Positions 1 through 45,262 of a DNA stretch of 45,262 bases are shown in pieces. The stretch's first letter is position 1, and every line of letters starts with the position of its first letter. The notes beneath the pieces were generated by a model, which saw only the letters and a list, made by a program, of their open reading frames with translations, did no database searches and was not told where the DNA came from. Both the position numbers and the translations under genes were made by a program. Source of the stretch: an uncultured Bacteroides sp. (GTDB taxonomy: Bacteria; Bacteroidota; Bacteroidia; Bacteroidales; Bacteroidaceae); the NCBI GenBank assembly GCA_945607605.1, contig CALYZE010000015.1:1-45262 (forward strand), read 5' to 3'.

Positions 1-2190
1 TCTAGTCCTATTAGGATCTATCACCACCATTCCATAACCTGAACCAAACACAATCCTTCCGTCTTCCGTCACACAAGCACTATTATCACTATAAGTATTT
101 CCCAATATGTAAGATGAAAAATAATAATTTTCAAAGATGTATCTGTCAGCATCCAGACAGGAAACTCCATATTCTGTAGCAACCCAAATTCTCCCTTGAT
201 GATCCTCCACAATAGACTGCACCATATTATTCACTAATCCGTTATTGGTATCATATCGTTCAAATGTAAGATTATCATAGTTTTTCTCCGGCCAACACAT
301 ACTCAGTCCCGCACCAGAAGTAGCTATCCACATCCGTCCTCGGCTATCTAAACAGAAATTTTTAATTTCATTACTTCGCAAATTGCTATTCTGTTCATTG
401 TATTTCCGATAGTTTGCTGGATCAGCAATCAACGAATCGGGATGAAAGACGTAAACTCCGTCACTCGTACCTATCCATAGATATCCATTTTGATCTTCAT
501 TTATAGCACGTATCTGACGCTGATTATAAGTCTGTTCGAAGAAATGGCGGAAAGTATATTTTCCATTCTTACCTTTGACAGCTAAGTTTAATCCTCCATG
601 AAAAGTGCCTACCCACATACGCCCTTTACGATCTCGGTGTATGCTGAATATGTGATTATTACTAAGTGAAGATGAATCATCCCTCCGATGTTTGTACCAA
701 ACATCCTCAACACAGAGGCCTTCTCCTCGACTTCCCATCCACAGACCTCCGTCAGCATCTTCAGCCACTGCATAAATATTGGAATGAAAGTACTTTGTAT
801 CAACAGCATGCATGTTTTTATCATACAGATATATTCCTCCGCGCCGTGTACCGGCATAAATATGTCCATTTTTCAAACGAGTCAGCATACGAATAAGATT
901 GGAACGATCGTCTGTATCTGAACGACCTTCTGGATAAATATACGTGGCACCTTCATTCAATATCGTCAAACGAGAGATACCAGAAAATTCTGAACTGATC
1001 CAAATATTGCCTGAACGATCTTCCATAACATATAGCAAATAATCAGAAGGAATATGACTAGATTCATCCATATGGGTGGTGAAATGCTGCAATTCATCTG
1101 TTAGTGTATTATAGGCAAAAAGACCGTTACCATAAGTTGAAATCCAAATAATATCACGTGAATCATGCACAAAGTGATACCGTTCAAAATCAATGTAATA
1201 CATTTTATCTTCCGGGAATAGACGAAAACTTTTGATTACATGAGTGTCAGCATTAACGTAGTAGACCTTACCCGTATGGTTATAAATCCAATAGTTTCCA
1301 CGATTATCTTTCTGGATCTCACCGTTCTTTATATCTAGCACACCTGCTCGCGATATTGTTTTATTCAAAGTATGGAAAATATAAGTGCCGACAGAAGTGA
1401 AAACATACAAATCATCTTTCAGTAGCATAGTACCGGTTACGGTAAGAACTAGATTGCCAGGTAAATGTGCTGCTTCTTTAAAAACGTCATTCTTCTCCAT
1501 AAATATCCGTCCGTCAATAGAGACGAAAAATGTATGTTTCTCCGAAGTAACCCCCACCACTGAGTTGGCTTGGAATATATTCTCTGCTCTGTCACCTTTA
1601 ACCAAATCTACTCCGTCCCGAGTTATAATCCAGATTCGTCCTTTTTCATCTTCCAATACATCTCTTACAACAGAAGACGACAAATTCCCATTTTCCTTCC
1701 GGAAGACGACAGAAGAGAATACATCATCACGACACTGTATTCGTCGACAGCCGTTCTGGTCATGATATACCCATATATCGCCATTAGAGGAACGTATCAT
1801 ACCCGAATAATTTTGTTCGTACTCCCCACATCCCGTAAAATCGACAAAATGCCCTAGTTTCAAATCATAACAACATTGCCTTTCGGAAATTACATCAATC
1901 CAAAGAAAACCAAAGCTGTCTTCATACATCTTACGTACACGATGATCTACTAAAGATGGTTCTCCTTCCTTAGGATAGTAATTAACAAACGAACGTCCGT
2001 CATACCGACTCAATCCATTTAAAGTACCCAACCAAATGAAACCTTTGCTATCCTGCAGTATGTCACGGACAGTATTATTCGCAATACCGTCTGCCATAGT
2101 AAAATGTGTAGAACGTATTTCAATGGAAGCGAATAATGAAAGACATTGTACAAACAGAAAAAAGAGGGGGAGGTATATATGTTTTAGCAT
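1..2190 (-). CDS. Hybrid two-component sensor (HTCS), N-terminal sensor part, truncated by window edge
   Basis: The reading frame is open for 730 codons from an ATG at 2190 to base 1 with no in-frame stop, so the C-terminal part lies outside the window. Residues 1-20 form a signal peptide (MLKHIYLPLFFLFVQCLSLF). After it come about 14 Reg_prop beta-propeller blades with the recurring pattern GxxWxGT/S + G + aromatic, for example GFIWLGTLNGL, GRMWVGTFHGGL and GRIWVATEYGV. This is the two seven-bladed periplasmic propellers of Bacteroides HTCS proteins. From the family, the missing part should hold a Y_Y_Y domain, a transmembrane helix, histidine kinase, receiver and AraC domains. Such proteins sense oligosaccharides and switch on polysaccharide-utilisation genes; the ligand cannot be told from the sequence. 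The start is the only ATG in frame: a TAA lies at 2200-2202. Certain as an HTCS/Reg_prop protein; the downstream domains are inferred. Confidence 0.9.
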   Translation of the reverse strand, partial: MLKHIYLPLFFLFVQCLSLFASIEIRSTHFTMADGIANNTVRDILQDSKGFIWLGTLNGLSRYDGRSFVNYYPKEGEPSLVDHRVRKMYEDSFGFLWIDVISERQCCYDLKLGHFVDFTGCGEYEQNYSGMIRSSNGDIWVYHDQNGCRRIQCRDDVFSSVVFRKENGNLSSSVVRDVLEDEKGRIWIITRDGVDLVKGDRAENIFQANSVVGVTSEKHTFFVSIDGRIFMEKNDVFKEAAHLPGNLVLTVTGTMLLKDDLYVFTSVGTYIFHTLNKTISRAGVLDIKNGEIQKDNRGNYWIYNHTGKVYYVNADTHVIKSFRLFPEDKMYYIDFERYHFVHDSRDIIWISTYGNGLFAYNTLTDELQHFTTHMDESSHIPSDYLLYVMEDRSGNIWISSEFSGISRLTILNEGATYIYPEGRSDTDDRSNLIRMLTRLKNGHIYAGTRRGGIYLYDKNMHAVDTKYFHSNIYAVAEDADGGLWMGSRGEGLCVEDVWYKHRRDDSSSLSNNHIFSIHRDRKGRMWVGTFHGGLNLAVKGKNGKYTFRHFFEQTYNQRQIRAINEDQNGYLWIGTSDGVYVFHPDSLIADPANYRKYNEQNSNLRSNEIKNFCLDSRGRMWIATSGAGLSMCWPEKNYDNLTFERYDTNNGLVNNMVQSIVEDHQGRIWVATEYGVSCLDADRYIFENYYFSSYILGNTYSDNSACVTEDGRIVFGSGYGMVVIDPNRTR

Positions 2191-2685
2191 AGACGTACAT
2201 TATCGGTTATATTTGCAAAAATAGAATTTAATTATCATTTGTAGGTTAAGAGTTATGATTTATGGAATACGTTTTTTGATATTGAATTCTTTTCTTTTCA
2301 TAAAGCATAAGCCAGATTTGCTAAGCTGACAAGATTTGCAAACACCTTGAAAGCATACAAATAGGGGATATTGGCATGGTATGATTATCATATTTCAACA
2401 GCCAAACTCGAAAGCATCAATTATAAAATTCCTATTCACTCCGAATAATAATATTGAATTGGTCGATAATTTTATGTTATTTAATGGATAGTAGACAGAA
2501 TAACTTTTACCAGAATTAAAAAAGAAGATCTATTTTTTGCTAGTAGTAAGCGAGAAAAGGAAGTTTACTACTCAATAATACTCTTTTCAATTATTATAGT
2601 AGGGCAGTTATCTATTGTTATTTACAGCTTATAAAACAAAAAACCGCAAAAGATTTATTATTAATCCAATGCGATTCTCTTTTAG
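2191..2685. other. Intergenic region between the HTCS gene and tRNA-Arg
   Basis: No plausible gene is visible in these 495 bases. The region is A+T-rich. It holds the HTCS promoter near 2220, a short direct repeat of AGATTTGC near 2313 and 2331, and an inverted repeat AGTAGTAA/TTACTACT at 2542-2549 and 2565-2572 (8-bp perfect arms, 15-base loop). The inverted repeat is about 115 bases beyond the 3' end of the minus-strand tRNA and is not followed by a clean T-run. Confidence 0.5.
2216..2223 (-). promoter_or_regulatory. -7 promoter element of the HTCS gene
   Basis: The minus strand reads TATTTTTG, an exact match to the Bacteroides -7 consensus TAnnTTTG, 26 bases upstream of the ATG at 2190. 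No clear TTTG -33 element was seen. Confidence 0.55.
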
Positions 2686-2758
2686 TGACCCCGGTGCGAT
2701 TCAAACGCACGACCTTCAGAACCGGAATCTGACGCTCTATTCACTAAGCTACGGAGCC
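2686..2758 (-). tRNA. tRNA-Arg (anticodon CCG)
   Basis: The minus strand folds as a 73-nt tRNA. The 5' acceptor GGCTCCG pairs with 3' CGGGGTC (two G-U pairs), and the discriminator base is A. The anticodon arm is TCAGA-TTCCGGT-TCTGA, giving anticodon CCG, which reads CGG arginine codons. The T-arm contains the GTTTGAATC-type loop. The 3' CCA is not encoded. A matching -7 promoter element lies just upstream. Confidence 0.95.
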
Positions 2759-2769
2759 GAAATCGGATA

Positions 2770-2777
2770 CAAAAGTA
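2770..2777 (-). promoter_or_regulatory. -7 promoter element of tRNA-Arg
   Basis: The minus strand reads TACTTTTG, an exact TAnnTTTG match, 11 bases upstream of the mature tRNA 5' end. That places the transcription start only a few bases before the tRNA. Confidence 0.6.
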
Positions 2778-2926
2778 TAAAAAAATCAGTATATTCCTAA
2801 CATTGAAAAGCTTTTTCTAGCAAATATCAGCATTCATGTTATTGTTATTTTGAAAACAATAAAAGCAATACTTATTCATTTTGTTCTTTTTACGCTTAAT
2901 ATAAGAGCAAATATCAATATTTTCTC

Positions 2927-2934
2927 TATCTTTG
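2927..2934 (+). promoter_or_regulatory. -7 promoter element of asnA
   Basis: TATCTTTG, an exact TAnnTTTG match, ends 36 bases upstream of the asnA ATG at 2971. Confidence 0.6.
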
Positions 2935-2970
2935 CCAGGCAATTTAATATAAGATGAATAATATATATTT

Positions 2971-4014
2971 ATGAGCTACCTGATAACACCTGAAGGTTAT
3001 AAGCCTTTATTGGACCTAAAACAAACAGAGTTAGGGATTAAACAGATAAAAGAATTCTTCCAGTTAAACCTCTCTTCCGAACTACGGTTAAGACGCGTTA
3101 CGGCTCCACTTTTCGTGTTAAAGGGCATGGGTATCAACGACGACTTAAACGGCGTGGAACGTGCTGTTGCTTTTCCTATCAAGGACTTGGGTGATGCCAA
3201 AGCAGAAGTAGTTCACTCTCTTGCTAAATGGAAACGCCTCACTCTTGCCGAATATCATATTGAAGCCGGATATGGTATATATACGGATATGAATGCCATC
3301 CGCGCCGACGAAGAATTAGGGAACTTGCATTCTCTCTATGTAGACCAATGGGACTGGGAGCGCGTCATTACTTCCGAAGACCGTAATGTGGAGTTTTTAA
3401 AAGAGATAGTCACTCGCATCTATGCAGCCATGGTACGCACAGAGTATATGGTTTACGAGATGTATCCGCAAATTAAACCATGCTTACCTTGTCCACAGAA
3501 GTTGCACTTTATTCATGCGGAAGAGCTGCGTCAACTTTATCCAAATTTAGAACCTAAATGTCGCGAACACGCTATCTGTAAAAAATATGGTGCCGTGTTT
3601 ATCATCGGCATTGGATGCAATCTTGGTGATGGGAAGAAACACGACGGACGTGCGCCCGATTATGATGATTATACCTCTTCTGGTTTGAACGATCTTCCCG
3701 GATTAAACGGTGATTTATTGTTATGGGATCACGTGTTGCAACGCAGTATCGAGCTTTCCTCCATGGGAATCCGCGTAGACAAGGAAACCTTGCTACGTCA
3801 ACTGAAAGAAGAAAAGGAGGAAGACCGTCTACAACTCTACTTCCACAAACGCTTGATGAACGATACGCTCCCACTGTCCATTGGCGGCGGTATAGGTCAG
3901 TCACGCTTATGCTTGTTCTATTTACGTAAAGCACATATCGGTGAAATACAAGCTAGTATATGGCCAGAGGAAATGCGTAAAGAATGCAAAGAACACAACA
4001 TACACTTAATTTAA
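2971..4014 (+). CDS. asnA: Aspartate-ammonia ligase (asparagine synthetase A)
   Basis: This 347-residue cytosolic protein makes L-asparagine from aspartate, ammonia and ATP, forming an aspartyl-AMP intermediate. It matches AsnA along its whole length: an N-terminal segment with LRLRRVTAPLFV, a central VVHSLAKWKRLTL and YVDQWDWE, and a C-terminal GGGIGQSRLCLF, which corresponds to the class-II aminoacyl-tRNA-synthetase-like active-site fold. The length is slightly above the roughly 330 residues of the E. coli enzyme. The start has no Shine-Dalgarno, as is usual in this phylum. It is transcribed alone from its own promoter and ends in a strong hairpin terminator before ung. No fused glutaminase domain is present, so this is the ammonia-dependent type rather than AsnB. 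Confidence 0.96.
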   Translation: MSYLITPEGYKPLLDLKQTELGIKQIKEFFQLNLSSELRLRRVTAPLFVLKGMGINDDLNGVERAVAFPIKDLGDAKAEVVHSLAKWKRLTLAEYHIEAGYGIYTDMNAIRADEELGNLHSLYVDQWDWERVITSEDRNVEFLKEIVTRIYAAMVRTEYMVYEMYPQIKPCLPCPQKLHFIHAEELRQLYPNLEPKCREHAICKKYGAVFIIGIGCNLGDGKKHDGRAPDYDDYTSSGLNDLPGLNGDLLLWDHVLQRSIELSSMGIRVDKETLLRQLKEEKEEDRLQLYFHKRLMNDTLPLSIGGGIGQSRLCLFYLRKAHIGEIQASIWPEEMRKECKEHNIHLI

Positions 4015-4038
4015 CGGGTGCTTATCCAGATACACGAA

Positions 4039-4078
4039 ATAAAGTTCAATCTTTTGAAAGGTTGAACTTTATTTTTTA
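4039..4078 (+). terminator. Rho-independent terminator of asnA
   Basis: Arms ATAAAGTTCAA (4039-4049) and TTGAACTTTAT (4062-4072) form a perfect 11-bp stem. A run of T follows (4072-4077). It lies 24 bases after the asnA stop codon. Confidence 0.85.
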
Positions 4079-4091
4079 TTTTGTACTTTAG
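4062..4091 (+). promoter_or_regulatory. Possible ung promoter overlapping the asnA terminator
   Basis: TTG at 4062-4064 and TACTTTAG at 4084-4091 are separated by 19 bases, the usual -33/-7 spacing, but the -7 element has one mismatch to TAnnTTTG. The -33 would lie inside the terminator's right arm. The ATG is at 4119. Confidence 0.35.
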
Positions 4092-4118
4092 CGTCCGAAA
4101 CCATTAATAAAACCAATT

Positions 4119-4781
4119 ATGAATGTTCAGATAGAAGAAAGTTGGAAAACACATTTAAATTCCGAATTTGAAAAAACATATTTCCAAACATTAACTGATT
4201 TTGTGCGGAATGAATACGGAGAACACACCATATATCCTCCAGGTAAACTAATTTTCAATGCTTTCAATTTATGCTCTTTCGACAACGTAAAAGTTGTGAT
4301 AATTGGTCAAGATCCTTACCATGGTCCGGGACAAGCACACGGCCTCTGTTTCTCTGTTAACGACGGCGTCCCTTTGCCACCCTCTCTACTTAATATCTTT
4401 AAGGAAATAAAGAATGATATTGGCGTCGACTCTCCCACTACCGGAAATCTAACTCGCTGGGCAAAGCAAGGAGTGTTATTGCTCAATGCAACTCTTACCG
4501 TACGTGCACATCAAGCAGGTTCTCACCAGAAGCGTGGTTGGGAAACATTTACTGATGCCGTCATCCGTGCACTTGCTGAAGAAAAAGAACATATTGTATT
4601 CATTCTTTGGGGAGCTTATGCTCAACGTAAAGGAGCTTTCATTGACCGCAACAAGCATCTAGTATTGTCCTCTCCACATCCATCTCCTCTTTCTGCCTAT
4701 AACGGATTCTTTGGAAACAAGCACTTCAGCCAAGCCAATCAATATCTAAAACAACACGGAGAAAAGGAAATAACTTGGTAG
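4119..4781 (+). CDS. ung: Uracil-DNA glycosylase, family 1
   Basis: This 220-residue enzyme removes uracil from DNA as the first step of base-excision repair. The water-activating motif GQDPYHG lies at residues 63-69 with catalytic Asp65. The DNA minor-groove/intercalation loop HPSPLS is at 187-192, containing the conserved His187. LLLNATLTV at 120-128 carries the conserved Asn of the uracil pocket. The length and motif order match E. coli Ung. The gene lies alone between asnA (same strand, separated by a terminator) and the convergent lptD-like gene. Only 41 bases separate the two convergent stop codons, and no strong terminator was seen there. Confidence 0.97.
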   Translation: MNVQIEESWKTHLNSEFEKTYFQTLTDFVRNEYGEHTIYPPGKLIFNAFNLCSFDNVKVVIIGQDPYHGPGQAHGLCFSVNDGVPLPPSLLNIFKEIKNDIGVDSPTTGNLTRWAKQGVLLLNATLTVRAHQAGSHQKRGWETFTDAVIRALAEEKEHIVFILWGAYAQRKGAFIDRNKHLVLSSPHPSPLSAYNGFFGNKHFSQANQYLKQHGEKEITW

Positions 4782-4822
4782 TAGAGACTAAACGAGAGAA
4801 GCCTCCTAGGCGTCCTTCTTTC

Positions 4823-7555
4823 TTAGTACCATTGTATATTGCTTTGAGTCTGACTTCTTTGTTCCCATTTCAAATCTTGTAAGATGCTCGCATTCGCACG
4901 AATTGTGAAATTATAATACTTCCACTGTCCAAAAGGCGAAAGGCTGGCAGACATACTAAAACAGTGTAAATCACGGGTTATATTGAAAGCAGTTTGCACT
5001 ATTTTTTTGGCTTCAAAGTCATAGCCGGAATTGAAGCTAATAGCCCACTTATTAGATACTTTGATATTACCGGATGCACTCAAATTTTGAGTGTAGCGAT
5101 AAGGGTAACGCATTGACTTCCGATTAATCGGTTTCGATCTATCTTCTGAAAGGCTGAAGCTATAGTTCAAGTTCAAAGACCATGGCATTTTAAAGACTTG
5201 ATAACCATCTGAATCTACCGAAGCTTTTTCTATTTTTTTCTTTTTAGTACCATCCGGATTGGTGTCATCTTCCGTATCAGCCTGTTCATCATCACCTTTA
5301 TCCTCATCTTTATCCTTCTTTCCTTGGAGCTTCTCTTTCCACTTCTTCCACGTATCGTTATTAAACGTATAGCTAAAAGAGGAACCATAACCAGACCATC
5401 TTCCAAAACGCCCATAAGACCACTCCGTACGATTGCCTGTTACAACTTCGCCTCGTTCATTGAATTCATACGCATAAGTAGCAAAAGTAGAAGCCATACT
5501 AAATGTATAATTTTTAGATAACTTCAGACGCATATTTAACTGCAAATCACTCCATGGGCGTGTTGGAGCTGCCATATTGTAAGACATACTGGCACCAAGT
5601 TCATCAATCAAACTCACTTTGCGTATAGAGTCATTCTTATCCTTGAACTTCATCTCCAGATTATTGGAAACACTGAACTGAATATTACCTTGTTTACCTC
5701 CACCAGGTGGGCTGAACACTTGTCCGGCATAATACGAATAATTCACCGTATCTCGTACCCCATCTCTAGATTCTTTAATATAAGAATTATAGTAACCGAA
5801 ATTCGATGAGGTAAAATCCGGAGCAGCACTGATGCTAATAGAAGGAGTTATGACATGACGAATCTGAATTGCTTTCTTCGGCATAAATATAGGTTTGTAC
5901 ATACCATAGATTTTGGTATTCAATCCCAGACTGGCATTGTAATTATATACACGATGAAAACCGTAAGTCGTATCTCTCACTACTTCCTGCTGCTGTATAT
6001 CCCAATCCTGCTTTACCTTTCGGGTATACCAACGCTCTGTGTAATTGACAGAAGGAGTTAAATTGAAGTATTTAAACAAAGTAAATGTAGCACTAATTGG
6101 AACATCGTGTTGCATACCATTTTCCCAATCTCTTACCAAATTCGACTTAAACAACATATTATCCTTCGTCGTTATACTATTCTTCATACGGCCTGTATAA
6201 CGTACCGATATTTTTTCATACCACCTTTCATTTCCCACCTGATGTTTCCGTTTAAAAGGGAAAATAGTACTTAAAGAGATATTCAGATCGGGAAGAGTCA
6301 CCGCAATGGAAGAGTCACGCATAGTCTGCGCAATATTAGTCGTTGCAGAAATATTTAAATGCTGATCAGGAAAATTACGAGAATAACTGACGCTGGAAGT
6401 CTTGGTATTTTGTGACATGGCGTTTGAGTTATACATATTCCCAATATTGGTACGTTCATAACTACTAGTCGCGAAGTTTACACTAGCAGAGAAAGTAGTG
6501 TTAGGACTAGCCTTTGGATCTTGACGATGCGACCATACTATTTTAAAGTCTTTAGCCTCCGAATAATCAGGTAATCCTTTATCGCCAGTCTTCGTTACCT
6601 GATAATTAGCCTGCAACAAACCGGAGTACTTGTATCTTTTCACATAGTTCGTCTCGGCATTAAGCGCCCAAGAACCTTTCGTAAAGATATCTCCTCTCAG
6701 TTTCAAATCCATTTGGTCGCTAATGGCAAAATAATACCCCCCGTCTGTTAATCCGAAACCACGGTTGGAATCATCCATATAAGTAGGCATCAAGAATCCA
6801 GATTGGTAACTGCTGGAAAACGGAAAGAAAAAGAACGGAACAGCTAGAGGCAAAGGAACATCTTCTACAACCAGATAGGCAGGTCCTGTTACTACATTCT
6901 TTTTGGGACGCACCTTAGCATATGTCATCTGCATATAAAAGTGAGGGTGATCATGATGATCACAAGTGGTATAACGGCCGCTTCTCATATAGAGCTCATC
7001 GTTAGCTCCTTTCTTAGCATTATTGCCAGTTACATAACCTTCACCCTGTTGGCTGACCACATTACTGATAATACCTTTTTTACTTTTGAAATTATAACGA
7101 ATAGTGTCCGTTTCGTAAGAAGTGTCGCCATCTTTAAAGACCGGTTTGCCTTGCACTACATCCAATGAATCCGTCACTCCTCGTGCAAAAACAACGCTAT
7201 TATCCATATCCATCGAAATAACCGCAGCCTCCAAATCCGCACCAGGATAAGACACTTTGCCATCTCCATACAGATGAGCCATTCCCCCCTGTGCAAAGAC
7301 AATAGAGTCTGAAGCTTCGTAAGCAACGGGAGCATCCAAAGCTTGCTTCTTCGGTGTAGCAACTATGGCTGTATCACGTCTTAGTGAATCATTTAAAGAT
7401 GCATTCCCTCTCTGCAAAGAGTCTGTACGTTGACCTGCAGGCGGTGTCATTCTTCTTTCTCGACGCTGAGATATAGCCTCACTGGAAAGTAGAAGTAAGA
7501 CAAATAGTAATATGAATGATATGAATGTATTTGCTTTCAATGGCGTCATTAACAT
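4823..7555 (-). CDS. LptD-like (OstA) LPS-assembly outer-membrane protein
   Basis: This 910-residue protein is a probable outer-membrane beta-barrel that inserts LPS into the outer leaflet. An N-terminal hydrophobic signal (FISFILLFVLLLLSS) is followed by an OstA/LptA-like beta-jellyroll region. Near residue 197 is the family hallmark GRYTTCDHHDHPHFY. The rest is alternating beta-strands rich in aromatic residues, and the chain ends in ...SNIQWY, the aromatic end typical of outer-membrane barrels. An unusual highly charged Lys/Asp/Glu insertion sits at about residues 740-777. Only one Cys near the hallmark and one near the C-terminus are obvious, so the disulfide pattern of E. coli LptD may not apply. 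The start could also be the ATG two codons downstream. It follows the HD-domain gene by 74 bases but has its own -7 element. Confidence 0.85.
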   Translation of the reverse strand: MLMTPLKANTFISFILLFVLLLLSSEAISQRRERRMTPPAGQRTDSLQRGNASLNDSLRRDTAIVATPKKQALDAPVAYEASDSIVFAQGGMAHLYGDGKVSYPGADLEAAVISMDMDNSVVFARGVTDSLDVVQGKPVFKDGDTSYETDTIRYNFKSKKGIISNVVSQQGEGYVTGNNAKKGANDELYMRSGRYTTCDHHDHPHFYMQMTYAKVRPKKNVVTGPAYLVVEDVPLPLAVPFFFFPFSSSYQSGFLMPTYMDDSNRGFGLTDGGYYFAISDQMDLKLRGDIFTKGSWALNAETNYVKRYKYSGLLQANYQVTKTGDKGLPDYSEAKDFKIVWSHRQDPKASPNTTFSASVNFATSSYERTNIGNMYNSNAMSQNTKTSSVSYSRNFPDQHLNISATTNIAQTMRDSSIAVTLPDLNISLSTIFPFKRKHQVGNERWYEKISVRYTGRMKNSITTKDNMLFKSNLVRDWENGMQHDVPISATFTLFKYFNLTPSVNYTERWYTRKVKQDWDIQQQEVVRDTTYGFHRVYNYNASLGLNTKIYGMYKPIFMPKKAIQIRHVITPSISISAAPDFTSSNFGYYNSYIKESRDGVRDTVNYSYYAGQVFSPPGGGKQGNIQFSVSNNLEMKFKDKNDSIRKVSLIDELGASMSYNMAAPTRPWSDLQLNMRLKLSKNYTFSMASTFATYAYEFNERGEVVTGNRTEWSYGRFGRWSGYGSSFSYTFNNDTWKKWKEKLQGKKDKDEDKGDDEQADTEDDTNPDGTKKKKIEKASVDSDGYQVFKMPWSLNLNYSFSLSEDRSKPINRKSMRYPYRYTQNLSASGNIKVSNKWAISFNSGYDFEAKKIVQTAFNITRDLHCFSMSASLSPFGQWKYYNFTIRANASILQDLKWEQRSQTQSNIQWY

Positions 7556-7576
7556 TTAAGTTTACGCTTGAGGGGA

Positions 7577-7584
7577 CAAAAGTA
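7577..7584 (-). promoter_or_regulatory. -7 promoter element of the lptD-like gene
   Basis: The minus strand reads TACTTTTG, an exact TAnnTTTG match, 22 bases upstream of the ATG at 7555. It suggests transcription of the lptD-like gene independent of the upstream HD gene. Confidence 0.55.
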
Positions 7585-7629
7585 CGTAATTAATACGGAT
7601 AATTGCCCTTTTTAATGAAAATTAGATTG

Positions 7630-8166
7630 CTACAAAAACTGTTCACACCAATGGTCGAAGCGCTGTAAACCTTCTATTCCGTAGCGTTCAATACTCTTTC
7701 TCGCTTTTTCAACCGTTTTTTCTTTATCCAAACGAGTCTTTGAATAAAATTTATCGGCAAAACAAATCACTTGTTCTTCTAGGCTGACTGGTATCATCTC
7801 GCGATGTGGCACCGGCAGGTTCAGTGTAATGATCTCATCTAAGGCAAGTCCTGCTCCTGTATGTCGTTCACACACCAATGCATGGCGTGGATAACCTTCA
7901 CTACGTACTAAGTCAGCTCCCAAATATCCATGACAGATATAGGGCTTATCACCGAAGCACTGAATACCTTCTGCATCTGTAAGAAAGATACCAATGTCGT
8001 GTAACATAGCCGCTTCATACAGAAATTCCTTATCTAGAGAAAGTTCTAAATGTCGGTCAGCAATCCATAAAGCTTTGTCTGCCACAGAGCGGCTATGAGT
8101 TAAAAGAATCTGCTTCAGTTCATTTCCCTCAGGGTAATATTTATTGATAATTTTGATGGGATCCAC
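7630..8166 (-). CDS. HD-domain metal-dependent phosphohydrolase
   Basis: This 178-residue soluble protein has the HD-superfamily metal-binding pattern: His24 (LLTHSRSVAD), the His56-Asp57 doublet in AAMLHDIGIF, His79 in ICHGYLGAD and a further His in CERHTGAG. The related HDIG family includes phosphatases and phosphodiesterases of nucleotides or cyclic dinucleotides. The substrate cannot be told from sequence. The start is GTG at 8166, preceded by TTAGGAC; no in-frame ATG was preferred. It lies 43 bases after the GT-C transferase gene on the same strand, so the two may be co-transcribed. Confidence 0.8.
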   Translation of the reverse strand: MDPIKIINKYYPEGNELKQILLTHSRSVADKALWIADRHLELSLDKEFLYEAAMLHDIGIFLTDAEGIQCFGDKPYICHGYLGADLVRSEGYPRHALVCERHTGAGLALDEIITLNLPVPHREMIPVSLEEQVICFADKFYSKTRLDKEKTVEKARKSIERYGIEGLQRFDHWCEQFL

Positions 8167-8209
8167 TTTTGTCCTAATTTAGTTATTCTAAAACATCCAT
8201 TATTAACTC

Positions 8210-9949
8210 TTAATCAGCAAGTTTCATTTGCTTAAATTTATAGAAGCAAACCTCATCACGTAAATCACAGCTACGTCTCTCTGTACGAAACACTTTTTCC
8301 AAATGATAAGTTGCACCTAATACCTCAAGCATTTCTTCTTCTTGTTTCTCAGGAACCAGCACATAACCTTCACCTGTAGGATTCTCTTTTTCAAAATGCC
8401 TCATTCGATCATTCAAGTAATAGTTTGCACAATAGAAGCTCATAACCGAATAGGAGTAAACTGCGCCTTGTGGAATATAAACATTCACTCTATCTGCCAG
8501 GTTCTTATCTGACTTTACAGCTAGTACGGTAGGTTGATACACACCATCCAAAGATACGAACAAGCAAATCATACAACCCGCAATGCCATATAGTAAAGAG
8601 CGGTTATCAGCATGTGTTATAACCATACGCAATGCACATATTGCTGCAATCACAGGAAGTGAAATCAACATCCACTGAGGAATGGATAATGATACCTCTT
8701 CCAAGGCATACATGAAAGCTATATTTTCAGCAGCATGCCGTCCGGTTCCCCAAATGCTGTCGGGAATCATACCGAGGCGAACAACAATAAACACACTCGT
8801 CAACAACAATCCTAAAGCAGCAAAAATAACTGCACTAATTTTAAAAACTTTCGCTCCACGCTGTACCAGAGCCAACATATACTCAGCAATGAGCACTGCC
8901 ATAAACGGATAAATAGGAAGCAGATAAACACTACGTTTGCTTTTAGGCACACAATAGAATACGAAAATCACCACTATAGTCAGCCAAGTAAACAGCTGCA
9001 TAGGAGACTGATTCCGGAATTTTATCCATGCATTTTTCAGTCGTTGCACAAAATGCTCACCTCGTGGTAGAAAGCTCATTTTTGTCCATTTCAACTCGAA
9101 TAAGGAGATAAACAACACCAAAGTCCAAGGTATCCAACCCCAGATGAGTGTAAGGAAGTTATACCAAATAGAATTTTCATGAGATTCATAAGTCATCTTG
9201 TTCAGAAATCGTCCTGTATTCTCTTCAAGCATTAAATTTACAAAGTCCGTTCCACCTTGTTGATAAGCTGCCCAAAACCAGACACCCAAAGGAATAAGAG
9301 ACAGTAACCCAATGCCAGCCAATGAAAAGAATGCTTTAGCAAAGGAACGGCCACGTATCAACTGATACAGACCTATTACCAAACATGGGAAAACAGAACC
9401 TACCGGTCCTTTAGTCAATGAAGCACATCCCATCATAGCAATAGCTAACCAAGGTATTCCCCGGCACTCTTTTTCATCCCACCTATATAACAAACAGAGT
9501 GAAATCACAATCAATGATACCTGTAACATATCCAACCGGCAAGCAACTGCCGCACGGTGTACTTCAAAGGAAGATAGCAGAAGAATAGAAGTCAGAACAG
9601 CCGTTTTCACATCTTTACGTTTAGCTACGAATGCAAAGAACACTAACTGCATGGCTAAAAAAGACACAGCGGACGGAAGTCGGGAAGAAAACTCTGTCAC
9701 TCCTCCCAGAATCGCAGAAAAAGCAGCTATCGCCCAATAAAGAAAAGGAGGTTTATATGCAATATCAGTTCCATAATTAAGAGGAAGTATCCAATTTCCA
9801 CTATCCAACATAGAGAATGCAACGATTGCTTCACGTGGCTCTCCTTTGGAATAAAAGATCGTTTCTCCTAAAAAAGGAATAACCACAAGCGCACTTAACA
9901 GTGCTATAAACCAGAATGCTCTCTTTCTGTCTGACATATATCTATCCAT
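8210..9949 (-). CDS. ArnT/PMT-like integral-membrane GT-C glycosyltransferase
   Basis: This 579-residue protein has many transmembrane helices in its N-terminal two thirds. The first periplasmic loop carries GEPRE (residues 36-40), the acidic motif of the GT-C fold, and YKPPFLYWA follows, both typical of ArnT/PMT (GT83/GT39-like) enzymes. These take a sugar from a polyprenyl-phosphate donor and transfer it to lipid A or protein on the periplasmic side. The C-terminal about 100 residues form a soluble domain. A GtrA flippase and a polyprenyl-phosphate sugar synthase lie divergently just upstream, which fits one pathway. No aminoarabinose synthesis genes are in the window, so the sugar need not be L-Ara4N. 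The donor and acceptor are unknown. Confidence 0.82.
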   Translation of the reverse strand: MDRYMSDRKRAFWFIALLSALVVIPFLGETIFYSKGEPREAIVAFSMLDSGNWILPLNYGTDIAYKPPFLYWAIAAFSAILGGVTEFSSRLPSAVSFLAMQLVFFAFVAKRKDVKTAVLTSILLLSSFEVHRAAVACRLDMLQVSLIVISLCLLYRWDEKECRGIPWLAIAMMGCASLTKGPVGSVFPCLVIGLYQLIRGRSFAKAFFSLAGIGLLSLIPLGVWFWAAYQQGGTDFVNLMLEENTGRFLNKMTYESHENSIWYNFLTLIWGWIPWTLVLFISLFELKWTKMSFLPRGEHFVQRLKNAWIKFRNQSPMQLFTWLTIVVIFVFYCVPKSKRSVYLLPIYPFMAVLIAEYMLALVQRGAKVFKISAVIFAALGLLLTSVFIVVRLGMIPDSIWGTGRHAAENIAFMYALEEVSLSIPQWMLISLPVIAAICALRMVITHADNRSLLYGIAGCMICLFVSLDGVYQPTVLAVKSDKNLADRVNVYIPQGAVYSYSVMSFYCANYYLNDRMRHFEKENPTGEGYVLVPEKQEEEMLEVLGATYHLEKVFRTERRSCDLRDEVCFYKFKQMKLAD

Positions 9950-9966
9950 TTTTATGTTTTAGTGTG

Positions 9967-9974
9967 CAAAAATA
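9967..9974 (-). promoter_or_regulatory. -7 promoter element of the GT-C transferase gene
   Basis: The minus strand reads TATTTTTG, an exact TAnnTTTG match, 18 bases upstream of the ATG at 9949. Confidence 0.55.
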
Positions 9975-10070
9975 TAAATAAAAAGAGAAAGAAAAGCTTC
10001 TCCAACCGTTTATTCCATCATTTAACTAAAAACAAAACTGTCTTCATACATATTATTCTGTAACTATACC

Positions 10071-10078
10071 TAACTTTG
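10071..10078 (+). promoter_or_regulatory. -7 promoter element of the gtrA-like gene
   Basis: TAACTTTG is an exact TAnnTTTG match, 20 bases upstream of the ATG at 10099. With the element at 9967-9974 it makes a divergent promoter region between the GT-C gene and the gtrA-like gene. Confidence 0.55.
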
Positions 10079-10098
10079 CACCTCAATAAAACCAATCG

Positions 10099-10479
10099 AT
10101 GAAGTTAAAGCAACAAGAAATACCGGAATTTATCCGCTTTATCATAGTGGGCGTACTTGCTACCGCTCTCCATTATGGCATATACTTTATATTGCAATGG
10201 GGCATCAACGTGAACCTAGCTTATACCTTAGGATATATAGTCAGTTTCGTTGCTAACTTCTACTTGACTGCCTATTTCACTTTTAATCAGAAACCTTCTT
10301 GGGGAAAGGCTTTTGGCTTTGGCGGAGCACATTTGTTTAACTACCTACTACATATGGGTCTGCTGAATCTTTCTTTATGGCTCGGCATCTCTAAACCTTG
10401 GGCACCTATTCCTGTATTCCTAATTGCAATTCCTGTCAATTTTTTAATGGTTAGATATGTTTTCAAAAAGAAGGTTTGA
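10099..10479 (+). CDS. GtrA-family membrane protein (putative lipid-linked sugar flippase)
   Basis: This 126-residue protein has four predicted transmembrane helices and the GtrA-like pattern FIRFIIVGVLATALHYGIYF near the N-terminus plus a central YTLGYIVSFVANFYL. GtrA proteins are thought to flip polyprenyl-phosphate-linked sugars across the inner membrane. The next gene on the same strand (77 bases away) encodes the matching GtrB/DPM1-like synthase. The chain ends in a short basic tail (VRYVFKKKV). The pairing strongly supports the call; the sugar is unknown. Confidence 0.85.
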   Translation: MKLKQQEIPEFIRFIIVGVLATALHYGIYFILQWGINVNLAYTLGYIVSFVANFYLTAYFTFNQKPSWGKAFGFGGAHLFNYLLHMGLLNLSLWLGISKPWAPIPVFLIAIPVNFLMVRYVFKKKV

Positions 10480-10520
10480 CATTTTCTCCTCAAATTTATT
10501 CCATACTTCCACAAAAGTGA

Positions 10521-10528
10521 TATATTTG
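10521..10528 (+). promoter_or_regulatory. -7 promoter element of the GT2 gene
   Basis: TATATTTG is an exact TAnnTTTG match, 28 bases upstream of the ATG at 10557. The GT2 gene may therefore be transcribed on its own as well as with gtrA. Confidence 0.45.
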
Positions 10529-10556
10529 TGAAGTATTTGTCACACTCCTAAGAATA

Positions 10557-11507
10557 ATGAAAAAAGTTACCTTATTAATCCCTGTCTACAACGAAGAAGC
10601 CATGCTTCCTTCTCTCTATCAACGTTTGATAGCACTTGTCGACCGAAACAACACCTATGAATGGGAGATTTTGTTCATAAACGACGGGAGTAGTGACGGA
10701 ACCTTAGCCAGTCTTCGCCAATTAAGGCAAGCCGACAGACGGGTTAACTATGTAAATCTTTCGCGTAACTTTGGTAAGGAAATTGCAATGCTGGCTGGCT
10801 TCGATTATACCATAGGAGACTGCTGTGTGGTGATGGATGCAGATTTACAGGACCCCCCCGAGTTGGTAGATCAAATGCTGCAATATTGGGAAGAAGGCTA
10901 TGATGACATCTACGCCAAACGGCGCAATCGTGGTGAAGAAAGTTGGTTGAGACGTCGGCTGTCGCTGGCTTTCTACAAAATACTTCAAAAGATGAGCCGG
11001 ATAGACATTCTACCCAACGTGGGAGATTTCCGTTTATTAGATAGACGATGTATACTATCTCTCCGCCACCTGCGCGAACATGAACGATATACAAAAGGTC
11101 TATTCTGCTGGATTGGTTACCAGAAAAAAGGCATTGAATTTGATCGGGGAGATCGATTAGCAGGACACTCTTCATGGAGCTTTTTCAAATTACTAAATCT
11201 CGCTATTGAGGGAATAACCTTTTCTTCAACTGCTCCGTTACGCATTGCTACCGTATGTGGAGTTTTAGTTTCCTTCTCCAGCTTTATCTATGGCATCTAC
11301 TTCTTAATAAAAACCCTACTATACGGTGACCAAGCTGCAGGTTTTCCAACACTAATTGTAGTAATTCTCTTTTTAGGCGGTATCCAGCTATTTTCATTAG
11401 GCCTAATAGGCGAATATATAGGTCGAATCTTCAAAGAGACCAAAGGCAGGCCAACCTACATAGCATCAGATTATAATGAAAATAAATTAGGATATGACGA
11501 ACATTAA
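10557..11507 (+). CDS. GtrB/DPM1-like polyprenyl-phosphate glycosyltransferase (GT2)
   Basis: This 316-residue protein has an N-terminal GT-A domain with LIPVYNEE at 7-14, the nucleotide/metal motif DADLQDPPE at 94-102 and ERYTKGLFCWIG in the acceptor region. Two C-terminal transmembrane helices follow at about 228-250 and 262-290. This layout matches GtrB/ArnC/DPM1-type enzymes, which load a sugar from a nucleotide donor onto undecaprenyl phosphate on the cytoplasmic side. It is paired with the GtrA flippase gene and lies divergent from an ArnT-like transferase. Its TAA overlaps the stop codon of the convergent transporter gene by two bases, leaving no room for a terminator between them. The sugar specificity is not evident. 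Confidence 0.88.
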   Translation: MKKVTLLIPVYNEEAMLPSLYQRLIALVDRNNTYEWEILFINDGSSDGTLASLRQLRQADRRVNYVNLSRNFGKEIAMLAGFDYTIGDCCVVMDADLQDPPELVDQMLQYWEEGYDDIYAKRRNRGEESWLRRRLSLAFYKILQKMSRIDILPNVGDFRLLDRRCILSLRHLREHERYTKGLFCWIGYQKKGIEFDRGDRLAGHSSWSFFKLLNLAIEGITFSSTAPLRIATVCGVLVSFSSFIYGIYFLIKTLLYGDQAAGFPTLIVVILFLGGIQLFSLGLIGEYIGRIFKETKGRPTYIASDYNENKLGYDEH

Positions 11508-12463
11508 ACAGCTGCTTGTTCTTCTTTTTTTCTCTTTTTCCACAGTTGCCAGCTATTGATAATATTTTGCCACAATACATATGAGCCAGGCCCCACAGAA
11601 GAGAGAGGGTTAAGATACGTATATGCCATCCATATGGCAAGTATTGTATTTTTCTGTCCCAATGCTTGTCCACCACTGATACGTTCTTTGTAATGTCCTC
11701 CTATTCGTTTTCCCAAATAGAATTGTATACAGCAAGTCACCAATCCTACCAAAGCTATTAATACCTCCACCGCAACAGGAATATCACTATTTGCCAATGA
11801 GCGCACCGTTTGTCCTGAAACAATGGCTAGTGCCATCGTCCACAAATAAAAAGCAGCATCATGAAAGCGCAACAAGAAACGATGAATACTAGATAGATAT
11901 ACACGCAAGAACCAAGCTAAAAAGAAGGGGAATAGCAATAAAGGAAACACTTTACTTAGTATTTTTAAGAAGGCAGCAAAAAACGTAATATCTGCATGAG
12001 GTTCTACTAAAGGAAATACAAGTGGAACAGCAACCGCCGCTAAAAGATTGGACAATAAAGTATAAGTAGTTAAACTAGATGCACTCCCACCCAACTTACC
12101 TGTAATAACGGCTGCTGCAGTAGCAGTAGGGCAAATCAGGCAAACCATCGCAGCCTCAAACACTCCCCGATAAGTTTCTTCCATGGGTAAAAACACCAAT
12201 AATATTGCTACTACCAAACAAGAGACCATCTGAAACAACAACAACCATCCATGCCAAGATTTAGGTTTCAGTTCACTTAGTTCAATCTTACAAAAAGTAA
12301 GCAACAATTGAGCAAAAATCAGAGTTGGAGTCAAGAAAGCAACCAAACCATTCACATAAGGTTTGGCAGGAGCAAGACAAGGAATCTTTGCAAAAAAGAA
12401 ATATCCTAATGTGCCGGCAATCATTGCAAAAGGCAATGCCCAGTTCTTCAAAAAACGAAGAAT
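11504..12463 (-). CDS. Bile acid:sodium symporter-like (BASS/SBF fold) membrane transporter
   Basis: This 319-residue protein has about nine to ten hydrophobic segments. The motif LICPTATAAAVITGKLGGS in the middle and GQALGQKNTILAIW near the C-terminus resemble the two discontinuous-helix regions of the BASS/SBF (bile acid:Na+ symporter) superfamily. The substrate is unknown; homologs move organic anions and need not carry bile acids. An ATG-type start is chosen at 12463. An upstream extension to 12538 exists, but an exact -7 promoter element (12496-12503) falls inside it, so transcription would start after it. The C-terminus is basic (WKKRKKEEQAAV). Its stop overlaps that of the convergent GT2 gene. 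Confidence 0.65.
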   Translation of the reverse strand: MLRFLKNWALPFAMIAGTLGYFFFAKIPCLAPAKPYVNGLVAFLTPTLIFAQLLLTFCKIELSELKPKSWHGWLLLFQMVSCLVVAILLVFLPMEETYRGVFEAAMVCLICPTATAAAVITGKLGGSASSLTTYTLLSNLLAAVAVPLVFPLVEPHADITFFAAFLKILSKVFPLLLFPFFLAWFLRVYLSSIHRFLLRFHDAAFYLWTMALAIVSGQTVRSLANSDIPVAVEVLIALVGLVTCCIQFYLGKRIGGHYKERISGGQALGQKNTILAIWMAYTYLNPLSSVGPGSYVLWQNIINSWQLWKKRKKEEQAAV

Positions 12464-12495
12464 CATACCTATTCTATCTTTTAAATTACCTGCCA

Positions 12496-12503
12496 CAAAG
12501 TTA
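12496..12503 (-). promoter_or_regulatory. -7 promoter element of the SBF-like transporter gene
   Basis: The minus strand reads TAACTTTG, an exact TAnnTTTG match, 33 bases upstream of the chosen ATG at 12463. It argues against the longer N-terminus starting at 12538. Confidence 0.5.
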
Positions 12504-12670
12504 CAGATATTATCAGAAATATAAACCACAGAGACCAATTATTTAAAAATCCAACAAAATTTCAAATAGATAAAAGGAAGGAAAGGAAAAAGAAAGGCTA
12601 AATCCGATGAAAAAGAACGCAAAAAGCACAAAACTTGAAGTCAAAGCATCAGTTTTCTATAAATTTCTAC

Positions 12671-12678
12671 TACATTTG
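12671..12678 (+). promoter_or_regulatory. -7 promoter element of the amidase gene
   Basis: TACATTTG is an exact TAnnTTTG match, 14 bases upstream of the ATG at 12693, so the leader would be very short. Confidence 0.5.
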
Positions 12679-12692
12679 CAGCAATTTCCAAT

Positions 12693-13931
12693 ATGAAACT
12701 ATATAGACATTACATATTATCTATAAGCATATGCTTAGGGCTGCTTTTTTCTCCTTATTTTATTGGCAGCACTGAAGCCAGAGATTTTATTGTCGTGATT
12801 GATGCTGGGCATGGTGGGCATGATCCGGGTGCTGTCGGAAAAATATCTAAAGAAAAAAATATTAATCTGAATGTAGCATTAAAACTCGGCAAACAAATCA
12901 AGAATAATTGCCCTGATGTAAAAGTAATTTACACGCGCGATAGAGATGTATTTATCCCTCTTGACCGACGTGCAGAAATAGCAAACAATGCCAAGGCCGA
13001 TTTATTCATCTCTATACACACCAACGCATTAGCCCAGAATCGAACAGCAAAAGGTGCCTCCACATGGACGTTAGGTCTTGCTAAATCAGATGCTAACCTA
13101 GAAGTAGCCAAGCGCGAAAACTCGGTTATCTTATACGAGAGTGACTACAAAACGCGATATGCCGGCTTCAATCCAAATTCAGCAGAATCATATATTATCT
13201 TCGAATTCATGCAAGACAAATATATGTCTCAGAGTGTACATCTAGCATCGCTTGTGCAAAAACATTTCCGAAATACTTGCAACCGCACAGATCGTGGAGT
13301 TCATCAAGCTGGCTTTTTGGTGTTGAAAGCTAGTGCTATGCCTAGTATATTAGTGGAACTCGGATTCATTTCTACCATGGAAGAAGAACGTTTCCTCAAC
13401 ACAGAATCAGGAACTACATCCCTCGCTAACGGCATCTTCCGTGCCTTTCTTAGTTACAAGCGTGAACAGGAAATCCGTTTGAACGGGAGTAGCAACACTC
13501 TATTACCTGAAGAGATACCCGTCGCTGCAGAGATGGCGACAGTTGACTCCTCGACTTCGACACCCCAAAAAGAAAATACACCTCCCACAAAACCAAAATC
13601 AGTGAGCCAATCTCCTCAAAGAGAAGAAAATGTGGCTTCCACTCAAACAGAACAAGCTGGTATTGTGTTTAAAATACAGATAATCACTGCGTCACGCCCC
13701 TTAGCAAAGAATGATAAAAGACTAAAAGGGTTAAAAGACGTAGATTACTATAAAGAAGATGGAATCTATAAATACACTTACGGGACGTCACCAGACTACA
13801 ATAAGGTATTGAGAACCAAACGCAGCATTTCCACCCAATTCAAAGATGCCTTTATTATTGCATTTAAGAACGGTAAAAAGACAAATGTAAGCGCTGCCAT
13901 CAATGAGTTTAAAAAGAATAGAAACAAATAA
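12693..13931 (+). CDS. N-acetylmuramoyl-L-alanine amidase (Amidase_3) with C-terminal SPOR-like domain
   Basis: This 412-residue secreted enzyme cuts the amide bond between MurNAc and the stem peptide of peptidoglycan, a reaction used in daughter-cell separation. It has a signal peptide at 1-28 and an Amidase_3 domain from about 32 to 240. Zinc ligands are His40 (IDAGHGGHDPG), Glu54 (SKEKNINL) and His109 (FISIHTNA); the catalytic Glu is Glu222 (ILVELGFIS). A Thr/Ser/Pro/Gln-rich linker (about 260-320) leads to a C-terminal domain of about 85 residues starting FKIQIITASRP that resembles SPOR-type septal-peptidoglycan binding domains. The mlaD-like gene begins 14 bases downstream on the same strand, so the two form a probable operon. 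Confidence 0.93.
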   Translation: MKLYRHYILSISICLGLLFSPYFIGSTEARDFIVVIDAGHGGHDPGAVGKISKEKNINLNVALKLGKQIKNNCPDVKVIYTRDRDVFIPLDRRAEIANNAKADLFISIHTNALAQNRTAKGASTWTLGLAKSDANLEVAKRENSVILYESDYKTRYAGFNPNSAESYIIFEFMQDKYMSQSVHLASLVQKHFRNTCNRTDRGVHQAGFLVLKASAMPSILVELGFISTMEEERFLNTESGTTSLANGIFRAFLSYKREQEIRLNGSSNTLLPEEIPVAAEMATVDSSTSTPQKENTPPTKPKSVSQSPQREENVASTQTEQAGIVFKIQIITASRPLAKNDKRLKGLKDVDYYKEDGIYKYTYGTSPDYNKVLRTKRSISTQFKDAFIIAFKNGKKTNVSAAINEFKKNRNK

Positions 13932-13945
13932 CAACAAGATACATC

Positions 13946-14839
13946 ATGAAGTATATCACTAAGGAAGTTAGAATAGGTATTGCAGGTATAGCCGCCCTCT
14001 GCGTATTAGTATATGGCATCAACTACCTGAAAGGCATCAACATGTTCAAACCTTCCAGCTATTTCTACGTGAATTTTCAGAATGTCAATGGGCTGACTAA
14101 ATCAAGTCCGGTTTTTGCCGACGGTTTCCGTGTAGGTATTGTACGAGATTTATATTATGACTATACTCAACCCGGAAAAGTTGTTGCTGAAATAGATATT
14201 GATCCGGAATTACGAATACCCAAAGGTAGTACGGCCGAGTTGACCGCAGAAATGTTAGGTGGTGTCAAGATGAATTTATTACTCGCTAACAACCCACGTG
14301 AGAAACATCAGGTGGGCGACACGATTCCCGGTGCTCTTAACAATGGGATGATGGAAAAAGTAGCCAATATGATGCCGCAGGTGGAACAAATGTTGCCTAA
14401 GTTAGACTCCATCCTCACCTCTTTGAATACAATACTTGCTGACTCCTCCATTCCGGCGACTTTGCATAACGTACAAGATCTCACAGCCAATGTGGCGGTA
14501 ACCACCCGCCACCTGCAGACACTGATGAAGAATGATATTCCACAGCTAACAGGCAAGCTAAATACCATTGGAGATAACTTCATCCTAATTTCCAACAATT
14601 TGAAGGAGGTAAATTTTGCTGCAGCCATGCAAAAAGTGGATTCGACTCTGGCTAATGTAAAAATGATTACAGACAAATTGAATAGTAAAAATAACACGGT
14701 AGGGCTTTTATTTAATGACCCAGCTCTATACAATAATCTAAATGCAACAACATCCAATGCCGCAAGCCTACTAGAGGACTTAAAATCACACCCGAAACGC
14801 TATGTTCATTTCTCTATATTCGGCAAAAAAGAAAAGTAA
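13946..14839 (+). CDS. MlaD/MCE-domain lipid-transport protein
   Basis: This 297-residue protein is anchored by one N-terminal helix (about 10-28), followed by an MCE domain at about 38-115 with VNGLTKSSPVFADGFRVG and ELTAEMLGGVKMNL. A long helical region (about 125-280) follows. MCE proteins form hexameric rings that shuttle phospholipids between inner and outer membranes with an MlaEF ABC transporter. No mlaE or mlaF gene is next to it here; the partner transporter would be elsewhere. It follows the amidase gene by 14 bases. I see no clear hairpin terminator after it. Confidence 0.9.
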   Translation: MKYITKEVRIGIAGIAALCVLVYGINYLKGINMFKPSSYFYVNFQNVNGLTKSSPVFADGFRVGIVRDLYYDYTQPGKVVAEIDIDPELRIPKGSTAELTAEMLGGVKMNLLLANNPREKHQVGDTIPGALNNGMMEKVANMMPQVEQMLPKLDSILTSLNTILADSSIPATLHNVQDLTANVAVTTRHLQTLMKNDIPQLTGKLNTIGDNFILISNNLKEVNFAAAMQKVDSTLANVKMITDKLNSKNNTVGLLFNDPALYNNLNATTSNAASLLEDLKSHPKRYVHFSIFGKKEK

Positions 14840-15188
14840 AAAAAGTTTCTTATATATATTACATCTAAATAAGAGCGAGAAGTATGAATTGTAAGAAAAG
14901 CGCTCAATTACTCTATTTAGAGAGCGATAAAGAACTATTTTTCAGCAAATAAAAACCGTTAATTTTGCGCTAATTCCAAGTCTTAATAACTGATAAACAA
15001 AGCGTTAAACAAATGCAACAGGGCATCCAAGCACCCCTTTAACGTAAGGATTGATAAGTTGTTGAGAGTAAAGCTCTTATTCCTTTCTAGAAAAACACAA
15101 AAAAAAATACATTTGTTTTTCTCAAATAAGATTGCCAATTTTGCATTCGTAGAAGTTTTGCTTAATTAATAAATGTATTAGAGCCGTT
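14840..15188. other. Intergenic region upstream of dnaA
   Basis: This 349-base A+T-rich region contains no plausible gene. I looked for DnaA boxes (TTATCCACA-like) on both strands and saw none, so it does not look like a dnaA-linked replication origin. A small perfect inverted repeat CTCTA-TT-TAGAG lies near 14910. The dnaA promoter is at 15112-15143. Confidence 0.5.
15112..15143 (+). promoter_or_regulatory. dnaA promoter (-33 TTTG, -7 CAATTTTG)
   Basis: TTTG at 15112-15115 and CAATTTTG at 15136-15143 are 20 bases apart, the Bacteroides -33/-7 spacing. The -7 element has one mismatch to TAnnTTTG. The ATG is 46 bases downstream. Confidence 0.5.
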
Positions 15189-16586
15189 ATGAGTGAAATA
15201 AATCATGTCGCGCTGTGGAATCGTTGTCTTGAAATTATTAGAGACAATGTGCCGGAGCAGACATATAAAACATGGTTTCTCCCCATCATCCCTTTAAAAT
15301 ATGAGGACAAAACGCTGGTCGTACAGGTGCCCAGCCAGTTCTTCTATGAATTTTTAGAGGACAAATTTGTAGATTTGTTACGCAAAACCCTTTATAAAGT
15401 AATTGGTGAAGGGACAAGATTGATGTATAATGTAATGGTGGACAAGAGTTCCCGTCCGGAGAAAACGGTTAACTTGGAATCCACACATCGCACCATTATA
15501 ACTCCACAAAAATCGGCAACCAGCAAAGCAATTCCAGAAATACTTGTTCCGGAGCTTGATCCACATTTAAATCCGGAATACAACTTCGAAACATTTATTG
15601 AAGGGTATAGCAACAAACTTTCTCGCAGTGTAGCAGAAGCTGTTGCCCTTAACCCCGCTAAAACGATCTTCAATCCGTTGTTTCTATACGGAGCTTCCGG
15701 TGTAGGCAAAACGCATCTTGCCAATGCCATCGGAACCAAAATTAAAGAATTACATCCAGGGAAACGGGTACTATATGTATCTGCGCACCTATTTCAAGTT
15801 CAATATACCGATTCTGTACGTAACAACACGACTAACGACTTTATCAACTTCTATCAAACCATTGACATTCTGATTATCGATGATATCCAAGAATTTGCAG
15901 GCGTTACTAAAACGCAAAATACATTCTTCCACATCTTTAATCATTTGCATCAGAACGGTAAACAGCTTATTCTGACTTCAGACCGTGCCCCTATCTTATT
16001 ACAAGGTATGGAAGAGCGCCTCATTACCCGTTTTAAATGGGGAATGGTTGCTGAGTTGGAAAGACCGACCGTAGAACTTCGTAAAAACATTCTGCGCAAT
16101 AAGATACACCGTGATGGACTGCAGTTTCCATCGGAAGTCATCGATTATATCGCAGAGAACGTTGGCGACAGTGTACGTGACTTGGAAGGCATTGTTATTT
16201 CTATAATGGCACACTCCACCATTTATAACAAAGAGATTGATTTGGAGTTGGCGCAACGCATCGTACGTAAAGTTGTGAACAGTGAAAGTAAAACTATTTC
16301 TGTTGACGACATCATTCAAACCGTATGCAAGCATTTCAGTTTGGAAATAGCTACGATCCACACTAAATCAAGAAAGAGAGAAGTGGTTCAAGCCCGTCAG
16401 ATAGCCATGTTCTTAACCAAAAAATACACTGATTTTTCAACGGCTAAAATCGGAGCATTGATTGGTCATAAAGATCATGCAACCGTCCTACACGCTTGCA
16501 AAACAATTAAAGAACTGAGAGAGGTCGATAAATCATTCCGGGCAGAAATAGATGAAATTCAAGCAGCATTGAAAAAAAGAAACTAA
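15189..16586 (+). CDS. dnaA: Chromosomal replication initiator protein DnaA
   Basis: This 465-residue AAA+ protein binds DnaA boxes and melts the origin. Domain I is at about 1-85, with a variable linker from 86 to 130. The AAA+ domain has Walker A GASGVGKT (168-175) and Walker B IIDDIQ (229-234). The C-terminal helix-turn-helix carries the family signature as [15 protein letters not shown] (426-440), where the common form is GGRDHTTV. Length is normal for the family. It stands alone, 349 bases after the mlaD-like gene, with the convergent nitroreductase gene ending only 9 bases beyond its stop. Confidence 0.98.
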
Positions 16587-16595
16587 CGATTAGAT

Positions 16596-17330
16596 TCAAA
16601 ATCCCTGCTTTTTCATGGCTTTCCAAAGATTTTCAGACATCGCTTCACTATCTTTTTTCGTATAACGCACATCTGTAAAGACCTGAGCTAATGTTTCTTT
16701 CTGATTTTCCAAAATATACTGTTTGTTTTCAGGAAGTGATTCTTTGTAGGCATATAACCTGTCTATATCTTCAGGAGAATAATCATGATAAATTTCATCA
16801 TGCACAATGGCTTCCAAAGGCAGACGGTCTACTTGAGCAGGCTCTTCGGCAGGCCACCCTACGGTTACAGTTGTCAAGGGAAATACTAATTCAGGAAGTT
16901 CCAAAGTCTCAATAATCATTTGGGGATTATAAGTGGTTGTCCCTAAATAACAAAGCCCCAACCCTTTCTCTTCAGCAGCCACACAGAAAGTTTGGGCGGC
17001 TAATAGAGTATCTATTGCACCGGTTACAAACCATTCAAAATTATTGTAACCAGGTTCAGCTTTCCGTTGCTCACACCACTTGCTAAACCGCCTTAAATCA
17101 ACACAAAACGTAAGAACAACCGGAGCTGTTTGCACCATGGGTTGATTGAAATGCGAGGGAGCCAACTTTGCCTTACGCTCTGCATCACGCGTTACAATGA
17201 CACTGTATACCTGCATATTCCCTACTGTAGAAGCACGGAAAGAGGTTTCAAGCAAATCATTTAACAAATCAGAAGAAATATCTTTCTGCTGATATTTTCG
17301 AATTGTTCTTCTTTGTTTCAAGCTTTTCAT
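16596..17330 (-). CDS. Nitroreductase-family flavin oxidoreductase (NfsA/Frp-like)
   Basis: This 244-residue protein has an FMN-binding nitroreductase fold: N-terminal RRTIRKYQ (phosphate-contacting basic residues), ASTVGNMQVYSVIVTRD, the GAIDTLLAAQTFCVAAEEKGLG-type central helix and PLTTVTVGWPAE. The longer C-terminal tail (about 180-244) is like the NADPH-dependent NfsA/Frp group. The family reduces nitroaromatics, quinones or flavins with NAD(P)H; the natural substrate is not evident. It is a single gene, convergent with dnaA, transcribed from its own promoter at 17345-17352. Bacteroides nitroreductases of this family are of interest for activating nitroimidazole drugs, but that is not shown here. 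Confidence 0.85.
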   Translation of the reverse strand: MKSLKQRRTIRKYQQKDISSDLLNDLLETSFRASTVGNMQVYSVIVTRDAERKAKLAPSHFNQPMVQTAPVVLTFCVDLRRFSKWCEQRKAEPGYNNFEWFVTGAIDTLLAAQTFCVAAEEKGLGLCYLGTTTYNPQMIIETLELPELVFPLTTVTVGWPAEEPAQVDRLPLEAIVHDEIYHDYSPEDIDRLYAYKESLPENKQYILENQKETLAQVFTDVRYTKKDSEAMSENLWKAMKKQGF

Positions 17331-17669
17331 TCTTCCTTTTTTTGCAAAGATATAAAAAGAATCATCACTTCTATTTTAAGAGAATATAAAAATTAAGCGA
17401 ATATTCTAAAAATGAGCAAACTTTTAGAGTTAATAAATTGTTAGCAATTTACTTTTTAGAAAACTTTTTAGGTTTCTAAAAAACATAATCATTTATATAT
17501 CAATATATTAATACTAGTAATTGGGAAACTATTATTTAGTTGATAAAATAATTCATTTTTATTTTGCCAGATTAAAAAACATTCCCATATTTGCAAATAC
17601 ATTTGTTACCAGTAAGTACAACTTCTACAAATTTACTTATTTGCAACTAAATCTAAGAGTTATAGCATC
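17331..17669. other. Intergenic region between nitroreductase and nrdJ
   Basis: This very A+T-rich 339-base region holds the nitroreductase promoter and the nrdJ control region. I looked for a cobalamin-riboswitch B12 box (GCCACTG) and an NrdR-type box and saw neither. Several imperfect -7-like elements (for example around 17587 and 17638) could serve nrdJ, but none is decisive. A short ATG-initiated frame from 17521 overlaps the start of nrdJ and looks non-coding. Confidence 0.45.
17345..17352 (-). promoter_or_regulatory. -7 promoter element of the nitroreductase gene
   Basis: The minus strand reads TATCTTTG, an exact TAnnTTTG match, 15 bases upstream of the ATG at 17330. Confidence 0.55.
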
Positions 17670-20207
17670 GTGGAAAAAAAAACTTATTCTTATGAAGAAG
17701 CCTACGAAGAATCTTTACGATACTTCCAAGGCGATGAGCTGGCTGCCAGAGTTTGGGTAAACAAATATGCAGTCAAAGATTCTTTCGGAAATATCTATGA
17801 GAAATCTCCGGAAGACATGCATTGGAGAATAGCTAATGAAGTAGCCAGAATTGAAGCTAAGTATCCTAACGGATTAAGTGCTGAGGAACTCTTCAGTTTG
17901 CTGGATCACTTTAAGTACATTGTTCCGCAAGGCAGTCCTATGACCGGAATCGGAAACAATTACCAAGTAGCCTCCTTATCCAACTGTTTCGTCATTGGCG
18001 TAGACGGTGAAGCTGACTCTTACGGTGCGATATTCAAAATAGACGAAGAGCAAGTCCAACTCATGAAACGTCGTGGAGGCGTTGGACATGACTTGTCGCA
18101 CATACGTCCAAAAGGTTCTCCAGTCAAGAACTCCGCATTGACCTCTACCGGCTTGGTACCTTTCATGGAACGCTATTCAAATTCAACCCGCGAAGTGGCT
18201 CAAGACGGCCGACGTGGTGCCTTGATGTTAAGCGTATCTATCAAACATCCGGATTCTGAAGCATTTATTGACGCTAAAATGACAGAAGGTAAAGTAACAG
18301 GTGCCAACGTGTCTGTGAAACTTGCCGACTCTTTCATGGAAGCCGCCATTGAAGGAAAACCTTACACACAACAATACCCTATTGACGCAAAGGAACCGAC
18401 TTTCAAAAAAGAGATCGACGCCTCCAGTTTATGGAAAAAGATTGTGCACAATGCATGGAAATCTGCAGAGCCAGGCGTCCTTTTCTGGGATACAATTTTA
18501 AGAGAATCCGTGCCCGATTGTTATGCCGATTTAGGATATCGTACCGTATCTACAAACCCGTGTGGTGAAATTCCTTTATGCCCCTACGATTCATGTCGTT
18601 TGCTGGCTATCAATTTATATTCTTATGTGATTCATCCATTTACCCCGGATGCATATTTTGATTTTGAGTTATTCAAGAAGCACGTAGCTTTGGCACAACG
18701 CATCATGGATGACATCATTGATCTGGAATTGGAGAAGATTGAACGCATCATGGACAAGATTGATGTGGATCCTGAAAGTGAAGACGTGAGACATACGGAG
18801 CGCGTTCTGTGGCAGAAGATATACAAGAAGAGTGGTCAGGGACGCCGTACCGGTGTTGGTATCACCGCTGAAGGTGATATGCTTGCTGCTTTAGGACTAC
18901 GTTATGGAACAGAAGAAGCTACCGAATTCTCTGAAGAAGTACATAAGACAGTTGCTCTCAACGCTTATCGTTCATCCGTAGAAATGGCAAAAGAACGTGG
19001 TGCATTTGAAATTTATGACACAGAGCGTGAGAAAAACAATCCGTTCATCAACCGCCTGCGTGAAGCTGATCCTGAACTGTATGAGGAAATGAAGAAATAC
19101 GGTCGCCGCAACATTGCTTGCCTCACCATTGCTCCGACAGGCACTACCAGCTTGATGACACAAACCACTTCTGGTATTGAACCCGTATTTTTACCGGTGT
19201 ACAAACGTCGCCGTAAAGTAAATCCGAACGACACTAATGTACACGTCGACTTTGTGGATGAAACCGGAGATGCTTTTGAAGAATACATCGTTTTCCATTC
19301 CAAATTCGTAACTTGGATGGAGGCACAAGGCTACAACCCATCCAAACGATATACGCAAGAGGAAGTGGATGCCATGGTAGAAAAGTCTCCTTATTATAAA
19401 GCAACTTCCAACGACGTAGATTGGCTGATGAAAGTCAAGATGCAGGGACGTATCCAGAAATGGGTAGATCACTCTATCAGCGTAACCATCAACCTACCAA
19501 ACGACGTAGATGAAGATTTAGTAAATCGTTTATATGTAGAAGCATGGAAATCCGGATGCAAAGGATGTACCGTTTATCGCGACGGTTCCCGTTCAGGAGT
19601 ATTGCTCTCTGCCAAAAATGAGAAAAAAGAGGGACTTCCTCCATGCAAACCTCCTACTGTGGTTGAAACCCGTCCTAAAGTATTGGACGCAGACGTGGTA
19701 CGCTTCCAGAACAACAAAGAGAAATGGGTTGCATTCGTCGGCTTGCTCGACAATCATCCTTATGAAATTTTCACGGGTGTACTAGATGATGATGAAGGTA
19801 TTATTCTACCTAAGAATGTAGTGTCCGGACATATCATCAAGAACGTAGACGACCATGGAAACAAGCGTTATGACTTCCAGTTTGAAAACAAACGCGGATA
19901 TAAAGTGACCATTGAAGGTTTATCCGAGAAGTTTAACAAAGAGTATTGGAACTATGCCAAACTGATTTCCGGTGTATTACGCTATCGCATGCCTATCGAA
20001 CAAGTAATCAAATTGGTAAGCTCCTTGCAACTTGACAGCGAAAGCATCAATACGTGGAAGAATGGTGTAGAACGTGCTTTGAAAAAATACATTCAAGACG
20101 GCACAGAAGCCAAAGGCAAAAAATGTCCAAGTTGTGGCAATGAAACCCTGGTATATCAGGAAGGTTGTCTCATCTGCAAAACCTGTGGTGCTTCGCGATG
20201 TGGATAA
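17670..20207 (+). CDS. nrdJ: Adenosylcobalamin-dependent (class II) ribonucleotide reductase
   Basis: This 845-residue enzyme reduces ribonucleotides to deoxyribonucleotides using a 5'-deoxyadenosyl radical from vitamin B12, so it works with or without oxygen. Key residues are Cys106 (LSNCFVIG) and Cys309, the redox pair; Asn296-Pro-Cys298-Gly-Glu300 (NPCGE), carrying the thiyl radical; GGVGHDLSHIRPKGS at 136-150; and APTGTTSLM. The last about 30 residues carry five Cys in CPSC, GCLICKTC and RCG, a zinc-binding or redox-relay tail. The start is GTG at 17670: the upstream frame has a TAA at 17613 and no ATG, and the next in-frame ATG would remove conserved sequence. A hairpin at 20260-20318 probably ends the transcript. 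Confidence 0.95.
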   Translation: MEKKTYSYEEAYEESLRYFQGDELAARVWVNKYAVKDSFGNIYEKSPEDMHWRIANEVARIEAKYPNGLSAEELFSLLDHFKYIVPQGSPMTGIGNNYQVASLSNCFVIGVDGEADSYGAIFKIDEEQVQLMKRRGGVGHDLSHIRPKGSPVKNSALTSTGLVPFMERYSNSTREVAQDGRRGALMLSVSIKHPDSEAFIDAKMTEGKVTGANVSVKLADSFMEAAIEGKPYTQQYPIDAKEPTFKKEIDASSLWKKIVHNAWKSAEPGVLFWDTILRESVPDCYADLGYRTVSTNPCGEIPLCPYDSCRLLAINLYSYVIHPFTPDAYFDFELFKKHVALAQRIMDDIIDLELEKIERIMDKIDVDPESEDVRHTERVLWQKIYKKSGQGRRTGVGITAEGDMLAALGLRYGTEEATEFSEEVHKTVALNAYRSSVEMAKERGAFEIYDTEREKNNPFINRLREADPELYEEMKKYGRRNIACLTIAPTGTTSLMTQTTSGIEPVFLPVYKRRRKVNPNDTNVHVDFVDETGDAFEEYIVFHSKFVTWMEAQGYNPSKRYTQEEVDAMVEKSPYYKATSNDVDWLMKVKMQGRIQKWVDHSISVTINLPNDVDEDLVNRLYVEAWKSGCKGCTVYRDGSRSGVLLSAKNEKKEGLPPCKPPTVVETRPKVLDADVVRFQNNKEKWVAFVGLLDNHPYEIFTGVLDDDEGIILPKNVVSGHIIKNVDDHGNKRYDFQFENKRGYKVTIEGLSEKFNKEYWNYAKLISGVLRYRMPIEQVIKLVSSLQLDSESINTWKNGVERALKKYIQDGTEAKGKKCPSCGNETLVYQEGCLICKTCGASRCG

Positions 20208-20259
20208 GACCCATCCAAGCACAAACGTTTGCATAGGATTTTGAAATACTTAGAGAACG

Positions 20260-20318
20260 ATAGCTGCATGATTATGAGGAATAATTTCTATACTTGCATA
20301 ATCATTGCAGCTATTTTT
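20260..20318 (+). terminator. Large hairpin after nrdJ, just before malQ
   Basis: The left arm is ATAGCTGCATGATTATG (20260-20276). The right arm CATAATCATTGCAGCTAT (20297-20314) is its complement with one extra T. The loop is 20 bases, and TTTTT follows. It looks like the nrdJ terminator, but it ends only 19 bases before the malQ ATG, so it could also act as an attenuator. The loop contains TATACTTG (20289-20296), one mismatch from a -7 promoter element. Confidence 0.7.
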
Positions 20319-20337
20319 ATTTCAAAATCTAATATAT

Positions 20338-23028
20338 ATGACACTATTATTTAATATCGAGTATCGCACCAGTTGGGGTGAAGAAGTCAGAGTTCTGGGT
20401 TCTATTCCTGAACTTGGCAATAACCAATCCGACAAAGCCATCTCTTTGAAAACCATTGATGGCATACACTGGACTGCGGAAGTGGATATCCAGATACCGG
20501 AGGACGGTGTTATTCAGTATAGTTATCATATCTACCGTGACGGGCAGCCCCTACGTACAGAATGGAATAGTCTTCCTCGTACACTTTATGTAACAGGTAC
20601 TTCTCAAAAAACTTATCGTTTAATAGACGCTTGGAAGAACTTACCGGAGCAACAATATTTCTATTCTTCTGCTTTTACTGAATCCCTATTGGCGCATCAC
20701 AAACGCAGTGCAGCTCCCAAAGGATATAAGAAAGGATTACTCATAAAAGCCTATGCTCCCTGCATCGACAGCGACCACTGCTTGGCTATTTGTGGTAACC
20801 AAAAGGAATGGGGAGACTGGAATCCCGACAAAGCTCTCCTGATGAGTGATGCCACATTCCCTGAATGGCAGTTGGAAGTCAATGCCGCCAAAATCAAATT
20901 CCCACTGGAATATAAATTTGTTCTTTACAACAAGAAAGAACGCCGTGCCGTAGTTTGGGAGAACAACCCCAACCGCTATATGGCCGACCCCCAAATAGGC
21001 GCTAACGAAACATGGGCCATGGGCGATCGTTACGTCCACTTCAGCCTCCCAGCCTGGAAAGGTGCCGGTGTGGCTGTACCCATATTTTCTCTTCGTTCAG
21101 AAAAAAGCTTCGGAGTGGGCGATTTTGGTGATTTGAAACGTATGATTGACTGGGCAGTTGTGACCCATCAAAAAGCCGTACAAATTCTGCCCATCAATGA
21201 CACCACCATGACGCATACATGGACCGACTCTTATCCTTACAATAGCATCTCTATCTACGCTTTCCATCCCATGTATATGGATTTAAAACAGTTGGGAGAT
21301 CTAAAGGACAAGAACTTGAAAGAAACCTTCGACAAGCGTCAAAAAGAACTCAACAGTCTGCCTACGGTAGATTATGAAGCTGTCAACCAAACAAAATGGG
21401 ACTATTTTCATTTAATCTTCAAGCAAGAAGGTGAAAAGACACTGGCCTCCAAAGCTTTCAAGGAGTTTTATGATGCCAATAAAGAATGGCTACAACCTTA
21501 TGCCGTTTTCAGCTACCTACGCGATACCTATAAAACGCCCAATTTCCGCAAATGGCCTAAATATACGACCTATGATGCAAAAGAAATAGAAAAATTATGT
21601 GAACCCAAATCGGCTGATTATCCTCACATTGCTATTTACTATTACATCCAGTTCAACCTACACTTGCAATTACTGGCAGCTACCGAGCATGCACGTGCCA
21701 ACGGCGTGGTATTAAAAGGCGATATACCTATCGGTATTAGCCGCAACAGTGTAGAATCTTGGACAGAACCTTATTACTTCAATCTCAACGGTCAGGCCGG
21801 TGCCCCACCCGATGATTTTTCCGTCAACGGACAAAACTGGGGCTTCCCTACCTACAACTGGGATCTAATGGAGAAAGACGGCTATGCTTGGTGGATGAAG
21901 CGTTTCCGCAAAATGTCTGAATACTTCGATGCTTATCGCATAGATCATATACTTGGCTTCTTCCGCATTTGGGAAATACCGATGAATGCCGTACATGGTT
22001 TGCTGGGACAGTTTGTGCCTGCCTTGCCTATGACTCACGAAGAAATTGAGAGCTATGGACTGGCTTTCCGCGAAGATTTTATAAAGCCTTACATCCACGA
22101 ATATTTCCTTGGACAGGTGTTTGGTCCTCACACAGACTTAGTGAAACAAACCTTCATCGAGCCAACAGATACGTATGAAATCTATCGGATGCGTCCGGAA
22201 TATGATACTCAACGCAAAGTGGAAGCTTATTTTGCCGGTAAGACTGACGAAGACAGTATATGGATTCGAGACGGCTTATATGCTCTGATCAGTGATGTAC
22301 TATTTGTGCCCGATCGGACAGACTCGCATACCTATCATCCACGTATCGGCGTACAACACGATTACATTTACCAAGCTTTGAACGATTGGGAAAAAGCAGC
22401 TTTCAACCGCTTGTACGATCAGTACTATTATCATCGTCACAACGATTTCTGGGGACAACAAGCCATGAAGAAGCTACCTCAACTCACACAATCTACGCGT
22501 ATGCTGGTATGTGGAGAAGATCTAGGCATGATTCCTGATTGTGTAGCTTGGGTAATGAATGATTTACGCATCCTGTCTTTGGAGATACAGCGCATGCCAA
22601 AAGATTCTTCTCAAGAATTTGGACATCCCGACTGGTATCCGTATCGCTCGGTATGCACCATCTCTACTCACGATATGTCCACGCTTCGTGGATGGTGGGA
22701 AGAAGATACCCAACAGACGCAACGCTATTACAATACCATCTTAGGGCATTACGGAGCTGCACCCACTGTGGCTACACCGGAACTGTGTGAAGAAGTGGTA
22801 CGCACCCACCTACAAAGTAACTCCGTTCTTTGCATCCTGGCTCTACAAGATTGGATGTCGATGGACGGCAAATGGCGTAATCCGAATGTGCAGGACGAAC
22901 GCATCAATATTCCCGCCAATCCACGGCACTATTGGCGTTATCGCATGCACCTGACGTTGGAGCAGTTAATGAAGGCTGAAAGTCTGAACGAAAAGATCAG
23001 AAACATCATAGCCAATACAGGAAGATAA
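20338..23028 (+). CDS. malQ: 4-alpha-glucanotransferase (amylomaltase, GH77) with two N-terminal CBM20 modules
   Basis: This 896-residue enzyme transfers alpha-1,4-glucan segments in maltodextrin and glycogen metabolism; with no signal peptide it should act in the cytoplasm. Residues 1 to about 105 and about 130-225 are two starch-binding CBM20 modules (VLGSIPELGNNQ; CGNQKEWGDWNPDKA). The GH77 barrel follows, with nucleophile Asp536 (YRIDH), acid/base Glu727 (CGEDLG) and Asp779 (STHDMSTLRGWW). The long domain layout resembles plant DPE2 and Bacteroides MalQ rather than the short E. coli enzyme. The start is the ATG at 20338, where conserved CBM20 sequence begins; an 11-codon non-ATG extension would lie in the hairpin. 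A terminator follows at 23052-23085. Confidence 0.94.
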   Translation: MTLLFNIEYRTSWGEEVRVLGSIPELGNNQSDKAISLKTIDGIHWTAEVDIQIPEDGVIQYSYHIYRDGQPLRTEWNSLPRTLYVTGTSQKTYRLIDAWKNLPEQQYFYSSAFTESLLAHHKRSAAPKGYKKGLLIKAYAPCIDSDHCLAICGNQKEWGDWNPDKALLMSDATFPEWQLEVNAAKIKFPLEYKFVLYNKKERRAVVWENNPNRYMADPQIGANETWAMGDRYVHFSLPAWKGAGVAVPIFSLRSEKSFGVGDFGDLKRMIDWAVVTHQKAVQILPINDTTMTHTWTDSYPYNSISIYAFHPMYMDLKQLGDLKDKNLKETFDKRQKELNSLPTVDYEAVNQTKWDYFHLIFKQEGEKTLASKAFKEFYDANKEWLQPYAVFSYLRDTYKTPNFRKWPKYTTYDAKEIEKLCEPKSADYPHIAIYYYIQFNLHLQLLAATEHARANGVVLKGDIPIGISRNSVESWTEPYYFNLNGQAGAPPDDFSVNGQNWGFPTYNWDLMEKDGYAWWMKRFRKMSEYFDAYRIDHILGFFRIWEIPMNAVHGLLGQFVPALPMTHEEIESYGLAFREDFIKPYIHEYFLGQVFGPHTDLVKQTFIEPTDTYEIYRMRPEYDTQRKVEAYFAGKTDEDSIWIRDGLYALISDVLFVPDRTDSHTYHPRIGVQHDYIYQALNDWEKAAFNRLYDQYYYHRHNDFWGQQAMKKLPQLTQSTRMLVCGEDLGMIPDCVAWVMNDLRILSLEIQRMPKDSSQEFGHPDWYPYRSVCTISTHDMSTLRGWWEEDTQQTQRYYNTILGHYGAAPTVATPELCEEVVRTHLQSNSVLCILALQDWMSMDGKWRNPNVQDERINIPANPRHYWRYRMHLTLEQLMKAESLNEKIRNIIANTGR

Positions 23029-23051
23029 TGGCCTTACTTTCGTATGCATAC

Positions 23052-23095
23052 AGAGGGGAAATTTGCCGCAGCAGATTTCCCCTCTTTGCTTTTCA
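23052..23095 (+). terminator. Rho-independent terminator of malQ
   Basis: AGAGGGGAAAT (23052-23062) and ATTTCCCCTCT (23075-23085) form a perfect 11-bp stem with a 12-base loop. A T-rich stretch follows (TTGCTTTTC). It begins 24 bases after the malQ stop codon. Confidence 0.85.
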
Positions 23096-23099
23096 ACTA

Positions 23100-23131
23100 T
23101 TTGTCTATACCACAAAATATCTGTAAGTTTG
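23100..23131 (+). promoter_or_regulatory. folB promoter (TTTG, 20-base spacer, TAAGTTTG)
   Basis: TTTG at 23100-23103 and TAAGTTTG at 23124-23131 match both consensus elements of the Bacteroides housekeeping promoter with a 20-base spacer. It supports starting folB at the ATG at 23153 rather than at an upstream non-ATG codon. Confidence 0.75.
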
Positions 23132-23152
23132 CAAAAAAGAATCTGCAAAACA

Positions 23153-23557
23153 ATGGTTAGTTACATTTACCTCGACAATCTACGTTTCTTTGCCCACCAC
23201 GGAGTAGGCGAACAAGAAACTTTGGTAGGAAACGAATTTACTGTCAGCTTGAGACTAAAAGTCGACATACAGCGTGCCATGCACACAGATAACGTAGCCG
23301 ACACCGTGAGTTATGCCGATATGTATGAAACAGTAAAAGCGGAAATGAGTCTTCCTTCCAAATTGTTAGAGCATGTGGGCGGGCGCATCGTTAATCAATT
23401 ATTCACAGACTTCCCACAAATAGAAGAAATTGAGCTCAAACTGGGCAAAAGAAACCCACCCATGGGAGCAGACCTCCAAGAAGCGGGTATAGAGATACGG
23501 ATGCAACGAGTAAATCTAAAAGAGAATACCGTTCTCTATGAAGAGGAAAAGTTCTAA
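23153..23557 (+). CDS. folB: Dihydroneopterin aldolase
   Basis: This 134-residue enzyme splits dihydroneopterin to 6-hydroxymethyl-dihydropterin and glycolaldehyde in folate synthesis; the family forms octamers. It shows the family pattern from IYLDNLRFFAHHGV with Glu22, Tyr54 in DTVSYADMY, LLEHVGGRI and Lys99 in ELKLGKRNPPMG. Length matches E. coli FolB. It is a single gene bounded by the malQ terminator upstream and a palindrome downstream. The ATG at 23153 sits 21 bases after the -7 element, and the frame's upstream part would lie within the malQ terminator. Confidence 0.95.
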   Translation: MVSYIYLDNLRFFAHHGVGEQETLVGNEFTVSLRLKVDIQRAMHTDNVADTVSYADMYETVKAEMSLPSKLLEHVGGRIVNQLFTDFPQIEEIELKLGKRNPPMGADLQEAGIEIRMQRVNLKENTVLYEEEKF

Positions 23558-23631
23558 GTATAAGGAGAAAACTTGGTGAGTTCAGGGAGAGTACTTTGTT
23601 CCAAGCCTGGGAACGGATATTCGCAAGCTTG

Positions 23632-23664
23632 GAATATGCATTCGCAGGGTGCGAATACATATTC
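23632..23664. repeat. Strong intergenic palindrome between folB and mgsA
   Basis: GAATATG (23632-23638), ATTCGCA (23640-23646), a GGG loop, TGCGAAT (23650-23656) and CATATTC (23658-23664) form a 15-position stem with one mismatch. A second inverted pair, TTCCAAGC (23599-23606) and GCTTGGAA (23627-23634), overlaps it. No T-run follows on either strand, so it is not a standard terminator. It resembles a REP-type palindrome; genome copies cannot be checked here. Confidence 0.7.
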
Positions 23665-23679
23665 TTAAAGTGAGCACAA

Positions 23680-24201
23680 CTATTTCCTCTTCTTTTTGCG
23701 TTTCTTCGCCAACTCTACTGCCTCGGCAATCACCGGCTTGTCTGCAAACCGTTTCGTATAATTGGAATAATCGGGGATGGAACGTTCGTAGGTCGGATCG
23801 ACAAACAACGGACTGGAAATGATATGATCGGCCGTGCTGCGGTTACAGCAGAAAACAATGTTTTCCACACCGGCTAAACGCGTCAAAGCTTTCACATCTG
23901 TATCATGCGGTTGCAGCGTCATCGGGTCTGTGAAGAAGAAAAGATAATCAATCTCTCCGTCCACAATACGGGAACCCATTTGTTGGTCACCTCCCAATGG
24001 GCCTGATTTCAAAATCGTGAAATCCCATGCTACATCAGGATGCCTGTCTTTAAGTGCTTCAAGAATAAGCGTGCCGGTAGTACCCGTACAATAAAACTTG
24101 TGTCCCATCAATAACTCAGAGTTCCAAAGTACCCATTCTATGAGGTCTTTTTTCATGGCATCATGTGCCACTAATCCTATCTTCCTTATTAATTTTTTCA
24201 T
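23680..24201 (-). CDS. mgsA: Methylglyoxal synthase
   Basis: This 173-residue cytosolic enzyme converts dihydroxyacetone phosphate to methylglyoxal and phosphate, an overflow bypass of lower glycolysis. Family motifs are IGLVAHDAMK (His14), CTGTTG (phosphate binding), SGPLGGDQQMGSRI with catalytic Asp72, FFFTDPM (Asp92) and QPHD (His99, Asp100). The body matches E. coli MgsA, and a lysine-rich tail (KKRKKKRK) is added at the C-terminus. It is the last gene of a probable minus-strand operon after mtaB, the acyltransferase and the GT2 gene, 46 bases after the GT2 stop. Confidence 0.95.
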   Translation of the reverse strand: MKKLIRKIGLVAHDAMKKDLIEWVLWNSELLMGHKFYCTGTTGTLILEALKDRHPDVAWDFTILKSGPLGGDQQMGSRIVDGEIDYLFFFTDPMTLQPHDTDVKALTRLAGVENIVFCCNRSTADHIISSPLFVDPTYERSIPDYSNYTKRFADKPVIAEAVELAKKRKKKRK

Positions 24202-24247
24202 AAACTAATGTCTTTATTAATCATCGATGAAATAGATATGTTTATAT

Positions 24248-25264
24248 TTATAATTGGGAGAAGTATTTCTTCCCATGTAAATAAAACTGTGCCAAGATAC
24301 TACTTTTTGTCCGTTCGGGTATAACCGCAAGCGATGTTTTTTTCAAATTTTCGTTGCGACACTCTGTAAACGAAGAACGAATAGAAGCATAGGCACGACG
24401 CGCACGCAACACTGCCAAAGCATTAGATAATTGTCCTTTAAGAACGAAACTTAAAGCAGCAATATAATCAAGAATGGCACGCATACGCATCACAGAGACT
24501 AATTCTTCGGGGGGTAGATTCTTATACAACATGACAAGATTGTTACGAAAATTGAGAAAAGTCTTACGAGGGTTCTCTTTTTTCAAGGTGGCTCCTCCCA
24601 CATGGTACACAACACTTTGCGGGACACAAACCAATAATCGGCCACGCGCACGAAGTCGCCAACACAAATCAATTTCTTCCATGTGAGCAAAGAAACGGCC
24701 ATCCAATCCACCTACTTCTTTATAATCTTTCTGCCGAATAAACAAGGCAGCGCCTGTGGCCCAGAAAATCGGCAGAATGGTATCATACTGTCCTCTATCA
24801 ACTTCCACTACCCCCATCATGCGCCCACGACAGAAAGGATATCCGTAGCAATCGATAAAGCCTCCCGCAGCCCCGGCATATTCAAACATTTCTTTTTGCC
24901 TCCAACTGCGTATTTTAGGTTGACAAGCAGCCACCTCAGGATGAGCATCCATGTAATCAACCAAGGGGGTTAACCAATGTTCCGTAGCTTCTACATCTGA
25001 ATTGAGCAACACCACATATTCTGCATCAACCTCTTTCAATGCCAGATTGTATCCGTCAGCAAATCCATGATTTTCTTGCATCACGATTCGTTGTACAGAG
25101 GGAAATTCCTTGCGAAGCATTTCTACGGAATCATCTGTAGAGCCGTTATCAGCAACATAAACCACCGCTCCGTCTGCTTCAGAGAAACGCACGACAGAAG
25201 GTAGAAAGGAACGAAGCATATCACATCCGTTCCAATTCAAGATGACAACCGCTATTCTATTCAT
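24248..25264 (-). CDS. Glycosyltransferase family 2 (rhamnosyltransferase-like, WcaA/WbbL type)
   Basis: This 338-residue protein has the GT-A fold: IAVVILNWNG (4-13), VADNGSTDDS, VVLLNSDVEA with the DxD-like Asp90, FWATGAALFIRQ and FFAHMEEIDLCWRLRARG, the signature of GT2 enzymes that build O-antigen or capsule-like glycans. The C-terminal part has amphipathic or membrane-associated helices. It follows the lipid A acyltransferase gene by a single base (TAA at 25266-25268, ATG at 25264), which suggests translational coupling and an envelope role. An alternative upstream ATG at 25282 would overlap the acyltransferase gene; the chosen start fits the family N-terminus. The sugar is unknown. Confidence 0.87.
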   Translation of the reverse strand: MNRIAVVILNWNGCDMLRSFLPSVVRFSEADGAVVYVADNGSTDDSVEMLRKEFPSVQRIVMQENHGFADGYNLALKEVDAEYVVLLNSDVEATEHWLTPLVDYMDAHPEVAACQPKIRSWRQKEMFEYAGAAGGFIDCYGYPFCRGRMMGVVEVDRGQYDTILPIFWATGAALFIRQKDYKEVGGLDGRFFAHMEEIDLCWRLRARGRLLVCVPQSVVYHVGGATLKKENPRKTFLNFRNNLVMLYKNLPPEELVSVMRMRAILDYIAALSFVLKGQLSNALAVLRARRAYASIRSSFTECRNENLKKTSLAVIPERTKSSILAQFYLHGKKYFSQL

Positions 25265-25265
25265 A

Positions 25266-26156
25266 TTACACAATATCTTCACGTTTCAATTTCCAGCGCT
25301 TATGAGACCAAAACCAATAGGCTGGTTCCCGACGAATGGTCTGTTCTAAGCGTCGGGCAAACTCTTCGGTAATCTCTCCGACAGCTGTCTGCTTGGGGGT
25401 TTCGGTCACCAAATCAAAGAGTACCTTGCAATATCCCCGTTTCACTCTTTGCAGTTCACAATAAAACACAGGAAAACTCATCAGTTTGGCAATGCGTTCG
25501 GCACCATCCATAAACACAGTATCTTGGTTGAGAAAGGTGGTCCAATAATGCGCTTCACTGCGATTCGGAGATTGGTCTGTAATCAGTCCAACAACAATTC
25601 GCTTACCCGCACGGCGTAAGTGAATCACCTCGCGAGCCGTTGCATGCTTCCGCACGTTGTATCCACCAAAACGAGCACGGATATGTTTGAACATCTCATC
25701 CATATACTTATTGCGAAGTGGTTTATATACTTGCACCGGAATATCTCCCGGCTGCATGATGGCACCCATACCAATAATCCATTCAAAATTCGCATAATGA
25801 GGAATGAGTAAGACAATGCCTCCATACTTTTCAATCATAGCCAGGAATTCTTCCTTATTGTCATACTCCATCCGACGACATAGTTCCTCGAAAGAGATAC
25901 GCAACATCTTGATCTCCTCCAGCATATAGTCGCAGATATAATGATAGAATTCACGCTCGATATCAGCTAACTCCTTCTTAGACTTCTCCGGAAAAGCATT
26001 ACGTAAATTGCGACGAACCACCTTGATGCGATAGCGTACTACATAACGTAATAAGAAATACAGCCCGTCAGACAACAGGTAGAGCAGTTTGAAGGGCAGC
26101 AAGGCCAAAAGCCACATGCCTGCATAAGTTAGCCAATAGAGAATTCTTGATCCCAC
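25266..26156 (-). CDS. Lipid A biosynthesis lauroyl/myristoyl acyltransferase (LpxL/HtrB-like)
   Basis: This 296-residue inner-membrane enzyme adds a secondary acyl chain to lipid A. A hydrophobic N-terminal anchor is at about 8-45. The active-site HX4D/E motif is HYANFE (His120 to Glu125). KPLRNKYMDEMF, GLITDQSPNRSE and PVFYCELQRV are also typical. Bacteroides lipid A is penta-acylated, so a single late acyltransferase of this kind is expected. It is co-directional with mtaB upstream (15-base gap) and the GT2 gene downstream (1-base gap), forming a tight operon. Confidence 0.93.
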   Translation of the reverse strand: MGSRILYWLTYAGMWLLALLPFKLLYLLSDGLYFLLRYVVRYRIKVVRRNLRNAFPEKSKKELADIEREFYHYICDYMLEEIKMLRISFEELCRRMEYDNKEEFLAMIEKYGGIVLLIPHYANFEWIIGMGAIMQPGDIPVQVYKPLRNKYMDEMFKHIRARFGGYNVRKHATAREVIHLRRAGKRIVVGLITDQSPNRSEAHYWTTFLNQDTVFMDGAERIAKLMSFPVFYCELQRVKRGYCKVLFDLVTETPKQTAVGEITEEFARRLEQTIRREPAYWFWSHKRWKLKREDIV

Positions 26157-26171
26157 TTTATAATATACAGA

Positions 26172-27491
26172 TTAGGAGTTATAATTTCCCGTAAGAGCGG
26201 TTCCATCCTCATTGAAGTTTTCCAGACGAGCCCATACGATTTCATTGTCTAAAGCGTCATCATGAGGTACTTCTACACGAACATAGTTGGGAGTAAAACC
26301 ATGCATCGGAGTTCCGGGTTTGGAACGTTCCAACAACACCGGCATGGTCTGTCCGATATGACGGGCATAAAAGGCCCGTGTCTTCTCTTCTGAAAGCTCC
26401 AACAAGCGCTGACTCCGATGATGTTTTTCGGCTGGAGTGACCTCATGTTCTATTTTCAAAGCTTGCGTCCCGGGACGTTCCGAATAGCTGAACACATGAA
26501 GTTGTGTCACATCCAAGCTCTTAATAAATTCGTAGGCATGCTCAAAATAGTCATCTGTTTCACCACGAGTTCCTACAATAACATCCACTCCGATAAAACA
26601 ATCGGGCATCACCTCTTTTATTTTCTTTACTTTAGAAGCAAACAGGGCAGTGTCATAACGTCGACGCATCAACTTCAACACCTCGTCGCTACCCGACTGC
26701 AAAGGAATATGAAAATGAGGCATAAAACGTTTGGATTGAGACACAAATTCGATAATCTCATCGGTCAGCAGATTAGGTTCTATCGACGAAATTCGATAGC
26801 GTTCAATACCTTCCACTTCATCCAGAGCTTTCACTAAATCAAAGAATGTTTCTCCTGTACTTTTGCCAAAGTCGCCGATATTCACACCGGTAAGTACGAT
26901 CTCTTTTCCACCTTCAGCAGCTGCTTGACGAGCCTGTGCTACCATCGAAGCCACATTGCCGTTACGACTGCGTCCACGAGCCAAAGGAATGGTACAATAA
27001 GAGCAGTAATAATCACATCCATCCTGCACTTTTAAAAAGAATCTCGTCCGGTCACCGCGCGAACAAGAGGGTGCAAATGAACGGATGTCTTTCAGGGCTG
27101 AAGTGTATGCTTCACCCGTTTTGTGCTTTTGCAAATCACCTAAGTACTGCAACAAATCGCTCTTTTGTTCAGCTCCCAAAACGACATCAACCCCTTCTAT
27201 CTTCGCCACCGTATCTGGTTTCAACTGCGCATAACAGCCAGTCACAACTACGAAGGCACCCGGATGCTCTTTAACCAATTTATGAATCGCTTGCCGACAT
27301 TTTTTATCTGCCACTTCTGTGACCGAACAAGTGTTCACCACACAAATATCGGCCTTTTCTCCTTTACGTGCCGTACGCACGCCTGCTTCCTGCAAGATTT
27401 TACCTATAGTAGAGGTTTCTGAAAAGTTCAGTTTACACCCTAACGTATAGTAAACCACTGTCTTATCTTGAAATATATTGGTATCTATCAT
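26172..27491 (-). CDS. mtaB: tRNA t6A37 methylthiotransferase (MtaB-type radical SAM)
   Basis: This 439-residue enzyme adds a methylthio group to t6A at position 37 of tRNAs, giving ms2t6A. It has the N-terminal UPF0004 domain with Cys19, Cys55 and Cys86 for one Fe-S cluster. The radical-SAM CxxxCxxC is at Cys159, Cys163 and Cys166 (DGCDYYCSYC), and a C-terminal TRAM-like segment follows. VNTCSVTEVADKKCRQ and TGVNIGDFG place it with MtaB rather than MiaB or RimO. The start is the ATG at 27491: a -7 element at 27515-27522 lies inside the longer frame from 27557. It heads the probable operon mtaB-lpxL-like-GT2-mgsA. Confidence 0.92.
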   Translation of the reverse strand: MIDTNIFQDKTVVYYTLGCKLNFSETSTIGKILQEAGVRTARKGEKADICVVNTCSVTEVADKKCRQAIHKLVKEHPGAFVVVTGCYAQLKPDTVAKIEGVDVVLGAEQKSDLLQYLGDLQKHKTGEAYTSALKDIRSFAPSCSRGDRTRFFLKVQDGCDYYCSYCTIPLARGRSRNGNVASMVAQARQAAAEGGKEIVLTGVNIGDFGKSTGETFFDLVKALDEVEGIERYRISSIEPNLLTDEIIEFVSQSKRFMPHFHIPLQSGSDEVLKLMRRRYDTALFASKVKKIKEVMPDCFIGVDVIVGTRGETDDYFEHAYEFIKSLDVTQLHVFSYSERPGTQALKIEHEVTPAEKHHRSQRLLELSEEKTRAFYARHIGQTMPVLLERSKPGTPMHGFTPNYVRVEVPHDDALDNEIVWARLENFNEDGTALTGNYNS

Positions 27492-27514
27492 GAGCTTATA
27501 CACACATTTTGATG

Positions 27515-27522
27515 CAAAGATA
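27515..27522 (-). promoter_or_regulatory. -7 promoter element of mtaB
   Basis: The minus strand reads TATCTTTG, an exact TAnnTTTG match, 24 bases upstream of the ATG at 27491. It lies back-to-back with the acyl-CoA synthetase promoter. Confidence 0.6.
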
Positions 27523-27544
27523 TACATTATTAATCTATTTTTCC

Positions 27545-27552
27545 TACTTTTG
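27545..27552 (+). promoter_or_regulatory. -7 promoter element of the acyl-CoA synthetase gene
   Basis: TACTTTTG is an exact TAnnTTTG match, 24 bases upstream of the ATG at 27576. Its -33 zone overlaps that of the divergent mtaB promoter. Confidence 0.6.
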
Positions 27553-27575
27553 CACACTCAACTAATATTTGTGCA

Positions 27576-29249
27576 ATGATACAAGAAAATTTCATCAAAC
27601 TATACGAGCATAGCTTTCGTGAGAATTGGGACCTCCCCTGCTACACCGATTATGGAGAAGAGGAAAGTTACACCTACGGCCAAGTGGCTCAGGAGATTGC
27701 CAGATTGCATTTGCTTTTTAAACATTGTCAGTTGCGACGCGGTGATAAAATTGCCATTATCGGAAAAAACAATGCCCGTTGGTGCATAGCTTATATGGCT
27801 ACCGTTACTTATGGCGGTATTGTAGTGCCCATCTTACAAGATTTTAACCCCAACGACGTACATCATATCGTCAACCATTCTGAATCTGTATTCTTCTTTA
27901 CGAGCGATACCATTTGGGATCATTTAGAAGAAGAGAAGCTGACCGGATTGCGTGGAGTATTTTCCTTAAGTGATTTCCGTTGCCTATATCAACGTGATGG
28001 AGAGACCATTCAACGCTTCCTCAAACATCTGGATAACGAAATGGAGAAAACCTATCCGAAAGGTTTTCATAAGGAAAATGTGCTTTACACCGATCTTTCC
28101 AATGACAAAGTAATGTTATTAAACTACACTTCCGGAACTACAGGTTTTAGTAAGGGAGTTATGCTGACCGGCAATAACTTGGCAGGAAATGTTACTTTTG
28201 GAATTCGAACCGGATTATTAAAAAAAGGAGATAAAGTACTATCTTTCTTACCCTTGGCGCATGCGTATGGTTGTGCATTCGACTTTCTTACTGCAACAGC
28301 AGTAGGTACACACGTCACCCTACTAGGCAAGGCTCCTTCTCCAAAGATTCTGATGAAGGCATTTGAAGAGGTAAAACCGAATCTGATTATTACAGTGCCT
28401 CTCGTCATTGAGAAGATATATAAGAATGTTATCCAACCCATTATCAACAAGAAAACAATGAAATGGGCGCTAAGCATTCCCTTGTTGGATGGACAGATAT
28501 ACGGCCAGATACGCAAAAAATTAGTCGACGCCCTCGGTGGACGTTTTAAAGAAGTGATTATAGGCGGTGCAGCCATGAATCCTGAAGTAGAAGAGTTTTT
28601 CCATCGCATTAAATTTCCCTTTACCATTGGCTATGGAATGACTGAGTGCGCCCCTCTTATCAGCTACGCTTCTTGGAACGAATTTGCACCCACCTCATCC
28701 GGACGCGTACTCGACATTATGGAAGCACGAGTTTATAAAGAAAATCCGGAGGATAAGCTTGGTGAAATACAAGTGCGTGGCGAAAACGTAATGGCAGGTT
28801 ATTACAAAAACCCTGAAGCAACCAAAGAGGTATTCACGGAAGATGGATGGTTGCGTACCGGAGACCTTGGCACGATCGATGAAAACAACAATGTTTATAT
28901 CCGTGGGCGCAGTAAAACCATGATTCTCAGTTCCAGTGGGCAAAATATTTTCCCCGAAGAAATTGAAGCGCGCCTCAACAACCTGCCTTTCGTTTTAGAA
29001 AGTCTTGTGGTTGAACGAAATAAGAGACTCATTGCTTTGGTTTATGCCGATTATGAAGCACTCGATTCTTTAGGTTTGAATCAACCTGAAAACCTCAAAA
29101 CCATCATGGATGAAAATCTCAAAAATCTGAATAGTAGCGTTGCCACTTACGAAAAAGTAAGCCAAATCCAACTTTATCCTACAGAATTTGAAAAAACACC
29201 CAAAAGAAGCATCAAGAGATACTTGTACAACACCATTACAGAAGAATAA
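27576..29249 (+). CDS. Long-chain acyl-CoA/acyl-ACP synthetase (AMP-forming)
   Basis: This 557-residue ANL-superfamily enzyme activates a carboxylic acid as acyl-AMP and then passes it to CoA or ACP. Motifs are the P-loop YTSGTTGFSKGV (184-195), VIIGGAAMNPEVEEFF, GYGMTECAPLISY, RTGDLG and the hinge SGQNIFPEEIE. The C-terminal lysine region is TPKRSIKRYLY. It resembles FadD/AasS-type long-chain synthetases and most likely recycles exogenous or released fatty acids for lipid synthesis, since Bacteroides are not known for beta-oxidation. It is a single gene divergent from mtaB. Confidence 0.88.
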   Translation: MIQENFIKLYEHSFRENWDLPCYTDYGEEESYTYGQVAQEIARLHLLFKHCQLRRGDKIAIIGKNNARWCIAYMATVTYGGIVVPILQDFNPNDVHHIVNHSESVFFFTSDTIWDHLEEEKLTGLRGVFSLSDFRCLYQRDGETIQRFLKHLDNEMEKTYPKGFHKENVLYTDLSNDKVMLLNYTSGTTGFSKGVMLTGNNLAGNVTFGIRTGLLKKGDKVLSFLPLAHAYGCAFDFLTATAVGTHVTLLGKAPSPKILMKAFEEVKPNLIITVPLVIEKIYKNVIQPIINKKTMKWALSIPLLDGQIYGQIRKKLVDALGGRFKEVIIGGAAMNPEVEEFFHRIKFPFTIGYGMTECAPLISYASWNEFAPTSSGRVLDIMEARVYKENPEDKLGEIQVRGENVMAGYYKNPEATKEVFTEDGWLRTGDLGTIDENNNVYIRGRSKTMILSSSGQNIFPEEIEARLNNLPFVLESLVVERNKRLIALVYADYEALDSLGLNQPENLKTIMDENLKNLNSSVATYEKVSQIQLYPTEFEKTPKRSIKRYLYNTITEE

Positions 29250-29348
29250 TATGTTGTGAAACACATAAATATCTTCTAAAACAGCCTCTGTTTTAAAAAA
29301 AGATAAAAAAAAGTTGGCCTTTCGAGAACAACGTATTTAAAAAGTACA

Positions 29349-29356
29349 TACCTTTG
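29349..29356 (+). promoter_or_regulatory. -7 promoter element of the alanine-rich lipoprotein gene
   Basis: TACCTTTG is an exact TAnnTTTG match, 51 bases upstream of the ATG at 29408, giving a leader of about 45 bases. Confidence 0.6.
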
Positions 29357-29407
29357 CAATGTTTTAATAAAGCAATTGATTGTATTACGTTTTAAAAAGT
29401 AAAGAAA

Positions 29408-29617
29408 ATGAAAAAATTAGTTTTGATGGCCGTAGCTATCGTAGCAGTATCTTTCGCATCTTGTGGTAACAAAGCAGTTAACGCTGAACAAGCAGCAGCT
29501 GATTCAATCCGTATCGCTGATTCAATCGCAGCTGTAGAAGCAGCAGCAGCAGAAGCAGCAGCAGAAGCAGCAGCTGATACTGTAGTAGCAGATAGCACAG
29601 TGGTTGTAGCTGAATAA
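29408..29617 (+). CDS. Small alanine-rich lipoprotein
   Basis: This 69-residue protein has a lipoprotein signal peptide ending in the lipobox FASC with Cys19. The mature part is about 50 residues made almost only of Ala, Glu, Asp, Val, Ser and Thr, with a repeating EAAAEAAAEAAAD-like stretch likely to form a single acidic helix. The matching DNA is an imperfect GCA/GAA triplet array (about 29530-29575). It is a real gene by its promoter, lipobox and following terminator. Size and composition recall small surface-anchored helical lipoproteins, but no function can be assigned. Confidence 0.8.
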   Translation: MKKLVLMAVAIVAVSFASCGNKAVNAEQAAADSIRIADSIAAVEAAAAEAAAEAAADTVVADSTVVVAE

Positions 29618-29643
29618 TTTCAGTACAACACTTGAGAGAATTG

Positions 29644-29680
29644 AAAGTCTGACGTGCGAAAGCACACCAGACTTTTTTTT
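29644..29680 (+). terminator. Rho-independent terminator of the small lipoprotein gene
   Basis: AAAGTCTG (29644-29651) pairs with CAGACTTT (29668-29675), with an inner GTGC-GAAA-GCAC hairpin. An eight-base T-run follows (29673-29680). Confidence 0.9.
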
Positions 29681-29715
29681 ATGCCTTTCTGTTTTACTTC
29701 TTCGGGAGTATCCCA

Positions 29716-29755
29716 CAAAAAAAGCCCGGTTCATAAAACCAGGCTTCTCTTTTTA
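29716..29755 (-). terminator. Terminator of the rpsF-rpsR-rplI operon (possibly bidirectional)
   Basis: On the minus strand AAGCCTGGTT (29746-29737) pairs with AACCGGGCTT (29731-29722), with one G-T wobble and a 5-base loop. A run of seven or eight T follows. The plus strand also has TCTCTTTTT after the stem, so it may back up the lipoprotein terminator. Confidence 0.85.
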
Positions 29756-29767
29756 TAGGAAGTATTA

Positions 29768-30217
29768 TTAAGCTTCTTCAGCAACTACTTCAAAAGGAAT
29801 TTCTACAGAAACTTCTTTGTGTAGTTTAACAATAGCTTTGTAGCTACCAACTTCTTTTACTGCCTCTTTTACAACGATGACCTTACGATCTACATTGTGG
29901 CCTAATTTAGCCAACTCTTCAGCAATTTGAATATTAGTAACAGAACCAAAGATAGTACCAGTAGAGCTAACTTTCGTAGCAATCGTCAAAGATACACCTT
30001 CTAATTTAGCAGCTTGCTCTTCAGCATCTTTTTTGATTTTCTCCAACTTATGAGCACGTTGCTTCAGTTCTTCAGCCAACATCTTCTTTGCAGACGGAGA
30101 AGCAATAATAGCTTTTCCAGTCGGGATGAGGTAGTTACGACCGTAGCCAGACTTAACAGTTACGATGTCGTTCTTATAACCCAAGTTAATTACGTCTTCT
30201 TTTAATATAATTTCCAT
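29768..30217 (-). CDS. rplI: 50S ribosomal protein bL9
   Basis: This 149-residue protein has the N-terminal rRNA-binding domain [20 protein letters not shown] with [13 protein letters not shown], a long connecting helix rich in Lys/Glu and a C-terminal domain ([15 protein letters not shown]). It is the last gene of the operon rpsF-rpsR-rplI. Unlike most genes in the window it has a clear Shine-Dalgarno: the minus strand reads AGGAGGAGGAAAGT just before the ATG. Confidence 0.97.
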
Positions 30218-30232
30218 ACTTTCCTCCTCCTA

Positions 30233-30505
30233 TTATTTCATCATGTCAGTTACATAAGGCAGCAACGCCAAGTGACGTGCTCTCTTCACAGCTTGAGCTA
30301 CACGACGTTGGAACTTCAAAGAAGTACCGGTAATACGACGCGGAAGGATCTTACCTTGCTCATTCAAGAATTTCTTCAAGAATTCGGGATCTTTGTAATC
30401 GATGTACTTAATACCACTCTTTTTGAAACGGCAGTATTTCTTCTTTTTAACATCTACTGAGGGCGGAGTTAAATATCTGATTTCTGATTGAACTTGTTGA
30501 GCCAT
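30233..30505 (-). CDS. rpsR: 30S ribosomal protein bS18
   Basis: This 90-residue protein shows the bS18 core: [38 protein letters not shown] and [18 protein letters not shown]. It binds the 30S platform with bS6. Only two bases separate it from the rpsF stop codon. A strong Shine-Dalgarno (AAAGGAGG at 30520-30513, 7 bases before the ATG) is embedded in the last codons of rpsF, which is unusual for Bacteroidota. Confidence 0.97.
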
Positions 30506-30507
30506 GA

Positions 30508-30852
30508 TTAATCCTCCTTTTTAGTTGATTTAACATTTCTTCTCTTCGTAGCATATTCAGCAGCGTACTTGTCTTGTTTGAAAGTCAAGAAACGGATAAC
30601 GCGCTCGTCACGACGGAAGTTAATTTCCAGTTTTTCAATGACAGCAGGATCTGCATTGAACTCAATCAGCTGATAGAAACCGGTTGACTTCTTCTGGATT
30701 GGATAAGCCAGTTTTTTCAGTCCCCAGTTTTCTTCATTTACAATCTCAGCACCTTCAGCAGTAAGGATGCCTTTGAATTTTTCTACCGCTTCCTTCATCT
30801 GAACATCAGACAAAACGGGAGTTAAAATGAAAACGGTTTCGTATTGATTCAT
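30508..30852 (-). CDS. rpsF: 30S ribosomal protein bS6
   Basis: This 114-residue protein has the bS6 fold: [35 protein letters not shown] and [16 protein letters not shown]. It is the first gene of the rpsF-rpsR-rplI operon and has no Shine-Dalgarno itself. A consensus promoter lies upstream. In Bacteroidia bS6, bS18 and bS21 together form the pocket that hides the 16S rRNA 3' tail. Confidence 0.97.
30513..30520 (-). promoter_or_regulatory. Strong Shine-Dalgarno of rpsR inside the end of rpsF
   Basis: The minus strand reads AAAGGAGG with a 7-base spacer to the rpsR ATG. It is formed by the Lys-Lys-Glu-Asp codons that end rpsF. Most other starts in the window have no such site. Confidence 0.85.
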
Positions 30853-30898
30853 ACTCGTTTAATTAAATAAATAAATTATTCGTTTAAAAAATGCGGTG

Positions 30899-30929
30899 CA
30901 AAGGTATGTATTTTATTTTGAACCACAAA
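30899..30929 (-). promoter_or_regulatory. Promoter of the rpsF-rpsR-rplI operon
   Basis: The minus strand has TTTG (30929-30926), a 19-base spacer and TACCTTTG (30906-30899). Both elements match the consensus exactly. The leader before the ATG at 30852 is about 40 bases. Confidence 0.75.
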
Positions 30930-30979
30930 CATTTAATGTTTTTTTATGCCCCAATATAGGATTTATCAGGGAAGAAAAG

Positions 30980-30987
30980 TATCTTTG
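30980..30987 (+). promoter_or_regulatory. -7 promoter element of the marR-like gene
   Basis: TATCTTTG is an exact TAnnTTTG match, 24 bases upstream of the ATG at 31012. It rules against the longer frame beginning at 30946. Confidence 0.55.
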
Positions 30988-31011
30988 CAAGGTTGTTTAA
31001 ACAATAATTTC

Positions 31012-31458
31012 ATGATAGAGCAATTTAACTTTGATATCCGGCTCATATTTGCTATACTTAATGGCAAAGTCTCAGCTGCAATTAATCGCAAACTATCTCG
31101 GAACTTCCGCCAAAACGGTCTGGAAATTACTCCGGAACAGTGGACCGTGCTCATCTTTTTATGGGAGAAAGATGGAGTGACGCAGCAAGAGTTGTGCAAT
31201 GCAACCTTTAAAGACAAGCCCAGTATGACGCGCCTCATTGACAATATGGAGCGCCAACATCTTGTAGTACGCATATCTGATAAAAAGGATCGACGTACCA
31301 ACTTGATTCATCTCACTAAAGACGGAAAAGAACTGGAAGAAAAGGCACGTATTCTCGCTAATCAAACGCTCAAGGAAGCCTTGCATGGCATTACTCTTGA
31401 AGAATTAAGCGTCAGCCAGGAGGTATTGAGAAAAATATTCTTCAACACCAAAGACTGA
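31012..31458 (+). CDS. MarR-family transcriptional regulator
   Basis: This 148-residue protein has a central winged helix-turn-helix: LEITPEQWTVLIFLWEKDG, VTQQELCNATFKDKPSMTRL as the HTH, and the wing RISDKKDRRTNLIHLTKDGK. N- and C-terminal helices would form the dimer interface. MarR proteins usually repress neighbouring efflux or stress genes and respond to phenolic or oxidative ligands. The neighbours here are ribosomal genes (divergent) and a tiny membrane protein gene (216 bases downstream), so the target is not obvious. The ATG at 31012 is set by the promoter and by family alignment. Confidence 0.9.
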   Translation: MIEQFNFDIRLIFAILNGKVSAAINRKLSRNFRQNGLEITPEQWTVLIFLWEKDGVTQQELCNATFKDKPSMTRLIDNMERQHLVVRISDKKDRRTNLIHLTKDGKELEEKARILANQTLKEALHGITLEELSVSQEVLRKIFFNTKD

Positions 31459-31674
31459 GTTGTTATTCCCACTAATCAACCATTCAAATTAAATTGTGAA
31501 TAGTTCTGTATCAAGGTAGTAAACAAGCCTCAAAACCTCATTTCTGAAACTTCTCCCTCCATTCTTCATTAAAATATAGTTTTTTTGCAGAAATTATTTC
31601 GCTTGTTAAAGAATTATGCTTTCCTTTGTGACAATTATACGAATGAGAATAATAATCTATTAAAATACACACAC

Positions 31675-31851
31675 ATGAAAGGCTTATTAAAAAATCTAGG
31701 ATTGATATTAATCTTGGTAGGAGCTCTAATCCTCGTTGCATGTTCTTTTACCGGCAATGTTAATAACAATACAATTTTAGGTACATCCATTGTACTAGTT
31801 ATTGTTGGATTGATTTCTTATATTGCTATCAATAAAAAAATTGCAGATTGA
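31675..31851 (+). CDS. Small two-helix membrane protein, unknown function
   Basis: This 58-residue protein has two hydrophobic helices, about residues 7-25 (LGLILILVGALILVACSF) and 33-52 (ILGTSIVLVIVGLISYIAI), joined by a short Asn-rich turn, with basic ends. The first helix ends in VACSF, but this lacks a good lipobox context. A perfect terminator follows just 10 bases after the stop, supporting that it is expressed. The start is chosen at the ATG at 31675. I do not recognise a family. Confidence 0.65.
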   Translation: MKGLLKNLGLILILVGALILVACSFTGNVNNNTILGTSIVLVIVGLISYIAINKKIAD

Positions 31852-31861
31852 TATTAAGAAA

Positions 31862-31910
31862 AAGGAAATAAAAAAGGCGGTTGCAATGCAATCGCCTTTT
31901 TTATTTCCTT
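31862..31910. terminator. Bidirectional terminator between the small membrane protein gene and rprY
   Basis: Arms at 31862-31885 and 31887-31910 are complementary over 24 positions with one G-T wobble, centred on GCGGTTGCA/TGCAATCGC. A-runs and T-runs on both sides make it work in both directions for the convergent genes. Confidence 0.92.
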
Positions 31911-31930
31911 TGCCAAAAGCAGGGAAAGAG

Positions 31931-32632
31931 TTAAGACTCAGCCTCCGGAGTAATCAGTTTATATCCTTTTCCATGGATATTGATAATTTCGATAGAAGTA
32001 TCTTCTTTCAAATGTTTACGCAGCTTCGTGATATACACATCCATACTACGTGCATTGAAATAGTTGTCATCAATCCAAATCGTCTTCAAAGCAAAGTCAC
32101 GTTGCAGAATTTCATTGGCATGTGCACAAAGCAAACCAAGCAATTCAGATTCTTTAGTAGTCAATTTAGTCTGCTTTTCAGCTGTTGACAGAATCTGTTT
32201 TTGAGTGTCAAACGTAAACTTGCCAATTTTATAGATATTGCTTTCTTTATTCTTCTTGCCACGAACGCGTCTCAAGATAGCTTCAATTCTAAAAGTCAAT
32301 TCTTCCATACTAAACGGCTTGGTGATATAATCATCCGCACCAATTTTGAAACCTTCCAGAATATCCTCTTTCAGCGTTTTTGCCGTCAAGAAAATAATAG
32401 GGATTTCAGCGTTTGCAGCACGAACTTCCTGAGCCAATGTAAAGCCATCTTTTTTCGGCATCATGACATCGAATACACACAAGTCATATTTGTTCTTTAG
32501 AAAAGCTTTGTATCCTGCTTCTCCATCGGGATATAACTCGGCAGCGTAACCTTTAGCCTGTAAATATTCTCTTAAAAGCATGCCAAGATTTTCATCATCT
32601 TCGCATAATAAAATACGCAGTTTCTCGTCCAT
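31931..32632 (-). CDS. rprY: OmpR-family response regulator RprY
   Basis: This 233-residue protein has a receiver domain with acidic pocket Asp12/Asp13 (CEDDE), phospho-acceptor Asp55 (CVFDVMMPKKDG) and LTAKT plus ITKPFS. An OmpR/PhoB winged-helix domain follows (about 130-230: TTKESELLGLLC, RSMDVYITKLRKHL, IHGKGYKL). The start is the ATG at 32632, five bases after the rprX stop; an upstream TTG would overlap rprX. It is the partner of the kinase RprX and matches the Bacteroides RprXY pair. Its targets are not shown; direct repeats upstream of rprX are a candidate operator. Confidence 0.9.
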   Translation of the reverse strand: MDEKLRILLCEDDENLGMLLREYLQAKGYAAELYPDGEAGYKAFLKNKYDLCVFDVMMPKKDGFTLAQEVRAANAEIPIIFLTAKTLKEDILEGFKIGADDYITKPFSMEELTFRIEAILRRVRGKKNKESNIYKIGKFTFDTQKQILSTAEKQTKLTTKESELLGLLCAHANEILQRDFALKTIWIDDNYFNARSMDVYITKLRKHLKEDTSIEIINIHGKGYKLITPEAES

Positions 32633-32637
32633 ATCAA

Positions 32638-34179
32638 TCAATTTTTTAATAAAGGTAATGCAATAACAAATTTAGCTCCCACGTTAACCTCACTCTCTGC
32701 CCGGATAATTCCCTTATGATCCATAATAATTTTTCTCACATAAGCCAAACCCAAACCGAAGCCTTTAACATCGTGCAGATTACCTGTATGCACACGATAG
32801 AACTTTTCAAATATCTTCTTTAAATTTTCTTTCTTAATACCAATACCATTGTCTTGGATCGAAATCATCAGTTTTCCCGGTTCATTCCAAGTTTTCACAA
32901 TCAGCAGCAAATCCGCATCCGGACGTTTATACTTCACTGCATTATCCATCAGATTGAAAATAACATTGGTGATATGCATCTCATCAGCAAAGATCGTAGG
33001 ATCGCTGGCATTAAGTTCTGATTCAACCTTGCCATTATAGCGCTCCACCTTCAAAGCAAATGTATTGATAACACCTGCTATCAACTCATTAGCATCAAGT
33101 TCCTTCATCTTCAAAGTGGCCTTCTGACGATCAAACATCGACATCTGAAGCACTTTTTCAACTTGAAACCTCAAGCGTTTTGTTTCATCATTTATGACAC
33201 CTGATATATGCTGAAACATAGCCGGGGACTTGCCCACAGCCGGGTCTTTCAACATTTGCGCCGCCAACGAGATAGTTGATATAGGCGTTTTGAACTCGTG
33301 CGTCATATTGTTAATAAAGTCATTCTTCATCTCCGTCAGTTTCTTTTGGCGGAACACGATATAAATCGTGAAGATGAATGTTACTAACAAAACAAGAGTG
33401 AATATCATAGAAGGTATCATAAAGCTTACCGAGTCAAAAATGTAATCTCTTTTACCCGGAAAGTGTATCTTTACAATACTCATACGAGCCGGAGGGTCAT
33501 TCAGAAACAACGGCTGGGAATAAGAATATTCACTTCCCTCGTCACTATAATCTGAGCAGCGATAAACCTCCCTACCATCCTTATCTACCACTCTGAAATG
33601 GTACTTCAAATCAATGCCATTATCAACTAACCCTGCTTTCAGATATTGATCTAAATTTCTAAAATTAACACGTTCAGCTACAGGTTTGTCTTTGGCATTA
33701 TACACCATTTGCAAAACGACTTCATCTACCAATGCACGCTGATAAAGATAACGGTTTTTAAGCATCTCCATCTGCGAGCGTGAGGTTTGAGGTATCGTTT
33801 TGGTTCCGTGCTTGCGTGAAATCATTGCCCGTGGCAATTCAGAAGGCTTGTTACTAAAGCTTTTGAGTTCTATAGAAGAGTGAACGCTACCATCCGGAGC
33901 TGTCATCACAAACCGCTGAGTCTGTACTACTCCACTGGAATTTTGCGATTGTTCCCATGCCTTCTTTTCTGCATCAGAGATATCTTCATTCAACCAACGT
34001 TCAACTTCTTCGGACTCTACTCCTTTTGAGGCGGTCATCAATGCACGCTTCACGGATTCATCAAACTGCTCGTTACGCATCTTCACCATTTCCTCTATAT
34101 AGCTGATCTGTAAATACAGCAAGCTAAGGAAGGAGAGACCCATCACGACGCCTAATATCCATATTGTTGACTTCTTCAT
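32638..34179 (-). CDS. rprX: Sensor histidine kinase RprX
   Basis: This 513-residue kinase has transmembrane helices at about 5-25 and 253-276 enclosing a periplasmic sensor domain of about 225 residues. The HisKA phospho-acceptor is His294 in NNMTHEFKTPIS. The ATPase domain has N-box NVIFNLMDNAVKYK, DNGIGIKKEN and GFGLGLAYV. It phosphorylates RprY, whose gene begins five bases after its stop. The ATG at 34179 is preferred to a GTG two codons earlier. An exact -7 element at 34185-34192 almost touches the ATG, so a nearly leaderless mRNA or a different promoter must be assumed. Confidence 0.9.
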   Translation of the reverse strand: MKKSTIWILGVVMGLSFLSLLYLQISYIEEMVKMRNEQFDESVKRALMTASKGVESEEVERWLNEDISDAEKKAWEQSQNSSGVVQTQRFVMTAPDGSVHSSIELKSFSNKPSELPRAMISRKHGTKTIPQTSRSQMEMLKNRYLYQRALVDEVVLQMVYNAKDKPVAERVNFRNLDQYLKAGLVDNGIDLKYHFRVVDKDGREVYRCSDYSDEGSEYSYSQPLFLNDPPARMSIVKIHFPGKRDYIFDSVSFMIPSMIFTLVLLVTFIFTIYIVFRQKKLTEMKNDFINNMTHEFKTPISTISLAAQMLKDPAVGKSPAMFQHISGVINDETKRLRFQVEKVLQMSMFDRQKATLKMKELDANELIAGVINTFALKVERYNGKVESELNASDPTIFADEMHITNVIFNLMDNAVKYKRPDADLLLIVKTWNEPGKLMISIQDNGIGIKKENLKKIFEKFYRVHTGNLHDVKGFGLGLAYVRKIIMDHKGIIRAESEVNVGAKFVIALPLLKN

Positions 34180-34184
34180 AGTCA

Positions 34185-34192
34185 CAAAATTA
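34185..34192 (-). promoter_or_regulatory. Possible -7 element of rprXY (would give a near-leaderless mRNA)
   Basis: The minus strand reads TAATTTTG, matching TAnnTTTG, but it ends only 5 bases before the ATG at 34179. Either the transcript has almost no leader or the match is chance. Confidence 0.3.
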
Positions 34193-34256
34193 ACACTCCC
34201 TAATTAACACTCCTAGCCAATTAACCTGATTTAACCAGATGTTCTCGTAAATTAAC
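34190..34256. repeat. Tandem TTAAC repeats upstream of rprX (candidate response-regulator operator)
   Basis: On the plus strand TTAACCTGAT (34221-34230) is followed directly by TTAACCAGAT (34231-34240), and TTAACC recurs at 34252, 21 bases further. Two copies of TTAACACTCC lie at 34190 and 34204. Repeats at 10 and 21 bases fall on one DNA face, as in OmpR-family binding sites. Confidence 0.5.
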
Positions 34257-34384
34257 CGAAGATCGTTTTTTAGGTTACATTACATGCATTATAACAAAAA
34301 TAGAGACCTTTAGTTTGCAAATTTAATAAAAAATTAAATGTTTTCATTCACAATTCCTTATATTATTAATCAGAATTAATAATA

Positions 34385-34422
34385 AAAGCCGTCATTCCCT
34401 GCAATTAGGCAACAACGGCTTT
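34385..34422 (-). terminator. Terminator of fusA2
   Basis: The minus strand has AAAGCCGT (34422-34415) and ACGGCTTT (34392-34385) forming an 8-bp stem with a loop that can pair further. TTTTATTATTA follows. It lies about 30 bases after the fusA2 stop and separates it from rprXY. Confidence 0.75.
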
Positions 34423-34453
34423 AACTATTTATAAGAAAAAGGCCAGAAGAACT

Positions 34454-36610
34454 TTAATCTTCCGCTTGTTTTGCTTCAAATTCCTTAATCAATTTGTCTT
34501 GAACATCACTCGGAACCAGTTCATAACTTGCAAATTTCATAATAAAGGAGGCACGTCCGCCAGTCAACGAGCTCAATGCTGTTGAATAAGAAGACATTTC
34601 CTTTAGAGGAACCTTAGCGCTCAACTTTTCATATCCAGCCTCGCTGCTCATACCCATAATCATGGCACGACGCCCTTGCAAGTCTCCCATTACATCTCCC
34701 ATTTTATCAGAGGGCACAAAAACTTCTACATCATAAATAGGCTCCAGAATCTTTGGCCCGGCATTTCTAAACGCTTCGCTAAAAGCATTTCGTCCTGCCA
34801 ACATGAAGGAGATTTCATTGGAATCAACCGGATGCATCTTACCATCATATACAATCACCCGCACATCACGAGCATATGAACCGGTCAGCGGGCCTTGCTC
34901 CATACGAGCCATAAGCCCCTTTAAGATGGCTGGTAAAAAACGAGCATCAATAGATCCACCTACAATACTGTTGATAAATACCAATTTACCACCCCATTCC
35001 AAGGGAACTTCTTCTACCCCTTTTACATTCATCTTGAATTCCTGCCCACCAAACTTATACGTATCCGGCATCGGCATACCTTCATAATAAGGCTCTACAA
35101 TCAGGTGAACTTCACCAAACTGCCCAGCTCCACCCGATTGCTTCTTATGACGGAAATCGGCACGAGCAGCCTTCGTGATTGTTTCACGATAAGGGATTCT
35201 TGGTTCTTCAAACTTGACTTGCAGTTTCTCATTATTCTCAAGACGCCATTTCAATGTACGTAAATGGAATTCACCTTGTCCGTGCACAATAGTCTGACGT
35301 AATTCTTTAGATTGATCAATGACCCAAGTAGGATCTTCCTCACGCATACGATTCAAAGCAACCATCATCTTTTCAGTATCAGCTTCATTCAGCGGTTTGA
35401 TAGCACGTGAATACTTTGAATTCGGATATTTGATAAAATTGAAACGGTTTTCTGTACCTTTCCCATTCAACGTATTACTAGTATGTACATCTTTCAGCTT
35501 CACGGTACAACCAATATCGCCAGCCACCATTTCTTCTACTTTAATACGGTTAGCACCTGCACAAGCATAAATCTGTGCAATACGTTCCTTGGAGCCACGG
35601 TCAGCATTCGTAAAGTCTTCTCCTTCGTGCACCTTGCCACTCATTACCTTGAAATACTGAACATCACCGATATGCGGTTCCACAGCAGTCTTAAAGAAAT
35701 ACAAAGAGGCCGGTCCACTAGAATCCGGTTTCACCACTTCTCCACGTGTATTGTGTACCGGCGGCATTTCATCTACGAAAGGCACTACGTTGCCCAAGAA
35801 TTCCATCAAACGACCAACGCCCATATTCTTACCTGCACAAACACAGAACACCGGGAACATTCCACGGGAAGCCAATCCTTTGCGGATTCCTTCACGCATT
35901 TCGTCTTCGCTCAAAGAATCTTGGTCAAAGAATTTCTCCATCAAGCTTTCATCATGTTCAGCAGCAGCCTCCACCAATGCTTTGTGTAATGCGGTTGCTT
36001 TTTCCATCTCTTCAGCCGGCACATCTTCAATTGTGGGAGCACCGCCATCCGGTCCCCACGAATATTTCTTCATCAAAAGTACATCAATCAACGAATTAAA
36101 GTTCGGTCCGGTAGCCAACGGATATTGTACGGGCACTACCTTCGAACCATAGATGGACTGTAATTGATCCAACACCATATCATAATCACACTTATCACTA
36201 TCCAGTTGATTCACCAAAAAAATGACCGGCTTACCCAGTTTCTCTGTATAGCGAAAATGATTTTGCGTGCCTACCTCCGGACCGTATTGTCCGTTCAGTA
36301 ACAAAAGAGCAGTATCCGTTACATTCAGTGCAGTCATTGCAGCTCCTACGAAGTCATCACTACCCGGACAGTCAATAATATTCAGTTTCTTACCGTTCCA
36401 TTCCACATGGAAAACGGTGGAAAACACAGAATAGCCATATTCCTGTTCCACCGGGAAGTAATCGCTGACTGTATTCTTGGCAGTAATTCTGCCGCGACGT
36501 TTTATAATACCACTCTCAAAGAGCAGCGCTTCTGTGAGAGTGGTTTTACCCGAGCCGTCATTGCCAAGGAGGGCAATGTTCTTAATTTCATTCGTCTGAT
36601 ATACTTTCAT
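34454..36610 (-). CDS. fusA2: EF-G paralog (EF-G2) with altered GTPase site
   Basis: This 718-residue protein has the full EF-G domain order, with domains IV-V rich in matches (GRRAMIMGM near the end). The G domain departs from canonical EF-G: the P-loop is GNDGSGKT (16-23), switch I is EQEYGYSV (55-62) instead of EQERGITI, and G3 is DCPGSDD, with Ser84 where canonical EF-G has the catalytic His of DTPGH. G4 is NQLD (134-137). B. thetaiotaomicron EF-G2 is established as an EF-G paralog without GTPase activity that supports translation during carbon limitation and gut colonisation, under the regulator Cur. This gene matches that type. It has its own promoter and an upstream palindrome. Confidence 0.9.
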   Translation of the reverse strand: MKVYQTNEIKNIALLGNDGSGKTTLTEALLFESGIIKRRGRITAKNTVSDYFPVEQEYGYSVFSTVFHVEWNGKKLNIIDCPGSDDFVGAAMTALNVTDTALLLLNGQYGPEVGTQNHFRYTEKLGKPVIFLVNQLDSDKCDYDMVLDQLQSIYGSKVVPVQYPLATGPNFNSLIDVLLMKKYSWGPDGGAPTIEDVPAEEMEKATALHKALVEAAAEHDESLMEKFFDQDSLSEDEMREGIRKGLASRGMFPVFCVCAGKNMGVGRLMEFLGNVVPFVDEMPPVHNTRGEVVKPDSSGPASLYFFKTAVEPHIGDVQYFKVMSGKVHEGEDFTNADRGSKERIAQIYACAGANRIKVEEMVAGDIGCTVKLKDVHTSNTLNGKGTENRFNFIKYPNSKYSRAIKPLNEADTEKMMVALNRMREEDPTWVIDQSKELRQTIVHGQGEFHLRTLKWRLENNEKLQVKFEEPRIPYRETITKAARADFRHKKQSGGAGQFGEVHLIVEPYYEGMPMPDTYKFGGQEFKMNVKGVEEVPLEWGGKLVFINSIVGGSIDARFLPAILKGLMARMEQGPLTGSYARDVRVIVYDGKMHPVDSNEISFMLAGRNAFSEAFRNAGPKILEPIYDVEVFVPSDKMGDVMGDLQGRRAMIMGMSSEAGYEKLSAKVPLKEMSSYSTALSSLTGGRASFIMKFASYELVPSDVQDKLIKEFEAKQAED

Positions 36611-36676
36611 GATATATGAAGATTTAAAGTGAATAATTTAGCATGCTTTCGTATGCCATTTAACTTTAGTGAGGCG

Positions 36677-36706
36677 CAAATTAGAAATTAATCAAAAACT
36701 AAACAA
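36677..36706 (-). promoter_or_regulatory. Candidate fusA2 promoter
   Basis: The minus strand has TTG (36706-36704), a 20-base spacer and TAATTTG (36683-36677), which is one base shorter than TAnnTTTG. The predicted start is near 36670, giving a leader of about 60 bases before the ATG at 36610. Confidence 0.45.
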
Positions 36707-36716
36707 TTAATCAGCA

Positions 36717-36743
36717 GTGTTACTAAACAATGTTATGTAACAC
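36717..36743. promoter_or_regulatory. Inverted repeat upstream of fusA2 (candidate activator site)
   Basis: GTGTTAC (36717-36723) and GTAACAC (36737-36743) are perfect inverted arms 13 bases apart. Inside the right half, TGTTA-TG-TAACA (36731-36742) is a second perfect inverted repeat. The centre is about 60 bases upstream of the predicted fusA2 start. Confidence 0.45.
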
Positions 36744-36939
36744 ATTACCCCATTCCAGAGTCAATCCATCCTGACGACTCATTCAAAAAGCAGATTTGTA
36801 TGCGATGGCTACAATGCTATGTTGACTCCTACAACTATCAATCCTAAAATGACAGAATACCATCACAAAAAAGCAATATTTGAGCTATAGTTTATCCTTT
36901 TTGACAGATTTGCATACCCTCACTTACCTTAATTTCTCC

Positions 36940-36947
36940 TATCTTTG
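36940..36947 (+). promoter_or_regulatory. -7 promoter element of the GH35 gene
   Basis: TATCTTTG is an exact TAnnTTTG match, 50 bases upstream of the ATG at 36998. Confidence 0.6.
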
Positions 36948-36997
36948 CCTACCAACATAAATAAATAAATTACTAACTCCTAATACCATTTATTTTA

Positions 36998-39454
36998 ATG
37001 AGAAGAAAAATTATCTGGAGTCTTGGCTTGTCAATCAGTCTCCTCTGTTTGTCTTCCGCAAAAGTGCAAACAATGAATGCCGCTACTCTTTCGGGAGAAA
37101 GTTGGAGAAAATCCAACAGCGAGACAGTTCTCCCCTTGCGTGACCATTTGGATTCACGTGCAGGGTCAGAAACCCAAGGAGACTTTACTGTCGGCAACAA
37201 GACTTTTTTGCTCAATGGCAAACCCTTTGTGGTAAAGGCTGCCGAATTGCATTATCCACGTATTCCCAAACCTTATTGGGATCAACGTATCAAATTATGC
37301 AAAGCACTGGGCATGAATACAATTTGTCTTTATGTTTTCTGGAATTCTCATGAACAGCAGCCCGACACATTCGACTTTACAGGCCAGAATGATTTGGCTG
37401 AATTTTGCCGCTTATGTCAAGAAAACGACATGTACGTCATCCTGCGACCGGGCCCTTATGTTTGTGCCGAATGGGAAATGGGCGGCCTTCCTTGGTGGTT
37501 GCTTAAGAAAAAAGACATCCGCCTGCGTGAATCAGATCCTTATTTCATAGAACGTGTAGCTATTTTTGAGAAAGCAGTGGCCGAACAGGTAGCTGATATG
37601 ACCATACAGAAGGGCGGTCCTATCATTATGGTACAAGTAGAAAATGAATACGGTTCCTATGGAGAAGATAAAGGTTATGTATCACAAATCCGTGACATTG
37701 TACGTGCCAACTTTCCGGGAGTAGCACTCTTTCAGTGCGACTGGGCATCCAACTTCACCAAAAACGGACTCGACGATCTCGTTTGGACCATGAACTTTGG
37801 TACAGGTGCCAACATTGATCAACAATTTGCCCCCTTGCAGAAGTTGCGTCCTGACAGTCCATTGATGTGTTCTGAGTTTTGGAGCGGATGGTTCGACAAA
37901 TGGGGAGCTAACCACGAAACTCGTCCGGCTGCAGATATGATTAAAGGTCTGGACGAAATGCTGTCTAAAAACATCTCCTTCAGTTTGTATATGACTCACG
38001 GAGGTACGAATTGGGGACATTGGGCAGGCGCTAACTCTCCGGGATTTGCTCCCGACGTGACTTCCTACGATTACGATGCTCCCATTAGCGAGTCTGGTCA
38101 GACTACACCCAAATACTGGGAACTGAGAAAGGCAATGAAAAAACATATGAATGGAGAAAAGCAGTCGAAAGTGCCTGCATTAATCAAACCCATCAGCATA
38201 CCTGCATTCCAATTCACAGAGATGGCACCCTTGTTCGACAACCTCCCCACTGCCAAGAAAGACCGCAACATTCGTACCATGGAAGAGTATGATCAAGGGT
38301 TCGGAAGCATTCTCTACCGCACCACTCTACCAGAGATGAAATCAGCTTCTCTGCTCACAGTCAACGACGCTCACGACTTTGCTCAAGTATTTGTTGACGG
38401 CAAATATATCGGCAAGCTTGACCGCCGCAACGGTGAAAAGCAACTGACCTTCCCCGCTTGCCGCAAAGGTGCACAACTTGACATTTTGGTGGAAGCTATG
38501 GGAAGAATAAACTTCGGACGTGCCATCAAAGACTTCAAAGGTATCACAGAAAGCGTAGAATTAACCGTAGATATGGACGGACATCCTTTCACTTGCAATC
38601 TGAAGGATTGGGAAATATTCAACCTTGAAGACACCTACGATTTTTACAAAAAGATGAAGTTTCAGCCAATTTCCTCTTTGAAAGACAAATTAGGGCAACG
38701 CATACCAGGAGCCTATCGGGCTACTTTCCAAGTAAAGAAACCAAGCGATACTTTCTTGAACTTCGAAACATGGGGTAAAGGATTGGTATATGTCAATGGC
38801 TATGCTCTGGGCAGAATCTGGGAAATAGGGCCTCAACAGACTCTTTACATTCCGGGATGCTGGTTGAAGGAAGGTGAAAACGAAGTGATTGTATTTGATA
38901 TCATCGGCCCTCAAGAGGCTAAATCAGAAGGGCTTAAACAGCCAATTCTAGATCAGTTGCTCGTTAAAAAGCCTCTCATCCATCGTAATGAAGGCGAAGA
39001 ACTTGATTTATCAGGTGAAAAAGAAGTCGTATCTGGTAGTTTCAAGCCGGGTAACGGATGGCAGGAAGTAAAATTCGACCAAGCCACCACCGGACGTTAT
39101 GTTTGCCTACAAGCTTTGAGCGCTCAAGACGGTAAAGAGTTGGCATGCATTGCCGAGATGTATCTCCTGAATGAAAAAGGCGAACGCCTGTCACGCGAAC
39201 CTTGGATTGTCAACTATGCAGACAGCGAAGACGTATCACATGTGAACCGTTCGGCTGACAAGATATTCGACCTGCAAGAGTCTACTTACTGGGGCACCAC
39301 AAAGGGTAGTCAATATCCACATTCCATTGTGATTGACTTAGGTAGTACCCACACCTTGACCGGCATTCAATATTTGCCTAGAATGGAAGGTGAAGTACCG
39401 GGTGGAATCAAAGACTTTAAAGTTTATGTAAAAGCACAGGCTTTTAAATTCTAA
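36998..39454 (+). CDS. Secreted GH35 beta-galactosidase with C-terminal discoidin-like domain
   Basis: This 818-residue enzyme removes terminal beta-galactose from glycans. A signal peptide spans about 1-22, and a GH35 TIM barrel runs from about 65 to 390. The acid/base is Glu217 (QVENEYGSYG) and the nucleophile Glu293 (CSEFWSGWFDKWG). Jelly-roll domains typical of GH35 follow (VNDAHDFAQVFVDGKYIG; NGYALGRIWEIGPQQ). The last about 130 residues resemble an F5/8-type (CBM32-like) carbohydrate-binding domain (STYWGTTKG, PHSIVIDLGSTHTLTGIQYLPR). It acts in the periplasm or at the surface. It is divergent from fusA2 and ends at a bidirectional terminator. Confidence 0.93.
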   Translation: MRRKIIWSLGLSISLLCLSSAKVQTMNAATLSGESWRKSNSETVLPLRDHLDSRAGSETQGDFTVGNKTFLLNGKPFVVKAAELHYPRIPKPYWDQRIKLCKALGMNTICLYVFWNSHEQQPDTFDFTGQNDLAEFCRLCQENDMYVILRPGPYVCAEWEMGGLPWWLLKKKDIRLRESDPYFIERVAIFEKAVAEQVADMTIQKGGPIIMVQVENEYGSYGEDKGYVSQIRDIVRANFPGVALFQCDWASNFTKNGLDDLVWTMNFGTGANIDQQFAPLQKLRPDSPLMCSEFWSGWFDKWGANHETRPAADMIKGLDEMLSKNISFSLYMTHGGTNWGHWAGANSPGFAPDVTSYDYDAPISESGQTTPKYWELRKAMKKHMNGEKQSKVPALIKPISIPAFQFTEMAPLFDNLPTAKKDRNIRTMEEYDQGFGSILYRTTLPEMKSASLLTVNDAHDFAQVFVDGKYIGKLDRRNGEKQLTFPACRKGAQLDILVEAMGRINFGRAIKDFKGITESVELTVDMDGHPFTCNLKDWEIFNLEDTYDFYKKMKFQPISSLKDKLGQRIPGAYRATFQVKKPSDTFLNFETWGKGLVYVNGYALGRIWEIGPQQTLYIPGCWLKEGENEVIVFDIIGPQEAKSEGLKQPILDQLLVKKPLIHRNEGEELDLSGEKEVVSGSFKPGNGWQEVKFDQATTGRYVCLQALSAQDGKELACIAEMYLLNEKGERLSREPWIVNYADSEDVSHVNRSADKIFDLQESTYWGTTKGSQYPHSIVIDLGSTHTLTGIQYLPRMEGEVPGGIKDFKVYVKAQAFKF

Positions 39455-39467
39455 AACAGATAGAAAA

Positions 39468-39519
39468 AGCGAAGCATCCATTCTTCAGATAAAAGAGAAT
39501 AGATGCTTCGCTTCTTTTA
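39468..39519. terminator. Bidirectional terminator between the GH35 gene and the mannonate oxidoreductase gene
   Basis: Arms at 39468-39484 and 39496-39512 (AGCGAAGCATC and GATGCTTCGCT plus ATTCT and AGAAT) pair over 17 positions with one mismatch. T-rich stretches follow on both strands (TCTTTTAA plus; TTTTTCTA minus). Confidence 0.85.
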
Positions 39520-39524
39520 ATGGA

Positions 39525-40337
39525 CTACACTCCGCTAAATGCGCTGAAACCTCCGTCAATAGGCATAACAATACCTGTCACAAAACTGGCAGCATCACTA
39601 CACAAGAACTGCACCGCACCATTCAGTTCACTGATATTACCAAAACGCCCCATCGGAGTTTTAGCTATCACTTTTTTGCTGCGATCTGTCAAACTCCCGT
39701 CCGGATTAATTAATACAGCACGATTTTGATTTCCGATAAAGAAACCGGGAGCAATAGCATTAACACGAATCTGCTCATTAAACTTTTGCGCCATTTCTGT
39801 AGCCAGCCATTTAGTGAAAATCTCAATGCCACTCTTTGCAATGGAATATCCCGGTACACGAGTGATAGCAGAGAAAGAAGCCATAGAAGACACATTGACA
39901 ATGCTTCCTTTTCCGTTCTTAGCCATCACTTCACCAAACACAAGGCAAGGATAAACAGAACCATACAAATTCAAATCAACCACCTTAGATAAATCTGCTA
40001 CTTTCATATCAAAGAATGTCTGTTCCGGTGTCAATGTACCACCAGGTATATTCCCACCGGCAGCATTAATAAGTATATCAATCTGTCCCCAGTGAGATAA
40101 AATCTCATCTTTCACCTTATGAAGACTATCGACATCAAGAACATTACAAGCCTTACCAGCCACTTCTCCCAATGATTCCAATTCTTTGATCATGCCATCC
40201 ACCTTATCTTGATGAGCACCAATGATAAAAACTTTAGCTCCGGCCTGCAAAAAGCCACGTGCAATATTACTTCCCAACACACCGGATCCACCTGTAACTA
40301 CAGCTACTTTTCCAGCAATACTAAACATTTCATTCAT
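39525..40337 (-). CDS. Short-chain dehydrogenase, probable D-mannonate oxidoreductase
   Basis: This 270-residue NAD(P)-dependent SDR has the cofactor motif TGGSGVLG (15-22), NAAG (91-94) and the catalytic Tyr164-xxx-Lys168 (YSIAK). It lies 10 bases after uxuA on the same strand, which supports interconversion of fructuronate and mannonate, the step before dehydration by UxuA in glucuronate degradation. It is not related to the classical UxuB fold, so it replaces that enzyme by analogy. The ATG at 40337 (after GAGAGAT) is chosen; the longer frame to 40370 would overlap uxuA. Confidence 0.85.
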   Translation of the reverse strand: MNEMFSIAGKVAVVTGGSGVLGSNIARGFLQAGAKVFIIGAHQDKVDGMIKELESLGEVAGKACNVLDVDSLHKVKDEILSHWGQIDILINAAGGNIPGGTLTPEQTFFDMKVADLSKVVDLNLYGSVYPCLVFGEVMAKNGKGSIVNVSSMASFSAITRVPGYSIAKSGIEIFTKWLATEMAQKFNEQIRVNAIAPGFFIGNQNRAVLINPDGSLTDRSKKVIAKTPMGRFGNISELNGAVQFLCSDAASFVTGIVMPIDGGFSAFSGV

Positions 40338-40347
40338 ATCTCTCTTT

Positions 40348-41526
40348 TTATTTTGAGTTCTGTATTTCATCCTTCACCACAGCCATCATCCCTTCTACTT
40401 GTGCCAATGCCAGCATACGTCCATGGAAAGAATAACCTGCATTATATCCCTTGTCTTCATCACCCAACATCATACGCCCATGATCCACTCGCATCGGCAG
40501 ATTGGGATTCTCTCTCTCAAAAATACGAATTAATTCAATGAGATGTCCTCTACCATCCAAATGAGAGCTTTCAATAAAATTTCCACCCGGCATGGCTTTT
40601 GTGCTACGTAGATGTACGAAATGAGTGCGTTTGGCAAATTTTCTTGCCAGTTCTCTCGTATCGTTCTGTTCGCCCGCACTTAAGGAGCCTGCACAAAAAG
40701 TCAAACCATTATGGGGATTATCTACCGCCTGCAAAAACCAGGCAATATCCTGTTCATCTGTTACGATGCGCGGCAATCCCAATACTTGGAAAGGAGGATC
40801 ATCAGGATGTACACACATATTAATACCGTACTCTTCACAGACGGGCATAATAGCAGCTAAAAAGTAACGCATATTTTCACGCAAACCATCACGGTCAATT
40901 CCATCATAGAGTGCCAATAACCTTTTGAAGATAGCTACCGGATTCTTATCCCCTTCCTTGATATTGCCATTTACAAAACCTTGTGTTTTTACAATGATAG
41001 TGTCAATCAATTCTTCTTTTTCTGCTTCTGTTATGACCTTATCCAGTTCTTCCACTTTTTGTAGTTCTTCCAACGAATAATCCTCTTCCGCATTTTTTCG
41101 GCACAGTATCTTCAAATCAAAGTATGCAAACCGAATCTTATCAAAATAGAGTGAGGACGTACCATCTTTCCAAGAATAATGTAAATCTGTACGGATCCAG
41201 TCAATCACCGGCATGAAGTTATAACAGACCGTCTTTACACCTGCCTTCCCCAAATTGGCAAGGCTAGCCTTATAGTTCGTTATTAATTGGTCGCGCTCAG
41301 GACCCGCATACTTTATTGATTCACTTACCGGCAAGCTTTCCACTACCGACCAGCGCAAACCAAAAGATTCGATATAGTTCTTTAAATCTTCGATGGCATC
41401 CAAAGTCCAAATTTCACCATTAGGTACCTCATGCAAAGCTGTGACGATACCCTCTACGCCTATTTGGCGCAACATATCAAGCGTTATTTTATCTTTCTTA
41501 CCAAACCATCTCCAAGTCTTTTCCAT
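40348..41526 (-). CDS. uxuA: Mannonate dehydratase
   Basis: This 392-residue enzyme dehydrates D-mannonate to 2-keto-3-deoxygluconate in the glucuronate pathway. It shows the UxuA pattern throughout: TWRWFGKKDKITL, IGVEGIVTALHEVPNGEIW, NFMPVIDWIRTDL, MCVHPDDPPFQVLGLPRIV, LTFCAGSLSAG, HFVHLRST and MRVDHGRMM, which carry the metal ligands (His, Cys, His, Asp). It is the first gene of a two-gene operon with the SDR. No uxaC, kdgK or eda gene is in the window. Confidence 0.96.
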   Translation of the reverse strand: MEKTWRWFGKKDKITLDMLRQIGVEGIVTALHEVPNGEIWTLDAIEDLKNYIESFGLRWSVVESLPVSESIKYAGPERDQLITNYKASLANLGKAGVKTVCYNFMPVIDWIRTDLHYSWKDGTSSLYFDKIRFAYFDLKILCRKNAEEDYSLEELQKVEELDKVITEAEKEELIDTIIVKTQGFVNGNIKEGDKNPVAIFKRLLALYDGIDRDGLRENMRYFLAAIMPVCEEYGINMCVHPDDPPFQVLGLPRIVTDEQDIAWFLQAVDNPHNGLTFCAGSLSAGEQNDTRELARKFAKRTHFVHLRSTKAMPGGNFIESSHLDGRGHLIELIRIFERENPNLPMRVDHGRMMLGDEDKGYNAGYSFHGRMLALAQVEGMMAVVKDEIQNSK

Positions 41527-41862
41527 AATTTTAAATAATTAGTTTTATGACACAATAGTATAGGATTCAATACTTTCTCTTTATCAAGAGCCCTGAACAT
41601 TCTTCAGACATAAAACAACCTCAACAGATGAACGGGCTAGCTTCAATTTTCTTTTTTACAAGTAAGACTTTCTCATCTTATATAACGATGAAAAAAAGTC
41701 GCATCTAAATTTAATAGTCTTATTCTTAAGTTTTTCATGCCATTATTCTCAGCAAAAGTAAGAAAAGTTATGGAACTCTTGCATAGAAGTATGTACAATC
41801 ATTTGTGTTTTCGTTCAGAAACCATTATTTCTACAGCACCTATATTCGCTACAGTTTACACA

Positions 41863-41928
41863 CTTATCTGCGTTGGCTTACGCTCTTATCTGCGTTGGCC
41901 TACACTCTTATCTGCGTTGGCCTACACT
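41863..41928. repeat. 22-bp tandem repeat, three copies
   Basis: Copies begin at 41863, 41885 and 41907, each starting CTTATCTGCGTTGGC; copies 2 and 3 are identical and copy 1 differs at two positions. A partial fourth copy (CTTATAAGTGTT) starts at 41929. Just beyond lies a perfect inverted repeat CTTATA-TGTG-TATAAG (41951-41966). Confidence 0.85.
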
Positions 41929-41988
41929 CTTATAAGTGTTACCGTATGCACTTATATGTGTATAAGCTACCATGCTTAAATATCAAAA

Positions 41989-42040
41989 AGAAGCGAGAAA
42001 AGCTTTGTACCAATTTATTAAATCGATGCAAAGCTTTTCT
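41989..42040 (-). terminator. Terminator of the GH2 gene
   Basis: AGAAAAGCTTTG (41996-42007) and CAAAGCTTTTCT (42029-42040) form a perfect 12-bp stem with a 21-base loop. On the minus strand CGCTTCTTTTTG follows, so it serves the minus-strand GH2 gene. Confidence 0.75.
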
Positions 42041-42077
42041 ATATAAAGACAATTCTATTTATCCGTGCAATCTGTCT

Positions 42078-45191
<3,114 letters not shown>

Positions 45192-45228
45192 TTAAGTTTG
45201 TGAAGATATGTCGGTTAAGCACCGTTGA

Positions 45229-45236
45229 CAAAGATA
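45229..45236 (-). promoter_or_regulatory. -7 promoter element of the GH2 gene
   Basis: The minus strand reads TATCTTTG, an exact TAnnTTTG match, 52 bases upstream of the ATG at 45176. Confidence 0.55.
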
Positions 45237-45262
45237 AGCAGAAGATAAAGAAATAAGTACTA

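Follow-up and report, generated by a model that had tools for sequence, protein, structure and literature searches.

Our analysis argues that the window, i.e., the whole stretch of 45,262 nucleotides of uncultured Bacteroides DNA considered here, carries on its minus strand at 34454..36610 a gene, fusA2, for a Bacteroides-type elongation factor G2 (EF-G2). We propose, with a probability of roughly 0.88, that its product is a ribosome-binding translocase working without GTP hydrolysis, that its GTPase activity was lost through old changes in the G domain together with later changes in its lineage, and that it is made under carbon limitation via the regulator Cur. EF-G2, its family, and its lack of GTP hydrolysis have been described before in gut Bacteroides and are not new; the gene adds an ortholog to this family, and no new kind. 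EF-G2 is a natural case of reported hydrolysis-free ribosomal translocation and matters for gut colonization by Bacteroides. The order of changes over 232 paralog rows indicates that a missing switch II histidine does not mark out a GTPase-less factor, and the natural intermediates found among these rows represent material for a direct measurement of what caused the loss of GTPase activity.

A Bacteroides EF-G2 beside a canonical EF-G

The fusA2 gene begins with ATG and encodes an EFG II-type EF-G paralog of 718 amino acids. The list of open reading frames gives one long frame at 34454-36610, overlapped by shorter frames on the opposite strand, and the Pfam domains GTP_EFTU, EF-G_D2, EFG_III, EFG_IV, and EFG_C follow each other in this order along the protein. 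The NCBIfam model NF058620 (EFG2_Bacteroid) matched with 1345.7 bits over positions 1-717 of 717, above its cut-off of 1000, placing the protein within the EF-G2 family. The best match in the PDB was the 718-residue chain of 7uvp/8dmf, aligned from end to end (1-718) with 1420.5 bits and showing the same changes as our protein in its motifs GSSGSGKT, EQEYGYSV, and DCPGSDD; this chain is presumably the B. thetaiotaomicron protein. The initial annotation had seen a relative of B. thetaiotaomicron EF-G2, probably devoid of GTPase activity, and this proposal is now well supported by the family model, by the structural match, and by the reports on the ortholog. The nearest named relatives among the matches listed are Bacteroides species, at 96% at best.

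The 7uvp/8dmf chain, of EF-G2 type, bears the molecule name "Tetracycline resistance protein TetQ." A Tet(Q) identity was ruled out for the protein studied here: the Tet(Q) model, with its cut-off of 1425 bits, gave this protein a score of 131.2 bits, and nothing in the whole genome exceeded that cut-off.

Strong purifying selection acts on fusA2, with dN/dS values of 0.014 to 0.035 in 9 of 10 comparisons (at dS of 1.06 to 2.30, near saturation), the tenth comparison (L024) giving no ratio. A pseudogene was ruled out by the open frame and by these same values.

The genome (2.65 Mb in 116 contigs) matches EF-G domain III at four places, namely, a canonical EF-G (contig C30), fusA2, a 625-amino-acid frame on C28, and a 525-amino-acid frame on C20 that scored under the cut-off. 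The canonical EF-G (alignment rows L001 and L184) presents AHIDAGKT, EQERGITI, DTPGHVDF, and NKMD, ungapped, in the very alignment columns of the corresponding EF-G2 motifs. Hence, fusA2 is a second EF-G gene standing beside an intact canonical fusA in one and the same genome. More widely, the family cut-off was exceeded in 107 of 119 genomes of the order, taken from the named relatives to be Bacteroidales, with partial matches below the cut-off in 3 more, and in 1 of 14 control genomes. In the other 9 of the 119 genomes, all matches stayed at the level expected for canonical EF-G and none was of EF-G2 type, the gene having been either lost or missed in the assemblies.

Membership in the broader EFG II group can be read from the P-loop region, where Gly16 and Leu25 are signature positions (Margus et al. 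2011, PMC3150367). The protein has both; Gly16 was found in 232/232 and Leu25 in 211/232 paralog rows, compared with Ala16 and Thr25 in 11/11 canonical rows.

The switch II site and the G domain across relatives

Translation and alignment bore out the changes that the initial annotation had read in both switch regions. Switch I (residues 55-62; 36425..36448, minus strand) reads EQEYGYSV for the canonical EQERGITI, with Thr replaced by Ser at 61, Arg by Tyr at 58, and Gly59 kept. Switch II (residues 80-87; 36350..36373, minus strand) reads DCPGSDDF, so that Ser84, encoded by AGT, takes the place of the catalytic histidine; the histidine of canonical FusA falls in the same column, and none is found at position 84 of EF-G2. 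For the P-loop GNDGSGKT (residues 16-23; 36542..36565, minus strand), annotated at first as changed, the statement held in part: the Asp of AHIDAGKT has become Gly, and the sequence still fits the general GxxxxGKT pattern with its GKT. Moreover, at residue 134, NQLD is found versus NKMD in EF-G. The positions of these motifs were computed from residue numbers.

The alignment comprised 246 proteins, after partial rows L187_1 and L004_0 had been dropped from the set, and gave 232 paralog rows and 11 canonical rows once the window gene's own copies (L129_0 and L002_0) were set aside. The 11 canonical rows correspond to 10 genes, the genome's own FusA being present as two rows, L001_0 and L184_0, of which the latter is cut at its C terminus, and the 232 paralog rows are not 232 independent genes, as the collections may overlap in species (e.g., L059 and L118, with equal scores).

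A histidine at site 84 was present in 0/232 paralog rows, including the 41 rows free of the domain IV insertion described below, versus 11/11 canonical rows. Four paralogs from Clostridia and Fusobacteriota, outside the 232, have Tyr at this site. The P-loop Asp is gone in 228/232 paralog rows, remaining in three insert-free rows and in one row with an insertion of middle length. The residues holding phosphate and magnesium are largely kept, with GKT and the switch II Asp in 232/232 rows and the switch I Thr-to-Ser change in 230/232.

The residue found in place of the histidine varies with the class of insertion. The 41 insert-free rows have Leu (26), Tyr (12), or Phe (3). Tyr, Phe, Leu, or Ile occupies the site in 45/48 rows with a mid-length insertion, and Ser, Ala, Gly, or Pro in 121/143 rows with a long one, a class in which the site ranges over Ser, Ala, Leu, Met, Phe, Gly, and Pro. 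Small residues thus amount to 121/143, 3/48, and 0/41 in the long, mid, and insert-free classes, respectively, and to 24 against 13 large residues for the long-insert class in the thinned set used for the tree. A small residue at site 84 is common only with the long insertion; the long-insert rows are essentially one clade with dense sampling of close relatives, so that this association counts as one event. Ser84 as a required catalytic replacement was ruled out by the range of residues tolerated in the long-insert class.

At the codon level, 80 named relatives among the matches listed gave 60 AGY and 17 TCN serine codons, one alanine codon (GCG), and two cases unmatched by the search string, which are Ser (L050) and Ala (L083) in the protein alignment. 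Ser84 is not a sequencing accident, since 77 of these 80 relatives have a serine codon, and the use of two codon families for Ser in close relatives suggests that a small residue is preferred at this site.

These data bear directly on the proposal, made in the initial annotation, that the replacement of His by Ser explains the missing GTPase activity at residue level. Ser84 does occupy the site at which translational GTPases carry His (PMC4532990), and the E. coli EF-G mutant H91A is impaired, completely or significantly so according to other groups cited in the introduction of PMC4532990. The same report nevertheless gives for H91A a ribosome-stimulated rate falling from 202 to 28 per second, i.e., sevenfold slower and still about one seventh of the original rate, and for H91Q a rate comparable to wild type, with similar affinity for mant-GTP, Ser not being among the mutants in these results. 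Moreover, Thermus thermophilus EF-G-2, with Tyr at the site, is reported to be an active GTPase (PMC3150367, PMC9067457). The lack of His is therefore neither special to a GTPase-less factor nor enough to make one, because it is shared by all 232 paralog rows, because the Thermus factor is active, and because H91A retains part of its activity. Nor does it mark out the Bacteroides factor, given that all 232 rows, 41 of them insert-free, are without it. We thus consider it unlikely that Ser84 alone causes the loss of GTPase activity; we would rather count the residue changes as one contribution among several. A literature search combining EFG II with the missing catalytic histidine returned no paper, which is no proof that nobody noted its absence.

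The conserved part of the G domain could also be read the other way, with a slow hydrolysis relying on a different residue and the reported inactivity of the ortholog being a matter of assay conditions. The presence of GKT and the switch II Asp throughout the family and the activity of T. thermophilus EF-G-2 without His (PMC9067457) would fit with such a residual activity. It stands against the reports describing the ortholog as a translocase without GTP hydrolysis (PMC12775393, PMC10294740), and the spread of Ser, Ala, Leu, Met, Phe, Gly, and Pro at site 84 in the long-insert class gives no sign of a new catalytic residue there, so that we regard a slow hydrolysis as very improbable.

Our preferred reading remains that of a factor without GTP hydrolysis. 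The G domain of EF-G2 keeps the residues that hold phosphate and Mg, i.e., GKT, the switch II Asp, and Ser for Thr in switch I, and nucleotide binding is predicted from these kept residues only. The machinery for ribosome-triggered hydrolysis would be gone, through the change of His to Ser84, of the P-loop Asp to Gly, and of switch I.

The domain IV insertion and the order of changes

EF-G2 carries in domain IV an insertion delimited by MAFFT to residues 508-536 (35003..35089 on the minus strand, computed from residue numbers), a block of 29 residues more than in the insert-free paralogs. The compared region of domain IV counts 36 residues in EF-G2, 10 in the genome's own canonical EF-G (26 fewer), and 7 in the insert-free paralogs; in a phmmer comparison with T. 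thermophilus EF-G, 24 residues of EF-G2 (512-535) stayed unaligned. The tip of domain IV is conserved in the paralog rows, with His593 and Gly496 in 232/232 and Gln497 in 231/232. Han et al., in 2023, reportedly traced both the absent GTPase activity and the way in which the factor leaves the ribosome to a 26-residue region that EF-G2 has and EF-G lacks. The domain IV insertion fits this description, and we infer that the two are the same.

The order in which these changes arose was read from a tree of 98 rows, built without the columns of the P-loop, switches, and insertion. It took 76 of the 232 paralog rows, at a mutual identity of <68%, with L184_0 and the Variovorax row L248 left out. Fourteen canonical rows split from the 84 others with an SH-aLRT support of 100, and the state of the His site changes a single time, at that split. 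In this tree, which holds no EFG II of T. thermophilus or of actinobacteria, EF-G2 groups with the four paralogs from Clostridia and Fusobacteriota, opposite the canonical rows. The insertion appears at a clade of 66 rows (support of 100) and lengthens in a clade of 36 rows (94), three being the fewest changes of insertion class. The loss of His came first and the domain IV insertion later, in two steps. His is taken as the older state because of the rooting with canonical EF-G and of the statement that translational GTPases carry this residue (PMC4532990).

This order weighs on the possibility that the insertion is the main cause of the loss, by an altered docking on the ribosome that never triggers hydrolysis, with the G-domain changes as secondary drift. 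The size of the insertion agrees with that of the region to which Han et al. 2023 reportedly assigned the absent GTPase activity, and the frequency of small residues at site 84, high in the long-insert rows, low in the mid-insert rows, and nil in the insert-free rows, goes along with it. However, the G-domain changes are earlier on the tree and common to insert-free relatives, the association of the long insertion with small residues amounts to one event in essentially one clade, and the Mycobacterium smegmatis EFG2, compared by description only, is reported to be GTPase-less (PMC3150367, PMC9067457). We hold this possibility to be a serious one, short of probable. Most likely, old G-domain changes common to the paralogs and later changes in the lineage, namely, the insertion together with a small residue at site 84, added up to the loss of GTPase activity, and we can only infer the share of each.

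A tentative extension of this reading, to which we give clearly less than even odds, would be the ordered decay of a motor GTPase. His and, mostly, the P-loop Asp would have been lost at the root of EFG II, at a stage when hydrolysis was still possible, as reported for Thermus; the domain IV insertion would have followed in two steps; then, mainly with its long form, site 84 would have passed from Tyr, Phe, or Leu to Ser or Ala, thus completing a nucleotide-binding translocase whose release is independent of hydrolysis. Several observations speak against so neat a series: the insert-free rows have mostly Leu at site 84, row L228, with Phe at this site, acquired its long insertion independently, and the P-loop Asp did not vanish cleanly at an early stage, being still there in the three insert-free rows and the one mid-insert row. 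If such a decay did occur, the living intermediates with no, mid-length, and long insertions would let each step be assayed.

Regulation, neighborhood, and known systems

In B. thetaiotaomicron, fusA2 (BT2167) is reported to be directly activated by Cur (BT4338) on carbon limitation and to be required for gut colonization, and the published Cur site reads CCTTATGTTACATAACATTGTT (PMC6989115). A candidate Cur site, TGTGTTACATAACATT (36729..36744, minus strand), lies 118 bp upstream of the fusA2 start codon and has a common core with the published site. It has 11 of the 14 consensus letters, as many as 7% of the mononucleotide shuffles (109 of 1520) attained, and the whole window contains 12 matches at the 11/14 level against a shuffle mean of 4.68. 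A score of at least 11/14 within 300 bp upstream was found in 60 of 76 named relatives among the matches listed (16 of 76 scoring below), the 76 being the 80 named loci minus 4 with <250 upstream bases; in 56 of these 60 relatives, the site lies at 102 to 128 bp upstream. By its score alone the candidate site is weak, and its position and the shared core carry the argument.

Three more Cur-like matches, with 2, 3, and 3 mismatches, stand within ~150 bp at 29250-29401, directly preceding a small Ala-rich, lipoprotein-like open reading frame (29408-29617).

Downstream of fusA2 and on the same strand lies a two-component pair (31931-34185), comprising a sensor histidine kinase (32638..34185, minus strand; Pfam HisKA/HATPase_c) and a response regulator (31931..32641, minus strand; Pfam Response_reg/Trans_reg_C). 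Each of the two genes recurs in the flanking DNA of 50 of the 51 named loci of at least 13 kb among the matches listed, 29 named loci of <13 kb being left out of this count. Near fusA2, at 29768-30852, are also the gene for ribosomal protein L9 (by Pfam) and two small open reading frames resembling S18 and S6 by eye; L9 occurs in the flanks of 41 of these 51 loci among the matches listed.

We propose that carbon limitation would act through the CRP-like regulator Cur, leading to the production of EF-G2 and, beside canonical EF-G, to a slow and GTP-sparing translation. Once bound to the ribosome, EF-G2 would use its domain IV to move tRNA and mRNA. Translocation without hydrolysis and induction by starvation are expected from the reports on the ortholog, and for release from the ribosome without hydrolysis, Han et al. 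2023 reportedly point to such an insertion. An EF-G paralog catalyzing translocation without GTP hydrolysis is mentioned in PMC12775393, citing Han et al. (EMBO J 2023), and GTP-independent translation enabled by EF-G2 in PMC10294740, whose reference 40 we take to be Han et al. 2023.

Compared with B. thetaiotaomicron EF-G2, the protein belongs to the same curated family, has the length and motifs of the 7uvp/8dmf chain, and is preceded by a candidate Cur site of the same kind, with differences of the ordinary ortholog level, e.g., GND in the P-loop here versus GSS in that chain. The canonical FusA of the same genome has, like it, His593 and Gly496 at the tip of domain IV, found in 11/11 canonical rows, but, unlike EF-G2, has kept AHIDAGKT, EQERGITI, DTPGHVDF, and NKMD and is without the domain IV insertion. 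M. smegmatis EFG2, for which the comparison is by description only, is reported to bind guanine nucleotides without ribosome-dependent GTPase activity (PMC3150367) and to have no part in elongation or recycling (PMC9067457). T. thermophilus EF-G-2 (1wdt/2dy1) reads GHAGSGKT and DAPGYGDF; with Gly at the position of the P-loop Asp and Tyr at that of the switch II His, it shares with EF-G2 the lack of both residues as well as Gly16 and Leu25; in contrast to B. thetaiotaomicron EF-G2, it is reported to hydrolyze GTP (PMC3150367), and to do so in a ribosome-dependent manner (PMC9067457).
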